DNA from: Halogranum gelatinilyticum
Lineage (GTDB): Archaea; Halobacteriota; Halobacteria; Halobacteriales; Haloferacaceae
Assembly (NCBI RefSeq): GCF_900103715.1
Contig: NZ_FNHL01000001.1
Span: forward strand, 663,295 to 727,294
Reading direction: 5' to 3'
Length of the DNA: 64,000 nt
Shown here: positions 1 through 64,000 of the stretch, in pieces
Position numbering within the stretch: the stretch's first letter is position 1
Layout of the letters: each line of letters begins with the position of its first letter
Position numbers and translations under genes: made by a program
Notes under the pieces: model-generated
Seen by the model: the letters and a program-made list of their open reading frames with translations, nothing else
Databases searched by the model: none
Told to the model about the DNA's origin: nothing

Positions 1-1
1 C

Positions 2-136
2 CTCGAACTCGTCCTGACCGGGAGTCACGATCGACCGGAGTATCTCGACGACGTCGCCGACCTCATCACGCAGGTCAAGATGGAGAAGCATCCCTTCGAG
101 ACGGGCCAGCGCGCCCGGAAGGGAACCGAGTACTGA
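2..136 (+). CDS. cobO: Cob(I)yrinic acid a,c-diamide adenosyltransferase, C-terminal end (partial)
   Basis: Only the last 44 codons are inside the window. The residues LELVLTG, then QVKMEKHPFETGQRARKG and a final EY, match the conserved C-terminus of the CobA/CobO/BtuR family, which transfers the adenosyl group of ATP to the cobalt of corrinoids in the cytoplasm. The stop lies 3 bases before the ATG of cobQ, so the two form an operon for late cobalamin synthesis. The assignment rests on a short tail, but the motif is distinctive and the neighbour agrees. Confidence 0.85.
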   Translation, partial: LELVLTGSHDRPEYLDDVADLITQVKMEKHPFETGQRARKGTEY

Positions 137-139
137 GCG

Positions 140-1765
140 ATGCCCCGGACGCTCCTCGTCGCCGGCACCGCCAGCCACGTCGGCAAGAGCACCGTCGCCG
201 CCGGTCTCTGTCGCTATCTCGCCGACCGGGGTGTCTCGGTCGCGCCGTTCAAAGCCCAGAACATGAGCAACAACGCCCGAGCGGTGCCGCGGCCCGCCGC
301 CCTCCACGAGGCCGATGGCGACGACGCGCCCGCCTTCGGCGAAGTCGGCGTCTCGCAGTACACCCAGGCGCGCGCCGCCCGCGTCCGACCGACCACGGAC
401 CACAACCCCGTCCTGCTCAAACCCCGCGGCGACGGCGAGTCACAGCTCGTCGTCGACGGCGTCGCAGTCGGCCACTTCGCCGCGGGCAACTACTACGACG
501 ACCACTGGCACGACGCCCGCGACGCGGCGGTCGCGGCCCACGGCCGGCTGGCCCGAGACCACGACGTCGTCGTCGCCGAAGGTGCCGGCTCTATCGCCGA
601 GATCAACCTCCACGACCGGGACCTCGCGAACGTCGAGACAGCGCGGTTCGCCGGCCAAGGGTCGGCGGACCGCGACGGAGCGGCGGAGCCGCGGAGTGGT
701 GCCGACATCCTCCTCGTCGCCGACATCGAACGCGGCGGCGTCTTCGCCAGCCTCGTCGGCACGCTCGAACTCCTGCCCGACGACCTCCGCGGGCAGGTCG
801 TCGGCGTCGTGATCACCAAGTTCCGCGGCGACGTCTCACTGCTTCAGTCCGGTCTCGACGCCTTCGAGGAACGCACCGGCGTGCCCATCCTCGGCGTGAT
901 TCCCTACGACGACCCCGGTCTGCCCGCCGAGGACAGCGTGTCGCTGCCCCCGGTCGGCGAGCGGTCCGTCGTCGGAGACGACGATGGCGTCTCGGACGAC
1001 GAGAGCGTGACCGTGGCCGTCCCGCGCTTACCGCGCATCTCGAACTTCACGGACCTCGACCCGCTCGCGGCCGAACCGGGCGTCCGGGTCGCCTACGTCC
1101 CGCTCGACGACGACCTCACCAACGCCGACGCGGTGGTCCTCCCCGGGACGAAGAACACCGTCGACGACCTGCTGGCCTGTCGCGAGGCTGGTCTCCACGA
1201 GGCAGTCCGCGACTTCGACGGGCCGGTCGTCGGTCTCTGCGGCGGCTACCAACTGCTTGGCGAGCGGATCACGAACGCCGCCGTCGAGAGCGTCGGCAGT
1301 GACGGTGCCGTCGCGGGCTTCGGTCTGCTCCCGGTCGAGACGGCCTTCTCTCCGGACAAGCGCGTCTCGGAGGCGACGTGGCGACTCGATGGGACCGGAC
1401 CGCTGGCTGGTGCCGCGGGCGACGTCTCGGGCTACGAAATTCACGCTGGCGAGACGCGGCCGACGGGAGCCGTCGAAACGCCGTTCGCCCGCGGCGAGGG
1501 CGAGGACGGGTCGGCCGCACTCGGCGCGGCCGCTGGCGACGTGCTCGGCACGTATCTCCACGGGCTGTTCGAGAACCGCGTCGCCCGTGACGCCTTCGTC
1601 GACGCGACATTCGCGGCAGCGGGTCGTGCGCGGCCCACGGTCGACGGCGACCGGGCAGCCTCACCCTACGACCGTGCGGCGGGGCTCGTCGCCGACAACG
1701 TCGACCTCCGCCCGCTCGGCCTTGACGTCGAGTCGGGACACACAGGTGCTGTGGAAACCGATTGA
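140..1765 (+). CDS. cobQ: Cobyric acid synthase (adenosylcobyrate synthase)
   Basis: A glutamine-dependent amidotransferase that amidates side chains b, d, e and g of adenosylcobyrinic acid diamide in the cytoplasm. The N-terminal ATP-binding domain has the P-loop-like [10 protein letters not shown] (residues 9-18). The C-terminal class I glutaminase domain shows GLCGGYQ with the nucleophile near Cys367, and TYLHGLFE with the catalytic His near 474. At 541 aa it is slightly longer than typical CobQ, with acidic low-complexity inserts around residues 173-185 and 275-292. The start ATG follows the cobO stop by 3 bases. The last codons run into a 15-base string (GTGCTGTGGAAACCG) that recurs at 60.1 kb, so the extreme C-terminus may be a late addition. 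Confidence 0.95.
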
Positions 1766-1918
1766 GTCTGATAGAGCAAGCGTGCTGAACTGAGAGAATG
1801 AACGCAGCGCGGTCGCTCTCTTCGGTGGCGGCTCCGTCGCGACGTGAAAATGAATCCGAGATGTCTATTCGGTAGGTGGACAGCCATCGGTCAGTGGGGC
1901 CGTCCGTTCGTCGCTCGC

Positions 1919-2359
1919 TCAGGCACCCATGTTCGCCACTTTCTCGGCGAACTCGGCGTGGAGGTCGGCGTGGTGATGGACGATCTTCCACCTGCCGCCT
2001 TTCTTCCGGTAGACGTTGGTCGTCCGACCCTCCAGAGCCATCGGTTCACCCGCAAACGTCCACGATACTGACTCGGTGCAGAGTTCGTACGCACTGTTGC
2101 CGATAACGCGGATGGCCTGGTCCGACCGGGTGACCGTGCCGTCCGTACTCGCCGATGCGACTCCCGCAAAGGACCCGGAGACGGCCTCCCAGCCCTCCTC
2201 TCGCCCACCGATGGGGTGCATGGTCGTCACGTCATCCTCGTGCGACCAGATGTCCGCCATGGAACTGGCATCGCCGTTCGCCATCGCTTCCAGTGCACTA
2301 TAGAACTGGTCGGATGCCGCTCTGACGTCATCTTCGGCTGCCACGCGTTTTGTAGACAT
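1919..2359 (-). CDS. SnoaL-like / NTF2-fold protein
   Basis: A 146-residue protein with the pattern of the SnoaL/DUF4440 branch of the NTF2 fold: an N-terminal helix (SDQFYSALEAMANGD), a WSHEDDVTTMHPIGG segment, and a final strand RWKIVHHHADLH. Members include small ketosteroid-isomerase-like enzymes and many uncharacterised proteins; no substrate can be named. A GTG four codons upstream is possible, but I chose the ATG at 2359 because a GAGG stretch lies just before it and a TATA-like TAGTATATC sits about 30 bases upstream. It is transcribed alone, with no partner gene in the same direction within 100 bases. Confidence 0.75.
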   Translation of the reverse strand: MSTKRVAAEDDVRAASDQFYSALEAMANGDASSMADIWSHEDDVTTMHPIGGREEGWEAVSGSFAGVASASTDGTVTRSDQAIRVIGNSAYELCTESVSWTFAGEPMALEGRTTNVYRKKGGRWKIVHHHADLHAEFAEKVANMGA

Positions 2360-2468
2360 TACAATCCTCACATCAGTAGCGACGCCTGAGTAGATATACT
2401 ACATACATCAGATGCCATCTCCAGAGTCAGTCCTGTTAGCTGCTCTGAAGCCATAACGTAAGACCACA

Positions 2469-3053
2469 CTATAGCCGCCGCTTGTTGTTCTCGTCGTACG
2501 CTCGAAGGTCTCGCGCCGCAAGGGAAACCGCTCGCTCGACGCGCTTTTGCTTCGTCTCGTCCGTCTTTGCCTCCTCGACAGCCGCGATGAACGCGTGCTG
2601 GTCAGTGTTCGAGAAGTTCTGGAAGTTCTCCCAGGCAGTCTCGTTCTCACGTAGTGCCGCCTCGAGTTCGGCCGGGAGTTCGTGGTCGTCGGCGAGTCGA
2701 TAGGCAGCCGCCCACTCGCCCGACTCCTTCGCCGCTTCGACGAGTTTCATTCCAGCCGGGGTCATCTTCCCCACCGCGATCATCGCTTCGACCCGCTCTT
2801 TGTTCGCCTTGGACCACTTGCTGTCGGGTCTTCTGGGCGTGAAGCGACGCGTGTACGTCTCGTCGTCGATGCCCCTGATCAGGCCGTCGACCCACCCGAA
2901 GCAGAGCGCTTCCTCGACGGACTCGCCGTAGTCGATACCGTCTCGCTCGGCGTCGACCTTGTAGTAACCGACCCATAGCTCCTCGGCCGTGTCGTGGTTC
3001 GCTTCCAACCAGGTGCGGAACTCGTTGCGAGCGTCGAAGAATATCGGATTCAT
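2469..3053 (-). CDS. YdeI/OmpD-associated family protein
   Basis: A 194-residue soluble protein. The N-terminal half has the family pattern: FFDARNEFRTWLEANH, then ELWVGYYK, then EALCFGWVDG (about residues 48-57) and YTRRFTPRRPDSKWSKAN. The C-terminal half is a helical region rich in charged residues ending in NNKRRL. Family members are annotated as bacteriocin-protection or YdeI/OmpD-associated proteins, but the molecular role is unknown; in an archaeon without outer-membrane porins the name should not be taken literally. The gene stands alone between the SnoaL-like gene and a 346-base non-coding stretch holding a degenerate repeat. Confidence 0.8.
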   Translation of the reverse strand: MNPIFFDARNEFRTWLEANHDTAEELWVGYYKVDAERDGIDYGESVEEALCFGWVDGLIRGIDDETYTRRFTPRRPDSKWSKANKERVEAMIAVGKMTPAGMKLVEAAKESGEWAAAYRLADDHELPAELEAALRENETAWENFQNFSNTDQHAFIAAVEEAKTDETKQKRVERAVSLAARDLRAYDENNKRRL

Positions 3054-3209
3054 GGTTCAAGAGAGACATCGCGTCTCGATAACCCTATTCCGAATCTGAT
3101 CGCGTGGGCATTCAGTGCGGATTAGAGAGGCAGTCACGTCTTCGGTACTGCCTTCGCTTCTCCCGACCGCTCCGAACACGTCCCGGAATCGCGACCGCTC
3201 GTGCTGGAT

Positions 3210-3294
3210 TTGCGCGCTGAGCTCAGCACGATCTCAGAGACCTCACCGAACGCAGTCAGGAGTGGCGTGCAAGACTTAGAGGGTGTATTCAGCA
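3210..3294. repeat. 85-bp dispersed repeat, copy A
   Basis: This 85-base segment aligns end to end, without gaps, to copy B at 4416-4500. Both start with TTGCGCGCTG, both end in TCAGCA or GCAGCA, and bases 3264-3288 are identical to 4470-4494 (25 of 25). A TCAGCA box occurs near each end of the element, 66 bases apart. Read on the minus strand both copies keep an open frame containing NTPSKSCTPL or HTPSKSCTPL, so a fragment of an old coding element is possible. The rest of the 3054-3399 gap shows no gene I can support. Confidence 0.65.
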
Positions 3295-3399
3295 GTCTGT
3301 TGTCCTCAATTTCGTCGTTAAAGCAGCGAACTGAGCGATAGAGATCGTCCACAAATTTAATCATACTGTCTGACACAATTGTCAGAAGGTCCTCGTTCA

Positions 3400-4410
3400 A
3401 TGTCAGCGAAACTCCGGAACAAGAACGGGCAATTATGGCTGCCGCTCCGACTGCTGTGGAACGACAACGAACGCCGGCCCAGAGCCCCCATACGTCTTGT
3501 CGTGGGAATCGTACTGGTGCTCACCCTTGCCAATACTGGCAGGACCATCCAACCCTCGGTTCTCGGAGGAGACGGCCCTATCACCGAGACCGTGAACACG
3601 TTGATTGGTGGAGTCCCCCAAGCAGCGGGGATTATCCTCGGTGTGATACTCGTCTCGCTGGTCCTTGACCGACGAATACTCACCGATTTGGGCCTCAACT
3701 TCAGATCTGGCGTGTGGCTCTCGTTCACGGGGGGACTTGCGCTCGGGATCGGAATCACCAGTCTTAGCATCGCTGTCGGAGCAGTTGTCGGATTCTACGA
3801 AATAGGTGGCATCCAGATGACCGGGGGGCCTGCTGTTTGGATACTCCTCGTACTTGGTACTGCGATCTCACAACTCGTCATCGTCGTCGCAGAAGAATTC
3901 CTCGTCCGAGGATACATCATCACGAACGTCCTCGAAGGACTGGATGGATTTCCATCCATACCACGAAGCGTGGCCGCCGGCGTCGCTGTGGTGATTGCTT
4001 CACTATTCTTTTATCTTACTCACTCTACCCGGGGAGAAGTGTTCGGCCTTATGGCTGGTGGGCTGGCTGTTCTCCTCGGTGTTGCATACGTCCTCAGCGG
4101 TGATCTCGCTGTTCCAATCGGCATTCACTTTGGTGTGAACTTCGCCGGAATGATCGGTGGATCAGCCCCGCAACAGGCGACGCTCGTCCAAGTGATGTCA
4201 CCAACAACGGTTGCGGAAGCGCTTGTCCTTCCGGCTGAGGCAGTTGTCATTCGGATTTTCGGGGCAGCTATCGGTATCGGTTTGCTACTCTGGTGGTACC
4301 ATTCGGTGAACGGCCAGATCCGAATCGTTCCGGAAGTCGCTTGCCCGAGGCTTCGCTGGAAGCGTAACAGTGAGGAATCACCAAATAGCTCTGAAAGTGA
4401 TCCGATGTAA
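3400..4410 (+). CDS. CPBP-family intramembrane metalloprotease (first copy)
   Basis: A 336-residue polytopic membrane protein with about eight hydrophobic segments. The Abi/CPBP signatures are present: EEFLVRGY (the EExxxR motif), a His in FFYLTHSTRGE, and HFGVNF (HxxxN) near the C-terminal third. Such proteins are membrane-embedded Rce1-like proteases whose substrates here are unknown; in bacteria some confer self-immunity to peptides. A TTG seven codons upstream exists, but the ATG at 3400 is preceded by GAAGGT and is preferred. Base composition is visibly more A+T-rich than the neighbours, and the gene is bracketed by same-orientation repeat copies A and B, which suggests acquisition. Confidence 0.85.
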   Translation: MSAKLRNKNGQLWLPLRLLWNDNERRPRAPIRLVVGIVLVLTLANTGRTIQPSVLGGDGPITETVNTLIGGVPQAAGIILGVILVSLVLDRRILTDLGLNFRSGVWLSFTGGLALGIGITSLSIAVGAVVGFYEIGGIQMTGGPAVWILLVLGTAISQLVIVVAEEFLVRGYIITNVLEGLDGFPSIPRSVAAGVAVVIASLFFYLTHSTRGEVFGLMAGGLAVLLGVAYVLSGDLAVPIGIHFGVNFAGMIGGSAPQQATLVQVMSPTTVAEALVLPAEAVVIRIFGAAIGIGLLLWWYHSVNGQIRIVPEVACPRLRWKRNSEESPNSSESDPM

Positions 4411-4415
4411 CCAAC

Positions 4416-4500
4416 TTGCGCGCTGTATTCAGCACGGCCACAGAAACCGACCCATTTCTTGTCACAAGCGGCGTGCAAGACTTAGAGGGTGTATGCAGCA
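4416..4500. repeat. 85-bp dispersed repeat, copy B
   Basis: Begins 6 bases after the stop of the CPBP gene. It has the same length and orientation as copy A (3210-3294), with 25 identical bases in the inner block and weaker similarity elsewhere. Its minus-strand frame reads HTPSKSCTPLVT, then VLNTARKLVTS. The gap to the next gene (4501-4575) holds no further feature. Confidence 0.65.
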
Positions 4501-4575
4501 CGAGTATCTTCCGAGTAGCCCTGGGAGTTGCGCGGTTATCTGCAATAAGAACGTGATTTCTTGCAGGTACTGGAG

Positions 4576-5022
4576 CTATTTCACAGGGGTTGGTCGGAAG
4601 AGTATGGTGTTCGCTGTCAACTGAAACCGGAAAAATAGAGAGGCGTCTGAGTATTTCCCCCGCTTGTCTTCATTGTCCAGTCTCCCCGTGGAGTACGCTG
4701 TCGACTCATGAACAGGGGTGGAGATGGTGACTCGGTACGGAACTCGCTCACTCATCCAATCTTTCGTCACGCGAACTGCCTCGCCGTACACGATCTCTTC
4801 TACTGTGTGGCTGTCGTGATACCTCACGTTACCGTTTTGCTCTACAGTAACGGTGACGTCAAGTGGTTGGTATTGCTCGGCAGTTGGAAGGGATTCTACG
4901 ATAACGCCAGCAAAATCAAAGCTTGGTGTGGCAGTTTGCGACTCACGTCGAAAGTCATCGACACAACCTGCGAGAGCTGTGATTGTGGTTCCTGAAAGTG
5001 CAAGGAGGGCACGGCGCTTCAT
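4576..5022 (-). CDS. Small secreted lipoprotein of unknown function
   Basis: A 148-residue protein with a short basic start (MKRR), a hydrophobic stretch and the lipobox LAGC (Cys19), so it is probably exported and lipid-anchored to the outer face of the membrane. The mature part (from about residue 30) looks like a compact beta-rich domain with several Val/Thr-rich strands and no recognisable motif. The composition is A+T-richer than the surrounding core genes. It lies downstream of the first CPBP protease on the opposite strand. I do not recognise the family. A second unrelated-looking small lipoprotein sits next to the second CPBP gene at 22.3 kb. Confidence 0.7.
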   Translation of the reverse strand: MKRRALLALSGTTITALAGCVDDFRRESQTATPSFDFAGVIVESLPTAEQYQPLDVTVTVEQNGNVRYHDSHTVEEIVYGEAVRVTKDWMSERVPYRVTISTPVHESTAYSTGRLDNEDKRGKYSDASLFFRFQLTANTILFRPTPVK

Positions 5023-5082
5023 ATCGGTTCCTCGCTTCGGGAAAGGAAATATCTTCTGTCAACCGAGCGGATACTGACACAG

Positions 5083-5103
5083 ACGCGCGCTCTATTCAGC
5101 ACG
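5083..5103. repeat. Half-copy of the 3.2/4.4-kb repeat (copy C)
   Basis: ACGCGCGCTCTATTCAGCAC matches the outer end of copies A and B (compare GCGCGCTGTATTCAGCACG at 4418). The inner block is missing. It lies between the lipoprotein start (5022) and yqeC, marking the right edge of the A+T-richer patch. Confidence 0.5.
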
Positions 5104-5182
5104 CTTTCGACAACCTGTTTCTGAATAGAACGTTCCGGATGTCTAACACACCCTTTTTCGCGGTCGAGTGAGTGCAGAAGCC

Positions 5183-5911
5183 ATGAACATCGTCGAAGCA
5201 CTCGCCGCGGAGAAGGGGATGGTCTGCGTCGTCGGCGCGGGCGGCAAGAAGACGACGCTCTACTCGCTCGCGAACCGGGTCGAGCGCGGCGTCGTCACCG
5301 CGACGGTCCGCATCCCCATCTTCGACGAGGAGGTCGCCCGCGTCGCCGTCACCGACGCGCCGGTCGAAGCGATGCGAGCGAACGCCGACTGGCCGCTCGG
5401 CGTCGTCCCCGAACAGGAACGCGAGGACCGCTACCGCGGCTACGACCCGGCACTCGTGACCGCGATGCGCGCCAGCGGCCACGCCGACGCGGTCTTCGTC
5501 AAGGCCGACGGCGCGCGCACCCGGTGGCTCAAGGCACCGGACGAACACGAACCGCGCATCCCCGCGATGGCCGACACCGTGATTCCGATTGCGAGCGCGA
5601 AGGTCGTCGGAAAGCCTCTGTCGGACGAGTACGTTCACCGCCCCGAGCGCGTCGCGGCCGTGACGGGACTCGACGTCGGCGACACCATCGGCGCGGACGA
5701 CGTCGCCGAGGTCGTGGCGAGCAAGCAGGGCGGTCGCAAGAAGGTCCCGCCGCGGGCGACGGTGGTGCCTCTGATAAACATGGTCGACGACGCGGAACTG
5801 GAGGCTGTCGGTCGCGAGATCGCCGCGGGGATTCACGAGCGCGTCGACGTGTCTCGTGTGGTGCTGGCGCGGATGAACACCGACGAGCCGTTGGTCGACG
5901 TGGTGGCGTAG
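5183..5911 (+). CDS. yqeC: YqeC-family putative selenium-dependent molybdenum hydroxylase cofactor protein
   Basis: A 242-residue soluble protein with an N-terminal nucleotide-binding signature VCVVGAGGKKTTLYSLA (P-loop-like), then VFVKADGARTRWLKAPDEHEP in the middle and NMVDDAEL near the C-terminus, all typical of the YqeC family. In bacteria YqeC is linked by genome context to selenium-containing molybdenum hydroxylases; its reaction is not established. Haloarchaeal genomes often hold it without other selenium genes. The ATG at 5183 is chosen over a GTG five codons upstream because family members start close to IVEALAAEKG. It neighbours mobA and the molybdenum formate dehydrogenase, which fits a role in Mo-enzyme maturation. 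Confidence 0.8.
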   Translation: MNIVEALAAEKGMVCVVGAGGKKTTLYSLANRVERGVVTATVRIPIFDEEVARVAVTDAPVEAMRANADWPLGVVPEQEREDRYRGYDPALVTAMRASGHADAVFVKADGARTRWLKAPDEHEPRIPAMADTVIPIASAKVVGKPLSDEYVHRPERVAAVTGLDVGDTIGADDVAEVVASKQGGRKKVPPRATVVPLINMVDDAELEAVGREIAAGIHERVDVSRVVLARMNTDEPLVDVVA

Positions 5912-5919
5912 TCGGCGGG

Positions 5920-6675
5920 CTACGATGTGCGAGCGCGACGCGCTTTCCAGTCGGAGACCCACTGCGCGAGGCTGTAACAGCCGTAGACGACGATACTGAC
6001 CCACGCCGCGACCAGACACACGAGGCCGAGCGTCACCGCCGACACGCCGAGGAACATCTCAAGATAGGGTGCGAGCAGGCCGAGGACGGCGACGACGAGG
6101 CCGCCGATGACGAGCCCCCAGCGGAGTCGGTCACGCTCCGAGCGTTGTGTGACGATTCCGACGAACAAGCCGAGCGGGATCACCGTCAGCCAACCGACGA
6201 TGAACCCTATCGGGACGGGACCGAAGAACGCACTCTCCACCGTCCCGGTTTCGAGGAGATACCGCTCGCCGTCCTCCTCGATGACGTGGAGGGCTTCTCG
6301 CTCACTGAGACTGAATCCATAGCCGAACTCCTCGGGCAGCTCCTCTCTGGGGACCTCGTCACAGACGAGGAGGAACTCGTGGCAGACAGTGGGTTCGTAG
6401 CTCCGCCCCCAGCCGTTGCCCTCCGGTTCGCCGGCCTTCGCTCGTTCGATGAACTCCTGTGCCGTCGGCGAGAGGTCCTCGTACTGGAGGACCTCCGGGT
6501 CGTAATACTCCGTATACTCCTCGTACATCTCCGAGGACTCCGGAGCGACGGTGAACTCGTAGTGGTCGTTGCTGTACGGCGACCAGAACGCACCGGGGTA
6601 GAAGCCGCTGGCGACGAGCAACAGTGCGACGAGGAGACCGGCCAGTCGGAGGTTGGAAGTAGAGGGCAGTGCCAT
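5920..6675 (-). CDS. Haloarchaeal membrane protein of unknown function
   Basis: A 251-residue protein with an N-terminal signal anchor (RLAGLLVALLLVASGF), a long extracytoplasmic acidic loop of about 130 residues with one Cys pair (VCHEFLLVCDE) that could form a disulfide, and three C-terminal membrane segments (IGFIVGWLTVIPLGLFVG, WGLVIGGLVVAVLGLLAPYL, VTLGLVCLVAAWVSIVVYG). The cytoplasmic tail is basic (WKARRARTS). The ATG at 6675 is preferred to a TTG four codons upstream. It converges on yqeC with an 8-base gap. I do not recognise a functional family; surface-exposed sensing or envelope roles are guesses. Confidence 0.65.
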   Translation of the reverse strand: MALPSTSNLRLAGLLVALLLVASGFYPGAFWSPYSNDHYEFTVAPESSEMYEEYTEYYDPEVLQYEDLSPTAQEFIERAKAGEPEGNGWGRSYEPTVCHEFLLVCDEVPREELPEEFGYGFSLSEREALHVIEEDGERYLLETGTVESAFFGPVPIGFIVGWLTVIPLGLFVGIVTQRSERDRLRWGLVIGGLVVAVLGLLAPYLEMFLGVSAVTLGLVCLVAAWVSIVVYGCYSLAQWVSDWKARRARTS

Positions 6676-6737
6676 CGTGTCTGTCAACTGACTACTCAGA
6701 CCCGCCGAGTAAATGCTTTCTGCATACTCTCGTCGAC

Positions 6738-7352
6738 TTAGAACCCCTCCCGCGCTGCCTCAAACTCCTCGCGAGTATTGAGGTTCTCGAATGTTCCGAG
6801 GTTGCCGTGCTCGGCCACCTCTGCCTCGCTGACGACGACCCACTCCAGTTCTTCCAGCGGCGCGAGAACCTTCCGCTCACCACGAGCGAGCGCGGCCTCA
6901 CACGCCGCGGCCATCGCGTCGGCGCGGTAGACCGCCTGCGTCGTCTGGTACCAGCCGTCCTCCAGTTTGGGCACCGCGGCGTCGACGTCCTCGGATTCGG
7001 CGCGCTCGAACAGATACGCCACGACGGCGGCGTCGACGAAGGGCATATCGCAGGCGACGACGGCGGCGTACTCGCCGTCACAGGCGGCGAGGCCGGTGCC
7101 GATGCCGGCCATCGGTCCCTCGTCGGTCTCGGGGTCCAGCGCGAATGTAAGGGGGAGCGGGAAGTCGGCCAGCGCGGTCTCGATGGCCTTCTGCTGGTCG
7201 GCGCGGCAGTTCACGACGAGTTCGTCGACGACGGGTGCTATTCGATCGGCGACGCGGCGAACCATGGGGACGCCCGCGAGGTCGGCGACGGCCTTGTCGG
7301 CGTCGCCGAAGCGGGTCGAGCGGCCGCCAGCGACGATGACTGCAGAGCGCAT
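6738..7352 (-). CDS. mobA: Molybdenum cofactor guanylyltransferase
   Basis: A 204-residue nucleotidyltransferase. The N-terminus AVIVAGGRSTRFGDADKAV carries the GTP-binding signature, and VACDMPFVD (about residues 107-115) is the metal-binding Asp motif of the MobA fold. It couples GMP from GTP to molybdopterin, giving the guanine dinucleotide form used by DMSO-reductase-family enzymes in the cytoplasm. It lies 45 bases downstream of the formate dehydrogenase alpha gene on the same strand, so it is probably cotranscribed and supplies that enzyme. Confidence 0.93.
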   Translation of the reverse strand: MRSAVIVAGGRSTRFGDADKAVADLAGVPMVRRVADRIAPVVDELVVNCRADQQKAIETALADFPLPLTFALDPETDEGPMAGIGTGLAACDGEYAAVVACDMPFVDAAVVAYLFERAESEDVDAAVPKLEDGWYQTTQAVYRADAMAAACEAALARGERKVLAPLEELEWVVVSEAEVAEHGNLGTFENLNTREEFEAAREGF

Positions 7353-7397
7353 TGTCGGGGGTTCAGCCGGGGAAGAGAAGTAGCCTCTGTCTCTGCT

Positions 7398-10300
7398 TCA
7401 GTCGTCTGCGGTGCCTTCGTCCAACTCGCCGTCACCACGGGTCCGGGGCCGACTCGTCAACTCGTCGGCTTCGGCGTCCGAGCCGAGCGGTTCGATACGG
7501 ACGCTCGACACCTTGTACTCCGGGATGTAGGAGTCGGGATCGAGTTCGTGCTGGGTGAGTTCGTTGATGGCTCCCTCCGCGAAGTGCATCGGGATGAAGA
7601 CCACGCCGGGGTCCGAGACGTCTTCGACCTCCGCGCGGACGACGATGTCGCCGCGGCGGGAGACGACGCGGACGTACTCCCCGTCAGTCACGCCCAACTG
7701 CTCGGCCATGTCGGGGTGGATAGTGACGAACGATTCGGGAACGTGGTCCATCGACACCTGCGTCCGGCGGGTCATCGTTCCCGTGTGCCAGTGGTAGAGC
7801 ACCCGGCCGGAGGTGAGCATCAGGGGGAACTCCTCGTCGGGCAGCTCTGCGGGTCCTGCGTAGTCCGCGGGGACGAACCGCGCGAGCCCGTCCGAGAAGT
7901 TGAACTCGTCCTCGTAGAGGAAGGGCGTTCCCGGGTCCTCGGCGTCGGTACAGGGCCACTGGAGACCCGCGGGCGTCGACTCCAGGCGGTCGTAGCTGAT
8001 GCCGCTGTAGATGGGAACCAGTTGGGCGATTTCGTCCATCACGTCCGCCGCGGAGCTGTAGTCCCAGTCGTAGCCGAAGCGTTCGGCGAGGTCCGTGAGG
8101 ATGCGTAGGTCGGTCTTCGCGACCCCCGGCGGTTCGACCGCGGGCCGGACGAGTTGGACGCGCCGTTCGGTGTTGGTGAAGGTGCCGTACTTCTCGGCGT
8201 TCGAGGCGGCCGGGAGCACGACGTCGGCGTATTCGGCCGTCTCGGTCAGGAAGATGTCCTGCACCGCGAGGAAGTCCAACTCCTGAATCGCGTGACGCGC
8301 CTCGCGAATGTCCGGCTCCGAGAGCACCGGGTTCTCACCCATGATGAACATTCCCCTGATTTCGCCGTCGAGCATCGCCTCGTACTGTTCCGGCAGTCTG
8401 AGGCCGATCTCCTGCGGCGGCCGTTCGCCCCACACCTCGGCGAACTTGTCTGCCACGTCGTCGTCGGTCGGGTCCTGGTAGCCGGGGAGGTTGTGCGGGG
8501 CGGGTCCCATGTCGCCGCCGCCGCCCTGCACGTTGTTCTGCCCGCGGAAGGGCGACAGGCCCGCGCCGGGCTTGCCGAGATTCCCCGTCACGAGCGCGAG
8601 ATTGGTGATGGCGAGGACGTTGCGCGTCCCGTGAGCGTGCTGGGTCATCCCCATCGCCCAGCCGAAGATGCAGGTGTCGGCCGTGGCGATGGTCTCGGCG
8701 GCGTTCTTCAACTCCGCTGGTGGCACGCCCGCGAGTTCCTCGACCTTCTCGGGCGTAAACGGTTCGACCTTCTCCTTCAGTTCCTCGAAGTGCTTCGTGC
8801 GCTCCTCGATGAACTCCTCGTCGTGGAGGTCCTCGGCGATGATGTGGCGAACCATCCCGTTGAGCCACGCGATGTCCGAGCCGGGCTTCGTCCGGGTGTA
8901 CTGCGTCGCGTGCTCGGCGAGACCGATCTCCCGCGGCTCGAAGACGAACAAATCGGCTCCGTCACGCACGTTCTGCTTGATGCGCGTCGCGAGGACCGGA
9001 TGACCCTCAGTCGTGTTCGAGCCCGTGATGAGGTAGCAGTCGGTTTCGCCGATGTCCTCGTTGATGCGGTTCGTCATCGCGCCGTAGCCGACGGTCTGCT
9101 GGAGACCCGTCACGGTCGAGGAGTGACAGAGCCGTGCGCAGTTGTCGACGTGTGGCGTCCCGAGGACCTGGCGCGCGAACTTCTGGTTCAGGAAGTTCTC
9201 CTCGTTGGTACATTTCGAGGAGGAGGTGACGGCGACGGCGTCGTTGCCACTCTTCTCCTGAATCGCACTCAGTTCTTCGTAGATGCGGTCGTAGGCCTCC
9301 TCCCACGTCGCCTCCCGGAAGTCACCACTCCCATCATCTTCCCGAATCAGTGGCGTTGTCAGCCGGTCGTCGCTGTCGACGAAGTCGTAGCCGAACTTCC
9401 CCTTCACGCAGGTCGAGAAGTCGTTTGCGGGCGTCGCTTCGGGGTCCGCGGGTCGGACGCCGAGGACGCTGCCGTCCTTGCCATACAGCTCGAACCGACA
9501 GCCGACCGCACAGTAGTTGCAGGTTGTCTCGGCCTTCGTGACCTTGCCGAGCCGGGCGTCGGCGACGAGCGTCGCCGTGTCGAACAGCTGGCCGGTCGAG
9601 AGGGTCTTCGAGGCGACCGCCTCGCTGGCGTGTTCGGCCTGTTTCAGCATCTCGTCGCCGAGATGTTTCGCCGTCGACTGCGCGCGCCGCTTGGCTTTCG
9701 CCATGAAGCGCGCGACGCCCGACAGCTCGGCGGGGTCCGCGGGATCGGTGGAGTCGGCCGCGTCCGTCGGCTTCGTGTCCGCCCGTTCCGCCCGCTCTCC
9801 TTGGACGACGGTGCCGATGGAGTTCTTCTGGTTGAAGCCGGGGAACGGAATCGTCGCGCTCTCGGCGAGGTCGCTCTCGACGAGCGAGCCGGTCGGACAG
9901 ACCGTCGCACAGTGGCCGCAGGAGACGCAGGTCGACTCCTGCATCGTGTCGACGTCCGACTGGAAGCCGATTCGCGTGTCCGAGCCGGAGCCTTCGATGC
10001 GGAGGACGCCTTCGACCTGCACGTCGTTGCAGGCCTCGACACAGCGGTTACAGAGGATGCATTTGTTGCGGTCGATTTGGATGACTGACGACGACGCGTC
10101 GAGCGGTTCGTACTCGTCGCGCTCCTCGAAGACGCCGTACCGCGGCTCCTCGACGCCGTTGTCGATGGCAGTGTCCTGCAGTTCACAGCGGCCGTTCTTC
10201 CCGCAGGTGGTACAGCGCAGGTTGTGGTTCGAGAGGACGAGATCGAGGTTCACGTCTCTGGCTTCGGCGGCGTCCTCGGCGTCGGTGCGGACGGTCAGGC

Positions 10301-10682
10301 CGTCCTCCGCGGGGAAACTGCACGACGGGACGAGACCGTGTTCGTCGGTTTCGACCATGCACGTCCGACACTCGCTGCGCGGGCCGACCTTGTCGCCCTG
10401 GTCGGTGTCGCGGTCGTAATGGCAGAGTGCGGGAACCTCGCTGGCGACGTCGACGGTCTCCATCGCGTCGAGGAGCGTCGACCCCGGTGGGACGGCGACG
10501 GGCTGGCCGTCGACGGTGACGTGGGTCATCTCCTCGCCACGCGTCCCGACCGTGGGGTCGTTGGCCGTCCCGGTGTTGAAATCTTCCGTCAGCGGCGTGC
10601 TGGGACGGGGGTCGTCGACGTCAGGGATTCTGGGAAGCGGTGCGTCGTCGCTGGTCGTGTCCGTTCTTTCGTCGGTGCTCAT
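7398..10682 (-). CDS. fdhA: Formate dehydrogenase alpha subunit with NuoG-like N-terminus (Cys type)
   Basis: A 1094-residue molybdopterin oxidoreductase that should oxidise formate to CO2. In order: a disordered N-terminus; a plant-type [2Fe-2S] ferredoxin domain (CHYD, ECRTC, PSC); a His-Cys [4Fe-4S] site (CTTCGKNGRC); two [4Fe-4S] clusters (CILCNRCVEAC and CVSCGHCATVCP); a 100-residue acidic/Ala-rich linker with no counterpart in bacterial FdhF; then the catalytic module starting at CNYCAVGC and ending in the molybdopterin-dinucleotide-binding domain. The active-site residue is Cys519 in NCARLCHSSTV, in place of selenocysteine. The start overlaps the stop of the NuoF-like gene by 4 bases (ATGA), implying translational coupling. 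No Tat signal is seen, so it is cytoplasmic. Confidence 0.93.
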   Translation of the reverse strand: MSTDERTDTTSDDAPLPRIPDVDDPRPSTPLTEDFNTGTANDPTVGTRGEEMTHVTVDGQPVAVPPGSTLLDAMETVDVASEVPALCHYDRDTDQGDKVGPRSECRTCMVETDEHGLVPSCSFPAEDGLTVRTDAEDAAEARDVNLDLVLSNHNLRCTTCGKNGRCELQDTAIDNGVEEPRYGVFEERDEYEPLDASSSVIQIDRNKCILCNRCVEACNDVQVEGVLRIEGSGSDTRIGFQSDVDTMQESTCVSCGHCATVCPTGSLVESDLAESATIPFPGFNQKNSIGTVVQGERAERADTKPTDAADSTDPADPAELSGVARFMAKAKRRAQSTAKHLGDEMLKQAEHASEAVASKTLSTGQLFDTATLVADARLGKVTKAETTCNYCAVGCRFELYGKDGSVLGVRPADPEATPANDFSTCVKGKFGYDFVDSDDRLTTPLIREDDGSGDFREATWEEAYDRIYEELSAIQEKSGNDAVAVTSSSKCTNEENFLNQKFARQVLGTPHVDNCARLCHSSTVTGLQQTVGYGAMTNRINEDIGETDCYLITGSNTTEGHPVLATRIKQNVRDGADLFVFEPREIGLAEHATQYTRTKPGSDIAWLNGMVRHIIAEDLHDEEFIEERTKHFEELKEKVEPFTPEKVEELAGVPPAELKNAAETIATADTCIFGWAMGMTQHAHGTRNVLAITNLALVTGNLGKPGAGLSPFRGQNNVQGGGGDMGPAPHNLPGYQDPTDDDVADKFAEVWGERPPQEIGLRLPEQYEAMLDGEIRGMFIMGENPVLSEPDIREARHAIQELDFLAVQDIFLTETAEYADVVLPAASNAEKYGTFTNTERRVQLVRPAVEPPGVAKTDLRILTDLAERFGYDWDYSSAADVMDEIAQLVPIYSGISYDRLESTPAGLQWPCTDAEDPGTPFLYEDEFNFSDGLARFVPADYAGPAELPDEEFPLMLTSGRVLYHWHTGTMTRRTQVSMDHVPESFVTIHPDMAEQLGVTDGEYVRVVSRRGDIVVRAEVEDVSDPGVVFIPMHFAEGAINELTQHELDPDSYIPEYKVSSVRIEPLGSDAEADELTSRPRTRGDGELDEGTADD

Positions 10683-12286
10683 GGCTGGCTCACCTCGCCC
10701 GTCTCGCGCTCTTCGCCGCGCCGCCCGGCTCGGTTCACTGCTTCACACTCGCCGCTGGGACACCGGCCCTCGGCGTGGGCGCGGAACTCCGTCTCGAAGG
10801 CGTCCATCGCCGTCGTGACCGGCCGCGCCGCGGCCTGCCCGAAGTCGCAGGTGCTCGTCGTCCGCATGACGCGGGCCAACTCCCGAATCGTCCCGCTCCG
10901 GTAGTCGCCGCCGTAGACCGCCCGCAGGAGGTCGGTCAGCTGGACCGACCCCTCCCGGCAGGGGACACAGCGGCCGCAGTTCTCCTCCTCGGCGAACCGC
11001 GCGCGCGTGCCCGCCGTCGCGACGGCGCACCGCGAGTCGTCCAGTAGTTCGACCGCGCCGTGGGTGCCGAGGTCGGCACCCGACAGGGCGGGCGCGTTCG
11101 GCGGATGGTCGAGCGACCGTGTGAGACCGCCGAACTGGCCGCCGACACAGGCCATCTTGAACGGCCCGTCGAGCGTCACCGTCCCGCGAACTGCCGCCAG
11201 CGACCCGCTCGTCGACAGTTCGACTGTCGCAGGGGCAGCCACATCGCCGGAGACCGTCACGAGCCGCGTCCCGGGGTCGGCGTCGTCGGCGTCGAAGTCG
11301 TCGGGGTGGAGCCACAGCCGTCGGAGCTGTGCCAGCGTCCGCGGCGTGTGAATCAGCGTCGGCCGGCCGTAGAGACCGTGTTGGGCGGGCGTCGGCGGCC
11401 GCAGGCGGGCCTCCAGCCGGTCGTTGCCCTCCAGTGACTCCAGGGCCATCGTCATCTCCCCCGCGACGTAGCGGTCGGGACCGGCGACGACCTGCGGCCG
11501 CTTCGGCGGCGAAAGGTGGCCGCAGACTGCGTCGACGGCGGCGTCGAGTCGCTCGCGGGCCAGTTCGTCGCCCTCCCGCGTGTAGAACACGACGTCCGCG
11601 ACGTCGAGCAGGTCGGCGACCGCGAGCGCGCCGTCGACGACGCTCACCGGGTCCGATTCGAGCAGGAGGCTGTCGGTCCGGTCGCGCTCGTCGGCCTCGT
11701 TGGCGTTGACCACGAGCACCGGGTCGCTTCCTGATTCCATCGTCTCACGGGCGCGGTCCCACTCCTCGACGACCGGCTCGTCGGTGCTGGCGTCGCCGCG
11801 ACCCCGGCCGAGCAGCCCGGTCGTCCGGACGCGCTCGTCCGCCGCTTCGGGGTCGTCGCCGACGACGTCGGCCGCGAACCGTTCGTCGTCGCCGACCTCG
11901 TCAGGGACGGACCAGCCCGCGCGTGCGAGGACGCGCCGACGGCCGACCGCGAGCGGTCCCTCGTCGGGGACCGGGAGCGTCGCCGTGTCCGGGTCGTGGG
12001 CGACGACCGCGTGGGCCTCGGCAATCCTGAGGTCGTCGGCTTCGAGCGCGCGGACCAGGGCTCGGACGTCGTCCTCGGACACGCCGGCGTGGAAGGCTGT
12101 CTCGCCGTCGGCCGTCACGAGGACCAGCGGGGCGAGGTCGCCGATACCGGCCGGTCCGACCTCGTGGACCGTCGCCGTCGTCGCCTCGTCGCGTGCGGCC
12201 GCCACGAGTCGGCGAGCTTGCGAGCGCGACCGCGCTCCCGTACAGATACGGACGGCGTGGCTCGCCGTCCCGTTCGTCTCCGTCAT
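10679..12286 (-). CDS. NuoF-like electron-transfer subunit of formate dehydrogenase
   Basis: A 535-residue protein of the NuoF/FdhB type. The N-terminal 80 residues resemble the thioredoxin-like [2Fe-2S] domain of NuoE-NuoF fusions (VRICTG, then VGPAGIGDLAPLVLV) but keep only Cys15 of the expected four cysteines. The middle contains GLYGRPTLIHTPRTLA, typical of NuoF. The C-terminal [4Fe-4S] site is intact: ENCGRCVPCREG plus STCDFGQ. The usual Gly-rich FMN site reads GLLGRGRGDASTDEP, and the NAD(H) site reads VNANEADERDRTDS, both far from consensus. It is the first gene of the fdh operon and should pass electrons to or from FdhA, but whether it still binds flavin or NAD(H) is doubtful. Confidence 0.85.
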   Translation of the reverse strand: MTETNGTASHAVRICTGARSRSQARRLVAAARDEATTATVHEVGPAGIGDLAPLVLVTADGETAFHAGVSEDDVRALVRALEADDLRIAEAHAVVAHDPDTATLPVPDEGPLAVGRRRVLARAGWSVPDEVGDDERFAADVVGDDPEAADERVRTTGLLGRGRGDASTDEPVVEEWDRARETMESGSDPVLVVNANEADERDRTDSLLLESDPVSVVDGALAVADLLDVADVVFYTREGDELARERLDAAVDAVCGHLSPPKRPQVVAGPDRYVAGEMTMALESLEGNDRLEARLRPPTPAQHGLYGRPTLIHTPRTLAQLRRLWLHPDDFDADDADPGTRLVTVSGDVAAPATVELSTSGSLAAVRGTVTLDGPFKMACVGGQFGGLTRSLDHPPNAPALSGADLGTHGAVELLDDSRCAVATAGTRARFAEEENCGRCVPCREGSVQLTDLLRAVYGGDYRSGTIRELARVMRTTSTCDFGQAAARPVTTAMDAFETEFRAHAEGRCPSGECEAVNRAGRRGEERETGEVSQP

Positions 12287-12313
12287 CTCGTGGACCTGTG
12301 GGTGGACGGGAGG

Positions 12314-12338
12314 AAAGTATTGTGGAGCGTGCTAGCAC
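12314..12338 (-). promoter_or_regulatory. Putative fdh operon promoter with palindrome GTGCTAGCAC
   Basis: On the minus strand a TATA-like ACAATACTT lies about 30 bases before the NuoF-like ATG. Directly upstream of it, at 12329-12338, is the perfect 10-bp palindrome GTGCTAGCAC, a candidate operator overlapping the BRE position. The promoter is inferred from spacing; no regulator can be named. Confidence 0.4.
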
Positions 12339-12384
12339 ACCGATTGCCGGTTTCTCCGTGGTCGGCAAGCCGACCCGATGGAGG

Positions 12385-12528
12385 TCAGAACGGCGGCTCC
12401 AGCTCGGGCTGGCGGTCGCGCTGGCCGACGACGAACGCGGCAACGACGAGCAGGGCGACGAGCAGCACGACGAGGCCGGCCACGAGCGTCAGTTTCCGTG
12501 ACGACTTGGGGGGCTCTGGACGGGTCAT
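12385..12528 (-). CDS. Small single-pass membrane protein (47 aa)
   Basis: A short ORF that reads MTRPEPPKSSRKLTLV, then an uninterrupted hydrophobic stretch of about 20 residues (AGLVVLLVALLVVAAFVVG), then a charged tail QRDRQPELEPPF and a stop. The clean basic-hydrophobic-polar layout and the strongly GC-biased third positions argue that it is translated. It lies between the fdh operon and the ParA/MinD operon and diverges from the latter. The function is unknown; the product could be a small membrane partner of either neighbour. Confidence 0.6.
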   Translation of the reverse strand: MTRPEPPKSSRKLTLVAGLVVLLVALLVVAAFVVGQRDRQPELEPPF

Positions 12529-12610
12529 GCGCCAGCTACGGCGACAGGTCGGTTATCGCTTCGGGCTGTCGCTTCGCGCTATTGCTGATTTTTCCACTCG
12601 AATAGCCCAA

Positions 12611-12620
12611 GTTTTAAACA
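12611..12620 (+). promoter_or_regulatory. TATA box of the ParA/MinD operon
   Basis: TTTTAAA centred near 12615, 29 bases upstream of the ATG at 12644. The spacing predicts a leaderless transcript. Confidence 0.6.
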
Positions 12621-12643
12621 CGCCGAGGGTCCAACGAAGTTTC

Positions 12644-13417
12644 ATGGTCGAGGCGTTCGCGGTCGCGAGCGGCAAGGGCGGGACGGGCAAGACGACGACG
12701 ACCCTCGCGCTCGGCATGGCACTCGCGGCCGACCACGACGTGACTGTCATCGACGCCGACACGGGGATGGCGAACCTCCTCTTTCACGCCGGTCTCGACG
12801 ACGTCGAAGTCACCCTTCACGACCTGCTGGTCGAGGAGACGGGAACTTCCGTGAACGAGGCCGTCTACGACCGCTTCGGGATGTCGGTCGTCCCCTGCGG
12901 GACGAGCCTCGCCGCCTTCGAGGCCGCCGACCCAGGGAGGTTGAAAGACGTCGTCGCCGACCTCGCCGCCGACACCGACGTCGTCCTGCTCGACTCGCCA
13001 GCCGCCCTCGGCTCGAAGAGTGCCGTCCTGCCGGTCGTGCTGGCCGACAGGGTGGTGGTCGTCCTCCAGCCGACCATCCCGTCGCTCTCGGACGGGCTGA
13101 AGGTGCAGGAGTACGCCCAGTCCTACGGGACCGACACCGCGGGCGTCCTGTTCAACAAGGTCCACGACGACGAGCGTATCGGGAAGGTCACGGACCAGGC
13201 CGAACGCTACTTCGGCGGCGAGACGCTGGCGACGGTCCCCGACAGCGACGTCGTCCGCGGCGCGCGCCGGGCGGGCGAACCGCTGCTCGCACACGCCCCG
13301 GACTCCGTCGCCGCCGACGCCTACCGCGAGGCCGCCGCCGCCATCGACGTCCGTTCGGGTGACGAGGAGGACGTCGCCGACCGCTTCCGCAGCGCGGTCG
13401 TCCCCGAGACGCCATGA
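12644..13417 (+). CDS. ParA/MinD-family ATPase
   Basis: A 257-residue P-loop ATPase with the deviant Walker A KGGTGKTTT (residues 11-19, signature Lys11), Walker A-prime VIDADTGMANLLFH, and Walker B VVLLDSPAALG. There is no obvious C-terminal amphipathic helix of the bacterial MinD type; the tail is acidic (DEEDVADRFRSAVVPE). The family positions cell-surface machines, chemosensory arrays or DNA by ATP-dependent cycling; haloarchaeal paralogs affect archaellum and chemotaxis array placement, but which paralog this is cannot be decided here. It overlaps the next gene by 4 bases (ATGA), so the two are coupled. The start matches a TATA box at the leaderless distance. Confidence 0.88.
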   Translation: MVEAFAVASGKGGTGKTTTTLALGMALAADHDVTVIDADTGMANLLFHAGLDDVEVTLHDLLVEETGTSVNEAVYDRFGMSVVPCGTSLAAFEAADPGRLKDVVADLAADTDVVLLDSPAALGSKSAVLPVVLADRVVVVLQPTIPSLSDGLKVQEYAQSYGTDTAGVLFNKVHDDERIGKVTDQAERYFGGETLATVPDSDVVRGARRAGEPLLAHAPDSVAADAYREAAAAIDVRSGDEEDVADRFRSAVVPETP

Positions 13418-13992
13418 CGGTCGGGGCAGACAGCCTCGGGACCGGGTTCCGACTCCCCGAGGGAACGCTCGTCCGCTCGCGGGTCGTCGAGGACCCCGGC
13501 GTCGCGCTGGTGACGGCCTTAGAGCGGGAGCTGACAGGTTATGCGGTGCTCCAACCACAGGACGCACTCTTGCTCGACGGCGACCGCCGGGCCGTCCTCA
13601 CCTTCGAGACCGGCGTGCCCGTCCTCGCCTACGATGCGCACTCCGAGCGCGGCGGTCCCGACGCGCTCGGCGATCTCGCGGTCCCCGGCCCGTACCGCGC
13701 GGAGCTGTACGAACTGCCTGCCAGCACGCTCGCCGACGTCCACGACACGCCCGACCTGCGGGTCCCGCCGGGGATGCCCGCCGAGGAACTCGCCGCCGAC
13801 GCCGACCTCGCCGCCCGGACGCGGTCGGCCGCGCCGGAGGCGCGACTCGCGGACGGCGACGCGGACGACCAGAGCGCGGTCGAGGCCTTCCTCGCCGACG
13901 ACGAGAAGATACAGGCCATCCGCGAGGAGGCCCGCGCCGAGGCCGAACAGCGCGCCGAGGAGTGGGGACTGGACGACCAGTTGGATAGCTAG
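13414..13992 (+). CDS. Unknown protein coupled to the ParA/MinD ATPase
   Basis: A 192-residue acidic soluble protein. The first 120 residues look like a compact beta-rich domain (GFRLPEGTLVRSRVV, ELTGYAVLQPQDALLL, AVLTFETGVPVLAYD, GPYRAELYELPAS). The last 60 form a long charged helix (ADDEKIQAIREEARAEAEQR) likely to be coiled coil. The family is not recognised. The 4-base overlap with the ATPase gene strongly suggests a functional partner, for example a cargo adaptor or an activator of the ATPase; this is inference from gene order only. Confidence 0.75.
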   Translation: MTVGADSLGTGFRLPEGTLVRSRVVEDPGVALVTALERELTGYAVLQPQDALLLDGDRRAVLTFETGVPVLAYDAHSERGGPDALGDLAVPGPYRAELYELPASTLADVHDTPDLRVPPGMPAEELAADADLAARTRSAAPEARLADGDADDQSAVEAFLADDEKIQAIREEARAEAEQRAEEWGLDDQLDS

Positions 13993-14096
13993 ACTGTTCT
14001 GCGAGGCGGTCGTTTCCGTTCGGGCGCGCTCGGCGGACGACTGCCGAACGTTCGTGCTCGTCACCAACCGGACCGGCGCGACCCGAACAGTCCGAT

Positions 14097-14162
14097 TTTG
14101 GAGAGAGTTTGGAGAGAGTTCGCCCCGAGTTCGGTGCCACCTCGGAGACACGTCGGAGACAG
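14097..14162 (+). promoter_or_regulatory. Four GGAGA boxes in 11-bp phase upstream of the ferritin-like gene
   Basis: GGAGA begins at 14100, 14111, 14144 and 14155, giving spacings of 11, 33 and 11 bases. The first pair is an exact tandem 11-mer (TTTGGAGAGAG twice); the second pair is TCGGAGACAC and TCGGAGACAG. They lie 50-115 bases before the ATG at 14212. The spacing would place all boxes on one face of the helix, as for a cooperatively binding regulator. No matching known operator is recalled. Confidence 0.4.
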
Positions 14163-14211
14163 TTCGGAAATCGCTCATGTAGGGCACCGCCGTTCCAGTG
14201 GATGAAGACAG

Positions 14212-15588
14212 ATGAGCCGGAACACTTCCGACGCCGACCGCGACGACCGAACCGACCAGCATCCGACCAACCAGCGCGGCCCGAGCGGCTCCGCCACCCG
14301 CACCTCTCGCCGGAAGATCCTCGCCACCCTGGGGGTCATCGGCGGCACCGCCCTCGCAGGCTGTGCCGGCAGCAGCCCGAGCGACGAGGGGACGATGGAG
14401 CCGACGATGACGGAGACGGACGAGCCGACGATGGCACCGACCGAGGAGCCGACGGCGACGCCCGAGCCGATGGGCAACCCCGACGTCCCGATTCTCAACT
14501 ACGCGCTGACGCTCGAACATCTGGAGAACGCCTTCTACCGCGAGGGGCTGAACGAGTTCTCCGACGACGAGCTGATGGGCGCAGACAGCCTCTCGAAGTT
14601 CGGCGAGACCGTCCGGATGGACGTCCCCGAGTATCTCCGCGTCGCCGGCGAGCACGAGGCCGCCCACGTCGCGGCGATTTCGGACACCATCGAACAACTC
14701 GGCGGGACGCCCGTCGCGGAGGCCGAGTACGACTTCGGCTACGGGACTCCCTCGGAGTTCCTCGCGACGGCACAGGCCCTCGAGAACACCGGCGTCGCCG
14801 CCTACGCGGGTGCCGCGCCGAAGGTCGTCAACAACGACATCCTCGCGGCCGCCGCGGGCATCCACAGTGTCGAGGCGCGTCACGCCGCGTTCCTCAACCT
14901 CGTCAACGACGACGCTCCCTTCCCGAACGCCGTCGACGAGGCCAGCTCGGTGCAGGAGGTCCTCGACATCGCGGGCGGCTTCATCACCTCGGAGGTCGAC
15001 GCGAGTGCCATCACCCGCAGCGACGACATGGAGGTCCCGACGCCCGACCGCAAGGCCGACGACGGCACCAGCGACGTCGACGTCCTGAACTACGCGCTGA
15101 CGCTCGAACATCTGGAGAACGCCTTCTACCGCGAGGGGCTGGAGACGTTCTCCGACGACGAGCTGATGAACGCCTCGGTGCTCTCGGACTACGACGACGC
15201 GCTGAAGATGAAGGTTCCCGGCCACCTCGCGATGGCCGGTGAGCACGAGGCCGCCCACGTCTCGGCCATCGCGGATACGGTCGAACAGCTGGGCGGGACG
15301 CCCGTCGAGGAGGCCGAATACGACTTCGGCTACGAGACGGCCTCCGAGTTCCTCGGCGTCGCGCAGGCCTTGGAGAACACCGGTGTCGCCGCGTACAAGG
15401 GTGCCGCACCCTCCGTCTCGGCCGACGCGGTCTTCTCGGCCGCCATCGGCATCCACAGCGTCGAGGCGCGGCACGCCAGCTTCCTCAACGAACTCAACGT
15501 CGAGTCGCCGTTCCCGGTGGCGGTCGACGAGCCGATGACGATGGCGGAGGTGCAGGACGTCGCCGGGCAGTTCATCGTCGAGCAGTAG
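14212..15588 (+). CDS. Tat lipoprotein with two tandem ferritin-like domains
   Basis: A 458-residue exported lipoprotein. The N-terminus has the twin-arginine TSRRKILATLG (Arg33-Arg34) and lipobox LAGC (Cys51), then a Thr/Pro/Glu-rich linker to about residue 88. Two ferritin-like domains follow (about 91-250 and 290-458). Each repeats NYALTLEHLENAFYREGL, AGEHEAAHV, AEYDFGY, ALENTGVAAY and GIHSVEARHA, and these supply the Glu and His ligands of a di-iron site. The domains are clearly a duplication and align almost gap-free. The family is often annotated ferritin-like; whether it stores iron, acts as an oxidase or protects against peroxide is unknown. A 3-TM gene follows immediately, so the pair is probably an operon. 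Confidence 0.88.
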   Translation: MSRNTSDADRDDRTDQHPTNQRGPSGSATRTSRRKILATLGVIGGTALAGCAGSSPSDEGTMEPTMTETDEPTMAPTEEPTATPEPMGNPDVPILNYALTLEHLENAFYREGLNEFSDDELMGADSLSKFGETVRMDVPEYLRVAGEHEAAHVAAISDTIEQLGGTPVAEAEYDFGYGTPSEFLATAQALENTGVAAYAGAAPKVVNNDILAAAAGIHSVEARHAAFLNLVNDDAPFPNAVDEASSVQEVLDIAGGFITSEVDASAITRSDDMEVPTPDRKADDGTSDVDVLNYALTLEHLENAFYREGLETFSDDELMNASVLSDYDDALKMKVPGHLAMAGEHEAAHVSAIADTVEQLGGTPVEEAEYDFGYETASEFLGVAQALENTGVAAYKGAAPSVSADAVFSAAIGIHSVEARHASFLNELNVESPFPVAVDEPMTMAEVQDVAGQFIVEQ

Positions 15589-15894
15589 ATGGACCGCTGG
15601 GTCGACGTGGCACGCGTCGCCGCCGCCGTAAACGTCCTCGTCCTCCTCGGACTGGGGACCGTGTGGCTGCGGAACTTCGTCAAGTTCCGCTCGAAACACA
15701 CCCTCGGGCTGGCGACGTTCGCGACGTTCCTCCTCGCCGAGAACGCCTTCGCGCTCTACTACTACCAGGTAGACCCGACGCTCTCGGTGTGGTTTTCGAC
15801 GGCAGTCCCCGCTGTCGCGTGGCAGGCGATGCTCACGCTCCACGTCCTCGAAACGCTCGCGCTCGCCGTGCTCGCGTGGGTGACGTGGGACTGA
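15589..15894 (+). CDS. Small three-helix membrane protein after the ferritin-like gene
   Basis: A 101-residue protein starting at the base after the ferritin-like stop, hence cotranscribed and probably coupled. Hydrophobic segments: VAAAVNVLVLLGLGTVWL, LGLATFATFLLAENAFALYY and AMLTLHVLETLALAVLAWVT, with a basic loop FVKFRSKHT between the first two. The pattern (Glu and His within membrane helices) resembles haloarchaeal small membrane proteins found near redox genes. The family function is unknown; a membrane partner for the exported di-iron lipoprotein is a reasonable guess. Confidence 0.75.
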   Translation: MDRWVDVARVAAAVNVLVLLGLGTVWLRNFVKFRSKHTLGLATFATFLLAENAFALYYYQVDPTLSVWFSTAVPAVAWQAMLTLHVLETLALAVLAWVTWD

Positions 15895-16046
15895 CTCGCC
15901 TGCCACCCCTCCGAACACTCGGTTCGACCGGACCGGGCATCTACTCTACTCAGGAGGCACTGTCATCCATCCACGGGGCACCCCACTCCGGGCACACGGT
16001 TCGGCCGGGCAGTAGCTAAAAGACGGTGGCCCACCTCACTTCGGCC

Positions 16047-17198
16047 ATGGACGAGCGGCTGCCGTTCGGCATCGGGCGGAGACGCCTCGGCTGGTGGGCC
16101 GTCGCGGCGGTGCTCTTCGGCATCCTCGGGCTGTTTCTGTACTCGTTCGTCGGCACGTTCGTCTTCGGGCTGTTCGTCTACTACGGTGCGAGGCCCATCC
16201 ACATACGGCTCGAAGACCGCTTCGGCGACGGCGTCGCCGCGTCGCTCACACTGCTCTGTCTCGTTTTGCCCGTCCTCGGACTGCTCGGCTACACCGCGTT
16301 CGTCGCCTTCCAAGAGTTCAGTGCCGTCGCGGGCGCGACGATGGTCGACTTCGTCCTCTCGCGAGTGCCGGGCGACCCGCGGTCGCTGTCGACGCTCGTC
16401 GGTCGGCCGACGACCTTCGTCGAGAGCCTCGACGAACTCGCCCGGCTCCAGACCGGCGTCAACACCGTTCTCACCACGCTGGGAACCGTCGGTACTGGAT
16501 TACTGCATCTCACGCTCTCGCTGACGTTCGCGTTCTTCCTCTTTCGCGACGGCGACCGGTTGGAGCGGTGGTTCCGTGCCGAAGTCGGCGACGAACACAC
16601 CGCCGCCTACGCCTATCTCTCGGCTGTCGACCGCGACCTCGAGACGGTCTACTTCGGCAACGTCCTCACCGTCCTGCTCGTCACGGTCGTCTCCGTCGTC
16701 GTCTACAACGGCTTCGGCTATCTCGCGCCGTCGCCGCTGACGGTGCCGTTCCCGACGCTCCTCGCCGTCCTTACCGGCCTCGCGACGTTCATCCCGCTCG
16801 TCGTCGGCAAGGTCGTCTACGTCCCCGTCGCAGCGTGGCTCGGGCTACAGGCGGCCCGGACGGACGCCTCGGGACTCGGCTGGTTCCCCGTCGCCTTCCT
16901 CGTGGTCTGTTTCGTCGTCCTCGATTTCCTCCCGCAGGCGGTGCTCCGCCCGGTCGTCTCCGGACAGACGCTCCACCGCGGGCTGGTGCTCTTCTCGTAC
17001 GTCCTCGGGACCGCGCTGTTCGGCTGGTACGGCCTCTTCCTCGGCCCGCTCTCGGCCGTCCTCGTCGCGCAGTTCGCCAACGTCGTCTTCGGCGACCTGC
17101 TGCACGGCAAGCCGCTCGGCCCGCGTGCGTCGGGGGCGACGTCGCTCGGCAGCGACCCCCGTGGACGGGACTCGGGGACGACCGGCGACGACGACTGA
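16047..17198 (+). CDS. AI-2E family (PerM/UPF0118) transporter
   Basis: A 383-residue membrane protein with about eight hydrophobic segments, including the N-terminal pair WWAVAAVLFGILGLFLYSFV and FVFGLFVYYGARP, and the family-typical C-terminal half (FPTLLAVLTGLATFIPLVVG, then GLVLFSYVLGTALFGWYGLF and GPLSAVLVAQ). Members are proposed exporters of small molecules or Na+/H+ antiporters; the substrate cannot be inferred. A GTG seven codons upstream is possible, but CTAAAAGAC near 16015 puts the ATG at 16047 at the leaderless distance. The hydrophilic C-terminal tail is Arg/Gly/Asp-rich and probably disordered. Confidence 0.85.
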   Translation: MDERLPFGIGRRRLGWWAVAAVLFGILGLFLYSFVGTFVFGLFVYYGARPIHIRLEDRFGDGVAASLTLLCLVLPVLGLLGYTAFVAFQEFSAVAGATMVDFVLSRVPGDPRSLSTLVGRPTTFVESLDELARLQTGVNTVLTTLGTVGTGLLHLTLSLTFAFFLFRDGDRLERWFRAEVGDEHTAAYAYLSAVDRDLETVYFGNVLTVLLVTVVSVVVYNGFGYLAPSPLTVPFPTLLAVLTGLATFIPLVVGKVVYVPVAAWLGLQAARTDASGLGWFPVAFLVVCFVVLDFLPQAVLRPVVSGQTLHRGLVLFSYVLGTALFGWYGLFLGPLSAVLVAQFANVVFGDLLHGKPLGPRASGATSLGSDPRGRDSGTTGDDD

Positions 17199-17257
17199 CA
17201 TTCCCGGCTGACCGCGACAGCGACAGCGACAACCCGCTCCGGTCCGAAGGCCCGTCC

Positions 17258-17983
17258 GTGACAGTCCTCTCGCTGCTCTCGCTCACCTCGCCCGCCGACT
17301 TCGCCGACTGGTACCGCATCGGCGCGGAGTACGTCCTCACCGTCTCGGAGGGGATGGACTTCGAGACGGGGTCCTTCGAGTCCGAATACCAGGAAGCGAC
17401 CGCCGCGATGCGCGCGGGCGACACCGACCTCCCTCCCGACCTCGCCCGCTCCGTCGCTGCCGACCTCCTCGCCGACGCCGTCTTCTGCGACCCGTACTGC
17501 GAGTGGATGCCGCTGTGGTACGAACTCGCACTCGCGCCGTTCAACCAACTCGCCGAGACGAAACTCCGGAGCGTCGCACGCGAGTACGCAGACGGTCTCG
17601 ACCACGTCTCGGTCCCGCGGTTCAGCCGCCCGCGCGACGTCTACGTCGACGGCCGGTCCGCACTCTGCTACGTCGACGGCTTCGTCGACCAGTTCGTCTT
17701 CGCCGACGCCCTGCTCCATCTGGAGTGGTACGACCACGTCGCCCGCGAGTCCGGTATCGCGGTCCCCGCGTCGCTCGTCGAGCGAACCCGTGCGGAGACG
17801 ATCACGTACTATACCGGCCACCGCGAGGAACTGTCCGACGACGTCCGGCGGTTTCAGGAACTGCTGTTCACCGACGACGCGTGGGTCCGCGACATCGACG
17901 CCGTCTACGGGCTGGACAGCGCGCTGTTCGGGCTCTGGGAACGGCTGCTTCGCGACGAACGCGAACGGTTGGCTGCGGTGTGA
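17258..17983 (+). CDS. Unknown soluble protein (helical)
   Basis: A 241-residue protein if the GTG at 17258 is the start; a later in-frame ATG at 17354 is an alternative. It has no signal peptide and no strong hydrophobic segment. Long helical stretches rich in Leu, Arg, Asp and aromatic residues follow (SEGMDFETGSFESEYQEA, CDPYCEWMPLWYELALAPF, DALLHLEWYDHVAR, FQELLFTDDAWVRDIDAVYG). A CDPYCEW pair of cysteines is the only motif seen. The family is not recognised. The frame is open far upstream over the permease gene as a GC-driven shadow, so only this downstream part is taken as the gene. Confidence 0.6.
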   Translation: MTVLSLLSLTSPADFADWYRIGAEYVLTVSEGMDFETGSFESEYQEATAAMRAGDTDLPPDLARSVAADLLADAVFCDPYCEWMPLWYELALAPFNQLAETKLRSVAREYADGLDHVSVPRFSRPRDVYVDGRSALCYVDGFVDQFVFADALLHLEWYDHVARESGIAVPASLVERTRAETITYYTGHREELSDDVRRFQELLFTDDAWVRDIDAVYGLDSALFGLWERLLRDERERLAAV

Positions 17984-18048
17984 GCCGCGGCGTTCCACGT
18001 CGAACGTGGTGACGACGCGTTCGCCGACAGCGCGTTCGTCGCCGACGG

Positions 18049-18540
18049 TTACTCGTGTAGCTCCGCACTCTCGACGGCCAGCCCCCACGACTCGACCTCT
18101 CGGCTCACTCGCTCGGCCAGCCGGTCGGCGACTGCCGCCGGGTCGTCCGCGAGCGTCGCCCCGTCCGCGCGGCCGACGCTGCTGTGTAGTTCCCGGCGGA
18201 GGACGTCGACCAGTCGGTCCTGGTAGTCCGGAGCCGTCTCGTGGAGCCGGCGGACGTCGTCGACGCGGAACCGTAGCGTCGTCTTGACGGATCGCTCGTC
18301 GCCGTCGGCCGTGGTGACCCGCTCGCCCATCGTGAGCGTCTGCTGGCGCATATCGTAGTGGGTCCGTCCGCGACCGAACGGGCGGACGAAGTTGATGCCG
18401 GGTTCGAGGACGTCGGCCACCTCACCGCCGTCGGTGACGACGACCTGTTCGTACGCCGAGACGACCGCGAGCGACCGGTTGACGACCCAGCCGACGGCGA
18501 CCAGACCGACGATGGAGACCAGTTCGAGCGGGAGATTCAT
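18049..18540 (-). CDS. Short SPFH/band 7 domain membrane protein
   Basis: A 163-residue protein with an N-terminal membrane anchor (LELVSIVGLVAVGWVVN, residues 5-21) followed by an SPFH domain: YEQVVVTDGGEVADVLEPGI, then FVRPFGRGRTHYDMRQQTLT, DERSVKTTLRFRVDDV and VSREVESWGLAVESAEL. SPFH proteins organise membrane microdomains or bind membrane proteases. It ends right after the domain, so the coiled-coil tail of stomatins or prohibitins is missing; this looks like a genuine short form rather than a truncation because the frame closes cleanly. It lies 65 bases downstream of the membrane-protein gene on the same strand. Confidence 0.8.
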   Translation of the reverse strand: MNLPLELVSIVGLVAVGWVVNRSLAVVSAYEQVVVTDGGEVADVLEPGINFVRPFGRGRTHYDMRQQTLTMGERVTTADGDERSVKTTLRFRVDDVRRLHETAPDYQDRLVDVLRRELHSSVGRADGATLADDPAAVADRLAERVSREVESWGLAVESAELHE

Positions 18541-18605
18541 CTCCTCGGGAATTTCGCTCGGGGGTTAAAACTCCTCGCCGTCTGCGACACCGGCCGGTTC
18601 GGAGA

Positions 18606-19079
18606 CTACAACACCGCGGCAGCGACGCCGACGAGCGGGGCGAGCACGAGCAGGTAGACGGCGGCCTCGACGGTCCACGCGCGGCGAATCGCCCGGAGTC
18701 GCTGTCGGGCCAACCCCTGCGACCGCGGGAGGACGACGAGCGCGAAGAAGCCCACCATCAGCGGATAGCAGACGACGGTCGCCGCGACGACGGCGAGCGC
18801 GCCCGGCCCGACGAGTGCCTGGGCGACGAGCACGAGCCAGACGAACAGCGGTCCCGTCAGCGCGCCAGCGACGTAGTGGACCACCGACGCGAGGCGGTCG
18901 GGGGCGTCGTCGGGATGCGTCTCGGTGAGCACGCCGCTGGCGATGTACGGCGGCGTCTCGCCCTCGTCGATGCGGGCCATCACGGCGTCCATCGCGAGCG
19001 TCGCCACCACGGCGGCGGCGATCCCGGCGAGGATGAGCGCGGGCACCGACAGCGAAGCCGTCGCTTGGAGTGTGACCAT
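18606..19079 (-). CDS. Five-helix membrane protein of unknown function
   Basis: A 157-residue protein with about four or five membrane segments: VPALILAGIAAAVVATLAMDAVM, VVHYVAGALTGPLFVWLVLVAQ, GALAVVAATVVCYPLMVGFFALVV and VEAAVYLLVLAPLVGVAAAVL. The loop RIDEGETPPYIASGVLTETH carries the conserved-looking polar residues. The ATG at 19079 is chosen over a GTG eight codons upstream. It is probably cotranscribed with the SPFH gene. The family is not recognised; no catalytic motif is evident. Confidence 0.7.
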   Translation of the reverse strand: MVTLQATASLSVPALILAGIAAAVVATLAMDAVMARIDEGETPPYIASGVLTETHPDDAPDRLASVVHYVAGALTGPLFVWLVLVAQALVGPGALAVVAATVVCYPLMVGFFALVVLPRSQGLARQRLRAIRRAWTVEAAVYLLVLAPLVGVAAAVL

Positions 19080-19268
19080 ACCGCCGCTCAGGACCGGGCA
19101 CACCTATTGGTTTCCGTACCAGCGGATTTCGGTGTGGATTCGCTGGCTACCGTGTGAGACGTTCCGGCTGGGTTCGGTGGTCGCGTGTGAGACGGTCCGA
19201 CACCAGCGTCGGGGAGTTACCGGAAATATTCACGTGTGGTTATCAGATGTTGTAATCAGGGGCACAAG

Positions 19269-19277
19269 TCTTTACAC
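19269..19277 (+). promoter_or_regulatory. TATA box of the HemAT gene
   Basis: TCTTTACAC, with TTTACA at 19271-19276, lies 26 bases before the ATG at 19299. This predicts a leaderless transcript and supports the chosen start over the ATG at 19236. Confidence 0.55.
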
Positions 19278-19298
19278 TATCCGCGTGCAGCGTGGCCA

Positions 19299-21026
19299 AT
19301 GGCATCTGGTGTGCAAGGCCGAGCGGGCGGAACCGAGCGGTCCGCGAAGCAACTGGCAGCGGAGATCGGGTTGACAGTCGACGAAGTCGCGTGGCGCAAG
19401 GAGTTCGTCGGCTTCACCGGCGAGGACGCGGCACGACTCGAAGCGATGGGTGACGCCGTCGAAGGGCGAATGGACAGCCTCACCGGCGCGTTCATGGACA
19501 AGGTGCACGCACACGACCGGACGACGGAAGTGTTCGACCGCTCGCCGGTCACCGACGAGCAACTGGAGGCCATCGTCGCTGGCTATCTCCGGACGTTCAC
19601 AGGCGGGTCCTACGATGCGGACCACTTCGCCCGCCGGACCCGCATCGGGATGCTCCACGACCGCATCGATATGCCGCTGCACTACTTCGGCGGGATGTTC
19701 GGCAACATCAACACGCTCTTTCTCGACGCTATCTGCGAGCTGACGGTCGCCGCGGCGACCGAGGGAGCCACCGACGAGCGGCGCGAGGAGGTCGCCGCCG
19801 CCGTCGAAGACGGCTTCGACAACGCGAAGGCAGCTATCCGCGGGCTGAACCTCGATATGCAGGTCGTCAACGACACGTATCTCCACTCGTACTCCGACGA
19901 GATGCGGACCGAGATCGAACGCTCCCGCGCGCTCCGCGACACCGTCGCCGACACGGTCGACTCGTTGCAGATTTCCACGACCGAGGCCGCCGAGAGCACC
20001 GACTCCATCGACCAACTCGGCAGCGAGCAGTCCGCGCGGATGCAGGAGGTCTCCGACGAACTCGCGAACATGAGCGCGACGGTCGAGGAGGTCGCTGCGA
20101 CGGCCGAGCAGGTCGCCCAGACGAGTGACCGGGCCGAGGAACTGGCCACGACGGGCCGGGAGTCAGCCAGTGACGCCATCGACAGCATCCACCGCATCGA
20201 CGACGCCCGCGAGGACATCACCGACGACGTCGAGGGACTCGTCGACGCCGTCGACGAGATCGAGGAGATCGTCGAGGTCATCGACGACATCGCCGAACAG
20301 ACCAACCTCCTCGCGCTGAACGCCTCCATCGAGGCGGCGCGGGCGGGCGAGGCCGGTGCCGGCTTCGCCGTCGTCGCCGAGGAGGTCAAGAACCTCGCCA
20401 ACGAGTCGAAACAGCAGGCCAAGCGCGTCGAGGAGGTCATCGACGTCGTCACGGACCACATCGACGACACCGCCGACAGCCTCGATACCGCCGACGACCG
20501 CATCGACGAGGGTGTCGACAGCGTCGAATCCTCGCTCGGCAGCCTCGACGCCATCGTCGACGCGGTGTCCGAGACCTCCGCGGGTATCGAGGAGGTCGCC
20601 ACCGCCACGGACGAGCAGGCCGCGACGAGCAGCGAACTGTCGCATCTGGTCGACGAGGCGGCGGCCGGTGCCGACGACGTCGCGACCGAGATTGCGCGTA
20701 TCTCCGAGAACATCCGCGAGCAGTCCGAGACCGCAAACGACCTCGACGCCGCACTCGCCCGGCTCAACACCGGCGAGGAGGTCGACGTCAACCGAACCGA
20801 CCGGACAGACCGGACTGACGGAGCCGAACGACCTGCCCGCGCCGACGGGTCGGGCCGAAGCGGCCGACCGACCGGAACCGACCTCTCGGGGCTGTCGCTG
20901 GCGGAACTCCGGAGCCGGCTGCCCGAGGGGATGCCCGACGCCATCGTCGACACGCTCCCCCGAGAGACGCTGGAGGACATCGTCGCGGGCGACGCGACAC
21001 CGCCGAGCGGGTTCAACTTCGACTGA
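19299..21026 (+). CDS. hemAT: Heme-based aerotaxis transducer (HemAT, globin-coupled sensor)
   Basis: A 575-residue soluble chemotaxis transducer. Residues 1-190 form the protoglobin sensor; the proximal heme ligand is His120 in [13 protein letters not shown], and HYFGGMFG follows as in known HemAT. Residues 200-500 are the signalling domain with the hairpin tip [20 protein letters not shown], which binds CheW and CheA. There are no membrane segments or HAMP domain, as expected for the family. After the coiled coil comes a linker of repeated R-T-D units and Ala/Arg/Pro-rich sequence, then a 50-residue C-terminal tail ([14 protein letters not shown], then [12 protein letters not shown]). It senses oxygen and steers swimming; no che genes lie nearby. 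Confidence 0.93.
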
Positions 21027-21284
21027 GCCACAGACGCGGCAGACGCTTCGACATCTCAACGGCGTTGTTGAAATCCTGTGTTATCCATACCTTTCGTGAA
21101 TAGCCTTTGGGCAGGTAACCGGACTGCTGGTTGGTGAAACTATATTCCTGACAGACAATTCTGCGAGCGTACGACGTGCACAGTGCGTCTCTCCCACGGA
21201 ACCCGCTTATCTAGCGACCTGAAGCGGCGAACCGAGACCGTCCGAACGTTCTTGTTACAGCTACGCGTTATACAATGCCATCCG

Positions 21285-22163
21285 ATGACCGCCTCACCAG
21301 TTGCCGACGAACGCCCGAGCAACGCCACCAAATTGCTCGTGGGTTTCTTTTCGCTTACATTCGTGTTCTCGTGGGCGTTGTGGCTCCCGAAGGTCATCGT
21401 GTCCTCGGGTGCCGAGACGGGCAGTGCGGTGATAGACGACCTGATCGTCGGAATCGCCGTGTTGCCGGAGGTCGGAGCGTTCGGTCCCACCGTGTCTGCA
21501 CTGCTCCTCGTGTATCTCCACGGTGGGCGGGACGGTGTCGTCCGGCTCCTCAAGCGTGTTATCGATCTGTCGGTTTCCCGAGGGTGGCTTGTTCTGGCGG
21601 GAGTGCTGTTCCCAGTGCTCGCAATCGGCGCACTCGGTGTTGCCGTCGTCTGGGGAATCGAACCGACACTTCCGTGGGCGGGTGAGGTGTATGCGCTCCC
21701 AATCGCGTTCGTCTACATTCTGTTTCTTGGTGGGCCGCTTCAAGAGGAGTTAGGGTGGCGTGGGTACGCACTCGAACCGCTGATCGAACGGTTTGGTGCC
21801 CTCGCAGGGAGTCTCGTGCTGGGACTCGTCTGGGGCGTCTGGCATTTGCCGTGGTTCTACATGCCGTCGATGACGATGTACTACCAACGCCCCCTCGTAG
21901 GATTCATGATTACGATCACGCTCCTGGCTGTCGTTATGACGTGGGTCTTTCAGAACACTGGCGGGAGTCTCGCCCCGATGATTTTGCTCCACGCTTCGTT
22001 CAATTGGTCGCTGTGGGCGTTTCCCGCGATTGAATCCGACATCGGTGGACAGGTGTTCATCGGGATGCTGCTTGCGTTGGTACTGCTTATCGTTTTTCGC
22101 CATGGGAGAACTAACTTTTCCTCGCTCAGATCAGCGACTCCGACTGCAACATCACACCAGTAG
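21285..22163 (+). CDS. CPBP-family intramembrane metalloprotease (second copy)
   Basis: A 292-residue polytopic protein with about eight hydrophobic segments. The family motifs are clear: EELGWRGYALE (EExxxR), HLPWFY (second His motif) and LLHASFNWSLW (HxxxN). It is not a recent duplicate of the 3.4-kb CPBP protein; the two differ in length and around the motifs, and this one is closer to the type with PLQEELGWRG. The ATG at 21285 is preferred over a long in-frame extension because the N-terminus before it (RLSHGTRLSSDLKRR) looks non-coding. It is followed by a small A+T-rich lipoprotein gene on the same strand, a layout reminiscent of the other CPBP locus. Confidence 0.85.
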   Translation: MTASPVADERPSNATKLLVGFFSLTFVFSWALWLPKVIVSSGAETGSAVIDDLIVGIAVLPEVGAFGPTVSALLLVYLHGGRDGVVRLLKRVIDLSVSRGWLVLAGVLFPVLAIGALGVAVVWGIEPTLPWAGEVYALPIAFVYILFLGGPLQEELGWRGYALEPLIERFGALAGSLVLGLVWGVWHLPWFYMPSMTMYYQRPLVGFMITITLLAVVMTWVFQNTGGSLAPMILLHASFNWSLWAFPAIESDIGGQVFIGMLLALVLLIVFRHGRTNFSSLRSATPTATSHQ

Positions 22164-22345
22164 CAGACGACCGATGAGTTGCAGCATCCGCTGGCGGTGA
22201 TTCAATGGTTCTCAGCCGTCGTTGATCTCTACCCACACTGTTCAGAGTGCCGAACTCGACCGTTCCCTCGAATGTTGTATTGAAACCAGTCCAATAAAAT
22301 GCCTGAGCCAACAGCCATATTATTTCAAGGTCTGACAATACGAAT

Positions 22346-22738
22346 ATGCGCAGGCGGGACTATGTCACATACGCATTTGGCGCGTTACCAATCCTCTCTG
22401 GCTGTAGTAGTAATCCCAACAATCACGATTTCAGCATAGATAATTCAACGGGTTCTGCCAAACAGGTGACTGTTGAGGTGTCTTCACACGGATTTGATAA
22501 TCCGTTCTATTCAGACGGGTTCGACGATCCATTCTATTCAGAGACAGTTGGTCTCAGTCCAGATGAAAAGAAGTCGTATAGCGAAGTAATAACTGAAGCG
22601 GGAAGATATCGGATCCGAGTTGTTGTCCCAGACCAGTTCTCAGAGACATATGCGTGGTGGGCAGACGAGAGTCCGTATAGTAGCTTGTATGTGGATATCG
22701 AGGCCAACTCTATAGAATTTAGAGAGATAAGCCGTTGA
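22346..22738 (+). CDS. Small lipoprotein with an internal 8-residue repeat
   Basis: A 130-residue protein with a basic start (MRRR), a hydrophobic region and lipobox LSGC (Cys20), so it is probably lipid-anchored outside the cell. It contains a near-perfect tandem repeat, GFDNPFYSD then GFDDPFYSE. The rest is strand-rich, with YRIRVVVPDQFSETYAWWAD near the end. Its base composition is markedly A+T-rich for this genome, suggesting recent acquisition. A TATA-like ATATTATTT lies 29 bases before the ATG. The family is not recognised. Confidence 0.65.
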   Translation: MRRRDYVTYAFGALPILSGCSSNPNNHDFSIDNSTGSAKQVTVEVSSHGFDNPFYSDGFDDPFYSETVGLSPDEKKSYSEVITEAGRYRIRVVVPDQFSETYAWWADESPYSSLYVDIEANSIEFREISR

Positions 22739-22867
22739 GAGTGGCTCAACGCTTGGTATCCCGCTCTGTCAGCGTCAATCATCGCCAGCCTGCGTGATGA
22801 ACTGCGAGCGGTCGTCGTGTCGGCTGTGGCGAACGGCCGTCTCGAGGAATTTACGCGACGAGACGCC

Positions 22868-23395
22868 CTAGCGTCCCACGCTACGGAACACGAACGTCAG
22901 CCGCGTCGTCGTCTCGTCGGTCGTGACCCGCACGTCAAGCGCGACCGCCAACGGCTGCGTCTCACCGGCGCGTTCCTGGACGACGACGCCACCCACCGAC
23001 TCACACGCGCCGAACTCGCGGTTCGGGCCGGTCGGGCAGTTCGCCGCGGCCCACGTCGTCGCCGCCGAGACGTTCCGGTCGACGCGGTAGACGACACCCG
23101 ACTCCACCCGCGACTCCTCGACCTGCGCGACGAACGGTGCGAGCGTGTCGTTTATCTCGTCGGCGGCCTGGTCTCGCTCCGACCAGTCGTACTCGCCGGT
23201 GGCGGCGACGGAGGCGTTGTGGACCGCCCGTTCGAGGACGCGTTCGGCGTCCTCGGCCGGATGGCGGTGTTCGCCGGTCGCCTCGACGTCGGCGTGGTAG
23301 CCCAACTGGAGATACGCGGCCACCATCGGCACGAGCGCGATTGCGACGACGGCGGCCGCGACGAGCACCAGCTGGCCTCGGCTCTGCGAACTCAT
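22868..23395 (-). CDS. Pilin-like protein, last gene of the pilus operon
   Basis: A 175-residue protein starting SSQSRGQLVLVAAAVVAIAL: a class III (pilin) signal with SRG|Q cleavage context, followed by the hydrophobic helix that polymerises in pili. The exported part has one likely disulfide pair (ANCPTGPN and FGACES). It matches a haloarchaeal family I recall as DUF7261, found beside PilB/PilC; not searched. The ATG at 23395 is chosen over a GTG three codons upstream; the start overlaps the stop of the previous gene by 4 bases. The role is probably a minor pilin. Confidence 0.75.
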   Translation of the reverse strand: MSSQSRGQLVLVAAAVVAIALVPMVAAYLQLGYHADVEATGEHRHPAEDAERVLERAVHNASVAATGEYDWSERDQAADEINDTLAPFVAQVEESRVESGVVYRVDRNVSAATTWAAANCPTGPNREFGACESVGGVVVQERAGETQPLAVALDVRVTTDETTTRLTFVFRSVGR

Positions 23396-23841
23396 GCGTA
23401 CCACACCCAGATCGTCACTTCGCCGGAGAGCGTCGTCACGGTCGACTCACCCACCGGGACGCCGGTCGGCCGCGCGTAGCCGACGCTACCGTGGGGTGTC
23501 CGGACGCGGTACATCAGGTTCGCCGGGAGGATCCGGTCGACGCGGCGGTCCAGGGCGTCCTGTTCGCGGTCGAAGCTCGCCTCCGAGCGCGTCACCTCCG
23601 AGAGCCGCGTCGCCCCGGCGTGTCGTGGCGGTTCCCCCGAGAGCACCGTCGTCGCGTCGGTCGCGTAGGCGTCGAGCTGTGTCTCGGCGGTCTCTGGCTG
23701 TGGCAATCCCAGCCCAAAGCCCGCGGCGACTGCGAGGACGAAGACCACGCCGACGCCAGCCTCGATGGCCGACAGTGAGAGCTGACCCCTGTTGGCCGAC
23801 GGCTCCCCGCGGTCGGCCCGCTCGTCGCAACTGTCACGCAT
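23392..23841 (-). CDS. Pilin-like protein of the pilus operon
   Basis: A 149-residue protein with a hydrophilic leader of 17 residues, then NRGQLSLSAIEAGVGVVFVL, which resembles a type IV pilin signal (RGQ cleavage site plus hydrophobic helix). The exported domain is small and strand-rich (MYRVRTPHGSVGYA, then ESTVTTLSGEVTIWVWYA). Recalled as the haloarchaeal DUF7262 type; not searched. It overlaps both flanking genes (8 bases with the gene before, 4 with the gene after), so translation is coupled across the operon. Confidence 0.75.
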   Translation of the reverse strand: MRDSCDERADRGEPSANRGQLSLSAIEAGVGVVFVLAVAAGFGLGLPQPETAETQLDAYATDATTVLSGEPPRHAGATRLSEVTRSEASFDREQDALDRRVDRILPANLMYRVRTPHGSVGYARPTGVPVGESTVTTLSGEVTIWVWYA

Positions 23842-24520
23842 CGACGGTCACCTCCAACACCGCCTTCGTCGTCTCGGTCGGATAGAACGTGACCGTCGCC
23901 GTTCCCTGCGGGTTCGGCGTCGTCGTGAACGCCAGCCGGGTGGTCTCGAAGCGAGAGACTTCGACGGTCGACTCGCCGTCACCCGCCTGACCGACTCCCT
24001 CGTCGTCGTGGAGGACGACGCGGTCGTTCGCGCGGACCGTCTCGACTGTCGTTCCGTTCGCACTGTCGACGTCGACGGTGACTTCCGACGTCCGTCGCGG
24101 GAGGGTCAGCGTCGTCGACTCGGCGAGATCGAGGCTCCGCGTCGTCGCCTCCCGTTCGGCGACGAGGACGACCCGGCGGACGGTCACACCGGCCGCTGGC
24201 TCGCCGCGTTCGACCAGGGTTCGGTCACCCAGTCGGACCCGGACCGAGCCGTTTCGCGCCGCTGGCGCGAGTTCGTCGAGCCGACCCGCGTCGAGACGCT
24301 CGACTGCGGTCGCGTTCAGGACGTTCGCACGCTCGGTCGCGGCACTGTCGGCGGCGACGAGTCTGTCGGCGACCGCGCTCGCGGCCCGCCTGTCGATCGG
24401 GTCGCGGTCCGCGCCGATCAGTGCCCCGTCGGCGAGCGCGACGCTCACGGCCGTCACGGTCGTGAGGAGGACGAGCGCGACGGCGAGGACGGGAAGGTTC
24501 GCCTGCGCTCTCGCGCTCAT
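23834..24520 (-). CDS. Pilin-like protein of the pilus operon
   Basis: A 228-residue protein beginning MSARAQANLPVLAVALVLLT, a short basic leader and hydrophobic helix like the other minor pilins of this operon. The exported part contains heptad-like Ala/Asp/Arg helices (AASAVADRLVAADSAATERA) followed by a beta-rich half. Recalled as the haloarchaeal DUF7263 type; not searched. It overlaps its upstream neighbour by 4 bases and its downstream neighbour by 8. Confidence 0.75.
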   Translation of the reverse strand: MSARAQANLPVLAVALVLLTTVTAVSVALADGALIGADRDPIDRRAASAVADRLVAADSAATERANVLNATAVERLDAGRLDELAPAARNGSVRVRLGDRTLVERGEPAAGVTVRRVVLVAEREATTRSLDLAESTTLTLPRRTSEVTVDVDSANGTTVETVRANDRVVLHDDEGVGQAGDGESTVEVSRFETTRLAFTTTPNPQGTATVTFYPTETTKAVLEVTVDA

Positions 24521-25008
24521 CCGGCCACCTCCAGCCGGACGCTGACGTCCGCCCCGCCGTCGACGACGACGAGCAGGTCGTCGGTGCTGTCCCAGACGCC
24601 GGAGACGTCCGTCACCCGGTCGGGGAAGGCGAGCGGCAGCCGTCCCGACACGGCCGCGTCGGGATGGTCGAGCACGAGCGTCCGGTTCGTGACGCGCAGT
24701 CGGTACTGTTCGTCGCGGATGGTCCGCGGCAGGTCTACGCGCGTCTCGCTGTGGACTCCCGTTGCGTCCGGCGGGACGGCCACTTCGATACGCTCGGCGG
24801 CGGCGACGAGCGTTCTGTCACCGACCTCGTCGGCCGCCGCCGTCCGGTACTCCGGGACGATACCACCGTAGAGCGCGACGGTGACGAGGCTCACGAACAG
24901 GAGCACGATGCCGATTTCGAGCGTCTTCCCCACGACCGGCGAGAGGCCACGGCGGTCGGCACGGAGACCGCCGCCGACGTCCGACCGGCGGTCGCCCGCG
25001 TCAGCCAC
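24517..25008 (-). CDS. Pilin-like protein of the pilus operon
   Basis: A 163-residue protein with a 19-residue hydrophilic leader ending RRG, then LSPVVGKTLEIGIVLLFVSL. The RRG|LSPVV pattern is a good match to the archaeal prepilin peptidase site and the conserved pilin N-terminus, making this the most pilin-like member of the set. It starts with GTG at 25008 and overlaps the preceding gene by 8 bases. The exported domain of about 120 residues is strand-rich. Recalled as DUF7266; not searched. Confidence 0.78.
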   Translation of the reverse strand: MADAGDRRSDVGGGLRADRRGLSPVVGKTLEIGIVLLFVSLVTVALYGGIVPEYRTAAADEVGDRTLVAAAERIEVAVPPDATGVHSETRVDLPRTIRDEQYRLRVTNRTLVLDHPDAAVSGRLPLAFPDRVTDVSGVWDSTDDLLVVVDGGADVSVRLEVAG

Positions 25009-25744
25009 CGTTCACCTCCACGCGGAGGTCGTGGACCACGAGATACGTGGTCCTATCCTCGCCGAAGTCCGCGACGACGCTGTCGACGCCGTCACCGTCG
25101 AAATCCCGGCGACTGGTCGTCGCGTTCGCTCGCCGGAAGTACGACTCCCAGGCGGCGGGCGTCGCGGTCTCGACGGCGACGCGGTAGCTGTCGTTGCCCA
25201 GCGTCCGGCGGCTGTGGCTGACGTCCGTCCGGAGTGTGACGCTGGTCTCAGACCCGCTGACGGCGTCGGGGCCGCTCGCGTTCAGCCGGGCGACGCCGAT
25301 GACAAGCACGTCGTCGCTGGCGACGACCGGCGGCTCCGTAGCGAACCGTGCACCCTCGCCGGTCCCGCGGACGACGCCCCCGGAGAGGAACGCGACACGG
25401 TGCTCGGCGTTCTCGTAGACGAGGCCACCGACGGACTCGGTGGCGACGACCCCCGAGTCGTTCAGGACTCGGACGCTGCGGTCGACGCGGCGGAGGGTGC
25501 CGTCGGTGAACGAGACGGTCCCCCTCCCCGGCCCGGTCGCCTCGACCGGCTCGAGCGTGCTCTCGAAGTCGGCGGTGACGCGGCCCGCGTCGGCCGTGGC
25601 GGCGTTGCTCTGAACGATGGTACCGACGCTGGCAGTGAGGACGCCGAGACTGAGCATCGTCAGTCCCAACAGGAGGGCGACGCCGACGACGGCGGACTGG
25701 CCTCTGCGCTCGGTCCCGCCGTCGAGAGAGGTTTCTCGGCTCAT
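25001..25744 (-). CDS. Pilin-like protein of the pilus operon
   Basis: A 247-residue protein whose leader ends ERRG, then QSAVVGVALLLGLTMLSLG, again a prepilin-type signal. The exported part has many Thr/Val strands and probable N-glycosylation sequons (for example NDS, NAS, NDS, NAT). It ends TTYLVVHDLRVEVNGG. Recalled as DUF7289, a family found next to haloarchaeal PilB/PilC; not searched. It follows pilC with a 4-base overlap. Confidence 0.75.
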   Translation of the reverse strand: MSRETSLDGGTERRGQSAVVGVALLLGLTMLSLGVLTASVGTIVQSNAATADAGRVTADFESTLEPVEATGPGRGTVSFTDGTLRRVDRSVRVLNDSGVVATESVGGLVYENAEHRVAFLSGGVVRGTGEGARFATEPPVVASDDVLVIGVARLNASGPDAVSGSETSVTLRTDVSHSRRTLGNDSYRVAVETATPAAWESYFRRANATTSRRDFDGDGVDSVVADFGEDRTTYLVVHDLRVEVNGG

Positions 25745-27753
25745 ACCATCCCCGCCCCCGTGAACACGACGTAGCAGACCGTCACGAGCGCGCTCGAGTG
25801 GAGCAACGCCTCGTACTTTCCACGGCTCGCCATCCCCGCGAACCAGCCGGAGGCGAGCATCGTCGCCTGCGTGACCACGTAGAACCGGAAGCGGTCACGC
25901 GCGGGGTCGATTGCCGTCGGGTCGAACGCGAAGCCCGAACCCCCCGAGAGCGACGACAGCTGGGCGAAGCCGTCGAGCACGTAGCCGTTGACGGCGACGG
26001 TGATGCCGACGACGAGGAGGGCCGTCGTCCAGCCGACGGCGACGTAAACCAAGAGGCTCGACCGGAGTGCCTGTTTTTCGTGGTAGAGTCTGGCGATTTC
26101 GGCCTGGAGCGTCTCGAAGACCGCTTCGGTATCGCTGCCAGCGTCGAGCGCGCCGGTCACCAATCCCATCGACTGTTCGGCGAGCGGCGTCCCGACACGG
26201 TCGACGAAGCGGTCCAACGCGGCCGAGCGGAGATCCGTGTCGCCGTCGTCGCCCATTCCGTCGTCGTCCGTCCCGTCGTCCGCGTCCGCCATCGCTCCGC
26301 CGAGGCCCTCCCGCGTCGTCAGCGTCAGGTTGAACGCGAGGTCGGTGACGTCGGCGTTGAGCGCGCCGAGGTCGACGTCGCGGGCGACGAGTTCGACCGC
26401 TTCGGGGAACGGCCGCCCCAGACTGACGTGGCCGGAGACGGCGTGGACGAAGTCCTCGATCTCTCTGTCCTTCGCATCGTCCAGTCGGGCGCGGTGGACG
26501 GCGACGACACCGACCGGCAGCCCGTAGGCCACGTAGCTGAGCAGGATGACGTCGACGGGATGGTAGTCCAGCGTCCACAGGGCGGCCGCCGCGATGACGG
26601 CAGGTACCGCGAGCACGACTGCGGCACTCGCGGGGTTGGTCGTCGCCGTCCGCAGCGTCTCGACGAGACCCGCGGGCCGACGGTAGCTCGTCGACTGGTC
26701 GGCCGGTCGCAGGTCGGCGACCAGGACGCTCGCACCGACGCCGACGACGAGGACGAAGACGGCACTCCCGTAGACGATGGCCGCCCGTACGGAGAGGCTC
26801 CCGAGCGGGGTGACGATGGGAGCCGACAGGCCGGGGGCGAGCACGCTCATCACCGTCAGGACGATGACGAGCAGCGAGGGCATGACGAGGAGGACGATGA
26901 ACAGTTCCGCGAGGAGTTCCAGAAACCCCTCCGCACGCTCTCTGGCCCGTGCCTGTCGGTGGCCGAGCATCCGGCTCTCCATCCGAAGATAGTTTGCGAG
27001 TTCGTCGGACCCCTGGTTGGCGTGCTCGCGGAACTTGAGCAGGAACGGCGCGAGCATATCCCGCGACGGCGTGTCGCGGGCGACCCGGCGCAGTCCCTCG
27101 CCGACGCTCCCGGTCAACGCGGCCGTGTTGAGTGCCTTCCGGACCGAGACGGCCGTCTCACCGTAGGCGTCGCTGTCGGCGACCTTCCGGAGCATCTCGC
27201 GCTGGCTCTCGCTACCCGACGAGAGCGCGTGGAGATAGCGAACCGCACCCGGAAGGGTCCGCTCGATGTCGGTCCGGCGGGCCGACGCGAGCCACCGCAG
27301 GTGGAGTCCGCCGAGACGGACGACGGCCCACTTTCCCGCGGTGGCGACGGCGAGTGCGAGACCGACGGCGGCGTAGGAACGCGGCATCGCGGGCACGCCG
27401 ACCTGCGAGACGACCGGAATGCCCGTCTCGAGAAAGTCGGCCACCGCCGCCAGCGTCGACGCCGGGACCGCGACGGCGACGAGAAACGTCGGAACGAGCA
27501 GCGCGGCGAAGGCCAGCCAGGACGCGCCGTAGACACGGGCGAGATAGACGTCGAAGCTCACCCGGAGGTCCGTCCCGCGGTACTGTCGTCGGTCGGCGGC
27601 GTGGCCGTCGGCGTCGGCGTGGCGGGCGAAGAGCGCGTAGAGTGCCCGGTCGGGGACAGAGAGCGACCCCGCGCCCGCCGTCGAGTCGGCCGAGTCGGCC
27701 GTATCGGCCGCATCGCTCGTCGACGCGGTCGTCGACGAGTTTCCGAGGCTCAT
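25741..27753 (-). CDS. pilC: Type IV pilus platform protein (PilC/TadC-like, T2SSF family)
   Basis: A 670-residue integral membrane protein that anchors pilus assembly and interacts with the PilB ATPase. An acidic Ser/Ala-rich N-terminus precedes several membrane segments and two cytoplasmic T2SSF domains (about 165-300 and 430-570) separated and followed by hydrophobic stretches such as ELFIVLLVMPSLLVIVLTVM and YVAVGWTTALLVVGITVAVN. A Glu/Asp-rich insert (ADDGTDDDGMGDDGDTD) in the second domain is typical halophilic padding. The start overlaps the pilB stop by 4 bases. Haloarchaea carry several pilB/pilC pairs; which paralog this is cannot be told here. Confidence 0.9.
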   Translation of the reverse strand: MSLGNSSTTASTSDAADTADSADSTAGAGSLSVPDRALYALFARHADADGHAADRRQYRGTDLRVSFDVYLARVYGASWLAFAALLVPTFLVAVAVPASTLAAVADFLETGIPVVSQVGVPAMPRSYAAVGLALAVATAGKWAVVRLGGLHLRWLASARRTDIERTLPGAVRYLHALSSGSESQREMLRKVADSDAYGETAVSVRKALNTAALTGSVGEGLRRVARDTPSRDMLAPFLLKFREHANQGSDELANYLRMESRMLGHRQARARERAEGFLELLAELFIVLLVMPSLLVIVLTVMSVLAPGLSAPIVTPLGSLSVRAAIVYGSAVFVLVVGVGASVLVADLRPADQSTSYRRPAGLVETLRTATTNPASAAVVLAVPAVIAAAALWTLDYHPVDVILLSYVAYGLPVGVVAVHRARLDDAKDREIEDFVHAVSGHVSLGRPFPEAVELVARDVDLGALNADVTDLAFNLTLTTREGLGGAMADADDGTDDDGMGDDGDTDLRSAALDRFVDRVGTPLAEQSMGLVTGALDAGSDTEAVFETLQAEIARLYHEKQALRSSLLVYVAVGWTTALLVVGITVAVNGYVLDGFAQLSSLSGGSGFAFDPTAIDPARDRFRFYVVTQATMLASGWFAGMASRGKYEALLHSSALVTVCYVVFTGAGMV

Positions 27754-30071
27754 CGGCCGCTCCCGGCGCGGCTATCGCCGTCGACGGTCTCGTTTCCGAC
27801 TCCACCGTCGGCGACGGCTTCTGACTCCGCACCAGTCTCGCGTCGTCGCTCGGCCAACTCCAACTGTCGGCTGACGCGTTCGACCGTCGCGGCCTCGTCG
27901 GTTCGGAGGTCTGCGAGGAACTCGAACAGTGCCGTCACGTCGCTCACGCCCTCGCGGACGAGATACTGGACGTACCGGTGCTTGCGGTGGAACTCGGCTT
28001 CGACGGCATCGACGTCGCGGTCGGTCCGACTCGCGAGACGCTCGAAGGTCCGAACGTCGACGGTTCGGCTGTCGTCACCCAGTTGGGGATGGCCGTAGTC
28101 GAGGTGGAACTCGCCCGCCGTATCGCGCCACGCGACGGTGTTCCAGTAGACTTCGACGCCCTGTTTCTCGACGACTCCACAGCGGCCGGAGACCGTCTCG
28201 TACTCCTCGGGTGAGAGGAGTTCGACCACCTCGCCGACGTACCGCTCGCCGTCGACCTTCCGCGGGAAGACGACGAGGTCGAGTTCGCGGAGCAGATACG
28301 GGGGCAGTCCCTGTTCGACGACGCGGTTGACGAGCGTCTCGATGTCCTCGGCGTGGGTGGTGCCGATGACGCCGTGGCCGGTGTTGAGCGTCTCCGCGAA
28401 GGTCTCGAAGCTCGCGGGCGTGTTGATCTCGGCGATGACCTCGACGTCGGGGTTCAGATAGTTGGTCTCGGTCATCAGGTCGGCCATCGTGACGCGCTTG
28501 TACTCGTTCTCGTGGTCGCGGGTCGTCAGCGACACGCCCGTCTCGTGGGGCAGGTCGACCTCGCGAGACCCTTCGTCGATGCTGATGGGCCGGTCGTCGT
28601 AGGGGATGAAGGGCATATGCGCGTTCATCAACGTTGTCTTGCCGACGCCGGTCGGTCCGGAGAAGAGCACGACGCCGTGGTGTTCGTAGAGCAACCAGAG
28701 CAGCGTGACCAACTCGGTCGAGAGCGCGTCGGCGTCGACGAGGTCGACGGGCGTCATCGCCTCCGGCGACTGCTTGCGGATGGAGACGTGCGGCCCACCC
28801 TCGCTGATGACCGGAAGTGCGACCGCACACCGAATCGTCTCGTCGACTGTCGGCGGGTCGAGGTTGACCTTCGCGGAGGGCGTCGTCGCGTTCAACTCCG
28901 TGCCGTCGCTGGCGGCGAGTTGGGTGACGACGTTGACGAAGGCCGTCTCCTCGTCGAACCGGAGGTTCGTCGGCACCCGGCCGTCGCGACGTTCGTCGCC
29001 GACGACGTCGGTGCGCGGGACGACTTTCACGCGCTCGCCGACGCGGTTGGCCTCGATGTCTTCGAGATGTGGGTCACGGATGGGGACGGTCAGGATGCTC
29101 TCGCCGACGTAATCTCTGAGAACGTAGTAGACCAGATCGTCCAGTCGGTCGTCGGCGAAGCGGCTGTTCACGGGCGGGACGGCGAGGTCGTACTCGGCGA
29201 GCGCGCGCTTGAGACGGAACGTGGCCGCGTCGAGCCACGCGCGGGTGTTCCGCGCCGTCAGCCGCCGCGAGAGGAACTGTTCGGCCCGGTCGCCGACGAA
29301 CGCGCGGCGATCCTCGACGACGCGCTCGACGTTCGCCTCCCAGATGCGGGATTTGCACTCCTCGATGAGTTCCTCGTCGCCGGGCAGCAGGTCCGGTTCG
29401 AGGACGGCGTACTTCGTCGTGAACTGGTCGCTCCCGAGGACGTGCTGGCGGTAGACTGCGACGTCGACGCCGAAGCCACAGAAGGGGACGGTGTAGCGCG
29501 TCAGCCGTTCGCCAGCGACGTTGCTGACGTACTCGGCGTCGGCACCGAACTCGGTCGTCGCAGGCGCGTAATCCTCGGTGTGGACGACGAGGCGACGGTG
29601 TCCCGGCTCGGCGGCCGCGTCGCCGCCCGCGTCGACTACGTCGATTCGACCGTCGAGCGCGAGCGGCGTCAGGTCGCCGAGCATGCGCAACTCGCAGAGC
29701 GCGTGGTAGTCGACGCGACGGCGGGTCGCCGCGGAGGTCTCGAGCAGGCGGTCGAGAACGCGCTCGTACTTCGGTGCGAAGCCGGATTCGGCGCGCTCGA
29801 CGGCTCCCTCGCGCGTCAGCGGTCGGCGGCCGCTGGCGGCACTGAAATGCTCGCGGACCCGTGCCATCGCGTCCGCACCAGCGGTGCCGAGGACCGGTTC
29901 GCGGACTCTGTACGCGAAGCCCGTTGCGGTCTCTCGGACGGTGGCAACGACGTTCGGATGAACCTCGTACTGGGCACGGACGTCGGGAGCGTACCACGCG
30001 TCGGCGTCGTCCGGCGGGAGCGGCGGCGGGACCGTCGTCGACGAACTCGGTTCGCGTCCGGTGGCTGACAT
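27750..30071 (-). CDS. pilB: Type IV pilus assembly ATPase (PilB-like, T2SSE family)
   Basis: A 773-residue cytoplasmic secretion ATPase, first gene of the operon. The Walker A is GPTGVGKT (472-479, Lys478). Nearby are ISIDEGSREV (Asp box), PDVEVIAEINTPASFE (Walker B region) and TTHAEDIETLVNR (His box). About 420 residues precede the ATPase core, larger than in bacterial PilB, and include an N-terminal domain with YEVHPNVVATV. The C-terminal tail after residue 720 is Glu/Arg/Gly-rich. A TATA box lies at the leaderless distance. It powers assembly of pili from the five pilin-like proteins encoded downstream. Confidence 0.92.
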   Translation of the reverse strand: MSATGREPSSSTTVPPPLPPDDADAWYAPDVRAQYEVHPNVVATVRETATGFAYRVREPVLGTAGADAMARVREHFSAASGRRPLTREGAVERAESGFAPKYERVLDRLLETSAATRRRVDYHALCELRMLGDLTPLALDGRIDVVDAGGDAAAEPGHRRLVVHTEDYAPATTEFGADAEYVSNVAGERLTRYTVPFCGFGVDVAVYRQHVLGSDQFTTKYAVLEPDLLPGDEELIEECKSRIWEANVERVVEDRRAFVGDRAEQFLSRRLTARNTRAWLDAATFRLKRALAEYDLAVPPVNSRFADDRLDDLVYYVLRDYVGESILTVPIRDPHLEDIEANRVGERVKVVPRTDVVGDERRDGRVPTNLRFDEETAFVNVVTQLAASDGTELNATTPSAKVNLDPPTVDETIRCAVALPVISEGGPHVSIRKQSPEAMTPVDLVDADALSTELVTLLWLLYEHHGVVLFSGPTGVGKTTLMNAHMPFIPYDDRPISIDEGSREVDLPHETGVSLTTRDHENEYKRVTMADLMTETNYLNPDVEVIAEINTPASFETFAETLNTGHGVIGTTHAEDIETLVNRVVEQGLPPYLLRELDLVVFPRKVDGERYVGEVVELLSPEEYETVSGRCGVVEKQGVEVYWNTVAWRDTAGEFHLDYGHPQLGDDSRTVDVRTFERLASRTDRDVDAVEAEFHRKHRYVQYLVREGVSDVTALFEFLADLRTDEAATVERVSRQLELAERRRETGAESEAVADGGVGNETVDGDSRAGSGR

Positions 30072-30094
30072 GGCTGGTTCTCGTGTCCTTCTCA

Positions 30095-30120
30095 GGTTTA
30101 AAATTTCTGTCCTGCTAGTG
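30095..30120 (-). promoter_or_regulatory. Promoter of the pilus operon
   Basis: On the minus strand AAATTTTAAACC (plus-strand 30095-30106) lies about 28 bases before the pilB ATG, the leaderless spacing. The preceding CACTAGCAGGACAG would be the BRE region. The 10-mer TGCTAGTGTT here also occurs at 38.55 kb, where no promoter is needed. Confidence 0.5.
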
Positions 30121-30290
30121 TTGGATTATCTCTCCACAGCACTCAGAAACGACGGGCAATGGGACCAGCGACTGGGGGAGTCACGCCATGCATCCGCGGT
30201 CGACCCGACCGTTCTGTTGTCTTCCCAACACCACGACGGCCTCGAAACGTCTTTACCTCGTTTCTTGCTACCTCGTAGCGTGACTCGAAA

Positions 30291-31310
30291 GTGAACCGCA
30301 AGACTGCCCTGACAGTGGTCCTCGCGCTCGCGGCGGTCGTCGCCCTCTCGCTCTCGGCGGCCACCCTCGACACCGCCACGAACGTCGGGTCGGGGGGTGC
30401 CTTCGGCGGCGGTCCGACCAGCGACTCGGGTCTCGGCGGTGACTCGTCGTCCGAGCGGGACGTCGGACTGCAGGGAGACCCCCTCGGCGGCGGGGCCCCG
30501 ATCCAGATCTGTGTGCCGTGGCTCGCCTCGCAGGGAGCTATCGCCGGTCTCCTCGCAACCTTCGCGCTCCTCGCGACGCTCGTCTACTGGCGGTCGCGCT
30601 CGCTGCTCGTCGTCGTCGCCATCCTGTTCGTGACCGGCATCCCGACCGGAATCGTCCACGCACTGCTCACGAGCTGTCAGAGTGCCGCGTTGAACCGACC
30701 TAGCTCCCTCATCCCCGGAGCGGGCAACAACACCTCCTTTTTCCCCGGTGCGAGCGGCGCGACCGGGCTGAATCAGGCCGGGGAGACGCTGTCGACGCCC
30801 TCCGCGCTGCTCGGCGTCGTCCTCCTGCTCGCCGTCGTCGGCAGCGTCCTCGCGCTCTTCATCGCGACCGGCGACGAGGAAGAACCCCGGCCCGAGGCGG
30901 CCGCGGAGGAGCTGCCCGAACCGGATATCGCCGCCGTCGGCCGCGCGGCCGGTGCGGCCGCCGACCGGATCGAGGCCGACGCCGACGTGGAGAACGAGGT
31001 GTTCCGCGCGTGGGCGGAGATGACCCGCTCGCTGGACGTCGCCCATCCGCAGTCGAGCACGGCCGGAGAGTTCGCGACGGCCGCCATCGACGCGGGGATG
31101 GCCCGCGACGACGTCGACGAGCTGACGGGTCTCTTCGAGGACGTCCGCTACGGTGGGGCCGACGCGACGGCCGAGCGCGAGCAGCGGGCGCTCGCCGCGC
31201 TCCGGCGTATCGAGTCGGCGTACGCCGAGAACGGAGCCGGGCCGGCCGACGCCGCTGGCGACGCCACTGCCGACGACGGCGACGACGGCGGCCCGGGAGG
31301 TGACCGATGA
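30291..31310 (+). CDS. DUF4129-domain membrane protein
   Basis: A 339-residue protein with an N-terminal hydrophobic anchor (ALTVVLALAAVVALSLSAATL), a Gly/Ser-rich exported stretch, three further membrane segments (about residues 78-95, 100-120 and 163-185) and a cytoplasmic C-terminal DUF4129 domain (EVFRAWAEMTRSLDVAH, then TAGEFATAAIDAGM and ADATAEREQRALAALRRIE). DUF4129 is typically found with MoxR, DUF58 and transglutaminase proteins. It starts with GTG; TTTACC lies about 38 bases upstream. First gene of a four-gene operon joined by overlaps; the role is unknown. Confidence 0.8.
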   Translation: MNRKTALTVVLALAAVVALSLSAATLDTATNVGSGGAFGGGPTSDSGLGGDSSSERDVGLQGDPLGGGAPIQICVPWLASQGAIAGLLATFALLATLVYWRSRSLLVVVAILFVTGIPTGIVHALLTSCQSAALNRPSSLIPGAGNNTSFFPGASGATGLNQAGETLSTPSALLGVVLLLAVVGSVLALFIATGDEEEPRPEAAAEELPEPDIAAVGRAAGAAADRIEADADVENEVFRAWAEMTRSLDVAHPQSSTAGEFATAAIDAGMARDDVDELTGLFEDVRYGGADATAEREQRALAALRRIESAYAENGAGPADAAGDATADDGDDGGPGGDR

Positions 31311-31885
31311 GCACGGCCTCGGCGAGTCGGCTGAGCCGTGTCGTCACCGCGGTCGGGCTCGGCGCGGTCGGCTTCGGGCTGGTGAGCGTCGCCCTACGGG
31401 AGACGTTCGGCTTCTCCGTGAGCTACACGTTCGTCACGCTGGTCGGCCTGTTGGCGGTCGCACAGGGACTTCGCGCCGTGAGCGGCCGAAGGCGGACCGA
31501 CGGCGAGGCGACCGAGACGGGCGACCCCGAACTGCGGTATCGGGTGCCCACGCCCGGTGACGACTTCGACCGGCTCCTCGGCGACACCACCGGCTGGTCG
31601 CTCCGGAACGTCTCCAGACGGCACGACGTGCGCGACCGGCTCCACCGGGCCGCCGTCGACGCGCTCGTCACCTACGAGCACTGCACGGCCGAGGAAGCGA
31701 GAGCACGCATCGAGAGTGGGGCGTGGACCGACGACCAGGTCGCCGCCAGCCTCCTCTCCGATTCGGTGCCGTCGCCACCGCTGCGGCTGCGGCTTCGGCG
31801 ACTGCTCACCCGCGAGTCCGGGTTCGCCTTCCGGGTCGCGCGCACGGTCGACGCCATCCACGCGGTACAGGAGGGTCGCCGGTGA
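31307..31885 (+). CDS. Membrane-anchored protein of the DUF58 operon
   Basis: A 192-residue protein with two N-terminal membrane segments (VVTAVGLGAVGFGLVSVAL and YTFVTLVGLLAVAQGLRAV) and a cytoplasmic helical domain rich in Arg and Asp (TGWSLRNVSRRHDVRDRLHR, then YEHCTAEEARARIESG). It overlaps the gene before by 4 bases and the next gene by 4. I recall the haloarchaeal family name DUF7269 for this position; not searched. The cytoplasmic part may contact the MoxR ATPase encoded nearby; this is inference from context. Confidence 0.75.
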   Translation: MSTASASRLSRVVTAVGLGAVGFGLVSVALRETFGFSVSYTFVTLVGLLAVAQGLRAVSGRRRTDGEATETGDPELRYRVPTPGDDFDRLLGDTTGWSLRNVSRRHDVRDRLHRAAVDALVTYEHCTAEEARARIESGAWTDDQVAASLLSDSVPSPPLRLRLRRLLTRESGFAFRVARTVDAIHAVQEGRR

Positions 31886-33255
31886 GCGAATCCGCCACGA
31901 ACTCGAAGGAGGACTCGGTCGGTCGGGACTCGGCCGACGGGGGTGACACCGTCGTGGCCGACGACTCGCACCAGCCGGTGGAGTCCCGGCGGGCGTTCGA
32001 CACGAACCGGTGGGTCGGTGCGACCGCGGTCGCGTTCCTCCCGGTCGGCGTCGCCATCCTCTTCGGCCGTCGCCCCGGGCTCCTGCTCGCGGCGGTCGTC
32101 GGCATCGCCTACGTCGCCTACGCCCGCAGCGGCGAGGCACCGGTTCCCGACCTCCGGGTCGAACGCGAACTGAGCGACGACACGCCCGACGGCGACGACG
32201 AGGTTCGGGTGACCGTGACCGTGACGAACACCGGCGAGTCGACGCTGCCGGACCTCCGACTCGTCGACGGCGTCCCGCCCGCCTTGGCCGTCGTCGACGG
32301 CTCGCCGCGACACGGCGCGGCACTCCGGCCGGGCAAGCGGGCGTCGTTCGGCTACACCGTCACGGCCGTCCGCGGCGAACACGAGTGGGAGCCGATGCAG
32401 GCCATCACGCGCAACGCCAGCGGGTCGCGAGAGCGCGTCTCGGCGGTGGACGCCGCGACGACGATGCGGTGTCTCCCCCGGCTCGACAGCGCGGCCGACA
32501 TCCCGTTGCGCGGGCTGACGACGCAGTACACCGGCCGCATCGCGACCAACGTCGGCGGCTCGGGGCTGGAGTTCCACTCGACGCGGGAGTACAAACACGG
32601 CGACCCGCTGAACCGCGTCGACTGGAAGCGGCTGGCCCGAAGCGGCGAACTCGCGACCCTAGAGTTCCGCGAGGAGCGTGCGGCGACGGTCGTCGCCCTC
32701 GTCGACGCCCGCCAGGAGGCCTATCTCGCGGGAGACCAGGGCGAGGAGAACGCGGTCGAACGCGGCGTCGACGCGGCCAGCCAGGTCGTCTCGTCGCTGC
32801 TCGACAGCGGTGACCGCGTCGGCATCGCCGCGCTCAGTGCCGAAGAGTGCTGGCTCGCGCCCGGTGTGGGCAACGACCACCGCGCCCGTGCCCGACAGCT
32901 GCTCGCGACGCATCCGGCGTTGGCGGCGACGCCGGGCGACGGGAAGTTCTTCCCCTCGATTCGGCTGCGGCGGCTGCTCAGACGGCTGCCGACGGACGCA
33001 CAGGTCGTCCTCTTCTCGCCGTTGGCCGACGACTACCCCGTCTCGGTCGCCCGCCGGCTCGACGCGACGGGCCATCTCGTGACGGTCGTCAGCCCGGACC
33101 CGACAGGTGAGGAGACCACGGGCCACCGGCTCGCGACGGCCGAACGCCGCAACCGCGCCAGTCGCCTCCGGCAGGCGGGGATCCGCGTCGTCGACTGGGG
33201 CGACGAGCCGCTGGCGACGACGCTCACGACCGCGACACGGCGGTGGTCCGCATGA
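31882..33255 (+). CDS. DUF58-domain protein (MoxR-associated)
   Basis: A 457-residue protein starting at a GTG that overlaps the previous stop (GTGA). After an acidic leader come two membrane helices (about 45-80), a beta-sandwich region (EVRVTVTVTNTGESTLPDL) and the DUF58 signature FHSTREYKHGDPLNRVDWKR, then a vWA-like domain (ERAATVVALVDARQEAYLA, ending in VVDWGDEPL). DUF58 proteins partner with MoxR ATPases in folding or activating membrane or periplasmic complexes. The MoxR gene here lies 0.9 kb downstream on the opposite strand, converging on this operon. Confidence 0.88.
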   Translation: MSESATNSKEDSVGRDSADGGDTVVADDSHQPVESRRAFDTNRWVGATAVAFLPVGVAILFGRRPGLLLAAVVGIAYVAYARSGEAPVPDLRVERELSDDTPDGDDEVRVTVTVTNTGESTLPDLRLVDGVPPALAVVDGSPRHGAALRPGKRASFGYTVTAVRGEHEWEPMQAITRNASGSRERVSAVDAATTMRCLPRLDSAADIPLRGLTTQYTGRIATNVGGSGLEFHSTREYKHGDPLNRVDWKRLARSGELATLEFREERAATVVALVDARQEAYLAGDQGEENAVERGVDAASQVVSSLLDSGDRVGIAALSAEECWLAPGVGNDHRARARQLLATHPALAATPGDGKFFPSIRLRRLLRRLPTDAQVVLFSPLADDYPVSVARRLDATGHLVTVVSPDPTGEETTGHRLATAERRNRASRLRQAGIRVVDWGDEPLATTLTTATRRWSA

Positions 33256-33761
33256 CCCGTGAACCCCGCGAGATCGACCGTTCGCCCGCCATCGTCAGCA
33301 GCGGTCTCGCCGTCGTCGCGGCGGGCGTCAGCGTCGTCGGCACGGCGTTCGGCGCGCCGACCGGCGCGCTCGGCGGGGCGGCCGGACTGGTCGTCCTCGG
33401 ACTCGGCTTGCTGCTCGCGTCGCGCCGTGCGGTCACCGTCGGCGGCGGCCTGCTCTTCGCCGGTGTCCTCTTTGCGGGTGCCTCCGGTGCGAGTGCCGAG
33501 CCGCTACTGCTCGGGACGGTCGGGGCGGTCGTCGCGTGGGACGTCGGCGACAACGCCATCAGCGTCGGCCAGCAACTCGGCCGGGCGGCTCGCACGCGTA
33601 ACACCGAACTCGTCCACGCGGCGGCGAGCCTCGCGGTCGGCGGTGTCACTGCCGCAGTCGGCTACGCGGTCTACCTCGCGGCCGCTGCCGGACAGCCGCT
33701 GACGGCACTCGTCTTCCTGCTGCTCGGTGCGGTCGTCCTCGTCTCGGCACTCGGTCGCTGA
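33252..33761 (+). CDS. Membrane protein, last gene of the DUF58 operon
   Basis: A 169-residue hydrophobic protein with about five membrane segments (VVAAGVSVVGTAFG, GLVVLGLGLLLASRRAV, GGGLLFAGVLFAGASG, ASLAVGGVTAAVGYAVYLAA and LTALVFLLLGAVVLVSAL). The ATG at 33252 overlaps the DUF58 stop. The polar loop WDVGDNAISVGQQLGRAART is the most distinctive part and matches a haloarchaeal family I recall as DUF7519; not searched. It is likely a membrane component of the MoxR/DUF58 system. Confidence 0.75.
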   Translation: MTREPREIDRSPAIVSSGLAVVAAGVSVVGTAFGAPTGALGGAAGLVVLGLGLLLASRRAVTVGGGLLFAGVLFAGASGASAEPLLLGTVGAVVAWDVGDNAISVGQQLGRAARTRNTELVHAAASLAVGGVTAAVGYAVYLAAAAGQPLTALVFLLLGAVVLVSALGR

Positions 33762-33920
33762 CCGTTCTGTCACCGCCGAAGCGGCGAATAGTTTTATCAC
33801 CTGTGCTCTAAAAGTAACATAGTGAGAAGGCGAGTCATCCACACGTCACGCCGGGTGGCTGACGTGAGAGCGTCGGTCGCCGTCGACCGAGGCCTCGGGG
33901 CTGGCTCGCGCTCCCAAGCC

Positions 33921-34070
33921 ATGTGTGAATTCAACCAACACTGTACCCGAACGCCCGGTCTGGTCGTCACGGTCGGCCCGGACGAGGCCGTCCTCGACTG
34001 CTGCGGTGCCGTCGTCAGCCCGTCGCTGACGCTGAACGACGAGGCGACACGACATACGACGTCGCCCTGA
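33921..34070 (+). CDS. Possible small four-cysteine protein (49 aa)
   Basis: An ORF reading MCEFNQHCTRTPGLVV, then EAVLDCCGAVVSPSLTLND and a stop. Four cysteines (2, 8, 27, 28) could form a small metal site. A GTG at 33822 in the same frame would add 33 residues, and a TATA-like GTTTTATC at 33791 fits that start, so the true N-terminus is uncertain. It sits in the 375-base gap between the DUF58 operon and moxR, which otherwise shows nothing. The family is not recognised; it may not be expressed. Confidence 0.4.
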   Translation: MCEFNQHCTRTPGLVVTVGPDEAVLDCCGAVVSPSLTLNDEATRHTTSP

Positions 34071-34136
34071 ATGGGCCGTCGGCGATTTCGCCGACCGTTC
34101 TTCGGCGACGAGAGTGATTCGTTCCGTGCCCGACCC

Positions 34137-35087
34137 TCACTCGACCGTCGGGACGGCGACTTCGGCCAGCACGTCGTCGACGACGTCGGCCTTCGAGACG
34201 TCGTTGACCTTCGCGTCCGGGGTGAGCACCAGTCGGTGTGCGAGGACCGGCTGGCAGATTCCTTTGATGTCGTCGGGCGTCACGAACTCACGACCGCGAA
34301 GCACCGCCTGTGCGCGGGCGGACTCGAATAGCCGCTGGGTCCCGCGGGGGGAGACGCCGATGGCGACGCGGCGGTCCCGGCGGGTCGCCTGGGTGAGTTC
34401 CGCCATGTAGGTCAGCAGGTCGTCGTCGACGTGGACCGACTCGGGCGCGCGCCGGATGTCGAGGACTTCCTGCTCGCTCAAGACCGATTCGACCGACGGA
34501 CTGCGGTCGATTCGGCCTGCGCGGCGACGGAGCAGTTCGACCTCGCCGTCGAGGTCGGGGTAGCCGATGGCGGTCTTGACGATGAAGCGGTCGACCTGCG
34601 CCTCGGGCAGCGGGAAGGTTCCCTCCTGCTCGACGGGGTTCTGCGTCGCGATGACGAAGAAGGGCTTGGGGAGCTGGTAGGTCGTCCCGTCGACGGTGAC
34701 CTGTGCCTCTTCCATGGCTTCCAGCAGCGCGGCCTGGGTCTTCGGCGGCGCGCGGTTGATCTCGTCCGCCAGCACGACGTTCGCGAAGATGGGACCTTGG
34801 GAGAACTCGAAGGTGCTCTCCTGTTCGTTGAAGACGTTGGTTCCGGTGACGTCGGAGGGCAGGAGGTCGGGCGTGAACTGGATGCGGGAGAACGACAGTC
34901 CGAGTGCGGTCGCGATGCTGCGAGCCGTCAGCGTCTTCCCCGTGCCGGGGACGTCCTCGAGGAGGACGTGGCCACGGGAGAGGACGCCGAGCATGACGCG
35001 CTCGAGGAACTCGTCCTCGGCGATGACCGCGCTCCGGACGGTCTCGAACACGTCGTCGCAGGCGTCGCTTGCCTCAGCGATGTCCAT
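34137..35087 (-). CDS. MoxR-family AAA+ ATPase
   Basis: A 316-residue cytoplasmic AAA+ chaperone. Walker A is EDVPGTGKT (residues 44-52), Walker B ANVVLADEINRAPPKTQAAL, and sensor 1 FFVIATQNPVEQEGTF, all typical of the MoxR subgroup. The C-terminal lid includes RRDRRVAIGVSPRGTQRL and VTPDDIKGICQPVLAHRLVL. It acts with DUF58 proteins; the likely partner operon (30.3-33.8 kb) converges on it. It starts at the only upstream ATG that leaves the N-terminal helix intact. Confidence 0.93.
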   Translation of the reverse strand: MDIAEASDACDDVFETVRSAVIAEDEFLERVMLGVLSRGHVLLEDVPGTGKTLTARSIATALGLSFSRIQFTPDLLPSDVTGTNVFNEQESTFEFSQGPIFANVVLADEINRAPPKTQAALLEAMEEAQVTVDGTTYQLPKPFFVIATQNPVEQEGTFPLPEAQVDRFIVKTAIGYPDLDGEVELLRRRAGRIDRSPSVESVLSEQEVLDIRRAPESVHVDDDLLTYMAELTQATRRDRRVAIGVSPRGTQRLFESARAQAVLRGREFVTPDDIKGICQPVLAHRLVLTPDAKVNDVSKADVVDDVLAEVAVPTVE

Positions 35088-35207
35088 GCGGGCAGGGACA
35101 CTACCCCCGCACTTATGATAACCGATTGCACGTTACAGGGTTGACATTCTCAAGCCATCGAGAAACCGAAACCGATTAAACGTATCACGGCGCAGTTGTG
35201 AGTGGAA

Positions 35208-35292
35208 GCCGAGATAGCCTAGCCCGGCCAAGGCGGTAGATTCGAAATCTACTGTCCATTCGGACACGTGAGTTCAAATCTCACTCTCGGCG
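35208..35292 (+). tRNA. tRNA-Ser (anticodon CGA)
   Basis: An 85-nt class II tRNA. The acceptor pairs GCCGAGA with TCTCGGC, followed by discriminator G. The anticodon arm is GTAGA-TTCGAAA-TCTAC with CGA in the loop. The variable arm is TGTCC-ATTC-GGACA and the T arm GTGAG-TTCAAAT-CTCAC. CCA is not encoded. A TATA-like GATTAAACGTAT lies about 30 bases upstream. It reads UCG serine codons. The 3' part is duplicated 134 bases downstream. Confidence 0.96.
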
Positions 35293-35469
35293 CTTCTCAC
35301 GGACACCAACCCGTGAGCGACGCTTGTATCGCTCGGACCATCTGATTCGCTGTACACGACCACGTGAGATTTGAAGCAGGGAGCGAACGCCAGTGAGCGA
35401 CCGTGGTTCAAATCTCACTCTCGGTGCCTCTTCCAGAACTACCCCGACGAGCGACGCTTGTATCGCTCG
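35272..35469 (+). repeat. Duplicated tRNA-Ser 3' segment (64-bp repeat, 134-bp offset)
   Basis: The tRNA 3' end and following DNA (35272-35335) recur at 35406-35469 with equal length. The first 19 bases (GTTCAAATCTCACTCTCGG) and the last 21 are identical, while the 24 between have diverged. Upstream of the second copy, 35361-35375 carries CACGTGAG followed by ATTTGAA, partly a direct and partly an inverted copy of the T arm. The pattern resembles attachment-site scars left by tRNA-targeting integrases. No integrase gene is visible. The rest of 35293-35608 holds no supported gene. Confidence 0.7.
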
Positions 35470-35608
35470 TACGACGTTCCGAGTCCGACCGCTGACAGCA
35501 GTCACACGACCGTCAGACGGTCGTCGCACACCACCCCGACGCTGTCTTGCGGTTACACTTTCACTCTACTAGGATGAGTTACAAGTCGGTTCCTGTGCAA
35601 AGTCGTGT

Positions 35609-35791
35609 ATGGACGTGCTTCACATCTCGACGACGAACGCGGAGGAGACACGGGCGAACCGGCGAGTCGACGTGACCGAGATGGACGCGAAAGCGGTCAC
35701 CGACTACGTGCGGAGCGAACTCAGCGGGGCGTCGGTTCGACTGGAACGCCGTGCGAACCGGACGTACTTGGTCGCCGACGGACTGCAGTAG
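35609..35791 (+). CDS. Small haloarchaeal protein (60 aa), unknown function
   Basis: An ORF MDVLHISTTNAEETRANRRV, then MDAKAVTDYVRSELSGASVR and a stop after LVADGLQ. It has strong GC bias at third codon positions and an amphipathic helix-strand layout, so it is likely real. There is no signal or membrane segment. A TATA-like GAGTTACAAG lies about 30 bases upstream. It lies directly downstream of the tRNA-Ser repeat scar. The function is not known. Confidence 0.6.
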   Translation: MDVLHISTTNAEETRANRRVDVTEMDAKAVTDYVRSELSGASVRLERRANRTYLVADGLQ

Positions 35792-35834
35792 AGTTCAAAA
35801 GAGGGACTGGCGGCTGTTCGGAGAACGAACGGGG

Positions 35835-36581
35835 TTACTCGTCGTTCGCGCCACCGAACAGGCTCGCGAGGATGTCGCGAACTGCCTGGTGGACCTGCTC
35901 GACGTGGTCCGGGAACCGCTCCGTGAGGCTCGCCGGACCGCGCGTCTCGACGGTTTCGTCCACGCTGTTGGCTGATTCTCTGTCCGAATCCGACTCGGTA
36001 GCCTCGCCAACGCCGTCGGCATCGCTGTCGTCGGCAGCAGGATCACTATTGGCAGCGTCGGCCGAGGCGACCGCGCTGACCGCGTGGCCCTGCCTGCCGG
36101 TCACGGCGTCGTCGAGATACTGACCGATAGTCAGATGGATGGTCTGGACCTTCTCGGGGACCGACTCCGGGAGTTCGTGGTCGGGGCCGCGGGCTGGACG
36201 GTCGGTCGGAGGGTTGCTCGCGGCACTGACAGTGGTTCCGGCAGATGAGTTGGGGGCGGCCGCCGCTGGGAGGGTGACGTGTTCGGGGGCCTGTTGTACG
36301 TCGGGGCCGGTCTCGGGCTGTGCGGTGGGGGCGTCAGCGGGGGCTGCGTCTGGAGTGTCAGAGGGGGCTGTGTCGTTGGAGGCTGGCGTGTTCGCGTTCG
36401 GAGTCTCATCCGGACGGTCGGTGGATCTGTCGTCTGGAGTCATCGGCTCCGTCGCGGGACCTTCTGCGGGGACGCCGTCCGTGGGCGTCCCGCTGACAGC
36501 GGAATTCGGGAGGGCGGATGCGACGCCCACCGTCGCGAGCAGCATCGCGAGTAGCACGGCCGTCACATCTCTCGTCTTCAT
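35835..36581 (-). CDS. Secreted low-complexity protein
   Basis: A 248-residue protein with a Sec-type signal peptide (KTRDVTAVLLAMLLATVGVASA) followed by a long Pro/Thr/Asp/Ala-rich region without hydrophobic segments (residues 25-140), probably extended and possibly O-glycosylated. The C-terminal third has acidic runs (DPAADDSDADG) and ends in an amphipathic helix FPDHVEQVHQAVRDILASLF. No lipobox and no clear C-terminal anchor are seen. The function is unknown; the layout is that of a surface or matrix protein. Confidence 0.65.
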   Translation of the reverse strand: MKTRDVTAVLLAMLLATVGVASALPNSAVSGTPTDGVPAEGPATEPMTPDDRSTDRPDETPNANTPASNDTAPSDTPDAAPADAPTAQPETGPDVQQAPEHVTLPAAAAPNSSAGTTVSAASNPPTDRPARGPDHELPESVPEKVQTIHLTIGQYLDDAVTGRQGHAVSAVASADAANSDPAADDSDADGVGEATESDSDRESANSVDETVETRGPASLTERFPDHVEQVHQAVRDILASLFGGANDE

Positions 36582-36747
36582 CGCTCTTCGTCTGTACTAC
36601 GTCGGCGACGAGGATAAAGCGGCAATTTCGTTCTGGACCGTTCGGTGCTCCGTGGTCGCTCTCCGGTGCATATGGCCTCGTAGAACGGTTCGCAACTCGG
36701 CTGAACGGAACGGTACGCCGACCGTATCGCCGGTATGGTCAGGCCAC

Positions 36748-37074
36748 CTATGAGGGGTCGCGTTCGTACCGCTCCAGTCCGGACTGGTCGAAGCCGGGGG
36801 GATTGAGCCGACGCCGCCGCTTGTCGTACGCGCCGTCGAGTCGCGGTTGGCCCGCGCGAGCGACGAGATAGCCGTCCGCGGGCGACTGGTCTGCGGGGTC
36901 GGCCGCGCGAATCCAGACCGTGCCCTCCGCACGCGTCGAGAGTTCTGCTGCCCATGCCTCCGCGTCGGCGCGGCTGTCGAACCGTCGGCGCGCCCCGTCC
37001 CGGCAGATGGCTCGGCCGACGGCCCCGTTGGCGAGCCGAGCCGAGCGTTTCACGTCGACGACGTAGTCGCTCAC
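36748..37074 (-). CDS. Small conserved-looking protein, unknown function
   Basis: A 108-residue soluble protein if translation starts at the GTG at 37074 (SDYVVDVKRSARLANGAVG). A longer ORF back to an ATG at 37176 exists, but its extra residues look non-coding. The middle (RRRFDSRADAEAWAAELSTR, then TVWIRAADPADQ) and the basic tail DKRRRRLNPPG suggest a compact alpha/beta fold, similar to small haloarchaeal DUF proteins. It has no catalytic motif and no clear partner. Confidence 0.6.
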   Translation of the reverse strand: MSDYVVDVKRSARLANGAVGRAICRDGARRRFDSRADAEAWAAELSTRAEGTVWIRAADPADQSPADGYLVARAGQPRLDGAYDKRRRRLNPPGFDQSGLERYERDPS

Positions 37075-37228
37075 AGCCGTGTTTGGAACACGGACGGCTT
37101 CAACTCCTCGCTCCTCGTCCGTGGCCGCGACCCCACGAGACCACGAAAAGGACCGCTGCGAGTGCCGCGCTACCATCCGTCACTGGCCAGCACAACAGCT
37201 ATGACGACATATCGCCTAATTAGACCTT

Positions 37229-38458
37229 ATGCCGAAATTATACGTTCGAAGAGACATCGTCAGAGCTGTCGGCGGGGTTGGCCTGCTCGGCCTCGCCGGC
37301 TGCCTCGGTGACGATGGAACGGTCGACGCCGATGTGCCCGCCACCGGGGACCCGACGGCCACCCCACAGCCCACGGCGACAGCAACGCCCGACGCGACGC
37401 CGACACCCGACCCGACCGAGACGCCCGACGAGACGGTCGAACAGCCCACCGTCACCGCGTGGAGTCAGGTCTACGGGACGGCCGGTAATACGGGCTCGAC
37501 GACCGACGTCGGCGCGTCGACTGGCACCGTTCGGTGGACGGTCGCCCTCGGCGAGAGTGCGACGACGCCACCGGTCACGTTCGGTGAGCGACTGTTCGTC
37601 GCCACGCGGACGGGACTCCACGCGCTCGGCCGGACCGACGGCGCGCGGCTGTGGTCGCGGTCGTTCGGGGGAACCGTCCGTGCACCCGCCTGTACGGATG
37701 GAACGGTCCTCGTCGCCGCCGACAGACTCTACGCACTCTCTCCGGCGACCGGTGAGACGGAGTGGTCGTCGACCGTCGGCGGCGGCCCGGTCACCGGCCT
37801 CACGGTCGGCGAGGGCGTCGTCTACTTCGGCGCGGCCGACGCGAAGGTCTACGGCCTCAGCGTCGCCGACGGGAGCCAAGTCGCCCGTTCGGCACTGTTC
37901 CCCTTTGGCGACATCCGGATGCCAGCGGCCGACGGCGAGTACGTCTTCGTCGCCGCCGCCAGCAACGTCGCTGGCCTGAACACGCGCGGCGCGCAGGTCT
38001 GGAAGTACGAGGCTGGCGCGACGGTGACGGCACCGCCCACCGTCGCGGGCGACACGGTCTACGTCGGCGTGACCAACGGCGACGTCGTCGGCATCGACCG
38101 GGCAACGGGGGCGGTCCAGTGGACGACGGACCTCGGGGGGTCGGTGTCCACGCCGGTGACCGTCGGTGCGGACGGACTGTTCGTCGTCAGCGGCGACAGT
38201 CTGGTCAAACTCGAATCCGGGACCGGCCGGGTCGAGTGGACCGAGCGAGTCGGTGACGCCCCGTTGACCGCAGTGGCACACGCCGCCGACAGCCTCTACG
38301 TCGGCTCGGCCGACTCCCGTGTCTACGCGCTCGACCCGACGAACGGTGCGGTTCGGTGGTCGAAGAAGACGGGCCAACCGGTCGTCGATGGTCCGGCCGT
38401 CGTCGGCGACGCGGTCTACACGGCCACGAGTGGCGGCACGGTCACGGCGTTCGCCTGA
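37229..38458 (+). CDS. Lipoprotein with PQQ-like beta-propeller
   Basis: A 409-residue exported lipoprotein: start KLYVRRDIVRAVGGVGLLG, lipobox LAGC (Cys25), a Thr/Pro linker to about residue 75, then seven or so PQQ-like propeller repeats with the signature A-x-D/N-x-x-T-G-x-x-x-W (for example TGETEWSS, TGAVQWTT, TGRVEWTE, NGAVRWSK). The WTVALGESATTPPV and VVYFGAADAKVYGLSV strands are typical of BamB-like propellers. PQQ ligands are not expected in this subfamily; it probably acts as a surface scaffold. The gene is monocistronic. Confidence 0.85.
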   Translation: MPKLYVRRDIVRAVGGVGLLGLAGCLGDDGTVDADVPATGDPTATPQPTATATPDATPTPDPTETPDETVEQPTVTAWSQVYGTAGNTGSTTDVGASTGTVRWTVALGESATTPPVTFGERLFVATRTGLHALGRTDGARLWSRSFGGTVRAPACTDGTVLVAADRLYALSPATGETEWSSTVGGGPVTGLTVGEGVVYFGAADAKVYGLSVADGSQVARSALFPFGDIRMPAADGEYVFVAAASNVAGLNTRGAQVWKYEAGATVTAPPTVAGDTVYVGVTNGDVVGIDRATGAVQWTTDLGGSVSTPVTVGADGLFVVSGDSLVKLESGTGRVEWTERVGDAPLTAVAHAADSLYVGSADSRVYALDPTNGAVRWSKKTGQPVVDGPAVVGDAVYTATSGGTVTAFA

Positions 38459-38789
38459 TCCTGTCGCCCGCCGAACGATGAACACTGGCGTGTCGCGTTC
38501 CCGAGGAGACCCCGCGGGCGAGCCGATAGATTTAGTATCGAGTTCGTATCCCTTGCTAGTGTTCCGACTTCAGTGCAACCGTTGCGTTAGGCCAACTCTG
38601 TGTACGTGTCGGGACCACACCGAACGCGGCCCTTTCCTTGCACACCTGGCCGCGTGTCGGTGTTTGTGTGTTGGTATCCCGACGAGCGACGCGTCTCTCG
38701 GCCGCTCGACTCCGAGGAGCACTGCCGCTCGCGTGTGACGGTCTACGAAGAGAGTGGTTTCTGCGAAGGGAGAGAACGTGTCCGAAGCG
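38459..38789. other. Intergenic region without a supported gene
   Basis: 331 bases between the propeller lipoprotein and the isopropylmalate/citramalate synthase stop. It contains TGCTAGTGTT (also at 30.1 kb) and CCCGACGAGCGACGC (similar to the end of the repeat at 35.4 kb). No ORF with coding character, RNA gene or clear terminator is seen. Confidence 0.5.
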
Positions 38790-40358
38790 TCAGTCGTCGG
38801 CGACGGGTGAGGTCGGGTCCGCGGCCAAGAGCCGGTCGAGTGCGTCGACCATCGCTACGACGCTGGCGCGGGTGATGTCGGAGTCCGAGGCGGCCACGGT
38901 GACCGTGCGGTCCCCGCGGGACATCTCGACCTCGACCGTCACCATCGCGTCCGTCCCGCCGGTGATGGCGTCGACGTGGTACGATTCGAGCTGGGCGTTC
39001 GCGCTCGCACCGAGCGCGGCGCGGACGGCCTCGACGGAGGCGTCGACGGGACCGCTGCCAGTGCCTGAGGCGACGCGTTCCTCGCCGTCGACGAGGAGTC
39101 GGACGCTCGCGGTCGGCGTTCCACCGCCGCTGGCGGCGGTGAGGTCCTTGAGTTCGACGCGACGCTCGCGTTCGCGGCCCTGGACCTCCTCGGCGATGGT
39201 GAGCAGGTCGGCGTCGGTGACGCGCTTGCCGCGGTCGCCGAGTGCCTTCACGCGGTCGACGACGGCCGAGAGCTCGTCGTCGTCGACGTGGACGTCGTGT
39301 TCCTCCAGTGCGGCCTTGACACCCGCACGGCCGGCGTGTTTCCCGAGGACGAGCCGTCGCTCGCGGCCGACCGTCTCGGGCGGGTACGGCTCGTACATCG
39401 AGTCGTCTTTCAGGGTACCGTCGGTGTGGATACCGCTCTCGTGGGTGAAGGCGTTCTGGCCGACGACGGCCTTGTTGGGCGCGAGGTCGACACCCGTCGA
39501 GCGGGCGACGAGCTGCGCGAGGTCGTAGAGCTCGTCGAGCTTCGCCGTCTCCATGTCGTAGCAGTGGTGCAGCGCGATGGCGACCTCTTCGAGTGCGACG
39601 TTGCCGGCGCGTTCGCCGATGCCGTTGATGGTCCCGTGAACCATGTCGGCCCCGGCGGCGAGGCTGGCGTAGACGTTCGTCATCGCCAGCCCGAGGTCGT
39701 CGTGGGTGTGGGTGCTTGTCGGGCCGAGCGCGGCGAGCCGCGAGACGGCCTCGTAGGTGTGTTCGGGGCTGGTGTGGCCGACCGTGTCGGCGAAACACGA
39801 GCGGTCCGCACCGGCCTCGAAGCCAGCTTCGGCGAGCCGTTCGAGGAAGTCGAGGTCGGCGCGGGAGCCGTCCTCGCCGAGGAGTTCCACCCAGAGCCCG
39901 TGGTCCTTCGCGTAGGCCACGAGCTCTTGGCTCTTCGCGACGACGTCGTCCTTCGTCGTCCCGACCTTCGTCTCGACGTGGCGGTCGCTGGCGGGCACGA
40001 CGATGGTGACGCCGTCGACGTCGCAGTCGAGTGCGAGGTCGATGTCGTTCTGGACGCCGCGGGCGAAACTTGTCACCTTGGCGTCGAGACCGAGATCCGT
40101 CACGCGACGGATGGTCTCGCGCTCGCCAGCACCGGTGCAGGCGCTGCCGGCCTCGATGACGTCGACGTTCGCGCGGTCGAGCGCGCGGGCGATGTCGGCC
40201 TTCTCCGCGGGCGTCAGCGAGACACCTGGGGCCTGCTCGCCGTCGCGGAGCGTCGTATCGAAGAGCTGTACATTTCTGTCAGAAGTGAGGGGAACCTCGG
40301 GTGAACCCCGGAATAACTCGGTCACGGTGGATGAATCAGTTGACTCGGAGAATTTCAC
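38790..40358 (-). CDS. leuA: 2-isopropylmalate synthase or (R)-citramalate synthase
   Basis: A 522-residue enzyme of the DRE-TIM acyltransferase family. The N-terminal barrel starts at LFDTTLRDGEQAPGVSLT, with metal ligands in THTHDDLGLA and NGIGERAGN. The linker (ETVGRERRLVLGKHAGRAG) and the C-terminal allosteric dimer domain (TASVRLLVDGEERVA, then AITGGTDAMVTVEVEM) are complete. It condenses acetyl-CoA with 2-oxoisovalerate or pyruvate, feeding leucine or isoleucine; the sequence alone does not separate LeuA from CimA. The ORF can start at GTG 40358 or GTG 40325; the latter lies 10 bases after a short upstream ORF and is quite possible. Confidence 0.88.
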   Translation of the reverse strand: MKFSESTDSSTVTELFRGSPEVPLTSDRNVQLFDTTLRDGEQAPGVSLTPAEKADIARALDRANVDVIEAGSACTGAGERETIRRVTDLGLDAKVTSFARGVQNDIDLALDCDVDGVTIVVPASDRHVETKVGTTKDDVVAKSQELVAYAKDHGLWVELLGEDGSRADLDFLERLAEAGFEAGADRSCFADTVGHTSPEHTYEAVSRLAALGPTSTHTHDDLGLAMTNVYASLAAGADMVHGTINGIGERAGNVALEEVAIALHHCYDMETAKLDELYDLAQLVARSTGVDLAPNKAVVGQNAFTHESGIHTDGTLKDDSMYEPYPPETVGRERRLVLGKHAGRAGVKAALEEHDVHVDDDELSAVVDRVKALGDRGKRVTDADLLTIAEEVQGRERERRVELKDLTAASGGGTPTASVRLLVDGEERVASGTGSGPVDASVEAVRAALGASANAQLESYHVDAITGGTDAMVTVEVEMSRGDRTVTVAASDSDITRASVVAMVDALDRLLAADPTSPVADD

Positions 40359-40416
40359 AGCCAGCCGCCTCGCGGCGACTTACTCTATCCTCGTCTGTCG
40401 GTGTGTGTTCCGACAT
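40336..40416 (-). other. Short upstream ORF (26 codons) before the leuA/cimA start
   Basis: An ATG at 40416 lies 31 bases after TTTTATG, the leaderless distance, and opens a 26-codon frame (SEHTPTDEDRVSRREAAGC...) that ends at 40336, overlapping the GTG at 40358 and stopping 10 bases before the GTG at 40325. It is not enriched in Leu, Ile or Val, so classical attenuation is not indicated. It may simply be a leader or a coupling element. Confidence 0.35.
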
Positions 40417-40442
40417 TGTACTCGGTACCATGCTGTGGGGTG

Positions 40443-40451
40443 GCATAAAAG
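40443..40451 (-). promoter_or_regulatory. TATA box upstream of leuA/cimA
   Basis: CTTTTATGC on the minus strand, about 30 bases before the ATG at 40416. It predicts transcription starting at the short upstream ORF. Confidence 0.5.
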
Positions 40452-40512
40452 AGCGGGTTCGAACAGAATTTGGTGTCATCTTCGTCCGGCAGTGGGCAGT
40501 TCTGTCCACTGC

Positions 40513-40872
40513 TCACCGTCGCGCGTTGCCTTCGAGCACCAGTTTGTCGCCGACAGCGACGTCGTCGGCCGCGCCTGCGGGAAGTTCGTAGACCGTGTCC
40601 GCCTCCGCCCAGCCCACCCCGGTCCACGCCGACAGCCGCTTTTTCGCCTGCACTTCGTCGTCGACGACCCACACCGCGTCGATGGCGAAGGGGACGAACA
40701 CCATGTGGAGGCTGCGTGTCCCCACCGAGCCGAACGGGAACGCCAGCGCGTAGTCGTCGGGGACCGAGCGGCGGAACATCAGCCCGCGGGCCTGCGAGAG
40801 GAAGCCGTCGGCGACCTCGACGTCGCTGGCGAGGACGTGTGTGTCGCCGTCGGCGACGTGGCGGAGTTGCAT
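40513..40872 (-). CDS. DUF192 family protein
   Basis: A 119-residue protein with the DUF192 pattern: EVADGFLSQARGLMFRRSVP (the GLM-R motif), then YALAFPFGSVGTRSLHMVFVPF with the H-M motif, then AKKRLSAWTGVGWAEADTVYELPAGAA. The family folds as a small beta barrel; its function is unknown, and many members are exported. The ATG at 40872 leaves no signal peptide, so this copy is cytoplasmic; an in-frame start upstream (40923) would add a weakly hydrophobic leader. It diverges from the zinc/HNH-like gene with a 71-base gap. Confidence 0.85.
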   Translation of the reverse strand: MQLRHVADGDTHVLASDVEVADGFLSQARGLMFRRSVPDDYALAFPFGSVGTRSLHMVFVPFAIDAVWVVDDEVQAKKRLSAWTGVGWAEADTVYELPAGAADDVAVGDKLVLEGNARR

Positions 40873-40943
40873 GGCTGTGGAGTCTAGGGGGAGGGTCAAA
40901 AAGAACCGGGAGACTTGAAGCATCCCCGGCCCTACCGCCCGCC

Positions 40944-41468
40944 ATGGAGAAGACGCCCACCGGCACCCCGGTCGGCGTGGACGACCCCTACGACGTCGCG
41001 GGCCGGTGCGACCATCTGACGAACGACGGCCGGTGTCGCTACGCCCTCCAGTACGCCGGTAACGACCCGGAGTTCGCCGCCGAGCGTCGCGCCGCGGACT
41101 ACGAGTGCATAGCCGGTGGTGAGGACTGCACGTGGCGCGACTGTCCCCACTACCGCGCCACCACCGACGGCACCGAGTGCATCCGCTGCGGTCTCGAAGA
41201 GGTCCGCATGGCCCACGAGTCGACCCGCCCCCTGCTCGAAGAGCACCATCTCTCGTATGGCACTGCTGTCGACGACGACGAGGTCAGCCACGAGATCACC
41301 GTCTCGCTGTGTCGCTGGTGTCACGCGAAGGTCCACGACTCCTTCGCCCGTATCGACGACGACGCCAGCCCCGACGTGGAGGCACTCGCGGCCCGCGAGG
41401 ACCGCCGCAGCAAGGAGGCCGAGGAGTTCGGCTTCCAGTCGGCCCGCGAGCGGTTCGACGACGGCTGA
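40944..41468 (+). CDS. Cys/His-rich HNH-like protein
   Basis: A 174-residue soluble protein. The first half has Cys pairs (RCDHLTNDGRCRYA, ECIAGGEDCTWRDCPHY). The second half has CIRCGLEE, then LEEHHLSYG, and LCRWCHAKVHD, which together look like the zinc-bound betabetaalpha-metal core of HNH endonucleases. I recall related haloarchaeal proteins as DUF7097; not searched. Whether it cuts nucleic acid is unknown; the HH and final CxxCHxxxH pattern is compatible. It ends in a charged helix RRSKEAEEFGFQSARERFDD. Confidence 0.75.
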   Translation: MEKTPTGTPVGVDDPYDVAGRCDHLTNDGRCRYALQYAGNDPEFAAERRAADYECIAGGEDCTWRDCPHYRATTDGTECIRCGLEEVRMAHESTRPLLEEHHLSYGTAVDDDEVSHEITVSLCRWCHAKVHDSFARIDDDASPDVEALAAREDRRSKEAEEFGFQSARERFDDG

Positions 41469-41565
41469 CGCGGCGGCGTCGACGGCCGGTGGCTGCACCG
41501 GTCGGCCGCGGTGACTGCTCCGACGTGATGCACGGGGATGCGCATCTCGACCACGCTTCGAACGA

Positions 41566-41574
41566 CTTTTAGGC
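41566..41574 (+). promoter_or_regulatory. TATA box of guaA glutaminase gene
   Basis: CTTTTAGGC lies 27 bases before the ATG at 41595, the leaderless distance, and supports that start over the upstream ATG at 41538. Confidence 0.5.
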
Positions 41575-41594
41575 GCGTCTATCCAACGCGGGAT

Positions 41595-42146
41595 ATGACC
41601 AGAATCGTCGTCATCGACAACCACGGCCAGTTCACCCACCTCGAAGGCCGCGCCCTCCGCGACCTCGGGGTCGACACCGACATCGTAGACAACGATACCC
41701 CGCCCGAAGAGATCGACGCCGACGGTCTCGTCCTCTCCGGCGGTCCCGACATGGACCGCATCGGCCGCTGTGCGCAGTATCTGGAGCTCGACGTCCCCGT
41801 CCTCGGTATCTGTCTCGGCCTGCAGGTCATCGCGACGGAACTCGGCGGCAGCGTCGGTGAGGGCGACTACGGCGGCTACGCCGACGTCGACGTGGAGATC
41901 CTCGACGAGGACGACCCGCTCATCGGCTCGCTCGCACCCGACACGCGGGTCTGGGCCAGCCACGCCGACGAAGTCAAAGAACTCCCCGAGGGCTTCACCC
42001 ACACCGCCACGAGCGACGTCTGCGGCATCGAGGCGATGAGCAACGTCGACGCCGGCCTCTACGGCGTCCAGTGGCATCCCGAGGTCGCCCACACCGAACA
42101 GGGCGAGGAAGTCTTCGAGAACTTCATCGACATCTGCGAGCAGTAG
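41595..42146 (+). CDS. guaA: GMP synthase, glutamine amidotransferase subunit A
   Basis: A 183-residue class I glutaminase starting TRIVVIDNHGQFTHL. The nucleophile is Cys73 in GICLGLQVIA; the catalytic His161 and Glu163 lie in YGVQWHPEVAHTEQG. It supplies ammonia to the separate ATP-pyrophosphatase subunit that converts XMP to GMP; the two-subunit form is normal for archaea, and the partner gene is not in this window. There is no close operon partner; DUF2070 starts 121 bases downstream with its own TATA box. Confidence 0.95.
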   Translation: MTRIVVIDNHGQFTHLEGRALRDLGVDTDIVDNDTPPEEIDADGLVLSGGPDMDRIGRCAQYLELDVPVLGICLGLQVIATELGGSVGEGDYGGYADVDVEILDEDDPLIGSLAPDTRVWASHADEVKELPEGFTHTATSDVCGIEAMSNVDAGLYGVQWHPEVAHTEQGEEVFENFIDICEQ

Positions 42147-42233
42147 ACGCGGCTACACGCCCCGCAAACCCCGGTAAGGCTCCTGTTCTCCGCCCCGGTT
42201 CGGACCTGTTTTCGTCGACACACGAAGCGCGAG

Positions 42234-42243
42234 TGTTTTACCC
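42234..42243 (+). promoter_or_regulatory. TATA box of the DUF2070 gene
   Basis: GTGTTTTACC, about 29 bases before the ATG at 42267; leaderless spacing. Confidence 0.5.
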
Positions 42244-42266
42244 CGCCCGCGTGAAACCTGGCCGCA

Positions 42267-44240
42267 ATGACAGCGACGCAAAGCAATCTCGCTGGGCTGT
42301 CGCGGTTCATCTTCCGGGCACCGCGATGGTATACCAGCCTCGCGTTCGCCCTCCTCGTCGCCGCGATGGCCGGTGTCGCCGCGTTCGAGTCCGGGCTCCC
42401 CGAGCGGTCGTGGTCCGGGCTGTTCCTCCTGGGCCGCGACGCCTGGGAAGGAATCTTCTTCATCGGCGTGCCGACGGTCATCGCCGCCTTCGGGACGAGC
42501 GGCGTCGACCGCTTCGTTGGCGGCAAGCTCACCCCGAACCGCTCTTCGTTGCTCGCGCTCGCCTGTGAGGTCATCATCGTCGCCGTGGTCACCGTCGCCG
42601 CCATCGCGTCGGTCTTCCTCCCGCTCGACCAGACGTTCGTCTTCAACGCGCTGATCGTCGCGCTCGCCTCCATCTTCGCCCTTCGCCTCCTGGTCATCAT
42701 GGCCGTCTCGCAGTCCTCGCTGCTCGTCGCGGCCATCCCGGCCAGCATCCAGACGGTCGCCGCCGCGGCCCTGCTGTTCGTCTACAGCGGGACGCTGCGC
42801 TTTCTCGAAATCGGCGGGCCGCTGCTCAACGCCTACTTCATGCCCTATCTCGCCCGCTCGGGTGTGGCACCGCCGGAGCTGTCGGCGGTCCAGCCGAGCC
42901 ACTTCGGCCTGCTCGCGGTCACGTGCGTCATCTACGCGACGGCCGTCTGGGCCTTCCTCTACGTCGTCGACCGGCCGTGGCGAAACAGCCTCGGCGTCTC
43001 CGTGCTCGACTTCCTCCGGGGCTTCATCGGCCACATCGCCGAAGGCTCCCGCGAGCTGGAGGACTTCTTCGAGCAGCTCGGCCAGGAGGCCATCGTCCCC
43101 GTGACCGTCCTCTCGTTCCAGCGCGACGACGGGACCGAGAAGGCGCGGTTCGTGCTGCCGATGATCCACCCCGGCCCGATGGGCGAGATCGGCGGCGGCA
43201 ACTTCCCCGAGCGGGTCGCCCGCCGCTCGGAGGGGATGGCCTTCCCGCCGCACGCCACCGCCGGCCACGACTTCAACCTCGTCACCGAGCGCGAGGTCGA
43301 CACCATCCTCGACGCCGTCGACGACGCCGCCGAGCGTATCGAATACTCGGCGGAGGCGACGACGAGCGTCCGCACCGAGTCCGGCGAGGCGAAGATGCTC
43401 GGCCAGGCCTTCGGCGACGACGCGGTGCTCGTCAACAGCTACGCCCCGAACTTCGCCGACGACGTGGAGTACGCGGTCGGTCTCGCTGCAGGAACCGAGG
43501 CCCGAACCCACGGTCTCGACGACGTGCTCCTCGTCGACGCGCACAACTCCAACAACGGGCTGGAAGGGCCGGACCTCGGCCACGTCACGCCGGGCAGCCA
43601 ACGCTCGTTCGACATGATCCGAGCCGCCGGCCACGCGGGCGAGGCACTCGCCGACGCCGACCGCGGCGCGCTCTCGCTCGGGACGGCCTGGGACGAGACC
43701 GACTGGATTCCTCGCGACGGTATCGGCCCGCTCGGCATCCGCGTCGCCGTCACCGAGGTCGACGGACAGACGACGGGCTACGTGCTCGTCGACGGCAACA
43801 ACATGGAGCCGGGGCTGCGCGACCGCATCGTCTCGACGCTCACCGAAGGGGCCGAAGAAGCGGACGCCGAGACGGCCGAGAGAGAGAGAGCCGTCGCCGC
43901 CGACGGGGCGCGGCCACAGACGCTCGACGCCGTGGAGGTCATGACGACCGACACCCACATCGTCAACACGGTGGAAGCGGAGAACCAGGTCGGTGCCGTC
44001 ATCGACCACGACGAACTCGTCGACCTCGTCTGCGACCTCGTCGGCGAGGCTCGCGACGACTGCGAACCGGTCTCGGCGGGGATGGCCGTCGAGGAGACGA
44101 CCGTCACCATCTTCGGCAACGACCGCACCGAGACGCTCGCCAGCCACGCCAACGTGGCCGTCTCGATGGGCGGGGCGTTCGCCGCGGCGGTCATCCTCTC
44201 GGCGATGGCCGTCAGCGTCCTCATCTTCTTCCTCGCGTGA
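42267..44240 (+). CDS. DUF2070 family membrane protein
   Basis: A 657-residue archaeal protein. About seven membrane segments occupy residues 25-245 (YTSLAFALLVAAMAGVAAF, LLALACEVIIVAVVTVAA and others). A large cytoplasmic or external domain follows (250-630) with the conserved MIHPGPMGEIGGGNFPERVA, LVDAHNSNNGLEG and DRGALSLGTAWDE, and a single helix closes the protein (MGGAFAAAVILSAMAVSVLIF). DUF2070 is found across Euryarchaeota with no known function; the HPGPMGEIGGGN motif suggests a metal- or nucleotide-dependent activity, but that is inference. Confidence 0.9.
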   Translation: MTATQSNLAGLSRFIFRAPRWYTSLAFALLVAAMAGVAAFESGLPERSWSGLFLLGRDAWEGIFFIGVPTVIAAFGTSGVDRFVGGKLTPNRSSLLALACEVIIVAVVTVAAIASVFLPLDQTFVFNALIVALASIFALRLLVIMAVSQSSLLVAAIPASIQTVAAAALLFVYSGTLRFLEIGGPLLNAYFMPYLARSGVAPPELSAVQPSHFGLLAVTCVIYATAVWAFLYVVDRPWRNSLGVSVLDFLRGFIGHIAEGSRELEDFFEQLGQEAIVPVTVLSFQRDDGTEKARFVLPMIHPGPMGEIGGGNFPERVARRSEGMAFPPHATAGHDFNLVTEREVDTILDAVDDAAERIEYSAEATTSVRTESGEAKMLGQAFGDDAVLVNSYAPNFADDVEYAVGLAAGTEARTHGLDDVLLVDAHNSNNGLEGPDLGHVTPGSQRSFDMIRAAGHAGEALADADRGALSLGTAWDETDWIPRDGIGPLGIRVAVTEVDGQTTGYVLVDGNNMEPGLRDRIVSTLTEGAEEADAETAERERAVAADGARPQTLDAVEVMTTDTHIVNTVEAENQVGAVIDHDELVDLVCDLVGEARDDCEPVSAGMAVEETTVTIFGNDRTETLASHANVAVSMGGAFAAAVILSAMAVSVLIFFLA

Positions 44241-44298
44241 GTGGGCGGCCAGCGCGGCCGCTCACGTCGACAGTGTCACTCGGCGGTCGAAGATCCAC

Positions 44299-44499
44299 TT
44301 AGAGCCGGATTGTCCGCCGTCGGCTCGCGCCACAGCTCGGACAGAGATGCTGGTAGTGGACCTCTTTGCCGCTGGTCTGGACGCGCCAGTGGCCATCCGC
44401 GTCCTCGTAGCCACATTTCGGACAGGTCAGGTCGACGTCGTCGTAGTGCGTCTTGAGTCGGTCGAGCGGGGTCGTCCCGGAGCCACGCTTGGTTGACAT
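44299..44499 (-). CDS. Small zinc-ribbon protein (HVO_0649-like)
   Basis: A 66-residue protein with two CxxC knuckles, LTCPKCGYEDADG and HLCPSCGASRRR, forming one zinc ribbon. The N-terminus STKRGSGTTPLDRLKTHY is basic. It resembles a haloarchaeal family named after HVO_0649 of Haloferax volcanii; recalled, not searched. Small zinc ribbons of this type are widespread in haloarchaea and often regulatory. It lies on the minus strand downstream of the pfdB/DUF3194 genes. Confidence 0.8.
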   Translation of the reverse strand: MSTKRGSGTTPLDRLKTHYDDVDLTCPKCGYEDADGHWRVQTSGKEVHYQHLCPSCGASRRRTIRL

Positions 44500-44569
44500 G
44501 CGGTAACGATTGTCACTCTGCGGGCTTAGTCCTTGCCTCGAACGGGTGAGACGAGTGAGGCGGAGAAAG

Positions 44570-44815
44570 TTACGCCGCCTCGAACAGTTCGTCGACGGCC
44601 TCCTGGGCCGTCTTGGCGGCTTCGTCGACCACCGCGTCGGGGTCGACGTCGTCGCCGGGTGCGTTCAGATAGACGTCGACGTCGAGCACGCCGTCCTCGA
44701 ACGTCACCGTCACGTCGAAGTCCTTGACCTCGGACTGTTTGTAGTGTTTGAAGATGACGCCCTCCGCGGCCTCGGCCGCGGTCTGGACGACCTCTTCGTC
44801 GGTTGGTTCGGCCAT
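44570..44815 (-). CDS. DUF3194 family protein
   Basis: An 81-residue acidic protein: AEPTDEEVVQTAAEAAEGVI, then FKHYKQSEVKDFDVTVTFED, then VLDVDVYLNAPGD. The helix-strand-strand-helix layout is that of DUF3194, an archaeal family usually encoded directly after prefoldin beta, as here (7-base gap). The function is unknown; the constant position suggests a link to prefoldin or co-translational folding. Confidence 0.85.
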   Translation of the reverse strand: MAEPTDEEVVQTAAEAAEGVIFKHYKQSEVKDFDVTVTFEDGVLDVDVYLNAPGDDVDPDAVVDEAAKTAQEAVDELFEAA

Positions 44816-44822
44816 TCCCTGC

Positions 44823-45206
44823 TTACGCGCCGCCAGCGCCGCCGGGGCCCATCGGGGCTCCGCCGCCCTGGAGCATCTGCTGAAGCTCCTGCTGGAGCTC
44901 CTCGAACTGGCCCTGAACGCGCTCTTCCTGCTTCGCCAGCTGCTCGACACGGACCTCGAGGCTGTCGACCTTGTCTTCGAGGGTCTCGTAGGCCTCGTCG
45001 TAGTCGGTCTGGACGAAGAGCTCGCCGATCTCGCGGTACATCGTCGCGTCCTCGTCGATGTCCTCGAGCGCCTCGAGGGCGTTCTGGGACTCGGTCAGCG
45101 TCGACTCGGCCTGCTGCTTCTGGGCGGACAGCTGCTGTGCCGTCTCCTGAAGATCCTGCAGTTCCTCGATTTTCTCCTGTGCGTCCGGCGGTAGGTTACC
45201 CTGCAT
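44823..45206 (-). CDS. pfdB: Prefoldin subunit beta
   Basis: A 127-residue chaperone subunit made of two long coiled-coil helices joined by a beta hairpin ([20 protein letters not shown]). The N-terminal helix starts [17 protein letters not shown] and the C-terminal helix ends QQELQQMLQ followed by a Gly/Pro-rich tail. With prefoldin alpha it forms a hexamer that hands unfolded proteins to the thermosome. It is part of the rpl37ae-rpoP-pcc1 cluster, here separated from pcc1 by a halocyanin gene. Confidence 0.95.
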
Positions 45207-45291
45207 GGTAGCAGGGATGTGGTCCGGACTGAAAAAGCCCCGTATTCCGTCTCGTCGGGAGATATATCGAGATTCTGGCGTGTTCGGCGCG

Positions 45292-45765
45292 CTACGACTC
45301 GACGACGCGGACTGCGCCCTTCATGCCGAGGTTGATGTGCGGCTGGCAGTAGTAGGGATAGGTCCCGGTCTCCTCGAAGCTGTGCTCGAAGGTCGCCCCC
45401 TGCTGGGACGCATACTGGCTGCCGAAGCTCCCGTCCTCGGCGACGACGTTGTGGCTGCCGCCCGCGCCGGTCCACTCCCAGACGACGGTCGTGCCGACGC
45501 TGACCTCGACGGCCGCCGGGCCGAAGCCGAAGCCGCCGCCGTTGGCCTGGGTGCCGACCTTCACGACGACCTCGGACTCGCCCGTGCGGTCGACGGTGCC
45601 GTCGTAGTTGTCGACGCCCTCGAACCAGCCGTCGTAGGCGTCGTCGGTGCCGGAGCCGCCAGAACTCCCCGAGCCGCTCGATGCTGGCGTCGAACTGCTG
45701 CCGGTACAGCCAGCGAGCGCGAGGCTCCCGGCCGCGACTGTCGTGAGGAAGGCACGTCGGTCCAT
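45292..45765 (-). CDS. hcp: Halocyanin (blue copper lipoprotein)
   Basis: A 157-residue Tat-type lipoprotein: [19 protein letters not shown] gives twin Arg and the lipobox Cys20. A Ser/Gly linker follows, then a cupredoxin domain. The type 1 copper ligands are His in [10 protein letters not shown] and the Cys, His and Met of [13 protein letters not shown]. It carries electrons on the outer face of the membrane. It lies between pcc1 and pfdB, within what is otherwise a translation/transcription cluster, which is unusual. Confidence 0.95.
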
Positions 45766-45787
45766 AGTCGACGTAGCGAGGCGACCG

Positions 45788-46105
45788 CTACGTGCCTTTC
45801 GATTTCGTCGACTCGTCGGTCACGCGGTCCGCGGCGTCAGCGACGTCCTCGGCGACGCCGACCATCCGCGTCCACGAGTTGAGACCGGCGCGGAGGGCGA
45901 CGAGGTCTGCGGCGTTGACCGTCACTTCGACGGTGTCGCCGTCGCGGGCGACCGTCGCCTGCGAGCGGGCGTCGTCGATGTCGCCGACCTCGACGGCGAC
46001 GCTCGCCTCGACGATACGGGCGCGTCGCTCGTCGGGGTAGCTGAAAGAGAGAGAAGCGGTGTGGGCGTGCGGGGCGTCGCCCGACTGCGCGCCGTGGTGC
46101 TCCAC
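45788..46105 (-). CDS. pcc1: KEOPS complex subunit Pcc1
   Basis: A 105-residue protein with the Pcc1 pattern: HTASLSFSYPDERRARIVEA, then SQATVARDGDTVEVTVNAADLVALRAGLNSW, typical of the dimerising subunit of KEOPS, which makes t6A37 in ANN-decoding tRNAs. It starts with GTG at 46105, 4 bases after the rpoP stop, so it is cotranscribed with rpl37ae and rpoP. The C-terminal helix VAEDVADAADRV is acidic. Confidence 0.93.
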   Translation of the reverse strand: MEHHGAQSGDAPHAHTASLSFSYPDERRARIVEASVAVEVGDIDDARSQATVARDGDTVEVTVNAADLVALRAGLNSWTRMVGVAEDVADAADRVTDESTKSKGT

Positions 46106-46109
46106 GCGG

Positions 46110-46244
46110 CTACTTAACGTCGACTTCCTTGATGCCGCCGCCGCGCTCCTTCAGGAGGACACGGTGGCCACAGTACGGACAGCGGACGCCGCCGTACTCG
46201 TCAAGTTCTACGTCGCGCTTGCACCGGGAGCACTTGTAACTCAT
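46110..46244 (-). CDS. rpoP: DNA-directed RNA polymerase subunit P
   Basis: A 44-residue zinc-ribbon subunit: [19 protein letters not shown], then [15 protein letters not shown]. The CxxC pairs bind one zinc ion. It contacts the RNA polymerase core like eukaryotic Rpb12. The start codon directly follows the rpl37ae stop, and it is followed 4 bases later by pcc1. All expected cysteines are present. Confidence 0.96.
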
Positions 46245-46517
46245 TTATTCCTCGTCGGTCGAGAGCGCTGCGCGGATGGACCGCTTGACGGTGCGACCAC
46301 CGGGGGTCTCGGGGCGGTAGGCGCCGCCGGTGAACTTCTCGCCGGTCGACTGGTTGATCCAGATACCGGAACCGAGGCGTTTCACGTCGTCGCCTTCGAG
46401 CTTGGCGTTGCGCATGTTGCTCTCGATCTCGGAGACGCGCTTGCGGGCGACACGTCCGTAGCGGGCACCGAATCGGCCGGAGCTGCCGGTCTTTCGTGCC
46501 TTCTTCTTTTCGGCCAT
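46245..46517 (-). CDS. rpl37ae: Large-subunit ribosomal protein L37Ae (zinc-free form)
   Basis: A 90-residue ribosomal protein: [20 protein letters not shown], then [20 protein letters not shown] are unmistakable L37Ae. The central zinc ribbon normally reads C-x-x-C...C-x-x-C; here it reads [20 protein letters not shown] and the whole protein has no cysteine. The fold apparently persists without zinc. A longer upstream in-frame stretch exists, but the ATG at 46517 gives the usual N-terminus. First gene of the rpl37ae-rpoP-pcc1 operon. Confidence 0.95.
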
Positions 46518-46628
46518 AGTACTGGCAGTTACCGCTAGCGGACACAAAAAGGCTACGAGTCGGGCCGCCGCCTGCCGCCGGTTCACACGGCTTCTCCGCC
46601 GGCTGCGTTCGGGACTCGCCCCCGAGCG

Positions 46629-47402
46629 TCACTCGCCTTGAAACCCCGCCTCGTACAGTGCTTCGTTGAGGTCTTCGCGGACCCACTCGCCCGTCTCGCG
46701 GTCCATCGCCGTCGTCACGACGCGGTTCTCTTGGACGCTGGAGCCGTCGCGGAAGAGCAGCCGGACGTTGCCGTTGTCGTCGGCGCGGGTCACCTTCGCC
46801 CGCAGCCCCGTCCGCGACCCCTTCCCGCCGGCGTCGATGGGACCGGGGATGATCTTCTTGACGTGCGGATGGTCGGCGACGACGCCGATGGCCTTGCGGC
46901 CCTTCCGGCCGCCGATGAGCGTGCTGTGGGTGCCGCCGAGCTTCTCGCGCGGCGGCGTCTCGACGACCGCCAGCGAGCGTTCGCCGCGACGGTCCAAGAC
47001 GGAGTGGACGGGGTCGTCGCCGGTGACGCGGTAGAACTCGTGGTGGAGTTGGGCCTTGGTCTCCCGCAGCGCGTCGCGGGCGTCGTACTTCGTCCCCTGC
47101 CTCCCGCCGCCCTCGCTCGCGTCGCGCCGGGCCGCAGCGTAGACCGTCTCGGGCCGCTTGCGCTGAATCTCGTCGGCGACGCGGCCCGCGAAGTTCCGGA
47201 GCTCGACGCCGCCGCGCTCCTCGTCCGGTTCGGGGAGGGTCGTCACGATCGTCTCGCCGACCACCTCGTCCTCGTCGAGCATCGTCAGCGTCGCGCGGTC
47301 CCGCCGGAAGTCGACGACGACCGCGTCGCAGTTGGCGGTGTTGCAGGTGAGACAGTAGTCTCCGGGCTTCCGCAAGGGGGCCTCACACCGCCGACAGTTC
47401 AT
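46629..47402 (-). CDS. DUF2103 family zinc-binding protein
   Basis: A 257-residue protein with an N-terminal zinc ribbon (NCRRCEAPLRKPGDYCLTCN). Further on are VVVDFRRDRATLTMLDEDE, EKLGGTHSTLIGGRKGRKAI and HPHVKKIIPGPIDAGGKGSR, the latter a strongly conserved basic motif of DUF2103. The family is archaeal and uncharacterised; the HVKKIIPGPI motif suggests nucleic-acid or ribosome binding, but this is inference. It precedes rpl37ae on the same strand with a 111-base gap. Confidence 0.88.
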   Translation of the reverse strand: MNCRRCEAPLRKPGDYCLTCNTANCDAVVVDFRRDRATLTMLDEDEVVGETIVTTLPEPDEERGGVELRNFAGRVADEIQRKRPETVYAAARRDASEGGGRQGTKYDARDALRETKAQLHHEFYRVTGDDPVHSVLDRRGERSLAVVETPPREKLGGTHSTLIGGRKGRKAIGVVADHPHVKKIIPGPIDAGGKGSRTGLRAKVTRADDNGNVRLLFRDGSSVQENRVVTTAMDRETGEWVREDLNEALYEAGFQGE

Positions 47403-47507
47403 ATGCTGTGCTTGCCGCCGTCGTGGATAAGTCCGTTTATTCGGGCTACCGGGGGCGACCTGTCAACCGGACACAAGGCCTTTGTTCGCTCTCTGTGACC
47501 CTCGGAC

Positions 47508-48872
47508 ATGGTCTCCTCGCGTCGTCCGTCCCTCCCCACGGTCATCGGTCTCGCCCTCGCGCTCCTCCTCGCCACGAGCGTCCTCCCTGCCACCGCCGCC
47601 CCGCCACCGGAGTCGCTCTGTGGCTGTGGTGACGCCGTCGAGTCCGGCGTGGACCAGCACGGTCTCGCCCTGACGGCCGCGAGCAGTACCGCGACGGTTC
47701 GGGTCCACGAGAACGCCAGCGCGACCTGGGTCGTCCGGGTCCGCGTCGCCGACGCCGACTCCCCGGCGATGGACCGGCTCCGGGCGAACGCGACGCTCCG
47801 GGACGACGTCGTCGACGGCGCGGTGCGAGACACCCGGTTCCGGTCGTCCGCCGTCGACGGCGACACGCTCGTCGCCCGCTTTCACGACCCCAGCTTCGCC
47901 GAACGGTCGACGGGCGTCCTCCGCTCGACCGCGTTCACGAACCACCACGAGGGCTATCTCCGGCTCGCCGGTCTCGGCGCGGACGAACTGACCGTCGTCG
48001 CGCCCGAGGGGATGGCCGTCGGCTGGTCGGTTCCAGGGTCGACCGTCGCCGACGACGGTCGGTCGATGACGCTGACCAGCCTCGACGAGCGCGACGTGGG
48101 CCACTTCGTCACGTTCGTCCCGCGCGACGCTCCGCTCGCGCCCCTCCAGAGCCTCGTCGCCGTCGGCGGGTTCGTCGCACCGACGCTCCTCCGAAACGTC
48201 GGCCTGTTCGTCCTCTTGTCGAGTGGGCTGTTCGCCGCCTCTGTGGGGGCCGTCGGGACCAGCCTCTCGTGGCCCGCCGACCGACTCGGAACCGAGGGCG
48301 GCACCGTTCCGACGCTCCTCGTCGGTGCGGGCGTCGTCACCACGGCCGCTGCACTCGTCGGCATCGCGGGGGTCGGACTGTTCGGTGCCTCGGCCGGGAC
48401 GGCACTGGGGCTGTGTCTCGGTCTCGGGACGCTCGGTGTAGCCTGTTTGCGACTGGGTCGGAGCTTCCGCGTGACAGTCGCCGCAGCGGTGTCCGCCGCG
48501 CTCCTCGGGACGGCCGTCGGCGTCGGCTGGGCGGTCCTGTTCCAGGGTGTTCAGCCCGGATTCGTGTCGGTACCGACGACGTTCGCGGTTCTCCTGTCGG
48601 TCTTCGCGCTCGTTCCGGCGGGACACGCGTTCGCTCGGCGACAGCGGCTGCTGGCCGTCGGCACCGCCGCGGTCGGCTTCCTCGCGCTCGCGCTGGCGGC
48701 GGTTCCGGTGACCGCGCCGAGTGTCGGACTCACCGGCGTCTTCCTCTGGGTGCTGGGCGTTGCCTTCCCGCTGCTCGGCAGTCCACTCTTGGTGGCCGGG
48801 ATGCTCCTCGCTCGCGACGACACTCCGGCCGACGAAGCCGAGCGAGCCGACGGAACCGCCGTGGCCGACTGA
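47508..48872 (+). CDS. Exported and membrane-spanning protein, unknown function
   Basis: A 454-residue protein. A signal peptide (PTVIGLALALLLATSVLPATAA) is followed by CGCGDAVES and a 170-residue beta-rich exported domain (TATVRVHENASATWVVRVRV, then TLTSLDERDVGHFVTFVP). The second half has about eight membrane segments (from FVLLSSGLFAASVGAVG to FPLLGSPLLVAGMLL). The tail is short and acidic. The layout (exported Ig-like or sandwich domain plus membrane bundle) occurs in haloarchaeal proteins annotated only as hypothetical. It converges with truD with a 3-base gap. Confidence 0.75.
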   Translation: MVSSRRPSLPTVIGLALALLLATSVLPATAAPPPESLCGCGDAVESGVDQHGLALTAASSTATVRVHENASATWVVRVRVADADSPAMDRLRANATLRDDVVDGAVRDTRFRSSAVDGDTLVARFHDPSFAERSTGVLRSTAFTNHHEGYLRLAGLGADELTVVAPEGMAVGWSVPGSTVADDGRSMTLTSLDERDVGHFVTFVPRDAPLAPLQSLVAVGGFVAPTLLRNVGLFVLLSSGLFAASVGAVGTSLSWPADRLGTEGGTVPTLLVGAGVVTTAAALVGIAGVGLFGASAGTALGLCLGLGTLGVACLRLGRSFRVTVAAAVSAALLGTAVGVGWAVLFQGVQPGFVSVPTTFAVLLSVFALVPAGHAFARRQRLLAVGTAAVGFLALALAAVPVTAPSVGLTGVFLWVLGVAFPLLGSPLLVAGMLLARDDTPADEAERADGTAVAD

Positions 48873-48875
48873 GCC

Positions 48876-50216
48876 TCAGAGGTCCAGCGGCCCGGCCTTC
48901 AGATACTCGCGCATCACGGCCGTCGCGTACGAACCCGACGGCAGCGCGAAGGAGAACGAGAGCGGGTCGCGCTCGACGTCCATCGCCGTCCGCAGTAGAA
49001 TCGCCCGGCGCGTCCCCGACGAATCGAAGTTCCCCGGCAAGTCGAAGTCCGCGGGTTCGAGATCGAGTTCGTCTAATATCTCGCGCTCGATTTCGCCCTG
49101 TTCGCCGCTCGCTAACTCCGTCTCCGTACCGACGAGCGGCGCGGTGACGAACGCCCGGCCGCGCTCGCAGTGCCGCGCCATCACGTCGACACGGCGGCCC
49201 GTCGCCTCCTGCAGGCGGTCGATGTCCGGCATGACCAACTCCTCGGGCGCGTCGCGGTCGGCGAAACAGACCACGTCGCCCTCGACGGGCTTGCCGAACG
49301 GCAGGCCGCGCTCCAGCCGCTCGCTCAGGATACGGTTGAAGACGTAGGATTGGGCGGCGTTGACGAACAGCCGCTGGAGGTTCGAGGGGACGGCTTCGAG
49401 TGCGTGCCGCCAATCCTCGTCGCTCTGGTCGCCGTCTTGGTGCAGCCGGTGGAGCATCGACCGCTCGTAGCGCAGGCGGTTCGGCATCTCCTCCAATGCT
49501 GCCTGCCAGTCTGGGTCGTCGCTCGCGGCGGTCTCGTCGACGAATCTGCGGGCCGCCTGGGTGCTCTCCGGCTCTTGGTCGCTCGGGTTGCCGGCGTAAG
49601 CGAGGACGGCCTCGCGCCACTCCTCGCGGACGACGTGGAGACCGACCTCGTGCGTGACGGGACGGCGGCTGCCGAACCGTTGCTGGCCGAAGAAGTTCGG
49701 GACGCCGACGTGCTCGTCGGAGCCGGCGAACTCGTGCAGCTGGTCGGTGATGGTCTCGGCGTTCTCGGGATGGGCGGGGTCGTGGACGCGGATGGTGAAG
49801 GCGTTGCCCGCGAGGTCGCCGAACTGGAGCCCGCGGCCCGCGCGGCCGATGATCTCGATGTCGGCGTTGTTGACCTCGGGAACTGCCGCCGGCTCGCCCT
49901 GCTTGACGGTGAACAGCTGGGTCGTCACGGCGTGTTTGTCCTTCGTGCCAGCCCACGAGACGCGCTCGCGGCTGATGTCCATCTGGTTCGACAGCTGACG
50001 GACGAAGTCGTTGGTGTCCCAGCCGCGCAGCGTGACCCGGAGGACGAGATGGGCGAAGTCGCCGGGGTCGGCGTCGATGGGCTTCGGCTCGAATCGCTCT
50101 AACTCGGTGACGCGGAAGTCCTCGGGGTCCACTCGCAGAACCCCGCCGATGCCGTCGGCGTCGCTGACGTAGTGGTCCATCCCGACCGCGCGCTCGATGG
50201 GGTGGGCCTCACGCAT
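48876..50216 (-). CDS. truD: tRNA pseudouridine(13) synthase TruD
   Basis: A 446-residue RNA-modifying enzyme. The motif [15 protein letters not shown] holds the catalytic Asp93; [19 protein letters not shown] and [18 protein letters not shown] are further TruD signatures, and the large insertion domain lies between about 170 and 300. It makes pseudouridine 13 in tRNA in the cytoplasm. A TATA-like TTTATC lies 24-31 bases before an ATG at 50250 that opens a 13-codon ORF overlapping this start. It converges with the membrane-protein gene at 48872. Confidence 0.95.
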
Positions 50217-50250
50217 CGCGGCGGGCCTCCATCGGATCGAAGCTCGTCAT
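50209..50250 (-). other. 13-codon upstream ORF overlapping the truD start
   Basis: An ATG at the leaderless distance from TTTATC (minus strand, 50274-50281) opens [13 protein letters not shown] and ends at 50209, overlapping the truD ATG (50214-50216). It may couple ribosomes to truD or be fortuitous. Confidence 0.3.
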
Positions 50251-50661
50251 TACCCGTCGTTTCGCCAGCAGGCGGATAAACGCACCACTCTCGGGTTGGT
50301 GCTCGGATGCACTCGGCTGCACAACCGCCGTGGCGCGTGGCTTCGCGGCCTCCGTGTCTCCGCGAGGGAACCGAGTGGATGCCAGCAAGAGCCGGAGGCT
50401 CTTGCGTTGCCGCGTGACACGCACGCGAGGGATGAGTGAACGAGCGGAGCGAGTGAGCGAATCGGTTGGGGAGGATGTGGCTGTGGCGGGCGGGACTGAA
50501 AGGGGACGTGCTCTGAACGAACCCCCGCGACGGAAGCACCGCAGGGAACGAAGTGACCGAGGCGCGCGGCGAGTGGCGGGAGTTCAGAGCACGTGGGCTT
50601 TTGGGGTGTTCTCCGTGTTGTCAGGCACAACTCAAGAGAACACTGACGGTCTCGAAACGGC
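50217..50661. other. Structured intergenic region between pth2 and truD
   Basis: 445 bases without a supported long gene. A 9-bp perfect hairpin lies at 50385-50405 (GCAAGAGCC, loop GGA, GGCTCTTGC). A 13-bp perfect inverted repeat pairs 50506-50518 (ACGTGCTCTGAAC) with 50582-50594, enclosing 63 bases that contain a second pairing (CCCGC with GCGGG). A REP-like string GAACGAAGTGACCGAGG sits in the loop. Possible structured RNA, repeat element or pth2 terminator; not resolved. Confidence 0.4.
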
Positions 50662-51000
50662 CTAATACAACGAGAGGTCGCCGGTCACCTTGTCGACGAT
50701 GTTGTCCGGGCCGGGACCGATGGCCAGCGCGGTCACCGTGCCGGGGTCGAGCTGCGTGTGGCCGGCGTCGCGGATGATGGCGTTCGGCAGCCCCTCGCGC
50801 TCGGCGAGGTCCGCGAGTCTGAACAGCTCCTTCTCGCCTTGGGCCTTCAGGACGACCTTCTTCTGGCCCGAGCCTTTCCACTCCTTGCGCGTCCGGTCGT
50901 CGGTGTCCTCGTAGGCCGACAGCGACGCGTGAGCGACCTGCGCGGCGAGCTTTCCTTTCCCCATCCCGATGTCCGTGCGGGCGACGATGGCCTGTTTCAT
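50662..51000 (-). CDS. pth2: Peptidyl-tRNA hydrolase (Pth2 type)
   Basis: A 112-residue enzyme that frees tRNA from prematurely released peptidyl-tRNA in the cytoplasm. Signatures: [57 protein letters not shown] and [18 protein letters not shown]. The ATG at 51000 gives the family-typical N-terminus. It diverges from the YIP1-like gene with a 93-base gap and is upstream of truD, although 445 bases separate them. Confidence 0.96.
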
Positions 51001-51062
51001 ACCCGAGGTGGCCCGTCGAGCGGTAAATCTCCTGTCATCGCAACCGACGGAGAGCCGAAAAG

Positions 51063-51071
51063 ACACTTATC
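51063..51071 (+). promoter_or_regulatory. TATA box of the YIP1-like gene
   Basis: ACACTTATC, 24-31 bases before the GTG at 51094; leaderless spacing supports this GTG as the start. Confidence 0.45.
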
Positions 51072-51093
51072 CGAGGCGTTTGAACGGCGACGC

Positions 51094-51828
51094 GTGCCCC
51101 GTACGCCCCTCCTCCACCCCGGTGCGTTCTTCGACGAGCGCGTCCCGAACCTCGACGTCGGCCGCGCGCTCGTCCTCGGACTCCTGCTCGCACTCGTCAC
51201 GACCGCCGGAGCCGGCCTCGTCGGCTGGGCCTTCGTCGACGCGCTCGACGTGACCGTCACCGTCGACAACCCCGCACATTCCCCCGACTGGGTCTGCGAG
51301 CAGCAGGCCGAGATGTTCACCGATATGCCAACCCCGAGCGGCTGCGGCGACGACGTCCCCGAGACGGTCGAGCGCGACCTCGGCGAACTGGTCTGGGACG
51401 AGTTCGTCGGCCTGTTGCCGTGGGTGTTCGTCGGCGGGCTGCTCGCCGGGCTCGGGACGGCCGTCACCTTCCACGTCCTGACCGCCCTCGCTGACGGCGA
51501 GGGGTCGTTCGGCGACACGCTCGCCGTGACCGCCTGGGGTGCGACGCCACTCGTCGTCCAGACGGTGGCTGGCGTCGGGTACACGGTCTTCCGCATCCAG
51601 CGACTCGCACTGCCGAGCCAACCCGAGGCGGCCGTCGAGCGGCTGGCGACGCTGACGACGTTCGGGAACCGGCTGCCGCTCGTGGTGCTCGCGCTCGTCG
51701 TCACCGCGTGGCAGGTCTCCATCTGGACGCACGGCCTGCATCGCGCCCGGAACGTGAGCTTCGACGCGGCACTCGCCAGTGCGGGGCTGGTCGGAGCCGT
51801 GTCGTTCCTCTTGACACTCGCGGGGTGA
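51094..51828 (+). CDS. YIP1-family-like membrane protein
   Basis: A 244-residue protein starting at a GTG (PRTPLLHPGAFFDERVPNLD). The membrane segments are ALVLGLLLALVTTAGAGLVG, FVGLLPWVFVGGLLAGLGTA, a central segment TWGATPLVVQTVAGVGY-like region, LPLVVLALVVTAWQVSIW and ALASAGLVGAVSFLLTL. An exported loop with two Cys (VCEQQ and GCGDD) precedes the second segment. The pattern fits the YIP1 (PF04893) superfamily, whose archaeal role is unknown. The frame is open upstream over pth2 as a shadow. Confidence 0.75.
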   Translation: MPRTPLLHPGAFFDERVPNLDVGRALVLGLLLALVTTAGAGLVGWAFVDALDVTVTVDNPAHSPDWVCEQQAEMFTDMPTPSGCGDDVPETVERDLGELVWDEFVGLLPWVFVGGLLAGLGTAVTFHVLTALADGEGSFGDTLAVTAWGATPLVVQTVAGVGYTVFRIQRLALPSQPEAAVERLATLTTFGNRLPLVVLALVVTAWQVSIWTHGLHRARNVSFDAALASAGLVGAVSFLLTLAG

Positions 51829-51852
51829 GCGGGAGTACCGAGGGTGACCGGG

Positions 51853-51862
51853 AGTTTTTACC
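51853..51862 (+). promoter_or_regulatory. TATA box of dcd
   Basis: AGTTTTTACC about 30 bases before the ATG at 51886. A pyrimidine-rich stretch lies between. Confidence 0.45.
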
Positions 51863-51885
51863 ACCTCCCCCTCCCTCCCTCGGAC

Positions 51886-52491
51886 ATGATACTGTCGGAC
51901 ACCGACCTCTTGAAGCGGCTCGAACGGGGTGACCTCGTCGTCGAACCCCTGGAGGACATCGATATGCAGGTCCAGCCGTCCAGCATCGACCTCCGCCTTG
52001 GCGCGGAGTTCTTGGAGTTCCAGCGGACCAACATCTCCTGTATCCATCCCAACCGCGAGGACGAGGTCTCGAAGTACATCCGTGAGACGGTCGTCGAAGA
52101 AGGCGAGGAGTTCATCCTCCATCCCGGCGACTTCGTGCTCGGAACGACCGAAGAGCGCGTCGAGATTCCGCCGGACCTCGTCGCCCACGTCGAGGGCCGC
52201 TCCTCGCTCGGCCGACTGGCCGTCGTCGTCCACGCCACGGCCGGTCTCTGTGACCCCGGCTACAAGGGGCAGATCACCCTCGAACTCTCGAATCTCGGCT
52301 CCGCCCCCGTCGCGCTCACGCCGGGGATGCGCATCTCGCAGCTGACGTTCACCGAACTGACGTCGCCAGCGACACGCCCCTACGGCGAGGAACGCGGGTC
52401 GAAATACCAAGACCAGAAGGGACCACAGGCCTCGCGAATCGGTAACGACCCCGAGTTCGGCGGCGACACGCCGGGAGACGACCCTCAATGA
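51886..52491 (+). CDS. dcd: dCTP deaminase
   Basis: A 201-residue trimeric nucleotide enzyme converting dCTP to dUTP (or dUMP in bifunctional forms). Signatures: [43 protein letters not shown] with the catalytic Glu region, and [14 protein letters not shown]. The ATG at 51886 is chosen over an upstream ATG 14 codons earlier because of the TATA spacing. The stop overlaps the start of the ThiR-like gene by 4 bases, an unusual coupling of a pyrimidine enzyme with a thiamine regulator. Confidence 0.94.
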
Positions 52492-53390
52492 AGTTCGTCG
52501 AAGAGGTCGTCGTCGAGGAGTTCCTCCCGACGTTCCGGTCGATGCTGGCCGCCGAGTTGCGCGAGCGGGACTTCACCCAACACGAGGTCGCCGAAGCACT
52601 CGGCATCAGCCAGAGTGCCGTCTCGAAGTACGCCCACGGCAGCGTCAGCCAGTGTCAGGCCGTCCTCGACGACGAGCGCGTCCAAGACCTCGTCGTCCGT
52701 ATCGCCGAGGGGCTGGCCGCGGGCGATATGTCCAGCGTGCAGGCGCTCGTCGAGGCCGAGGTCCTGATCCGGCGGCTGGAGCAGGGTGATCTGCTCGCGA
52801 CGCTCCACGAGGAGGCGATGCCCGAACTCGCCGAGTACGACGGCGACTTCGCCATCCACGACCCCGAGAGCGACGTCCGAACCACGGAACAGGTGCTCTC
52901 GTCGGTCCGTCGCGGCGTCCGCACCCTGACGAGCGCGAGCGGCTTTGCGGGCTACATCCCGAACGTCGGCTCGAATCTCGTGGAGTGTCTGCCGGACGCC
53001 GCGGGCATCGAGGACGTCGCGGCCATCCCGGGCCGTATCTTCGACATCAAGGGCCGCGCGACGGTCCCGAGCGACCCCGAGTTCGGCGTCAGCGAGCACG
53101 TCGCTGGCGTCCTGCTCTCGGCGCGCGAGGCCGGCACGGACGTTCGCGCCGCGGTCAACATCCGCTACGACGACGACATCGTCCAGCAGTTCGCCGACGC
53201 TGGCTACGAGACCGTCGAGTTCGACCCCGACGCACCGACCGACCCCATCGTCGCCGCCTTAGCGGACGGCGCGGACGACGACACGTTCGTCCTCTATCAG
53301 ACCGGCGGCTACGGCATCGAGGCCATCACCTACGTCCTCGCACCCGACGCGCCGACCGCCGCGCGGGTCGTCCGCGAGGTCCTGCTGTAG
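52488..53390 (+). CDS. ThiR-like regulator: HTH plus ThiN (thiamine-phosphate synthase-like) domain
   Basis: A 300-residue protein. An XRE-type helix-turn-helix lies at about residues 22-60 ([20 protein letters not shown]). The C-terminal half (about 125-295) matches Thi[60 protein letters not shown] and [20 protein letters not shown]. Known archaeal HTH-ThiN proteins (ThiR) sense thiamine phosphates and repress thiamine genes; ThiN domains fused to ThiD are enzymes, but no ThiD is fused here. A likely target, thi4, lies about 2.5 kb downstream with a palindrome in its promoter. Confidence 0.88.
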
Positions 53391-54107
53391 ATGACCGACG
53401 GCGAGGGCGACCACCGAGAGGCGACCGACGCGGCCGCGGCCGACGGCGTCGCGGCGACCCAGAGCTTCTACTCGCGGTGGGCGCAGCTGTACGACGCCCT
53501 CGCCAGCCACACGCCCGGCATCGGCGGTCTCCGCGCCCGCGCCGCCGACCGTCTGCAGCTATCGACTGGCGACACCGTCGTCGAGATGGGCTGTGGGACG
53601 GGCGCGAACTTCTCGTATCTCCGTGAGCGCGTCGGCCCCGAGGGGGCTGTCGTCGGCGTCGACCTCACACCCGGGATGCTCGGCCCGGCCCGCGCCCGAA
53701 TCAACCGCGCGGGCTGGGCGAACGTCCACGTCGTCGCCGGTGACGCTACTCGGCCGCCCGTCACCGACGCCGACGCCGTCTTCGCCTCGTTCGTCTCCGG
53801 GATGCTTGGGGAGCCGGCCACCGTCGTCGACGACTGGGCCGACCTCGTCGGACCGGGCGGCCGCGTCGGCCTGCTCGACCTCGCACGGTCGACCTCGACA
53901 CTCGGCCGGCCGGTCAACGCGCTCTTTGCTGGTCTCGTCTTCGCGGGACTCCCCTCGAAACGGCCCGCGGACGCACTAGCGGCTCCCCGGACGCTCGACG
54001 CTCGGGTCGTCGCCGCTCAGCGCGCCCTCCGCGACCGCTGTCGCGACGTCACCTACTCGACGCACGCGCTGGGGTTCGCTCGGCTGGCTGCTGGGACGGT
54101 CAAGTAG
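53391..54107 (+). CDS. Class I SAM-dependent methyltransferase
   Basis: A 238-residue Rossmann methyltransferase starting at the base after the ThiR-like stop. Motif I is TVVEMGCGTGANFSYLRERV; post-motif I has VVGVDLTPGMLGPARARI; motif II region NVHVVAGDATRPPVTDADA; and GPGGRVGLLDLARSTS follows. It resembles UbiE/MenG-type quinone methyltransferases in motif layout, but the substrate cannot be assigned; the first 30 residues are an acidic extension. It is cotranscribed with dcd and the regulator. Confidence 0.82.
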   Translation: MTDGEGDHREATDAAAADGVAATQSFYSRWAQLYDALASHTPGIGGLRARAADRLQLSTGDTVVEMGCGTGANFSYLRERVGPEGAVVGVDLTPGMLGPARARINRAGWANVHVVAGDATRPPVTDADAVFASFVSGMLGEPATVVDDWADLVGPGGRVGLLDLARSTSTLGRPVNALFAGLVFAGLPSKRPADALAAPRTLDARVVAAQRALRDRCRDVTYSTHALGFARLAAGTVK

Positions 54108-54169
54108 CGACGGCCGACCGAGTCGCCGTGGCTGGCAGGTTTATGCCATCTCAGCGAGTCGTCTCCCCG

Positions 54170-55054
54170 ATGACTTCTTCCGACAGCCTCACCGGCCGCG
54201 TCGCGCTCGTCACCGGCGGCACGAGCGGTCTCGGTGCCGAGACCGCCCGCACGCTCGCCGACCGCGGTGCCTCAGTCGCCGTCGTCGGCCGCGACCGGGA
54301 CCGAGGCGAGACCGCCGCCGCCGACCTCGCTACCCGCACCGACGGCACCGCCGAGTTCTACCGCGCCGACCTCGCCTCGCAGGCCAGCGTTCGGCGGCTC
54401 GCCGCGGAGTTCCGCGAGCGACACGACCGACTGGACGTGCTGGTCAACAACGCCGGGACCTTCCGCGCCGAGCGGACCGTCACCGCCGACGGCGTCGAGT
54501 CGACGTTCGCGATCAACCATCTCGCGCCGTATCTGCTGACACACAGCCTGCTCGACCTACTCGTCGCAAGCCCCTCGGCGCGGGTTGTCACGGTCTCCTC
54601 GGGCATCCACACGCGGGCGACGCTGGACTTCGCGAACCTCCAAGGAGAACGTGGCTACGACGGGATGACTGCCTACGCCCGCTCGAAACTCGCGAACGTC
54701 CTGTTCACCGACGAACTCGCCGACCGCCTCGCGGAGACGGCCGTCACGGCGACCGCCGTCAATCCGGGCTTCGTCCCGGGGACGGGACTCGCCCGCGACG
54801 CGTCGCTCCGGAACCGGCTGCTCCTCGGCGCGTTCGCACGGCTGCCGCTGCCGTTCACCAAGGGGCTGGAGGAAGGGGCGGAGACGCTGATCCGGGCGGC
54901 CGCCGACCCGGACCTCGCCGACGTGACGGGAGTGTATCTCAGCGACGGCGAGGTGACGGCGTCCTCGGAAGAATCGCAGGACGAAGAAGCGAGACGGCGA
55001 CTGTGGGACGTCAGTGCGGGTCTCGTGGGCGTCTCACCCGACTGGGCCGTCTAG
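54170..55054 (+). CDS. Short-chain dehydrogenase/reductase (SDR)
   Basis: A 294-residue NAD(P)-dependent oxidoreductase with the classical motifs: [13 protein letters not shown] (nucleotide-binding), [15 protein letters not shown], and catalytic [11 protein letters not shown] (YxxxK). The closest recognisable subgroup is the retinol dehydrogenase/WW-domain oxidoreductase-like SDRs ([18 protein letters not shown]). The substrate is unknown. Starts at 54128 and 54143 are possible; the ATG at 54170 is preferred ([16 protein letters not shown]). Its stop shares the tetranucleotide CTAG with the convergent thi4 stop. Confidence 0.9.
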
Positions 55055-55977
55055 TCGTCAGCCGGGACGGGCCGCGTCAGGTCGACGGGGTCGGCGTCGA
55101 CGTCGAGCTCGTCCAGCGCGACCTGTGCGGCGCGCTTGCCCGAGAGGAGCATCGCGCCGAACGTCGGCCCCATCCGGGGGAGACCGTGGGTCGTCGCCGT
55201 CGCGAGCCCCGTCGAGACGAGCCCGTCGTGGATCTTTCCGGCGAAGTCGACGACCTTGTCCTCGCTCTCGGAGACCCACATCGAGTCGTGGCCGGGCGAG
55301 TCGTGGCCGGGCGCGCCGTACTCGCCGTCTTCCGTCTTATCCATCCCCGTGTTGTGCTCGTTGGCGTGTTCGATGCCGGGTGCGTCGAGGACGCCGCGCT
55401 CTTGGAGCTTGGAGACGACGACGGCGTCGTGGCCCGTCGCGTCGACGACGAGGTCGGACTCGACGGCGATGGGGTCGACGCAGGTCAGTTCCCGTGGCAG
55501 CGCGTGGACCGGCGTCCAGTTCATGACGATGCCGGCGACGCGGTGGTTCTCGCGGACGACGATGTCGGTGAACTCGGTCATGTTCTGCATCCGCGCACCC
55601 GCGTCGCAGGCGGCGTTGATGAGTGCCGAGCAGGCGTGCGGTCCCTTCGCCGTGTAGAGACCCTCGGCCTCGTCGCTCTCCTCGTAGGGGACGCCGAGTT
55701 CGTCGAGCACCTCGTTCGCGGGTTCGCGGACCGTCACGGTGTTCATGAGGAAGCCGCCGAGCCAGAAGCCGCCGCCGAGATAGTTGTTCTTCTCGACGAC
55801 CATCGTCTTCACGCCGCGCTCGGCGAGCTCCTTCGCGGCGACCAGCCCCGAGGGACCGCCGCCGACGACGATGACGTCGCTCTCCGAGAAGTCGAGGAAC
55901 TCCTCGCTCCACTCTTTCGTGATCGCTCGGGTGACCTGTGCCTCGTCTGCGTCGCTGAAGCCGGTGAATGCCGACAT
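55051..55977 (-). CDS. thi4: Thiamine thiazole synthase Thi4, active-site cysteine (suicide) type
   Basis: A 308-residue flavoprotein-like enzyme making the ADP-thiazole precursor of thiamine from NAD+ and glycine. Signatures: [69 protein letters not shown] and [20 protein letters not shown]. Cys166 in [13 protein letters not shown] is at the position that donates sulfur in the single-turnover fungal and Haloferax enzymes, whereas sulfide-dependent archaeal Thi4 has His there. It starts at 55977, leaderless, with a palindrome between TATA and start. Confidence 0.95.
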
Positions 55978-55980
55978 ACA

Positions 55981-56010
55981 ACCTAGTGATATTACTTGGT
56001 AGTTAAAGGT
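55981..56010 (-). promoter_or_regulatory. thi4 promoter and palindromic operator candidate
   Basis: On the minus strand TTTAA (centre near 56005) lies 27 bases before the thi4 ATG, giving a leaderless start. Between them, bases 55981-56000 (ACCTAGTGATATTACTTGGT) match their own reverse complement at 16 of 20 positions (pattern ACCnAGTnATATnACTnGGT). A dimeric repressor bound here would block initiation; the nearby HTH-ThiN regulator is the obvious candidate. Confidence 0.6.
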
Positions 56011-56140
56011 TGGCTTCCGGTCGCGGCGGGCGACGCTATCGAGGAGGTTCCGGCAGGCGACGCACGTTCTGGAACCCTTTTTCCGTCTCGGCACCAACCC
56101 CGTGTATGGACAGCCGACCAGCCTGCCGCGGGGTGCGAGT

Positions 56141-57121
56141 ATGAACATGCTCGTCGACGGCGAGTGGCGAACCGACGCCTACGAGAGTACCAACGAGGAC
56201 GGCGAGTTCGACCGGTCGACCACCTCCTTCCGGAGCCGGGTCGAAGCCGACCCGGACGCGGAGTTCCCTGCCGAGGCCGGCCGGTATCACCTCTACATCT
56301 GCCGCGCCTGCCCGTGGGCACACCGGACCGCGATGATGCGCGCGCTGAAGGGACTCGAACACGTCATCTCACTGTCGCTCGTCGAACCCGTCCGCATCGA
56401 CGACGGCTGGGAGTTCTCCGAGCAGTATCCCGACCCGCTGTACGGGAAGGAGTTCCTCCGCGACGTCTACGTCGAGGCCGACGACGACTACACCGGCCGC
56501 GTGACGGTCCCCGTCCTCTGGGACAAGAAGAAAGAGACCATCGTCAACAACGAGTCCGAGGAGATCATGCGGATGCTCGACACCGCCTTCGAGGACCTCG
56601 CCGAGCACGACGTCGACCTCTACCCCGAGGGCCATCAGGACGAAGTCGACCGGCTCATCGACGACATCTACGAACCCATCAACAACGGGGTCTACCGCGC
56701 GGGCTTCGCCGGGACGCAGGAAGCCTACGACGAGGCCGTCGCCGACCTCTTCGACGCGCTCGACCACTACGAGGACGTCCTGGCCGACCAGCGGTATCTC
56801 GCGGGCGACAGCCTCACCGAGGCCGACCTCGCGATGTTCGCGACGCTCGTCCGCTTCGACCACGTCTACCACACCCATTTCAAGTGTAACAAGCGGGCCA
56901 TCCACGAGTATCCGAACCTCTGGAACTACACGAAGGAGCTCTACCAGCTGCCCGGCATCGCCCAGACGGTGAACATCGAGCACATCGTCGAGCACTACTA
57001 CGGCAGCCACGGCGACGTCAACCCGAAGCGGCTCGTCCCCGTCGGCCCGGACATCGACTTCTCGAACGACCACGACCGCGACCGCCTCCCCGGCGGCCCG
57101 CCCGAAGCGCTCTACGAGTAG
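56141..57121 (+). CDS. Xi-class glutathione S-transferase family (glutathionyl-hydroquinone reductase-like)
   Basis: A 326-residue protein of the ECM4/Xi-class GST group. The N-terminal thioredoxin-like domain holds [17 protein letters not shown] with the CPWAHR catalytic Cys; then [20 protein letters not shown] with the SE thiol-binding pair; the C-terminal helical domain has [17 protein letters not shown] and [13 protein letters not shown]. Such enzymes reduce glutathionyl-hydroquinones; haloarchaea use gamma-glutamylcysteine rather than glutathione, so the natural thiol is probably that. It diverges from thi4. Confidence 0.92.
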
Positions 57122-57193
57122 TCGACCCGACGAGCCGTCGCCACCGACAGACGAGGGCTTTTGCCCGACGACGCGCTAGTCTCTTGCAGACAG

Positions 57194-58297
57194 ATGGACT
57201 TCCGAGGGGCGGTTCGCTGGGTCAGGCGGACGCTGGAGCCACGGCCACGGCTCGTCGACTGGTCCATCCTCGCGCTCGTCGTACTCCAACTGCTCTCCGG
57301 GCTGGTCAGCCTCGTCACCGGCTCCGAGGGCGGCTGGTGGGTCTTCTGGGCCCACAGCGTCGCCGGACTCACCCTCACCTTCCTCCTCGTGTTCAAGCTC
57401 TATCGCGTCCGACGGCGCGTCACCGACAGTCGGCTGTGGACCCGGTCGACGGCCCTCTCGGTTCTCCTCGCCATCGTCGCGCTCTCGGCGCTCGGGACGG
57501 GCATCGCGTGGGTGCTCGGCGGCGACGTCGACGTCCTCTACTGGGGACTGATGAACGTCCACATCCTCTTCGGGCTGCTGCTCTTGCCGCTCGTCTTGCT
57601 CCACATGACGACGCGTTTTCGACGGCCTCGAACGGCCGACTTCGAGGGTCGCCGGACGGCCGTCCAGTACACCGCGTTGCTCGTCGGCGGCGCGGTCCTG
57701 TTTCGCCTCCAAGAGACCGTCAACGCCGCGCTCGACACCGCCGGGACGACCCGGCGGTTCACCGGCTCGAAACCCGTTGAGGGCTCCGACTTCCCGGTCA
57801 CGAGCTGGGTCGCCGACGACCCCGACCCGGTCGACCGCGAGACGTGGCGGCTCCGGGTCGGCGGGCTGGTCGAGACGCCGCTGGAACTGACCGCGGGCGA
57901 CGTCGACACCGGCGACACCGGCGACGTCGGCGATGGGCGCGACGAACTCCGTGCCCTCCTCGACTGTACGAGCGGCTGGTACACCGTCCAGGACTGGCAG
58001 GGCGTCCGCGTCGGCGACCTGCTGGACAGGGCGGGCGCGAGCGACGAGGGGCGGTGGGTCCGCTTTACGTCCGTGACGGGCTACCGCTGGAGCCTCCCGC
58101 TCGAAGAAGCACGCGACGCGCTGCTCGCGACGCACGTCGGCGGCGAGCGACTGAGCCACGGCCACGGCGCGCCGCTGCGGCTGGTCGCGCCCGACCGACG
58201 GGGCTTCCAGTGGGTCAAGTGGGTCGAATCCGTCGAAGTGCGCGAGAACCAGGATGTCGGGCAGTGGCTCGCGGTGATGGTCAGCGGCTTCGACTGA
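57194..58297 (+). CDS. Membrane-anchored molybdopterin oxidoreductase (MsrP/SUOX-like) with cytochrome-b-like N-terminus
   Basis: A 367-residue fusion. Residues 1-180 hold about five membrane segments (DWSILALVVLQLLSGLVSLV, VFWAHSVAGLTLTFLLVF, LSVLLAIVALSALGTGIAWV, NVHILFGLLLLPLVLLHMTT, QYTALLVGGAVLFRL); His residues in the second and fourth could bind b-type heme. Residues 195-367 are a sulfite-oxidase-fold Moco domain, with the Mo-binding Cys in ALLDCTSGWYTVQDWQGV and GHGAPLRLVAPDRRGFQWVKWV. The Moco part faces outward if the last helix crosses the membrane. Substrate (sulfoxide, sulfite or other) is unknown. Confidence 0.85.
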   Translation: MDFRGAVRWVRRTLEPRPRLVDWSILALVVLQLLSGLVSLVTGSEGGWWVFWAHSVAGLTLTFLLVFKLYRVRRRVTDSRLWTRSTALSVLLAIVALSALGTGIAWVLGGDVDVLYWGLMNVHILFGLLLLPLVLLHMTTRFRRPRTADFEGRRTAVQYTALLVGGAVLFRLQETVNAALDTAGTTRRFTGSKPVEGSDFPVTSWVADDPDPVDRETWRLRVGGLVETPLELTAGDVDTGDTGDVGDGRDELRALLDCTSGWYTVQDWQGVRVGDLLDRAGASDEGRWVRFTSVTGYRWSLPLEEARDALLATHVGGERLSHGHGAPLRLVAPDRRGFQWVKWVESVEVRENQDVGQWLAVMVSGFD

Positions 58298-58307
58298 GTC
58301 GCTTCCT

Positions 58308-59057
58308 TTACTCGTCTCCGCCCTCGCGAATCGCCCGCTCGGCGGCCGCCAGTGCCTCTTCGCGGTCGAATTCGTCGACGATTCGTTGGAGTTCCTCTCG
58401 CGAGGCGTCCTGCAGCTCGCGGGCGTGGCGGGTGATGTTCGGGACGGCCCGGATGATGTTGTCGACGATGGGGACCGTCGCCGACTGCGCCGACCGCGAC
58501 ATCGGGTTGAGGTCGACGACGAGTTCGGTCTTGCCCATCGCGGCCAACGCCTCCGCGCGGTCGCCGTCTTCGAGCGGGACGAGCACCACGTCGGCGTCGC
58601 CAATGCCGTCGGCGTCGACCTTCGCACGTTCGTGTGAGAGACCGGGAATCCGGCCGTCGGCCGTGAGTCCCTTGACCTCCTCGGCCCCGTGCTCGCGCAA
58701 GTGGTCGACGATGGCTTCCATTCGCTCTTCGGTGCGGTTGAACAGGTTGACTTCGAGGTCCGCCCCCGTCGCCTCCGCGAGTTCGACGAGTTCGCCGGGG
58801 ACGAGCGCGGCGACGTTGCCGTTGACAGAGAGTACCGGATGGTCGGCTAAGAGGAGGTGGGCGGCCGCGGCGCGTTCGGCGGCGTCGGCACTCGGGATGG
58901 TCTGCTCGCCCAGGAGATAGTCGAAGGCCTCGCCGCGGCCCTGTGCGATGAGCCCCTGGCGGCTGGTGATGCCCTTGTCCACCCCGTCCTCGATCCGGTG
59001 GCGGGTCAGCAAGGACTCGTAGCGCGGATGGTCCTCGGGAATCTCGATGTCACTCAT
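58308..59057 (-). CDS. 4-phosphopantoate--beta-alanine ligase
   Basis: A 249-residue enzyme of the archaeal CoA pathway, joining 4-phosphopantoate and beta-alanine with ATP to give 4-phosphopantothenate. Signatures: HPRYESLLTRHRIEDGVDKG, GRGEAFDYLLGEQT, LSVNGNVAALVPGELVELA, VNLFNRTEERMEAI, GRIPGLSHERAKVDADGI and VVDLNPMSRSAQSATVPIVD. The ATG at 59057 gives the family start. It follows pantoate kinase on the same strand (84-base gap), reflecting the consecutive reaction steps. Confidence 0.95.
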   Translation of the reverse strand: MSDIEIPEDHPRYESLLTRHRIEDGVDKGITSRQGLIAQGRGEAFDYLLGEQTIPSADAAERAAAAHLLLADHPVLSVNGNVAALVPGELVELAEATGADLEVNLFNRTEERMEAIVDHLREHGAEEVKGLTADGRIPGLSHERAKVDADGIGDADVVLVPLEDGDRAEALAAMGKTELVVDLNPMSRSAQSATVPIVDNIIRAVPNITRHARELQDASREELQRIVDEFDREEALAAAERAIREGGDE

Positions 59058-59141
59058 GGCGTGGAGTCGGACGTCGCGGCTCAAAAAGACGCAGGAACCC
59101 GGGTCGGCGTCTCGAACCGTCGCCGACGTCTCGGCGACCTG

Positions 59142-59975
59142 TCACCGAAGCGTCGCGCCCGCCGGATGCGTCCGACAGGAGACGGCGTCGTAGCCAGCGT
59201 CCGAAAGCCCCGTCCCGAGCGCGAAGACGGTCCGGCCGAGCATCGCCATCGACGCCTCGCCACCGGCCTCGCTGACGGCGCGGATCGTCTCCGTCACCTC
59301 GTCGGTCAGGAGACCAGCCTCGCGGGCGAATCTGCGAGAGGCGTACATGAACTGTGCGGGCGTCGGCTCCTCGGCGAGCAGCGCGAGCGCGTCCTCACCG
59401 GCGGCCGAGAGCCGGTCGGTGTCGCCCGAGAGGACCTCCTCGGTCGAGAGTTCGCCGAAGGTGACGTACTCGATGTCGGGCCGGGCGGGAACGCCGTCCA
59501 GTCGGCCGTGGTCGGGCGCGCCGGGGTCCAGCCTGACGGGCATCCCGCCGCGAGCCTGCGCGACGACGTCGCCGAGACCGGTCCCCGACCGGACCTCCGC
59601 GGCGTGGGCGAGCGCGACCAGTTCGTTCTCCGAGCGGGCGCAGCCGAAGACGGTGTTGGCCGCGAGGGCGGTCCCGAGTGCCATCGCCCCCGAGACGCCG
59701 AAGCCCGCCCCGAGCGGCAGTTCGGTCTCGGCGCGGACCGCGGCGTCGACGCCGAGTCCCGCCAGCACGCGCTCGACGGGCGGCATCTCGACGGGGTCGC
59801 CGTCGAGTGTGGTGGTGCTGTCCGTCCCGTCGCTCGGCTCGACCGTCACCTCGACGCCGTGTGAGAGCGTCAGCCCCGCTCCGCGCGACCCCGCCTGCAG
59901 GGGGTCGTCGTGGGAGTGGGCGCTGAAGAAGCCGGTGACGTGGCCGGGGACGAACGCCGTGGCTTCGTCGGTCAT
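59142..59975 (-). CDS. Pantoate kinase
   Basis: A 277-residue GHMP-family kinase: N-terminal PGHVTGFFSAHSHDDPLQAG, then PLGAGFGVSGAMALGTALAA (ATP-binding motif) and RSGTGLGDVVAQARGG, typical of archaeal pantoate kinase. It phosphorylates pantoate at the 4-position, replacing the bacterial pantothenate-first route. It is cotranscribed with the next-step ligase. The C-terminal motif SEAGGEASMAMLGRTVFALG is complete. Confidence 0.95.
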   Translation of the reverse strand: MTDEATAFVPGHVTGFFSAHSHDDPLQAGSRGAGLTLSHGVEVTVEPSDGTDSTTTLDGDPVEMPPVERVLAGLGVDAAVRAETELPLGAGFGVSGAMALGTALAANTVFGCARSENELVALAHAAEVRSGTGLGDVVAQARGGMPVRLDPGAPDHGRLDGVPARPDIEYVTFGELSTEEVLSGDTDRLSAAGEDALALLAEEPTPAQFMYASRRFAREAGLLTDEVTETIRAVSEAGGEASMAMLGRTVFALGTGLSDAGYDAVSCRTHPAGATLR

Positions 59976-60120
59976 CGTCGGGAAAAAGAGCAGCGACCGA
60001 TTAACGGTTGTTATCTCCGGCGACGGCGACGAGGCGAGCCGGTGCGGACCGTTCCGGCGACGTGCGATAGAAGGTCAGCGGTGCCTTTCGTGCGTGTCAA
60101 TAATGTGCTGTGGAAACCGT

Positions 60121-60570
60121 TCACCGCTCTTCGACCCGTTCCGTCTCGCGCTCTGCTCGCCGCTTCTCGCGCTCGACGTGGGCCTTCGCGTCGGCGACGC
60201 GTTCGGTCTCCAAGAGTCGCTCAAGGCGGTGCTCGAACTCCTCCTCGTCCAGTTCGCCGCGAGCGTAGCGGCCACGGAGCACTGCCAGCGCGTCGGCGCG
60301 CTCGTCGCTCACGTCGGCGTCGGCGGGCGTCTCCTCCCGCTCGCGGCGTTGCCGCCGCTGTTCGTACAGTTTGGTCAACGCGAGCGCGGCGGGGAGGACG
60401 CCCGCGAAGCCGACGGGGAACGCCACCCAGAAGAACGCGACGTCCAGCGCGAGCAGCCCGAAGGCGACGAGCAGGATGGCGGCGATGACGACGCCCGCGA
60501 CGAGTTCTTGCAGGGGCGTGTCGTCGTCCTCGCCGCCGTCGGTCCGGAGCGCGCCCGTGCCTCGGTTCAT
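60121..60570 (-). CDS. SHOCT-domain membrane protein
   Basis: A 149-residue protein. Two adjacent membrane segments (ELVAGVVIAAILLVAFGLLA and VAFFWVAFPVGFAGVLPAAL) precede a charged cytoplasmic region with the SHOCT motif (LAVLRGRYARGELDEEEFEH, RLERLLETE). The C-terminus is a long basic/acidic helix (HVEREKRRAERETERVEE). SHOCT domains mark small oligomerising membrane proteins of unknown function. The ATG at 60570 is preferred over a much longer upstream frame. The stop abuts a 15-base string shared with the end of cobQ. Confidence 0.8.
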   Translation of the reverse strand: MNRGTGALRTDGGEDDDTPLQELVAGVVIAAILLVAFGLLALDVAFFWVAFPVGFAGVLPAALALTKLYEQRRQRREREETPADADVSDERADALAVLRGRYARGELDEEEFEHRLERLLETERVADAKAHVEREKRRAERETERVEER

Positions 60571-60806
60571 GGCTCTCCTGTCGTCGGTTGAGGGGATAAA
60601 CCCTCTGCGGGCTGGCGATACACGGCTATCACGCCCGGCTCTCGCCGAGGACGACTGAGGGACCGTCGCTCGCGACGGAGACAGGTCATAGACGGTGTGG
60701 GACTGTGGTCGTGATAAACCCACTGAGTGAACACTCACTAACCACGGACGTTCGACACCGTCGCCGTCGACGGTGATGGTGAAAAAGACAGAAACGCGAT
60801 GTTCGG

Positions 60807-60941
60807 CAGGTCTTCGTCCTACGGACTCAGACGCTGACGGTCTCGCGGGAACTCACTCGCAAATCGAAGATTTGCTCGTTGTTCCCACTCGTGTGTCCGC
60901 GCCGTCGCCTTACGGCGACAGACGCTGACGGTCTTGCAAGA
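60807..60941 (-). repeat. Duplicated fragments of the aspS 3' end
   Basis: Bases 60807-60852 repeat the aspS tail 60968-61013 (44 of 46 identical), including the codons for PRDRQRLSP and the stop, with a silent change. A second, weaker partial copy lies at 60901-60941 (CAGACGCTGACGGTCTTGC). Both are on the aspS strand, just downstream of its stop. The 60571-60979 gap otherwise contains no supported gene. Confidence 0.7.
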
Positions 60942-60979
60942 CTCACGCTGTTCGTCTTGCTGACAATCAGGTCTTCGCC

Positions 60980-62284
60980 CTACGGGCTCAGACGCTGACG
61001 GTCTCGCGGGAACAGCACAGCCTCACGGATGTTCTCCAGGCCGAGCATCGTCATGATGAGCCGCTCGCCGCCGAGACCGAAGCCGGCGTGCGGGGGCATC
61101 CCGTATTTGAACATCTTCGTGTAGTAGTCGAACGACTCGGGGTCGAGACCCTGCTGCTCGAAGCCGGCGACGAGGTGCTCGTAGCGGTGCTCACGCTGGC
61201 CACCGGAGACGAGCTCCATCTTCGGGTGCATCATGTCGAAGCCCGTCGAGAGCTGCTCGTCGTCGTCGTGGTCCTTGATGTAGAACGGCTTGATCTCCGA
61301 GGGCCAGTCGGTGATGAAGTAGTGCTCACCGACGTCCTCGCCGAGTGCCTTCTCGCCCTCGGTCGGGAGGTCGTCGCCCCAGACGAGCTGCTCGTCGAGT
61401 TTGCCCGTCGCGTTGATGCGCTGGATGGCCTCCTCGTAGCTCAGACGCGGGAACTCGCCCTCGGGAGCCTCGAACTCGTCTTCGAGACCGAGCGCTTCGA
61501 GCTCCGTCTGGCAGTTCTCCTCGACTGCCTCGTAGGCGGCCTTGACGACGGCCTCACAGACGTCCATCGCCTCGCTGTGGTCGATGAAGGCCGACTCGAA
61601 GTCGATGGAGGTCGCCTCGTTGAGGTGGCGCGGCGTGTTGTGCTCTTCGGCGCGGAAGATCGGACCGATCTCGAAGACGCGCTCGAGGCCGGAGCCGACC
61701 ATCAGCTGCTTGAACAGCTGCGGCGACTGGTTCATGAACGCCTCCTTGCCGAAGTACGTGATGGGGAACAGCTCGGTACCGCCCTCGGTCCCCGTGGCGA
61801 CGATCTTCGGCGTGTTGATCTCCGTGGCGTAGAAGTCACGGAACTCCTCGCGGACGGCGCGGAGGACCTCGGCGCGGATCTCGAAGACCGCCTTCACCTC
61901 GTCCTTGCGGAGGTCGAGCGTGCGGTTGTCGAGACGCGTCGAGAGTTCGGCGTCGACCTTGCCGGAGGGGTCGAGCGGCAGTTCGGGGTCGGCGTCGGCG
62001 AGGACCTCGACGGAGTCGGGCGTGACTTCGACGCCCGTCGGTGCGCGGGGCTCCTCCTCGACGGCACCCTCGACGACCACGACGCTCTCGCGGTGGACGC
62101 CGAGGCCCGTCTCGACGAGCTCCTCGTCCATCTCGTCCTTCTCGAATTTGACCTGAATCTTCCCGGACTTGTCCCGGAGGATCAGAAAGGCGATGCCGCC
62201 GAGGTCACGAATCTCGTGGACCCAGCCTGCGACCTTGACGTGGTCGCCGGGTTCGGCGTCTGCCGTGTAGGTTCGGCCTTGCAT
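60980..62284 (-). CDS. aspS: Aspartate--tRNA ligase (archaeal type)
   Basis: A 434-residue class IIb synthetase. An OB-fold anticodon-binding domain at the N-terminus ([31 protein letters not shown]) precedes the catalytic core: motif 1 near [20 protein letters not shown], motif 2 [20 protein letters not shown] and motif 3 [13 protein letters not shown]. The C-terminus is [12 protein letters not shown]. In archaea with GatCAB it may charge both tRNA-Asp and tRNA-Asn; that cannot be read from the sequence here. The ATG at 62284 gives the usual start. Confidence 0.96.
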
Positions 62285-62461
62285 ACCGCTTCGTTTCCAG
62301 TCCGGCGTCTTAAAATCGGCCGTTTCGACCGGCACAGTGGGTCTCGTTGCCACACGCTCTCGATAGCTGTCGGCACGATTCGGGGGGCCATCCCGGTAGG
62401 AGAAAGAGCGGCGACTGCAAACGCGCGAGTCGGCGATGAACGCCCCGCTTCCGTCCCAGTC

Positions 62462-63202
62462 TCAGGCCGTCCGCGCGCCAGCCTCTGCGTCGCGGTCGGC
62501 TTTCGCGTCCTTCGCACCCTCGACAGTCTCGCGGACCGCGTCGACGCCCTCGTCGTGCAGGAGGTTGCCGACGACGACGGCGTCCGAGTGCGTCGCCATC
62601 CCGTACGCCGAGTCGTAGTCGTGGATGCCGCCGCCGTAGAACAGCGTCGCCTCGTCGAGCGCGTCGTGCGCGGCGGCGACCTTCTCCGTGTCGCCGTAGG
62701 TGCCCGAGTATTCGACGTAGACGATCTTCTGGCCGAACATCTTCTCCGCCACGCGGGCGAAGGAGGCGACGTCCTCGGCCGTCTGGTCGGTGTCGGCCTC
62801 GGTGTACTCCGCGACGGAGGAGTCGGGGTTGAGCACGATGTACGCCTCGGTGTGGGTGCGCTCCCAGTCGAGACCGTCCTCGATACGGACCCACTCCTTG
62901 TGCGCGCCGGTGACCCAGAAGGAGTCCTTGGCGTTGAACACGGTCGGGATGAGGTAGCCGTCGAGCGCGTCGTCGTCGATGACGACGCCGGGGTTCGACG
63001 GCTCCTGATAGACGGGCACGTCGTGCTTCGCACACGCGTCGATGACGCGTTCCATCTTCTCCTCGGTCATGTCGAGCGTGCCGCCGATTTCGAGCGCGTC
63101 GGTGCCGGTCGCACAGACGTCCTCGAACGTCTCACCCTCGACGAGGTCTTTGTCCGGGTCGATCTTCGTGATATGGTCCCAGTCTGTCCACGGCGCGGTC
63201 AT
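62462..63202 (-). CDS. Geranylgeranylglyceryl phosphate synthase (PcrB family)
   Basis: A 246-residue TIM-barrel prenyltransferase that makes the first ether bond of archaeal lipids from sn-glycerol-1-phosphate and GGPP at the membrane. Signatures: [104 protein letters not shown] and [12 protein letters not shown]. The ATG at 63202 is preferred over a longer frame. It lies downstream of topA on the same strand (61-base gap). Confidence 0.94.
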
Positions 63203-63263
63203 TGGACGATATACTGCGTCTATGGGTGAAAAAGGGTACGAAAGTGGAGTTCGGGTGCTCGGA

Positions 63264-64000
63264 CTAGTCTGCGGAGGCCTGCCACTTCCGCACCGTATCC
63301 GCACCGACCCCGCTCACCTTCGCCGCGATGTCGTCGGGGTCCGAGTCCTTCAGTCCGGGCACGTCCTCGATGCCGGCTTCCTTCAGTTTCTCAGCGGTCT
63401 TCTCGCCGATGCCCTGAATCGACTCCAGTTCCGAGCCGCCAGCCTGCCGGGCCTGATACTCGCGGTAGTTGCAGATCGGGCAGCCAAGCTCCCAGGGTTC
63501 GTCGTCGTCGTCGCCGCTCGTGACGACCAGATGCGGCAGGCCGTGTTCCTCGCACTCCTCGTCTGTGACCTCGATCTCCCCGCGCCGCGGCAGCGGCAGC
63601 GAGTAGTCACAGTCGGGATAGCGCGTACAGCCGACGAGTCGCGAGCCGGAACGGAGCTGTTTGATGGCCAACTCGCCGCCGTGCTCCTCGCCACAGTCCG
63701 GGCAGGCACCGATGACTTCGTCCTCCTGTTCGTCGGCCTCGTCGGCCTTGCACTGCGGGCAGCCGTGGGTGAAGGTCTTGCGCCCGGCGAGCATCTTGAC
63801 CTCGTGGAGTTCGTGCTCCTCGCACTCCTCGTCGAGGATGAGCGGCTTGCCCGTCGACGGTAGCGGCAGGGTGTAGGTGCAGTCGGGGTAGCCGTCGCAG
63901 CCGACGAAGTACGAGCCGTGGCGGGATTTCCGAATCAGGAGGTCCTCGCCGCAGTCGGGACACGGGCCGAGGGTCTTGTCCGCCTTCAGCGACTTCTTGA
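63264..64000 (-). CDS. topA: DNA topoisomerase I, C-terminal part (partial)
   Basis: The C-terminal 244 residues of a type IA topoisomerase; the gene continues past the window. It shows a series of Cys-rich zinc ribbons ([86 protein letters not shown]) typical of archaeal TopA, then a helix-hairpin-helix ([17 protein letters not shown]) and the end [18 protein letters not shown]. The ribbons bind ssDNA. The catalytic Tyr domain is outside the window. Confidence 0.93.

Follow-up and report, generated by a model that had tools for sequence, protein, structure and literature searches.

Is the palindrome in front of the thi4 gene of Halogranum gelatinilyticum an operator, and if so, which protein reads it? 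In the initial annotation of the 64,000-nt stretch of DNA analysed here (from here: the window), a 20-bp imperfect palindrome with 16 of 20 symmetric bases was placed between the thi4 TATA box and the start codon. This palindrome, ACCTAGTGATATTACTTGGT, was recovered at positions 55981–56000 of the plus strand, with 8 of its 10 pairs (16 of 20 bases) symmetric. Because the thi4 ATG starts at 55977 on the minus strand, the core palindrome occupies −23 to −4 relative to the ATG and lies where it had been placed, but the interval first assigned to it, 55981–56010, also covers the TATA box, as TTTAAC is located at 56002–56007. The conserved unit comprises 26 bp (55978–56003) rather than 20. Read on the gene strand, the promoter consists of CCAACC, TTTAAC and the 26-bp element ACTACCAAGTAATATCACTAGGTTGT, which overlaps the last two bases of TTTAAC, has 10 of 13 dyad pairs and is followed by the ATG. 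A regulator gene with HTH and ThiN domains, which had been noted at a distance of about 2.5 kb, is present and ends 2.6 kb away from the start of thi4. The features are as follows.

55978–56003, minus strand: 26-bp predicted ThiR operator, −26 to −1 before the thi4 ATG (dyad, matrix and 81-promoter profile)
55981–56000, no strand assigned: 20-bp core palindrome of the initial annotation (direct sequence reading)
55978–55990, minus strand: start-proximal 13-bp half of the predicted operator, palindromic in the family, centre −7 (mean self-complementarity 0.646, 79 promoters)
55991–56003, minus strand: TATA-proximal 13-bp half of the predicted operator, palindromic in the family, centre −20 (mean self-complementarity 0.534, 79 promoters)
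56002–56007, minus strand: TATA-like TTTAAC, −30 to −25, overlapping the operator edge (sequence; conserved T/T/A peaks in the profile)
56008–56013, minus strand: BRE-like CCAACC, −36 to −31 (sequence; modest conservation at −37 to −34)
55051–55977 including the stop codon, minus strand: thi4, Cys-type thiazole synthase with Cys166 in TCVDP (Pfam Thi4, E 6.7e-61; TIGR00292)
52488–53390, plus strand: thiR candidate, N-terminal HTH plus C-terminal ThiN, convergent to thi4 (ThiN, E 1e-48; HTH_3, E 3e-6)

Elsewhere in the window, a leuA-Halobacteria RNA element (RF03001) was located at 40347–40399 on the minus strand with 69.5 bits.

Symmetry of this degree is common in the window, in which 116 of 63,981 20-mers reach at least 8 of 10 symmetric pairs and 56 26-mers reach at least 10 of 13. 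Palindromy was therefore rejected as evidence by itself, and conservation was taken as the evidence for an operator. Promoters were obtained from the best 80 of 583 haloarchaeal loci encoding a Thi4 relative, which had been fetched with Thi4 and together with the window provided 81 promoters; the nearest Thi4 relatives belong to Halogranum rubrum (92%) and H. amylolyticum (90%). All 81 promoters were aligned gap-free on the start codon, for which a fixed rule took the in-frame ATG closest to the match start. The element at −26 to −1 is their most conserved stretch, with variable positions such as −20 and −7 interspersed. The eleven best positions of the element carried 1.3–1.9 bits of information compared to 0.01–0.20 bits upstream of −40, and TATA peaks appeared at −30 and −29.

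Across the 81 promoters, the dyad centre between −14 and −13 yielded a complementarity of 0.59 with 13-bp arms, compared to 0.16–0.36 at the other even centres listed. The odd centres were evaluated in 79 promoters, with L024 and L026 excluded; here, −20 (0.53) and −7 (0.65) stood out from the remaining ones (0.15–0.41), and therefore each 13-bp half is itself palindromic. The predicted operator is a 26-bp sequence of two 13-bp palindromes side by side, for which the same 79 promoters gave the majority consensus AYYACnnRnWnRTAYYACYnRGTnGT.

In leave-one-out scoring of the region from −60 to +12, for which promoters at least 70% identical were removed from the matrix, 74 of the 81 thi4 promoters reached at least 10 bits; occurrence before orthologous thi4 genes, on which the initial annotation had let its proposal depend, was found. 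Below 10 bits were the promoters L025, L026, L037, L039, L040, L062 (9.9 bits) and L071 (7 of 81). A ThiR of 62–64% identity is encoded in the genomes of four of these, L025, L037, L039 and L040, which counts against the ThiR reading. The same 26-bp element is carried by six Haloferax species (L047, L051, L053, L054, L058 and L061). In the window, the element before thi4 is the top matrix match with 36.4 bits, followed by a match of 7.9 bits, with WIN, L005 and L006 excluded from the matrix.

The matrix built from thi4 promoters only was then applied to thiC. A search of 50 of the 80 genomes detected ThiC in 31; 30 loci from 30 genomes were scored, G064 having a fragment without locus and G044 a second copy without locus. 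A site of at least 14 bits was present at all 30 loci scored, and at 27 of them it reached at least 20 bits. The site ends 0–3 bases before the nearest in-frame start codon in 29 cases and 15 bases before it in L172. As background served the window and the 80 thi4 loci with the thi4 promoters excluded, that is, thi4 neighbourhoods including the promoters of adjacent genes, which differ from random genome sequence; at least 14 bits were reached at 5 of 735,505 positions. All five sites are situated at the start of one thi4-linked gene (DUF6775/DUF7001, see below). Within the H. gelatinilyticum genome, an AT-rich palindrome on contig C10 (L114:3550–3575) scored 15.0 bits, 45 bases before a ParA-like gene (3621–4499, assigned by eye). 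Since this site lies away from thiamine genes, the 14-bit threshold is imperfectly specific; the palindrome is probably a partition site or the site of another regulator. A scan of the same genome with the 26-mer consensus, allowing up to 3 mismatches, returned 24 forward and 26 reverse matches compared to 9 and 16 for the backward control, and among 26 loci drawn from it three exceeded 8 bits by matrix, namely thi4, thiB and L100 (8.5). The half-site scan was no better than its control, with 103 forward and 92 reverse matches versus 120 and 161 for the backward sequence.

Other thiamine genes of this genome were scored on selected stretches. The site ahead of thiB and a permease gene overlaps the ATG and scored 16.7 bits (L115). 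A site of 17.5 bits (L113, contig C7) precedes a Thiamine_BP gene, with a solute-binding-protein gene next in line. The tenA-tenA site (L178, 18.8 bits) is located 30 bases before an ATG, and a site of 14.0 bits (L116) falls at the start codon of an AIRS/ThiL-like gene that lies ahead of thiDN. While thiB matched TIGR01254 above cut-off, the permease was named thiP from its position and weak matches alone. The tenA-tenA and ThiL-like-thiDN sites, with 4 of 13 dyad pairs each, are the weakest of the own-genome sites. Together with the thiC loci, these genes bear out the earlier expectation that the site recurs near other thiamine genes, albeit with weak palindromes at tenA and the ThiL-like gene. 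A Pfam search detected no thiC in this genome, which is 99.68% complete; the same search was positive in 13 of 14 control genomes. As thiC was not found, the predicted regulon here is thi4 plus salvage and transport, and as this is the case although thi4, thiDN, tenA and thiB are present, dependence on salvaged pyrimidine is predicted.

In the regulator candidate, HTH_3 extends over 23–51 and ThiN over 139–296. The own-genome search yielded two ThiN genes in all, this HTH-ThiN gene and thiDN. Among 50 relatives tested, 46 possess a ThiR of 52–86% identity, in one case split over two contigs. The sole HTH-ThiN protein of G022, G045 and G050 is 38–42% identical, and in the metagenome assembly G028 no ThiR was detected beyond a ThiDN-type match. 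L026 and L071, two of the loci with poor thi4 sites, belong to G022 and G050, yet the thiC sites of these genomes score 15.4 bits (L173, L164). A close ThiR is encoded convergently downstream of thi4 in 41 of the 80 loci, which span about 4 kb on each side; it is located upstream of thi4 in L083, and a 42% paralogue is upstream in L031. No ThiR-type site turned up ahead of thiR: across the preceding 1.5 kb in 30 relatives, the best scores were negative in 26 and 1.0, 1.8, 4.4 and 8.6 in the others. Autoregulation of thiR is unsupported by these low scores.

From the sequence comparisons, the 26-bp element is very probably the operator of ThiR, the HTH-ThiN repressor encoded at 52488–53390, which would silence thi4 under ample thiamine phosphates. 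The ThiR-operator reading proposed in the initial annotation hence gained support from the tests on thi4 orthologues and other thiamine genes. Since the TATA-to-ATG spacing is constant, the thi4 transcript is presumably leaderless. The sequences themselves show the conserved element, where it lies, its further occurrences at other thiamine genes and a gene for the regulator; for ThiR binding, repression and the ligand, we infer the following course from the family. When thiamine phosphates are plentiful, ligand-loaded ThiR would bind the 26-bp element and thereby occlude the TATA box at its downstream edge, together with the site at which the leaderless transcript presumably starts. As the element overlaps both, the bound protein would exclude TBP/TFB or polymerase, and blocking of TBP, TFB and RNA polymerase would silence thi4. 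When thiamine phosphates are scarce, ThiR would release the element.

Several other explanations have to be weighed. The palindrome might be a chance symmetry within a conserved core promoter of BRE, TATA and initiator that is bound by no regulator, as the 116 comparably symmetric 20-mers in the window would allow. However, the conserved letters span −26 to −1, show dyad symmetry in the 81-promoter profile and reappear at thiC, and 14 bits are reached at just five other positions of the background although the promoters of neighbouring genes are included, which makes chance symmetry highly improbable. Still less probability, close to none, is left for a function of the conserved segment as RNA, either as a TPP riboswitch or as another leader element. 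Thiamine genes of bacteria and Thermoplasmatales are under riboswitch control, which would speak for such a function, but at gathering score Rfam matched nothing in the window beyond the leuA element and a tRNA. The TPP riboswitch (THI element) had no match at this score in the 64,000 nt, on which ground the riboswitch reading was rejected. Moreover, the element is located between TATA and ATG and would therefore be mostly untranscribed.

It is also conceivable, if very unlikely, that the operator is read mainly by another protein, a second HTH-ThiN paralogue or an unrelated regulator. A second HTH-ThiN protein, 38–43% identical to ThiR over nearly the full length, occurs in 18 of the 50 relatives, three of which lack a closer ThiR, and could also bind. 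In two of five loci inspected (L279–L283; domains were scanned in two), the paralogue is divergent to tenA with a site of 20–22 bits in between. Examples of these genes are:

L282:2066–2986, second HTH-ThiN gene
L283:2072–3004, second HTH-ThiN gene

Against a second reader stands that the search of the own genome yielded just the HTH-ThiN gene and thiDN.

The thi4-linked gene with the five background sites raises the question whether ThiR controls more than known thiamine genes. The copy in L069 (L069:5281–6054) matches Pfam DUF7001 and DUF6775; further examples are:

L036:4947–5708, DUF6775 gene
L082:5120–5884, DUF6775 gene

The DUF6775 gene was found in 27 of the 80 thi4 loci, always downstream of thi4 and on the same strand; the copy in L048 has an internal stop. 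With the fragment L039 excluded, 11 of 26 DUF6775 genes lie at most 30 bp from thi4 and lack a separate site. Among the 15 with larger gaps, 13 have their own site of at least 5 bits, a line drawn after the scores were seen, and L042 and L050 have none. Twelve of these 13 sites sit 0–2 bases before the ATG and the one in L049 sits 16 bases before it. In the control, in which the DUF6775 sites were left, 6 of 2,703 windows reached at least 5 bits. Mostly, the DUF6775 gene thus appears to be either co-operonic with thi4 or equipped with its own ThiR-type site.

In a phylum-wide sample, the DUF6775 family was present in 26 of 294 genomes, with thi4 within 1.5 kb in 14 of the 26. All 80 Thi4 relatives of the promoter set possess the Cys, and the neighbouring Thi4 proteins outside the order of the window are Cys-type as well (7 of 7). 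Among 50 Thi4 proteins from sampled genomes without the family, VDP/IDP/TDP is preceded by Cys in 2, by His in 45, by Ser in 2 and by Ala in 1; these were chosen by score and family, their residues were counted by eye, and common ancestry confounds the Cys comparison. In the archaeal Thi4 proteins of L249, L256 and L276, Ser or Ala replaces the usual His or Cys (LSVDP, AAIDP).

A literature search by DUF6775, DUF7001 and the Pfam accessions returned no report in the library searched. The model of the DUF6775 protein had a mean pLDDT of 76.3, compared to 63–67 for the other four models. Foldseek returned no PDB match at E 0.001 or better for the model, nor did the sequence profile at E 1; in a second structure comparison, four archaemetzincin entries ranked first (Z 14.2–15.3), followed by an entry at 8.8. 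Judged from the model, the nearest predicted fold is archaemetzincin-like. An ordinary metallopeptidase was rejected as the motif HExxH is absent from all 41 sequences. The family was not found in the genome of the window and was rejected as a stand-in for thiC, since neither was found there; that thiC is present in 15 of the 20 genomes among the 50 in which DUF6775 was matched counts against this role, too. Tentatively, we consider that the ThiR circuit might control DUF6775/DUF7001 as a dedicated companion of Cys-type, single-turnover Thi4, handling the suicide-Thi4 problem, e.g. by binding or clearing spent enzyme or by sulfur or metal supply, and that the operator might be read as two 13-bp palindromes, possibly by two dimers. 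Operon arrangement and a common operator thus provide a testable link between a family without assigned function and the Cys-type thiazole synthase of archaea.

The ThiR system itself is known, and the thi4 site described here is a further instance of the ThiR switch. For Haloarcula and Natrinema, ThiR is called a central regulatory protein in PMC12029414, where two ThiR papers of 2017 are cited (Hwang et al., J Bacteriol e00810-16; Rodionov et al., J Bacteriol e00743-16), and PMC10746257 names Pyrococcus ThiR as a predicted regulon. Here, what is very probably a true operator was picked out by a reader of raw sequence, and regulator, operator and regulon are tied together in a genome without detected thiC.

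The C-terminal domain of ThiR matches MJ0236 (2php) with E 2.5e-17, and VGSN, GRI and SEHVA-type segments are kept in ThiR, 2php and ThiDN in a comparison made by segment. Unlike MJ0236 and ThiDN, ThiR lacks the kinase domain, and the MGWG segment of the own-genome ThiDN has no counterpart in ThiR, being absent from all 31 aligned rows (window plus 30 relatives); the column of its Met holds 24 gaps, 6 Leu and 1 Val. We take the Met of NTMGWG to be the catalytic Met in the extended helix of ThiN, which ThiR is said to lack, as reportedly described by Hwang in 2017. The missing MGWG is in line with this.

The ThiR of Haloferax volcanii is, reportedly from the same 2017 work by Hwang, an HTH-ThiN repressor with an operator at the leaderless thi4 and thiC genes and thiamine-dependent repression. 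Rodionov is said to have described in 2017 archaeal ThiR regulons, Halobacteria included, in which the genes for thiamine biosynthesis and transport carry palindromic motifs that differ by lineage, and both reportedly make the same operator-to-ThiR assignment. The H. volcanii regulator reportedly controls thi4 and thiC, whereas no thiC was found in the genome studied here. The two systems resemble each other in the HTH-ThiN protein, in the operator at a presumably leaderless thi4 and in the 26-bp element, which is the same in Haloferax; with the reported archaeal regulons, the system shares palindromic sites at both biosynthesis and transport genes for thiamine.
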